Of a stretch of DNA of 13,057 bases, positions 1 through 13,057 are shown in pieces (within the stretch, counting starts at the first letter, position 1; each line of letters begins with the position of its first letter). A program made the position numbers and the translations under genes. This stretch comes from a bacterium (lineage in GTDB: Bacteria; CSSED10-310; JAJRTK01). Location: assembly GCA_024278345.1 (NCBI GenBank), contig JAJRTK010000450.1:1-13057 (forward strand), given 5' to 3'. The notes beneath the pieces are model-generated. The model worked only from the letters and a program-made list of their open reading frames with translations. It did not search any database and had not been told where the DNA came from.

Positions 1-476
1 CCGGTTCTTCCGGGAAGGCTATCTTCAAGGGGCTCTCGGACGGAGAGATCGCCGTGGAGGTCAAGAAGGAAGGTTATTCCGCTGTCCGCCGGGCCATTCA
101 GTTTCCCCAGAACCCAAACGTTCGCCTTTCCCTTCAACGAGTCTATTCGGTGACCGGGAAGATCCACCTGGCGGATCAGCGGCCCGCCACTAAGGTCATT
201 GTCAAACTTGTTTCGAAGGACGGACAACAGGCCTGGCAGGCTCGCGTCGAGGGCTCGGAATACCAGATCGATGGCGTTCCCGCCGGGCTCTACGAAATCC
301 GGGCCGCCACCGCTGATCGCCTCCACGCCCTGAATTCCCATCACGAGCTAAGAGTCCTGGAAGATACGGAGCAAGACCTGATCTTGGAAGAAGTCGATCC
401 CGATTTTGGCAAACCTTCCGGCGATCCCTCCAACTTGGGGGCGCCTGGCGGGCAAGGTCGAGTTCCCCGGCATTGA
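1..476 (+). CDS. C-terminal part of a carboxypeptidase-regulatory-like (beta-sandwich) protein, 5' truncated
   Basis: The frame is open from the left edge (first full codon at base 3) to a TGA at 474-476, so the start lies outside the window. The visible 157 residues contain the tail of one repeat ending in VKKEGY, then a second, more complete unit: a VTGKIHL opening strand, several beta strands, and the hallmark YQIDGVPAGLYEIRA turn, followed by LRVLEDTEQDLIL. This pattern of 'G-V-P-x-G-x-Y-x-I/V' is typical of carboxypeptidase regulatory-like or SdrD B-like domains, which occur in exported bacterial proteins as structural or adhesive modules. The last ~30 residues are Gly/Pro rich and disordered. 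The specific role cannot be told. It may belong to the same envelope cluster as the genes downstream, although about 290 bases separate it from the next start. Confidence 0.7.
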   Translation, partial: GSSGKAIFKGLSDGEIAVEVKKEGYSAVRRAIQFPQNPNVRLSLQRVYSVTGKIHLADQRPATKVIVKLVSKDGQQAWQARVEGSEYQIDGVPAGLYEIRAATADRLHALNSHHELRVLEDTEQDLILEEVDPDFGKPSGDPSNLGAPGGQGRVPRH

Positions 477-662
477 AAGGGGAGAATGGAATGGTGAGCT
501 TCTGCGCGTCCGGATCAGAAGGCCAGCCCACTCTGTTGCCAGTATGCACCAGAACCCGAAAGCCCGGTTCCCATGTTGCCAGCAATAAACCGCCTCGACG
601 GACCCCCGCAGAACACAATCCGAGAAAATCGGTCTCTTCTCTTTGTGTTACGTTCCGCTCCC

Positions 663-686
663 GGCGGCGGCAATCCGTCCGCCGCC
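663..686. repeat. GC-rich inverted repeat (hairpin)
   Basis: GGCGGCGG (663-670) pairs perfectly with CCGCCGCC (679-686) around an 8-base loop. No T run follows on either strand, so it is not a standard intrinsic terminator. It could be a structured leader of the next gene, or just a product of GGC-rich sequence. Confidence 0.4.
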
Positions 687-752
687 ACTCGCCTTTCCTC
701 GCCCCCAGACAGGGCTTCCTTCCCTGAAAGCGCCCTATAACCAAGAATTGAC

Positions 753-758
753 GGGAGG
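753..758 (+). promoter_or_regulatory. Ribosome binding site deciding a TTG start
   Basis: GGGAGG at 753-758 lies 6 bases before TTG at 765. No ATG or GTG in this frame is as well placed ahead of the transmembrane segment, so this site fixes the start of the TPR protein. Confidence 0.75.
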
Positions 759-764
759 CTTCAA

Positions 765-2612
765 TTGAGTAGGAATTCGCTTTTTTCCTCGAAAAAAAAA
801 GGAAAGGCCTTGCCTCCAAAATGGCTTGTGAGTGCCGTCGCGGGAACTTGCCTGCTGGCCGTTGTCGTTCTTCTCTTGGCACTGGTGGCTCGGGAAAGCG
901 GTCCCGATTTCCAAGAGCTCCAGGCGGAATCCGACCATCTTCTTACGACAGGCCGGTTCCACAAGGCCGCGAAACTCTATACCGCCAGTGCCGAAGAGGC
1001 GAGCACCGACGAGCAACGTTCCCAGGCCATTGCGCACGGCGAGCTCGCCCGTCAACTGGCTCAAATCCGGCGGCTGGGATTGGAGGAAGAGCGGTACTCC
1101 ACGGCCTTGGGCCTATTGACAAAAATCGGCGGCCAGCCCCCGTGGATTGCGGCTCTGGTCGAAGCGGAGAAAACCGCGCTGGCCACGAGCCGTGCCAGGC
1201 GGATTGAGGAGCTTCTGGAGAGCGCCGGAAAATCTCTGAAATCCGGTAATGAGGCAGCAGCCTTCGAGGCACTGACCCGCTGTTTGAGCTTTGAGCTTGC
1301 CGACAGCGATCCCGTACAGAGGGACCTGGTTTCCCAAGTCGTCGAACTCTACCTGGTCTCACGTGAGCTGGACGCGCTGGAGACGGCAGAGCTGGGAAGC
1401 TTAGACGACGCCGTCGCGGCCATTGGCCGACTTGGGGCGTTCTGCGAGCAAAGCAAATCTTTGCTTCTGGACCCGGCCAGATGGAAAGGCCGCCTGGAGC
1501 GGCAACGGCAACAGCTTGAGTTTGAACGGCGAATCCTGGTTTCCGTCCGGACAGCGATTTCGAAGGGAGATCGGAAGGAAATCGAGCGGCTCCGCCCTGA
1601 ATTCGGCAAAGTGCGCCACGCCAGGGCGGCTCTCAGCGCGCTGCTGCCCCGCGCTGAAAACCTTGGAGGGTCGCCGGCCACTGTGGATGTGGCTCTTCTC
1701 CAGCCCCCCGTCCTCAAACCACTTGATCCAAGCCAACTCGTGCTCCAGGAGCTTGCCGCCGAGAGTGCGCCCGACTGGGATGAGCCACGGGAGCCCCCCG
1801 CCAGGCCCGGAAAACCCGCCGGGACCTCCGCCAGGCCCGGAAAACCCGCCGGGACCCCCGCCAGGCCCGGAAAACCCGCCGGGACCCCCGCCCAACCCAC
1901 GAGAGGATCGGCTTCCGAAAAAGAGGTCCTGTCCGTTGCCAAGATCTCGCGGCGCACCGTCGTTTCCCCCATCCCCCGTGCCACCAACCCACGGGTTCGG
2001 CAGCGGAGTCAGCGCCTTTTCCTGAAGGGAATGGAGCTGGAGAAAGAGGCCGGCAAACGCCAAGATACCGACTATTACCGGTTTGCGGTGGAAGCGTACA
2101 GCAAGATTTCCCAAGAGGCCGGGAGACTTCTCTACGTTCGCTCCCAGACGCGGGCGGGGAGGCTTCTTAGCTACGAACTACAGGACTACTCGGCGGCCGT
2201 GCCCCACTATGAGCAGGCGCTGCGGAAGGATCCTCGGCACCCCATCGTTTACTACGAGCTTGGCTATGCTTCCTACCAGCTTGGCCGTTACGAAGAGGCC
2301 ATCGAATCCCTTTCGAAAGCCGGGGTTTTTGCCGCCATCAATCCCGAGGAGATCGACGACCACACCGCCTTCGAGCTCCATTCCTTTTTTCTTGCGGCCC
2401 TGGCGGCCGAGGCGCGATCGACGCAGAACGAAAAAGAGCTGCTCTTCCTTCGTGACGCCATTTCGGCGTGGCGGAGCTTTTTGGAATCGTGCCAGGTCAA
2501 CCGATCCCGGTGCATCGACCTGCAGCGTTCCCGGGGCCAGGTCCATCTCCAACGTCTTCGCGAGCGCTTGAAGCGTTTTCCCTCTTCCCGGCGCCTTCCT
2601 TTCGAGGAATGA
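765..2612 (+). CDS. Membrane-anchored TPR protein with Pro/Gly/Lys-rich linker
   Basis: This 615-residue protein starts at TTG with a strong GGGAGG site. A short basic N-terminus (SKKKGK) and one hydrophobic helix at about residues 20-42 predict a single N-in anchor with the rest outside the cytoplasm. Residues ~45-300 are helical and repeat-like, with Ala/Leu/Glu-rich helices such as the GRFHKAAKLYTASAEEAS region. A flexible linker at about 346-375 has three copies of ARPGKPAGT(S/P). The C-terminal ~200 residues contain recognisable TPR pairs, best at about 479-521 (AAVPHYEQALRKDP, then YYELGYASYQLGRYEEAIES). TPR domains mediate protein-protein contacts, so it is probably a scaffold for an envelope complex, perhaps with the next two gene products. 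The precise role is unknown. It is the first gene of an apparent three-gene operon, with the next start 6 bases after its stop. Confidence 0.85.
   Translation: MSRNSLFSSKKKGKALPPKWLVSAVAGTCLLAVVVLLLALVARESGPDFQELQAESDHLLTTGRFHKAAKLYTASAEEASTDEQRSQAIAHGELARQLAQIRRLGLEEERYSTALGLLTKIGGQPPWIAALVEAEKTALATSRARRIEELLESAGKSLKSGNEAAAFEALTRCLSFELADSDPVQRDLVSQVVELYLVSRELDALETAELGSLDDAVAAIGRLGAFCEQSKSLLLDPARWKGRLERQRQQLEFERRILVSVRTAISKGDRKEIERLRPEFGKVRHARAALSALLPRAENLGGSPATVDVALLQPPVLKPLDPSQLVLQELAAESAPDWDEPREPPARPGKPAGTSARPGKPAGTPARPGKPAGTPAQPTRGSASEKEVLSVAKISRRTVVSPIPRATNPRVRQRSQRLFLKGMELEKEAGKRQDTDYYRFAVEAYSKISQEAGRLLYVRSQTRAGRLLSYELQDYSAAVPHYEQALRKDPRHPIVYYELGYASYQLGRYEEAIESLSKAGVFAAINPEEIDDHTAFELHSFFLAALAAEARSTQNEKELLFLRDAISAWRSFLESCQVNRSRCIDLQRSRGQVHLQRLRERLKRFPSSRRLPFEE
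1801..1890 (+). repeat. Three tandem 30-base repeats coding a Pro/Gly/Lys linker
   Basis: Three contiguous 30-base units (1801-1830, 1831-1860, 1861-1890) differ at a single visible position, a T for C near the end of the first copy. The unit is a multiple of three, so each codes ten residues and the frame is kept. Near-identity at DNA level suggests recent slippage or expansion. Confidence 0.9.
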
Positions 2613-2618
2613 ATTTCC

Positions 2619-3965
2619 GTGACCCCTTCCAAGAGACCCATTTTGGGGGCACCCACGCAGAGCGGGGCAGTTTGTCGCCAATCCGGTAGCAAACAATCGC
2701 CCTCCGTCCACCAAGATCTTCCGGCCCTGGGTCGTGCCTCACGTGGCGCAGATCTTGCCGGCGGCTGTTCTGCCTCGTTCCCCCCGCGCCTTGCTTCCTT
2801 CGCGCCGCGGTTATGGCTTGCGGCCGCGCCCTTTGGTTTCGGTAAAGCCGAACTCTCCGCGGTGCTCCGGAGCGCCTTGCATCTCGCTCCCTCAGCGCCC
2901 CGGTTTGCTCGGCGGTGGTCTGGGAACTCCCGCCGCGGCCCGTTGGGCCGCGTCTCGCTCCTGGGACTCCCGCTGGTGGTTTCCTGCCTGGGCGTCGTTT
3001 CGGTATGGGCTGACGAGACTCTCCAGGCCGACGGCGAACCCGCCGCGGGCGGTCATTCCTCCGCAAACAGGAGTCTCTATAGGTCCAAAGCGGGCTGGCT
3101 CCATCCGATTCCGGCGTCTGGAACCCCCGGCGTGGGGGACCGCTTGCTGTATGAGGCCCGGTTTTTTGAGGCGATGGCCGAGTTTCAAGGGCTTGACGAT
3201 CCAGCCTGGCGTCTTCTTGGGCTCGGGCAGGCGCATCTGGGGCTCGGGCGATTCTATACGGATCTCTGGCCCCTGGCGGCGCGCTTTGCCCAGGATCACC
3301 TTCAGCGGCTGGCGGGCGAACGGGAACTCAGTGCCGAAGAAAAGGAACAGGCGGCCTTTTTCCAGTGCGAAAGGGCCTCTCCGGCTCGTGAATGTGCCGG
3401 AGCCTGGGAGAGGGAATCCCCTTTGGCCAAGCTCCTGGCGCTGGAGGATCCGGCTCTTTTGTCCCGGGCCGATGAAGGAGGCGCACGGCTTTTCGGGGAA
3501 GAGATGTTGGGAGCCGGCCTTTCCAGAGTTCGAAGCCTGCCGCTGCTAGCTCGGCTCCACTTGCGCCTGGCAGTTCTGCGGCTCCTGGTTTTCAGGCAGT
3601 TGGCAGGAAGTGAGTCGTCCTCTATGGCCAGAGTCATGGAGATGGTCAAGGGGGCGCGGCGGCTCGCGGATCGCCAGCGTGCCAAAACTGGTGCATGGCG
3701 GCTTGGCGGAGAGGAAGCGATAGCGCGGCTCCGGCGAATGGAAGATGAAAAAGGGGTGCGGGACCTTCTCCGCCTGGACCCCGCCTGGCTCTTGCTCAAG
3801 GCCTGGATGAACTATGGTAAAGGCGGTTGTCGGGGCTATGCTTTGGCGACGATGGATCTATCAGCACTCGAAGAGACCTTTCCAGTGGTCCCGGAGGTCA
3901 CGGGCCTTCTGCGGCGCATCTACGCGTGGGACTGCACAGGGGGAGGACGGGTAGCAGGAGGTTGA
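2619..3965 (+). CDS. Unrecognised helical protein with an internal signal-like segment; start uncertain
   Basis: I do not recognise this protein. From GTG at 2619 (GAGGA at 2604-2608, 10 bases upstream) it has 448 residues. The first ~110 residues are rich in Ser, Ala, Arg and Pro and look unlike a folded domain. A basic stretch (SRRGPLGR) and a hydrophobic segment at about 113-131 ending in VSVWA then resemble a signal peptide cut before DETLQ. The real start could therefore be the TTG at 2943, which gives a compact signal peptide but has no clear ribosome site. The mature part is helical, with a TPR-like portion (YEARFFEAMAEFQ, then LLGLGQAHLGLGRF). It is probably exported to the periplasm. 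Its stop is 2 bases before the binding-protein start, which argues for translational coupling and a shared function with the neighbours. Confidence 0.65.
   Translation: MTPSKRPILGAPTQSGAVCRQSGSKQSPSVHQDLPALGRASRGADLAGGCSASFPPRLASFAPRLWLAAAPFGFGKAELSAVLRSALHLAPSAPRFARRWSGNSRRGPLGRVSLLGLPLVVSCLGVVSVWADETLQADGEPAAGGHSSANRSLYRSKAGWLHPIPASGTPGVGDRLLYEARFFEAMAEFQGLDDPAWRLLGLGQAHLGLGRFYTDLWPLAARFAQDHLQRLAGERELSAEEKEQAAFFQCERASPARECAGAWERESPLAKLLALEDPALLSRADEGGARLFGEEMLGAGLSRVRSLPLLARLHLRLAVLRLLVFRQLAGSESSSMARVMEMVKGARRLADRQRAKTGAWRLGGEEAIARLRRMEDEKGVRDLLRLDPAWLLLKAWMNYGKGGCRGYALATMDLSALEETFPVVPEVTGLLRRIYAWDCTGGGRVAGG
3956..3961 (+). promoter_or_regulatory. Ribosome binding site deciding a GTG start
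   Basis: A perfect AGGAGG at 3956-3961, inside the end of the preceding gene, lies 6 bases before GTG at 3968. It selects this start over upstream in-frame candidates, the earliest at 3827, and places a clean signal peptide at the N-terminus of the binding protein. Confidence 0.85.
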
Positions 3966-3967
3966 CA

Positions 3968-5728
3968 GTGGTTCGTGTTCCGCGGCGATGGCCCATTCTA
4001 TTGATCTGGCTGACGGCTGAGCTGGTTCCCGCGCTGGCGGCCAGTCAGGTCCCGGGAGGCCAGCTCAGTTACAGCTCCACACGGCGGCTCGTGGCGTACG
4101 ATCCCGTCAGCAACTTTAATTTGGCCACCACCAGGCTTTCCTCTCTTTTGTTCGAGCCCTTGGTGGAACGGGATCCTTACGGCTCCGGAGTTCTCCCGCG
4201 CCTGGCTCGTTCTTGGGAGGCCACTCCCAGCTCCGTCACCTTTTTCCTCAAGCGGGACGTACGGTGGCATGATGGCGTTCTGATGACTGCCGCCGACGTG
4301 AAGTTAACGGTCAGGGTCATCCGCAATCCGCGCAGCGGGAGTCCTCTCCGGGACGAGTTTGACTTCATCCGATCCATCGAGATCCTGGACCCCTTCACTG
4401 TCCGTTTTCGGTTCCACGATCAGCAGCTCGAACCAGAGAAGCATTTTCTTGGTCTTTACGTTCTTCCGAAGCACCGCTTCAGGGTTTTCGACAAGACCCG
4501 GGTCACGTGGCGGGAGATCTTTCTGGAATGCCGCTTCAAAGATGTGGATCTTTACGTCGAACCCGATGAAGGCTCAACGGTCAAGGGAAAACTCCAGCCC
4601 AGGACTGAGGTGGAGCTCCTGTCGAATCGCCCCGGCTGGCTCCAGGTCCGGGTGGTGGGCGGCGGCCAGAAGGGCCTCGAAGGCTGGACGCAGCAGAACT
4701 GGCCATTCCTTACCGAAGACAACATTGATTTCTTCCTCCACCCCATCGGCACCGGCCCCTACCGTTTCGAAAGCGTCGATCTCAACGGCAACGTCGTCTT
4801 GGACGCCTGGAAGGGTTACCACCAGGGCCGGCCCAACATCGATCGCATCCGGCGGCGGCGGAGTTCCGACAAGAACACCATGATCAACCGCCTAGTTCAG
4901 GAGGTCATCGACCTCATTCCCGAGACCCCCTTCGAGGACATCGCCCGGATTCGGAACTCCGGCATCTGCCGCACCGTGGAATACCCCTCCCTGAAGTTCG
5001 CCGGCTTCGCCTTCAACCTCAAGATCCCCTTCCTGGCCCACAAAGAGGTGCGGCAAGCTCTCACCATGGCCCTCAACCGAGCCGAGATCCTAAAAACCTA
5101 TTACCAGAACCAGGGCACAGTCCTCGCTGGCCCCTTCTCTCCCCATAGTTGGGGCTACGACTTCGAGCTGGAGCCCTACCCCTTCGCTCCTCAAAAGGCC
5201 CGCCAGCTTATGACCCCCTACCTCGCGGCCCGCCAAGGAAAGCCACCCCTCCGGCTCATCGTCTCCAACGACCGGAAGCCCGAGGATCAGAACGTCTGCC
5301 ACGCACTGGCCTCAACACTGAAAAAGCTGGGGATCCCCACGGAGATCGTTACCATGGAGCGGACCAGCTTCGACGAGGCCCTCCGCAAGGGCCGCTTCGA
5401 CCTGGCTTTTGTCGAATGGAACTTCGACCACTCCTACAATGTGCGCCCCCTCTTCCATCCACGGGGCACCCTGAACTTTTCCGGCTACGCCAATCCCGAG
5501 GTTCGCGACCTTTTTCAGAAACTTGAGTCCACCCAGTCCCGCGAGAAACGATACGACCTCGTCCGCATGCTCCAGCGCCAGCTCCGGGATGACAGCCCCT
5601 ATATCTTTCTCTGGACCACCAAGAACATCGCCTCTGTCCACCGCCGCATCGCCAACTTCAAGTCCTCCAACATCGATCCCTACTCCTTCTTCCAAAGGGT
5701 CACCCAGTGGTGGATCAGTGAGTTCTAG
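3968..5728 (+). CDS. Extracytoplasmic solute-binding protein (SBP_bac_5, DppA/OppA type) with an SH3b-like insertion
   Basis: This protein of 586 residues has an N-terminal signal peptide (basic RRW, hydrophobic ILLIWL, likely cut near ALAA at about 22-25). Family 5 signatures follow in order: SSLLFEPLV, the VTFFLKRDVRWHDG and TAADV motif, LPKHRF, PIGTGPYRFE, the VRQALTMALNRAEIL helix, and the C-terminal lobe with FDLAFVEWN. Such proteins bind oligopeptides, nickel or other ligands in the periplasm and usually hand them to an ABC importer. Between LPKHRF and GTGPYRF, residues ~192-247 form an SH3b-like domain that most family members lack. No permease or ATPase gene is nearby, and the partners are a TPR protein and an unknown exported protein. 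It could be an envelope sensor or binding factor instead of a transport subunit. The family is clear; the ligand is unknown. Confidence 0.9.
   Translation: MVRVPRRWPILLIWLTAELVPALAASQVPGGQLSYSSTRRLVAYDPVSNFNLATTRLSSLLFEPLVERDPYGSGVLPRLARSWEATPSSVTFFLKRDVRWHDGVLMTAADVKLTVRVIRNPRSGSPLRDEFDFIRSIEILDPFTVRFRFHDQQLEPEKHFLGLYVLPKHRFRVFDKTRVTWREIFLECRFKDVDLYVEPDEGSTVKGKLQPRTEVELLSNRPGWLQVRVVGGGQKGLEGWTQQNWPFLTEDNIDFFLHPIGTGPYRFESVDLNGNVVLDAWKGYHQGRPNIDRIRRRRSSDKNTMINRLVQEVIDLIPETPFEDIARIRNSGICRTVEYPSLKFAGFAFNLKIPFLAHKEVRQALTMALNRAEILKTYYQNQGTVLAGPFSPHSWGYDFELEPYPFAPQKARQLMTPYLAARQGKPPLRLIVSNDRKPEDQNVCHALASTLKKLGIPTEIVTMERTSFDEALRKGRFDLAFVEWNFDHSYNVRPLFHPRGTLNFSGYANPEVRDLFQKLESTQSREKRYDLVRMLQRQLRDDSPYIFLWTTKNIASVHRRIANFKSSNIDPYSFFQRVTQWWISEF
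4541..4708 (+). other. SH3b-like domain inserted in the binding protein
   Basis: This stretch codes residues ~192-247. It follows the bacterial SH3 pattern: a DLYVEPDEGSTVKGKL opening, a TEVELLSNRPGWLQVRV core strand pair, and a closing LEGWTQQNW strand. It sits exactly between two conserved blocks of the SBP_bac_5 fold. Confidence 0.7.
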
Positions 5729-5747
5729 CCCGAGTTTACCGCTAATC

Positions 5748-5810
5748 GCGGCTTATGAGAAGAGCCCTCAGGTCCGCCTGTGCTGAGGCCGAACACCCTG
5801 CATAAGCCGC
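5748..5810. repeat. Nested inverted repeat at the convergent gene ends
   Basis: GCGGCTTATG (5748-5757) is perfectly complementary to CATAAGCCGC (5801-5810). Within the loop CCTCAG (5766-5771) pairs with CTGAGG (5783-5788). It spans the 39-base gap between the binding-protein stop and the rel stop and runs into the rel 3' end. No T run follows on either strand, so it may be a structured 3' end or a factor-dependent terminator instead of a simple intrinsic one. Confidence 0.55.
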
Positions 5811-7963
5811 CTGACCTCGGTCACGCCTTTGATTTTTCTGAGCGCCTTCGCAATCCGGCGTACGTGACCCAGATCGTTGATCTCAAGAACAAACAGCCCA
5901 GAGGCCTCCCGGAATTCGTTGGTCTCCATTCGGCCATCGACGATATTGGCATTGTGTTTGGAAATCGTGCCGGTGACGTCCGCGAAAAGTCCTGGCCGAT
6001 CATACGCGATGATCTCGAGTTTGACCATGTATCCGCCCGAGGGTTCTCGGTCCCAATCGACCTCGATGAGCCTGGTGCCAGTGAGTGCCGGGTCACGTTC
6101 GACATTCTTGCAATCAGCGTGGTGGATGCTGACTCCTCTGGCACGCGTGATGACACCGACGATTGGATCGCCAGGCACCGGTGCGCAGCACTTGGCGAAG
6201 CGAGTCAGGATTCCGTCGATTCCCCGGACCCGGACAGCGTCCGGTCGCTTGTGGGATCGAACCTGCTGGATCGTTGTCTTTGATCGTTCTGATTCCGCTG
6301 TTTTTTGCGGAGTCGGCTTGAAAATATCCAAGAGAGGATTGATCAAGCTGCCGAGACGAAGTTTGCCGAAACCAAGGGCGGCGAGCATGTCGTCAATAGA
6401 AGTGAAGCTCAATCGTTGAGTCAGGGATTTGAAGGCATCGGACCGGAGGACCTCCGCAAAGTCGATCCTGTCCCGTTTCAGCTCCCGGGCCAGCGTCTCT
6501 TTTGCCGCCGCGATGGAGTGGTCTCGCTCCTTGGCTTTCAGGGTTTGACGGATTTTTGTCTTTGCCTTGGAGGTCTTGACGAAATCAAGCCAATCGGGAG
6601 ATGGGGTCTGGTTCTTGGATGTGAGAATCTCAACGATATCCCCATTCCGTAGCTCGGTCCTCAACGGCACCATTTTGCCGCTGACCTTGGCTCCGCGACA
6701 AGTTCTTCCCACCTCGGTGTGGATGGCAAAGGCGAAGTCAACTGGCGTCGATCCTCGTTTGAGCGCCTTGACATCGCCTTTTGGCGTGAAGACGTAGACT
6801 TCCTTAGGGAAGAGCTCAATCTTGAGCGAGCTGGCGAATTCTTGGGGATTCTTCAGCTCCCGTCGCAGATCCATGATCTGCCGGAGCCACAGGAACGTTT
6901 TTTCGTCTTCACGGCGGCTTCGGCGGTCCGATTCCTTGTATTTCCAGTGGGCGGCGATCCCTTCTTCCGCGATACGGTGCATCTCCTCGGTGCGAATCTG
7001 GACTTCCAACGGCCGGCCCCGGGGTCCGTTGACGGTCGTGTGGAGCGACTGGTACATGTTGGGCTTCGGCATGGCCACGTAGTCCCTGAACCGGCCAGCA
7101 ATCGGCATATATCGCGTGTGAATAATCCCCAGGACCGCGTAACATTCGGCGACGGTTTGAGTCAGGATCCGGACTCCAGCCAGGTCAAAGACCTGACTGA
7201 CATCGATTCCCTGAGCCAGCATCTTTCGGTAAATGGAGTAAAAATGCTTGGGGCGACCGCTAATCGTTCCCTGAATGCCATGTTCCTCTAGGAGCTTCTT
7301 CAGGGTCGCCTTGGCTTCCTCGACGTAGGATTCCCGTTCTCGCCTCTTCCGCACCACCTTTAGGCGAATCTCGTGAAAGACCTCGGGCTCGAGGTGAAAC
7401 AGGGAGAGGTCTTCGAGCTCCCACTTCACCTTGGCGATCCCCAGCCGATTCGCTAGCGGCGCATAAATGTCCATGGTCTCCTGGGCTACGCGCCGCTGCT
7501 CTGCCTTGTTGTGGTGCTTGAGGGTGCGCATGTCTTGGAGGCGGTCGCAGATCTTGATCAAGATCACCCGCAGATCCTTGGCCATGGCCAGAATCATCTT
7601 GCGCAGATTCTCCGTCTCTTCTCCTTCTTGCCCTTGGAAAGCGAGCTGCCCGAGCTTTGTCACTCCATCGACGATGTCAGCCAGATCTTTCCCGAATTGG
7701 CTTTCCAGCGTCTCGTATTGGATCTTACCTTTGTCCAACGCGTGGTGGAGGAGCGCCGCGCTGACCGTTGTATTGTCGAGCTTGAGGTCTGTGAGTAGCG
7801 TGGCGACCTCCACAATATGCTCGACAAACGGAGCGCCCGTTTTACCTTGTTGCCCGGAATGAAGGTCCAAAGCATAGCGGTAGGCACGGGAGACCTGTTG
7901 AAGATCGGAATCCGAATTGTACTGCTCGATCTTGTGGAGCAGCTCTGCGAGGCTGATGGGCAT
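5768..7963 (-). CDS. relA: Long RelA/SpoT homologue: (p)ppGpp synthetase with degenerate hydrolase domain
   Basis: This 731-residue protein has the full long-RSH layout: HD domain (~25-165), synthetase (~225-345), TGS (~386-448), Cys/His zinc-finger-like region (CC at 592-593, HHADC at 614-618) and C-terminal ACT (~648-725). The synthetase looks intact: GRPKH (236-240), FDLAGVR with D260, RFRD (291-294, close to the RXKD motif of bifunctional enzymes), PKPNMYQSLHT, and E320 in LEVQIRT. It should make (p)ppGpp from ATP and GTP/GDP at starved ribosomes. The hydrolase centre is damaged. The usual LLHDxxED reads LLHHALDK (H73, H74, D77, K78). The GQxRKSG arginine is G40, and DRLHNMRT is DRLQDMRT. 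Hydrolysis is probably lost. The ATG at 7963 follows secDF by 78 bases on the same strand. An 11-base-pair hairpin covers the only strong AGGAGG-like site. Confidence 0.95.
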   Translation of the reverse strand: MPISLAELLHKIEQYNSDSDLQQVSRAYRYALDLHSGQQGKTGAPFVEHIVEVATLLTDLKLDNTTVSAALLHHALDKGKIQYETLESQFGKDLADIVDGVTKLGQLAFQGQEGEETENLRKMILAMAKDLRVILIKICDRLQDMRTLKHHNKAEQRRVAQETMDIYAPLANRLGIAKVKWELEDLSLFHLEPEVFHEIRLKVVRKRRERESYVEEAKATLKKLLEEHGIQGTISGRPKHFYSIYRKMLAQGIDVSQVFDLAGVRILTQTVAECYAVLGIIHTRYMPIAGRFRDYVAMPKPNMYQSLHTTVNGPRGRPLEVQIRTEEMHRIAEEGIAAHWKYKESDRRSRREDEKTFLWLRQIMDLRRELKNPQEFASSLKIELFPKEVYVFTPKGDVKALKRGSTPVDFAFAIHTEVGRTCRGAKVSGKMVPLRTELRNGDIVEILTSKNQTPSPDWLDFVKTSKAKTKIRQTLKAKERDHSIAAAKETLARELKRDRIDFAEVLRSDAFKSLTQRLSFTSIDDMLAALGFGKLRLGSLINPLLDIFKPTPQKTAESERSKTTIQQVRSHKRPDAVRVRGIDGILTRFAKCCAPVPGDPIVGVITRARGVSIHHADCKNVERDPALTGTRLIEVDWDREPSGGYMVKLEIIAYDRPGLFADVTGTISKHNANIVDGRMETNEFREASGLFVLEINDLGHVRRIAKALRKIKGVTEVRRLMQGVRPQHRRT

Positions 7964-7974
7964 GATTCTACCGA

Positions 7975-8010
7975 CGGAACCCTCCTTTTGGGGAGGGTTC
8001 CGTTTTTTTT
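7975..8010 (+). terminator. Strong intrinsic terminator reading on the + strand, opposite to all nearby genes
   Basis: CGGAACCCTCC (7975-7985) pairs perfectly with GGAGGGTTCCG (7992-8002) around a 6-base loop, and eight T residues follow at 8003-8010. This is a textbook Rho-independent terminator for + strand transcription, yet rel and secDF on both sides are on the - strand. Read on the - strand the same hairpin is preceded by an A run and ends 11 bases before the rel ATG, with the GGAGGG element in its stem. It may therefore stop antisense RNA, shape the rel leader, or both. Confidence 0.85.
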
Positions 8011-8041
8011 CGACGGTATAAAGACATTGCTTCTTCGCGGG

Positions 8042-10887
8042 CTAGCGGCGTTTTCGTTTGGAACGCACGGTCTGCTTGCGGCCTTTTTGCCATTCCCCCC
8101 AATAATAGACGACGGGGCTGGCAATGAAAATGCTTGAGTAGGTACCGGCAACGACACCGATGGTCAAAGCCACGGCGAAGTCCTTGATCACTTCCCCGCC
8201 AAACATGAGAAGCATGAGAACGACGAAGAGAGTCGTCAAACTCGTCAAGACCGTACGGCTCAAGGTCTCGTTGATACTGGCATTCAAGAGTTCGATGACT
8301 CCCTTCTTTCGGAATCTTCGTTCGTTTTCGCGAACGCGATCAAAGACGACGATGGTATCATTCAAAGAGTAACCGACGACGGTCAAGATAGCGGCAATGG
8401 TGGGAAGATCGACCTCAAGCCCGAGCCAGGAGAAGACTGCCAACGTGATGAGAACGTCGTGGAAAAGGGCTACGACGGCTCCCAGGGCGTAGCAAAATTC
8501 AAAGCGTACGCTGACGTAGAGAAGAATGCCGATGAGAGCCGCGATGACGGCCAATGTTGCCGCCTCCTTGAGCTCGTCTCCTACTTGGGGCCCCACGAGC
8601 TCCGCTCGGCGTTCCGTCACCTCGTTCCTGTCACCCTCCTCAGATTCATAATGTTGCTTGAGGATTCTAAGGATTCGAGCCGTGATCTCGCTGATCCGGA
8701 TCTGGACCTTCTCTTCCTGGATGGAGATCTTGGCGTTTTCACCGAGCCCCACTGCGGCCAGGGCGTTTTCCAAATCCTCGACCTTCGTGTTTTCTTCGGG
8801 AAGCAACAGGATTTCCGCGTGGGATGCGCGATCATCGAACTCAAAGGGTAGATTGAGGCCTTCCTTAATCTTCGCCTCAAGCTCCATTTTCGTCTTCGCA
8901 ACCGACGCTTCCGAAGCCTGTGTGCGGATAAGGATTTCGTTTTCTTCTCCGAAGGTCTGGATACTGGGTGTAAAACCAGTTTTCCTAAGAACTTTACGGA
9001 TTTCGTCAATGGCCACCGGCTTTGCGAATTGAACTTGGAGAAGAGCGCCTCCGGAGAAGTCGATCCCCCAGTTCAAGATGTTCCCCTCAGTGACCCGATT
9101 GAAGCCCATTGAAACGAGGCCTAGAACAATGAAAACCAGCGAGGCGCCAAGCGCTTGACGCCTGAAGCTCAGAAAATTGTAGCTCGTCTGACCAACCAGG
9201 GCCCTGAAGCGAATCTGAAACTTCGGCCAGTAGGTGAGGACCACCCTGTAGATGAGCTTCGAGATCACAAGAGCCGAGAACATCGACGCGAGGACGCCGA
9301 TGGTCAAGGTGATGGCGAACCCACGAACCGGGCCGCTTCCGAATTGCATCAACACGAACGCCGCAATGAGTGTGGTCACGTTGGCGTCCGCAATGGCCGA
9401 GGTTGCCTTGTCGAAGCCATAGCGGATAGCGACGCGTACGCTTTTGGTGTTGGCCATCTCCTCCCTGATCCGCTCAAAGATCAGGACATTCGCGTCCACC
9501 GCCATACCGACAGTCAAGACGAGCCCCGCTATGCCAGGCAAAGTGAGGGCAGCTCCGAACAAAGCCAGAACCGCCATCAGGATCAGCATCGTAAAGAAGA
9601 GGCCGATAAGTGCGTTGATTCCGCTTGCACGGTAGTAGATGACGATGAAGATAAGAACCAGAAAAAATCCGAAGAGAAGGGCATTGCGGCCTTGCCGGAT
9701 GGAGTCGTCTCCCAAGGTCGCCCCCACCGAGCGCTCCTCCAAATACTCCACGCTGGCCGGCAATGCCCCGGAGCGCAAGGTCAACGCCAGCTCATAGGCC
9801 TCTTGCTGAGTGAAATAACCGGTAATCTGGCCATTTCGCGTAATGCGCCCCTGGAGGGTCGGTGCTGACTTGACGCGGCCATCGAGGATAATGGCCATCT
9901 GCTTTCCGAGATTCTCCTTGGTCAGGCGCCCGAATGCTGTCGATGAGGCCGGCTTGATGGTGAATTCGATATCCGGCTTGCCGTACTGGTCCGCTCCAAC
10001 GTGGGCACTCTCGAGATCGCGACCCGATGCCGGAACATTGCCCTCAAGGCGATAATAGCCAGGGCTCGAACGATCTCCCAAGGCGGGGAGAGCCCCCGGG
10101 AGGATCACGGAGCCGTCGGGACAAACATATTTCTCTTTCTGATCCGCCGGGTCCGAATCGGGACAACCCGCGGGAAACTTTGCCATGAGGGTTTCCTTCG
10201 TGGGAGCTTCCTCGATGACGATTCGGAACTCCAACTCGGCAACTTTCCCAATGACGCGCTTTGCCTGGTCGGGGTCTTTCAATCCGGGCAGTTGGATCAG
10301 GATGCGATGGCCTGTGAGTCCTTGCCTTTGGATATTCGGCTCCGCGACCCCCAGTTGGTCGATCCGGTTGCGAAGCGTTTCCATGACTTGGGAGAAGGCA
10401 TCTTCCTCGATCTTGGACACATAGCTCGGTTCCGCTCTCACGGTTAAGTAATAGGCGCGATCTCTGGAGAAGCTCGATATGGTGAAGCTCCTGCCAAGAT
10501 AGGCTGAGAGAGGAGTGTTGGCATTTGTCCGTTCTTCGGATCTCAAGAACTTGATCTGAATGGTATTTTCGACCTTCCGAACGCTCTGGTAGGGAACGTT
10601 GTCGCTGCTCAGGCGAGCCTTGATGTCGTTGACAAGGCCTTCTAGCTCTTTGTCGAGGACTTCATCGGTCCGCACCTTGAGGAGCAGATACATTCCTCCC
10701 TGGAGATCGAGTCCGAGGCGCAAAGAGTTTTCCTGGAGCTGCTGGTACAGGTCGGGATCGGTTTCCTGGAGTTTTTCAAATTCTTGGCGGCTGTACGAAA
10801 GCGATCAACGGTTGGCTTCAGGACGTAAAGGCAAGCCACCAGAAGCGCAAGGATCAAGGCAAGGTAGATCTTCAGGTCTTGCTTCAT
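8042..10887 (-). CDS. secDF: SecDF, fused Sec translocon accessory protein (apparent frameshift near the 5' end)
   Basis: SecD and SecF use the proton motive force to help preproteins cross the inner membrane with SecYEG and YajC. Here they are one chain of about 948 residues once the frameshift is bridged. The start codon (ATG at 10885-10887) opens MKQDLKIYLALILALLVACL, the expected first SecD helix. The rest (EFEKLQETDPDLYQQLQ, then LGLDLQGGM at ~58) lies in another frame, with a stop (TGA) just upstream in that frame. Further landmarks are GMAVDANVLIFERI of SecD at ~460, the SecD/SecF junction around ~570, WGIDFSGG of SecF at ~608 and LNDTIVVFDRVREN at ~840. The SecF periplasmic part is larger than usual. 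The gene lies 28 bases after yajC in the usual yajC-secD-secF order. If the shift is real, the first helix would be lost and function impaired; a missed base seems more likely. Confidence 0.92.
10798..10803 (-). other. secDF: Frameshift point in secDF
   Basis: The - strand reads GAT CGC TTT CGT ACA in the start-codon frame. One additional T would give GAT CGC TTT TCG TAC AGC and join DRF to SYSRQEFEKLQ in the SecD frame. The T run is at 10800-10798. A single missing base therefore explains the break. Confidence 0.8.
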
Positions 10888-10915
10888 GAGGGATGGGACT
10901 CCGGAGGAAGTACAG

Positions 10916-11239
10916 TCAGTTATTGGGCTTGTCGAGCTTCGTCGCCACGGCGGATCGGTTAATTTGGACCGTGGTCTTGTCCGCGATTCTAAGCTTGATG
11001 ATCTTGTCGTTCAGCCCCTGAATCGCGCCGTGAAGCCCGCCATTGGTCACCACCTTATCCCCTTTCTTGAGTGCCTCGAGCATTTGGTCGTGCTGTTTGC
11101 GCTCCTTGACCTGGGGGCGGATGAGCAAAAAGTAGAAAATGCCGAAAACCACGAAGATTGGCAACAGTTGTTCGATAACGCTGCCGCCTCCGCTTCCCGA
11201 TTGGGCCATGGCGAAGTAGAGCGGTGAAAGGTTGGGCAT
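10916..11239 (-). CDS. yajC: YajC, Sec translocon accessory membrane protein
   Basis: This protein of 107 residues matches the usual YajC size. It has a short N-terminus with Gly/Ser-rich SGSGGGS, one transmembrane helix at about 21-41 ending in the family hallmark FYFLLIRPQ, and then the basic ERKQHDQMLEALKKGDKVVTNGG segment that is diagnostic of YajC. A small beta domain (IIKLRIADKTTVQINRSAVA) follows. YajC associates with SecDF at the inner membrane. The ATG at 11239 is chosen because GAGGAA lies 6 bases upstream. A longer in-frame start at 11332 would add 31 residues unlike the family. The stop is 28 bases before secDF, so the two are very probably co-transcribed. Confidence 0.94.
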   Translation of the reverse strand: MPNLSPLYFAMAQSGSGGGSVIEQLLPIFVVFGIFYFLLIRPQVKERKQHDQMLEALKKGDKVVTNGGLHGAIQGLNDKIIKLRIADKTTVQINRSAVATKLDKPNN

Positions 11240-11245
11240 TGTCGG

Positions 11246-11251
11246 TTCCTC
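11246..11251 (-). promoter_or_regulatory. yajC: Ribosome binding site of yajC
   Basis: The - strand reads GAGGAA at 11251-11246, 6 bases before ATG at 11239. It settles the shorter of the two possible yajC starts. Confidence 0.75.
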
Positions 11252-11423
11252 AAGAAAAAGGGATAAACTCCCGCTGCGGATGATTTGCGATGATGGCGGA
11301 TGCCGCGGTCGCCTTTTGGGGAGAATCTTCACGAGTTTGAAGATCTCACCGCTCCAAGGGGTGTTTGAGGGCCAGGCGGAGTGGAAGACTCGATCTAGTT
11401 GTCAAACGCCAGCGCTCTCAGGA

Positions 11424-12623
11424 TCAGTTTCCATGGGGCTCCGCGAGCCTGGGAACCAGATCTTCGTAAAACCGTGAAAAACAACCTTCCTCTATAGCCG
11501 CTCGCACCCTTTTCATCAAGCGGAGATAGAAGAAAAGATTGTGCGTTGTGAGGAGGATGGCCGCCAAAATCTCCTTGCTCATGAAGAGATGGCGGAGGTA
11601 GGCCCGGCTGAATCTCTGGCACGTAGAACAATCGCAAAAGGGTTCCAGAGGCGCCTCATCCCGCTTGAAGCGGCTATTCTTGATATTGAGACGACCCTCC
11701 AGTGTGTAGGCAGCCCCGTTCCGGCCCAATCTTGTGGGCAAGACGCAGTCAAACAGATCCACGCCTCTGGCAACGGATTCCAGGATGTCGATGGGCCGGC
11801 CCACACCCATCAGATACCGGGGCTTCGAAACAGCCATTTCAGGAACGAGCCATTCAAGGGTACGCAACATCAATTCCGGAGGCTCTCCCACCGACAGCCC
11901 CCCAATGGCATAGCCGGGAAGATCAAGTTTCAAGAGATCCTCAAGGCTTCTGAGCCGCTCGTTGCGGTACACGCTCCCCTGCACGATGGCGAACAGGAAT
12001 TGGGACTCGTTCCCCGATTCCGCCAGAGCCTCGAAGGCCGCCTTCGAGCGCCAAGCCCAGTCCGTCGTCCTTGCCACCGCTGACTGCGCCTGCTCTTCCG
12101 AGCAGGGATAGGGAGGGCATTCGTCGAGCACCATGGCGATATCCGAACCCAGATCACGCTGGATCTCCACGGAGAGCTCGGGCGTCAAAAGGTGGCGAGA
12201 GCCATCGATGTGAGAGCGGAAAAGCGCCCCTTCGTCGCTTAGCTGGAGCAGGCTTCGGTGGGAAAAAACCTGATACCCGCCGCTATCCGTGAGGATCGAG
12301 CCACTCCAGCCCATGAACCGGTGGAGACCCCCCAACTCCCTAATCAGCCGATGACCGGGCCTTAGGTAGAGATGATAAGTGTTGCAGACAATTTGTCGCG
12401 CCCCCAATTCCTCGACGATCCCGGGATCCATCGCCTTGACGCTCGCCGCGGTACCCACCGGCATGAACGCCGGGGTCTCCACAATTCCATGACCCGTATG
12501 GAGCCGCCCGCGCCGGGCGCCCGAAGAATTTGCCAGAAGCTCGAAAACATCCGTTCGGCGCCGATCATCCGAACAATACCGCGAAGCATACAAAGTGCGG
12601 GTGGGGAACTCGTTGCTTTTCAT
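11424..12623 (-). CDS. tgt: tRNA-guanine transglycosylase
   Basis: Bacterial Tgt exchanges guanine-34 for preQ1 in GUN-anticodon tRNAs, an intermediate step of queuosine synthesis in the cytoplasm. From ATG at 12623 the protein has 399 residues. Visible landmarks are ARRGRLHTGHGIVETPAFMPVGT near the N-terminus, D113 in LTDSGGYQVFS (general base), VLDECPP, IVQGSVY (the usual second Gly of QGG is Ser), YAIGGLSVGEP, and the nucleophilic Asp in VDLFDCVLPTRLGRNG (~D292). A zinc site is formed by CDCSTC (330, 332, 335) and H361. The start is not certain. The frame is open to 12836 but those 71 extra residues do not resemble the family, and the ATG at 12623 has only a weak ribosome site. yajC follows after 184 bases in the typical tgt-yajC-secDF order. 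queA is not seen next to it. Confidence 0.96.
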   Translation of the reverse strand: MKSNEFPTRTLYASRYCSDDRRRTDVFELLANSSGARRGRLHTGHGIVETPAFMPVGTAASVKAMDPGIVEELGARQIVCNTYHLYLRPGHRLIRELGGLHRFMGWSGSILTDSGGYQVFSHRSLLQLSDEGALFRSHIDGSRHLLTPELSVEIQRDLGSDIAMVLDECPPYPCSEEQAQSAVARTTDWAWRSKAAFEALAESGNESQFLFAIVQGSVYRNERLRSLEDLLKLDLPGYAIGGLSVGEPPELMLRTLEWLVPEMAVSKPRYLMGVGRPIDILESVARGVDLFDCVLPTRLGRNGAAYTLEGRLNIKNSRFKRDEAPLEPFCDCSTCQRFSRAYLRHLFMSKEILAAILLTTHNLFFYLRLMKRVRAAIEEGCFSRFYEDLVPRLAEPHGN

Positions 12624-12645
12624 TGCAACGGGTTCTTGCGCGCTT

Positions 12646-12705
12646 CCTGGCGAGGTCCAGGAGCAGCGCTCCTGGCGGAGGTCCGGAGCCGGAGCTTCCG
12701 CCAGG
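12646..12705 (-). promoter_or_regulatory. tgt leader with 25-base imperfect tandem repeat and competing hairpins
   Basis: Two 25-base units (12646-12670 and 12671-12695) begin CCTGGCG and share the AGGTCC-GGAGC core. CCAGGAGC (12657-12664) pairs with GCTCCTGG (12668-12675) around 3 bases. CCTGGCGGA (12671-12679) pairs with TCCGCCAGG (12697-12705). A shorter stem joins CCTGG (12646-12650) with CCAGG (12657-12661). The stems share bases, so they cannot all form together. The leader could regulate tgt, but no known riboswitch pattern was recognised. Confidence 0.5.
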
Positions 12706-12881
12706 GGCCGGGACCGGAGGCCCTGGCGCTGTGCCCAAAATTCACTGGGGGATCGGTCCGTCATGATGATCCTGGTCTCCGCTGCTGCTACGATACAGCT
12801 TCCAGGTTGACACTTTGTTGGAAGCGAACATAGCAATTGAGTGCGGCGAGGACGAATGCCCGAGCGGGCAGATCACGAATC

Positions 12882-13035
12882 GGGACCTATCAAATTGTCG
12901 TGTTTTTGCTTTACAATTTTCTTCGCCGAAACGGTGGCACCGGCATCTTGCCGGTGTAGCGCCCTCCGGGCTGCACGGAGCCGGGAAGGAGGCCCGCCCC
13001 AGCGGTGATGCTGTCAACCGGATCTGATAGGTCCC
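12882..13035. repeat. 11-base inverted repeat pair
   Basis: GGGACCTATCA at 12882-12892 is repeated in inverted orientation as TGATAGGTCCC at 13025-13035. The 9-base word CACGAATCG abuts or overlaps each arm in direct orientation (12874-12882 and 13036-13044). The pair encloses the REP-like hairpin. Confidence 0.6.
12938..12956. repeat. REP-like palindromic hairpin
   Basis: CACCGGCA (12938-12945) and TGCCGGTG (12949-12956) form a perfect 8-base-pair stem with a TCT loop. A second short stem, GCCC-TCC-GGGC (12961-12971), follows at once. Short GC-rich extragenic palindromes in this style are typical of dispersed REP/BIME elements. Other copies would be needed to confirm the class. Confidence 0.5.
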
Positions 13036-13057
13036 CACGAATCGCCCCTTGACATCC

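Follow-up and report, generated by a model that had tools for sequence, protein, structure and literature searches.

An SH3-type module inserted in a DppA/OppA-type solute-binding protein of an uncharacterised bacterial phylum

What is an SH3-like domain doing inside a solute-binding protein (SBP)? The question is raised by a gene on a 13,057-nucleotide contig (JAJRTK010000450.1; the window) of a bacterium of the phylum CSSED10-310, in which extra residues lie between two conserved blocks, ILPKH and PIGTGPY, of a DppA/OppA-type protein. The open reading frame starts at TTG 3962 or GTG 3968, giving a product of at most 588 residues, and the N-terminus reads as a signal peptide without a lipobox cysteine. 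The Pfam profile SBP_bac_5 (PF00496) matched residues 78-490 with an E-value of 5.8e-59 and 200.5 bits, above its curated cut-off of 32.4, bearing out the family-5 assignment made in the initial annotation. The solved structures closest in sequence are DppA, AppA and their relatives, and AlphaFold modelled the core confidently as two lobes (mean pLDDT 83.9, most of the core above 90), to which AppA, NikZ, CtaP and DppA were among the nearest folds in Foldseek. TM-scores by target length were 0.75-0.89 for AppA, NikZ and DppA, the best matches, with 0.82 and an E-value of 4.7e-41 for AppA. By sequence and by model, the core keeps the two-lobed binding-protein fold, and it shares its full extent, fold and order of blocks with the cluster-C SBPs DppA, AppA and NikZ, from which the protein differs in an SH3_3-bearing insertion of about 74 residues. 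The murein tripeptide-binding protein MppA (PDB 3o9p, 4toz) has the same family-5 fold, but with a chain of 515 residues it is too short to accommodate such an insertion, and identity in the fold alignment is about 16%.

Table 1. Coordinates of the features discussed (residue numbers refer to the SBP)
Feature	Position in the window	Strand	Basis
Carboxypeptidase-regulatory-like/PEGA beta-sandwich protein, end only (truncated at the contig edge)	3..476	+	CarboxypepD_reg, PEGA
TPR protein, single transmembrane segment at the N-terminus	765..2612	+	Pfam TPR families
Exported alpha-helical protein, possible lipoprotein (LVVSC)	2943..3965	+	Sequence reading
Family-5 SBP (DppA/OppA type) with SH3b insertion	3962..5728	+	SBP_bac_5, Foldseek, sequence reading
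Whole ILPKH-to-PIGTGPY region, residues 175-258	4484..4735	+	Length comparison with 85 relatives
SH3_3-type core, residues 194-242	4541..4687	+	Pfam SH3_3, paralogue scores, predicted strands

From the start of ILPKH to the end of PIGTGPY, the window SBP and the four further insert-bearing copies described below span 106-109 residues, compared with 27-41 residues (mode 32) in 85 insert-free relatives in a joint alignment, hence the excess of about 74 residues. The insert had initially been put at about 56 residues, which falls short of the real excess; the SH3 core takes up about 50 of the extra residues, the remainder being linker. Across the core residues listed in Table 1, Pfam SH3_3 (PF08239; curated cut-off 27 bits) matched the whole window SBP with 21.5 bits (E-value 2.7e-4) and the excised insert with 25.7 bits (E-value 1.3e-5), just under the cut-off. 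Two paralogues from the same genome, C17 (43.7 bits, 3.2e-11) and C517 (27.1 bits), are at or above it, which supports an SH3_3 identity of the insert; of the two copies from the other genome, one gave 15.7 bits and one no match. Taken with the SBP_bac_5 match and the excess length relative to relatives, the paralogue scores support the initial proposal that an SH3b-type domain is inserted in a family-5 SBP.

Within the insert, AlphaFold predicted strands at 196-199, 207-210, 217-223, 226-231 and 240-244, five in all (pLDDT only about 39-70), based on an alignment of the window SBP with 39 insert-free relatives that left out the paralogues and held no information on the insert. These predicted strands fit an SH3 barrel, short of proof. 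Folded alone, the insert gave a poor model (pLDDT 47), and its profile matched solved structures only with E-values of 0.09-0.9, bacterial SH3 domains among them, including, at 0.18, one from a cell-wall hydrolase (PDB 2kq8). Unlike SH3 domains that terminate a hydrolase or stand in tandem, the present one is internal to an SBP. Pairwise identity among the five copies is 12-38% in the insert versus 37-54% in the core, and only a P, a G and a W are invariant in the insert, so that no common binding surface is visible.

The same insertion was found in homologues, and their neighbours were recorded: a search of 60 genomes gave four more complete copies whose alignment runs across the insert, with 37-42% identity over the full length. 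Two of them (C517 and C17) reside in the same genome as the window copy, while the other two (C38 and C217) share a second genome from the phylum. Scanning named genome contigs added 80 loci of relatives, all of them insert-free, with no insert-like domain in any. In a tree calculated without the insert columns, the five insert-bearing SBPs form one clade (support 0.999), with L038 from a Rhodothermia contig as its sister, and this single clade argues for a single insertion event. A profile of the insertion site, run on 386 genomes sampled across the domain, detected the insert architecture in two, both from this phylum, of whose eight genomes two carry it; a sample centred on genome G003 and searched with a stricter cut-off, seemingly in large part a repeat of the first, had the insert in 0 of 384 other genomes. 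The search of 386 genomes also gave four weak matches outside the phylum (E-values 3.5e-8 to 9.5e-7); most of what they match is the SH3 part of the profile, none reaches the ILPKH block, and from the matched range alone we take them to be other SH3 proteins. The inserted SH3 module is a real but modest structural novelty, and a literature search found no report of an SH3 module inside an SBP in titles or abstracts.

A DPD motif closely follows the pocket tryptophan in some four fifths of the insert-free relatives, whereas all five insert-bearing SBPs have lost it and share [SG]Y[NF].[RK]P[LI]F.P.G in its place. The loss of DPD argues for a changed ligand, the motif leaving unsaid which one; the clade probably binds something other than the ligand of standard dipeptide binders. 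Asp436 of DppA (precursor numbering), which we take to be the acidic residue anchoring the ligand's amine, aligns with D489 of the window SBP and with N, G, S and G in the four sisters, and the ligand may differ among the five copies. According to the title of PDB entry 8z1z, Asp436 of DppA was mutated together with Arg383.

No ABC permease was found near the window copy, C17 or C217, and the initial statement that a permease is missing stands for the window locus. It does not carry over to two of the five loci, as C517 and C38 are directly followed by DppB, DppC and two Dpp-type ATPases, a complete Dpp-type importer; Pfam confirmed both permeases and both ATPases with the oligopeptide C-terminal domain at C517, and the C38 set was read from open reading frames. 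A PD40 beta-propeller gene lies upstream of the SBP gene at C517, C38 and C217, and at E-values up to 1e-12 PD40 genes of this type had no match in the two genomes other than upstream of insert-bearing SBPs. The nearest insert-free relatives (e.g. L038, L039 and L041) have ordinary DppBC neighbours and almost no TPR or PD40 genes. LpxC is encoded beside C517, from which we conclude that the organism is diderm.

The window SBP gene begins where the stop codon of the helical-protein gene (probable start TTG 2943) overlaps or abuts it. Pfam found no family in the helical protein; the position of its gene matches that of helical genes preceding the SBP genes at loci L033 and L034, to whose products it bears weak C-terminal similarity only (hhalign E-values 0.018-0.077). 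Further upstream, the TPR protein matched TPR genes at L033, L031 and L034 in phmmer (1.5e-22, 1.1e-9 and 3.6e-7, respectively), and with TPR homologues upstream of three other insert-bearing SBPs, such genes occur at four of the five loci. The truncated product at the contig edge matched CarboxypepD_reg at 2.4e-6, below the cut-off, and PEGA at 0.0065, and it has a homologue directly upstream of the TPR gene at L033 (phmmer 2.6e-10). Between the TPR and SBP genes of the window there is no PD40 gene. The exported protein and the TPR protein had both been proposed as operon partners of the SBP, which agrees with the close junction of the former and with the recurrence of the latter beside sister copies. 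However, about 330 bp filled with dispersed repeats separate the window TPR gene from the next gene, and as repeats also precede it, it may well be a separate transcription unit. At L033 (2348-15297), nine genes run in succession, encoding a carboxypeptidase-regulatory-like protein, a zinc-ribbon TPR protein, a PD40 propeller, a helical protein, the SH3-bearing SBP, DppB, DppC and two ABC ATPases; at L034, an open reading frame of 754 residues without a Pfam family (10663-12927) directly follows the SBP gene.

We suggest, with about even confidence, that the window protein is the SBP of a Dpp/Opp-type importer in which a once-inserted SH3_3 module serves for docking or tethering and the core passes its ligand to a Dpp-type permease. 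Reading it as an importer SBP draws on the SBP and SH3_3 matches, the conservation at five loci, the single clade, the complete permease sets at two of the five loci and the PD40 and TPR neighbours. A single insertion at the ILPKH/PIGTGPY junction, in a common ancestor of some members of this small diderm phylum, would have given the periplasmic SBP its module. This would most likely be a handle fixing the SBP to a periplasmic partner, and candidates for the partner are peptidoglycan and the TPR, PD40 beta-propeller or helical proteins inherited along with the SBP. The core would capture the ligand and hand it to a Dpp-type permease; the window copy, a paralogue without a permease of its own, would probably feed the one beside the C517 sister gene. 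Against this reading stand the lower conservation of the insert relative to the core, with only P, G and W invariant, the score of the window copy below the Pfam cut-off, the low model confidence of the insert and the poor model of the insert folded alone. A bolder version, which we consider rather doubtful, is that the clade has built the SH3 docking module into the SBP to anchor it in a larger periplasmic capture assembly with dedicated TPR, beta-propeller and beta-sandwich proteins. SBPs usually either diffuse or are held by a lipid anchor; an SH3 module inside the protein, if it does act in docking, would be another way to position an SBP and would offer a handle for finding periplasmic importer partners in an uncharacterised phylum.

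Other explanations can be weighed against this one. That assembly produced the extra residues, or that they are just the inter-lobe region usual for the family, is so improbable as to be negligible: the window copy does stand below the SH3_3 cut-off when viewed alone, but such readings are ruled out by the 27-41 residues that 85 relatives have at the site and by paralogues that reach the cut-off, and five independent loci in two genomes have the insert in open frame. The insertion might instead decorate the surface, neutral or doing no more than stabilise the protein, and have been passed on by descent with no part in binding, in which case its interest would be confined to domain evolution. 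The faster divergence of the insert relative to the core and its lack of invariant surface residues speak for a decoration, yet five copies whose cores are about 40% identical have retained a similar length (106-109 residues) and the glycine-tryptophan motif, and random decorations are usually lost or vary in length; we consider this explanation rather unlikely.

Many bacterial SH3 domains bind the cell wall, and the module could bind stem peptides or cross-bridges of peptidoglycan and thereby fix the SBP to the sacculus, possibly for the collection of murein peptides, in line with the initial proposal. The sacculus would be within reach of an exported SBP in a diderm organism. However, SH3_3 domains mediate other contacts too, the invariant P and GW of the insert look structural, TPR and PD40 genes, not genes for murein hydrolases, surround the SBP genes, and the DPD loss argues for a changed ligand without saying which. 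Nothing in the sequence singles out murein peptides, and such a role is unlikely. The window copy might also be an orphan SBP of a signalling or receptor type, sensing a ligand and passing it to the TPR or helical protein instead of a permease. The permease-free loci of the window copy, C17 and C217 and the overlapping or abutting helical-protein gene are consistent with an orphan receptor, but sister copies in the same and the related genome sit in complete importer operons, and it is common for orphan SBPs to share a permease; we consider a receptor role unlikely for the window copy.

The window holds several further elements. Positions 600-733 hold a dispersed intergenic repeat that matches about 40 listed places in the genome with 79-97% identity (544 first-look candidates); its predicted folding is unremarkable (z -1.67), and Rfam found no family in the window. 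A second repeat of this dispersed intergenic kind, at 2893-2960, matches most of 40 listed places with 78-90% identity. At 1795-1892, a 30-base tandem repeat (3.3 copies, 97% matches) gives the TPR protein a linker with repeats of the PARPGKPAGT type. On the reverse strand, at 8042-10723, an open reading frame of 893 residues seems by eye to fuse SecD and SecF; it adjoins YajC-like and Tgt-like open reading frames, likewise assigned by eye, and a RelA/SpoT gene confirmed by Pfam.
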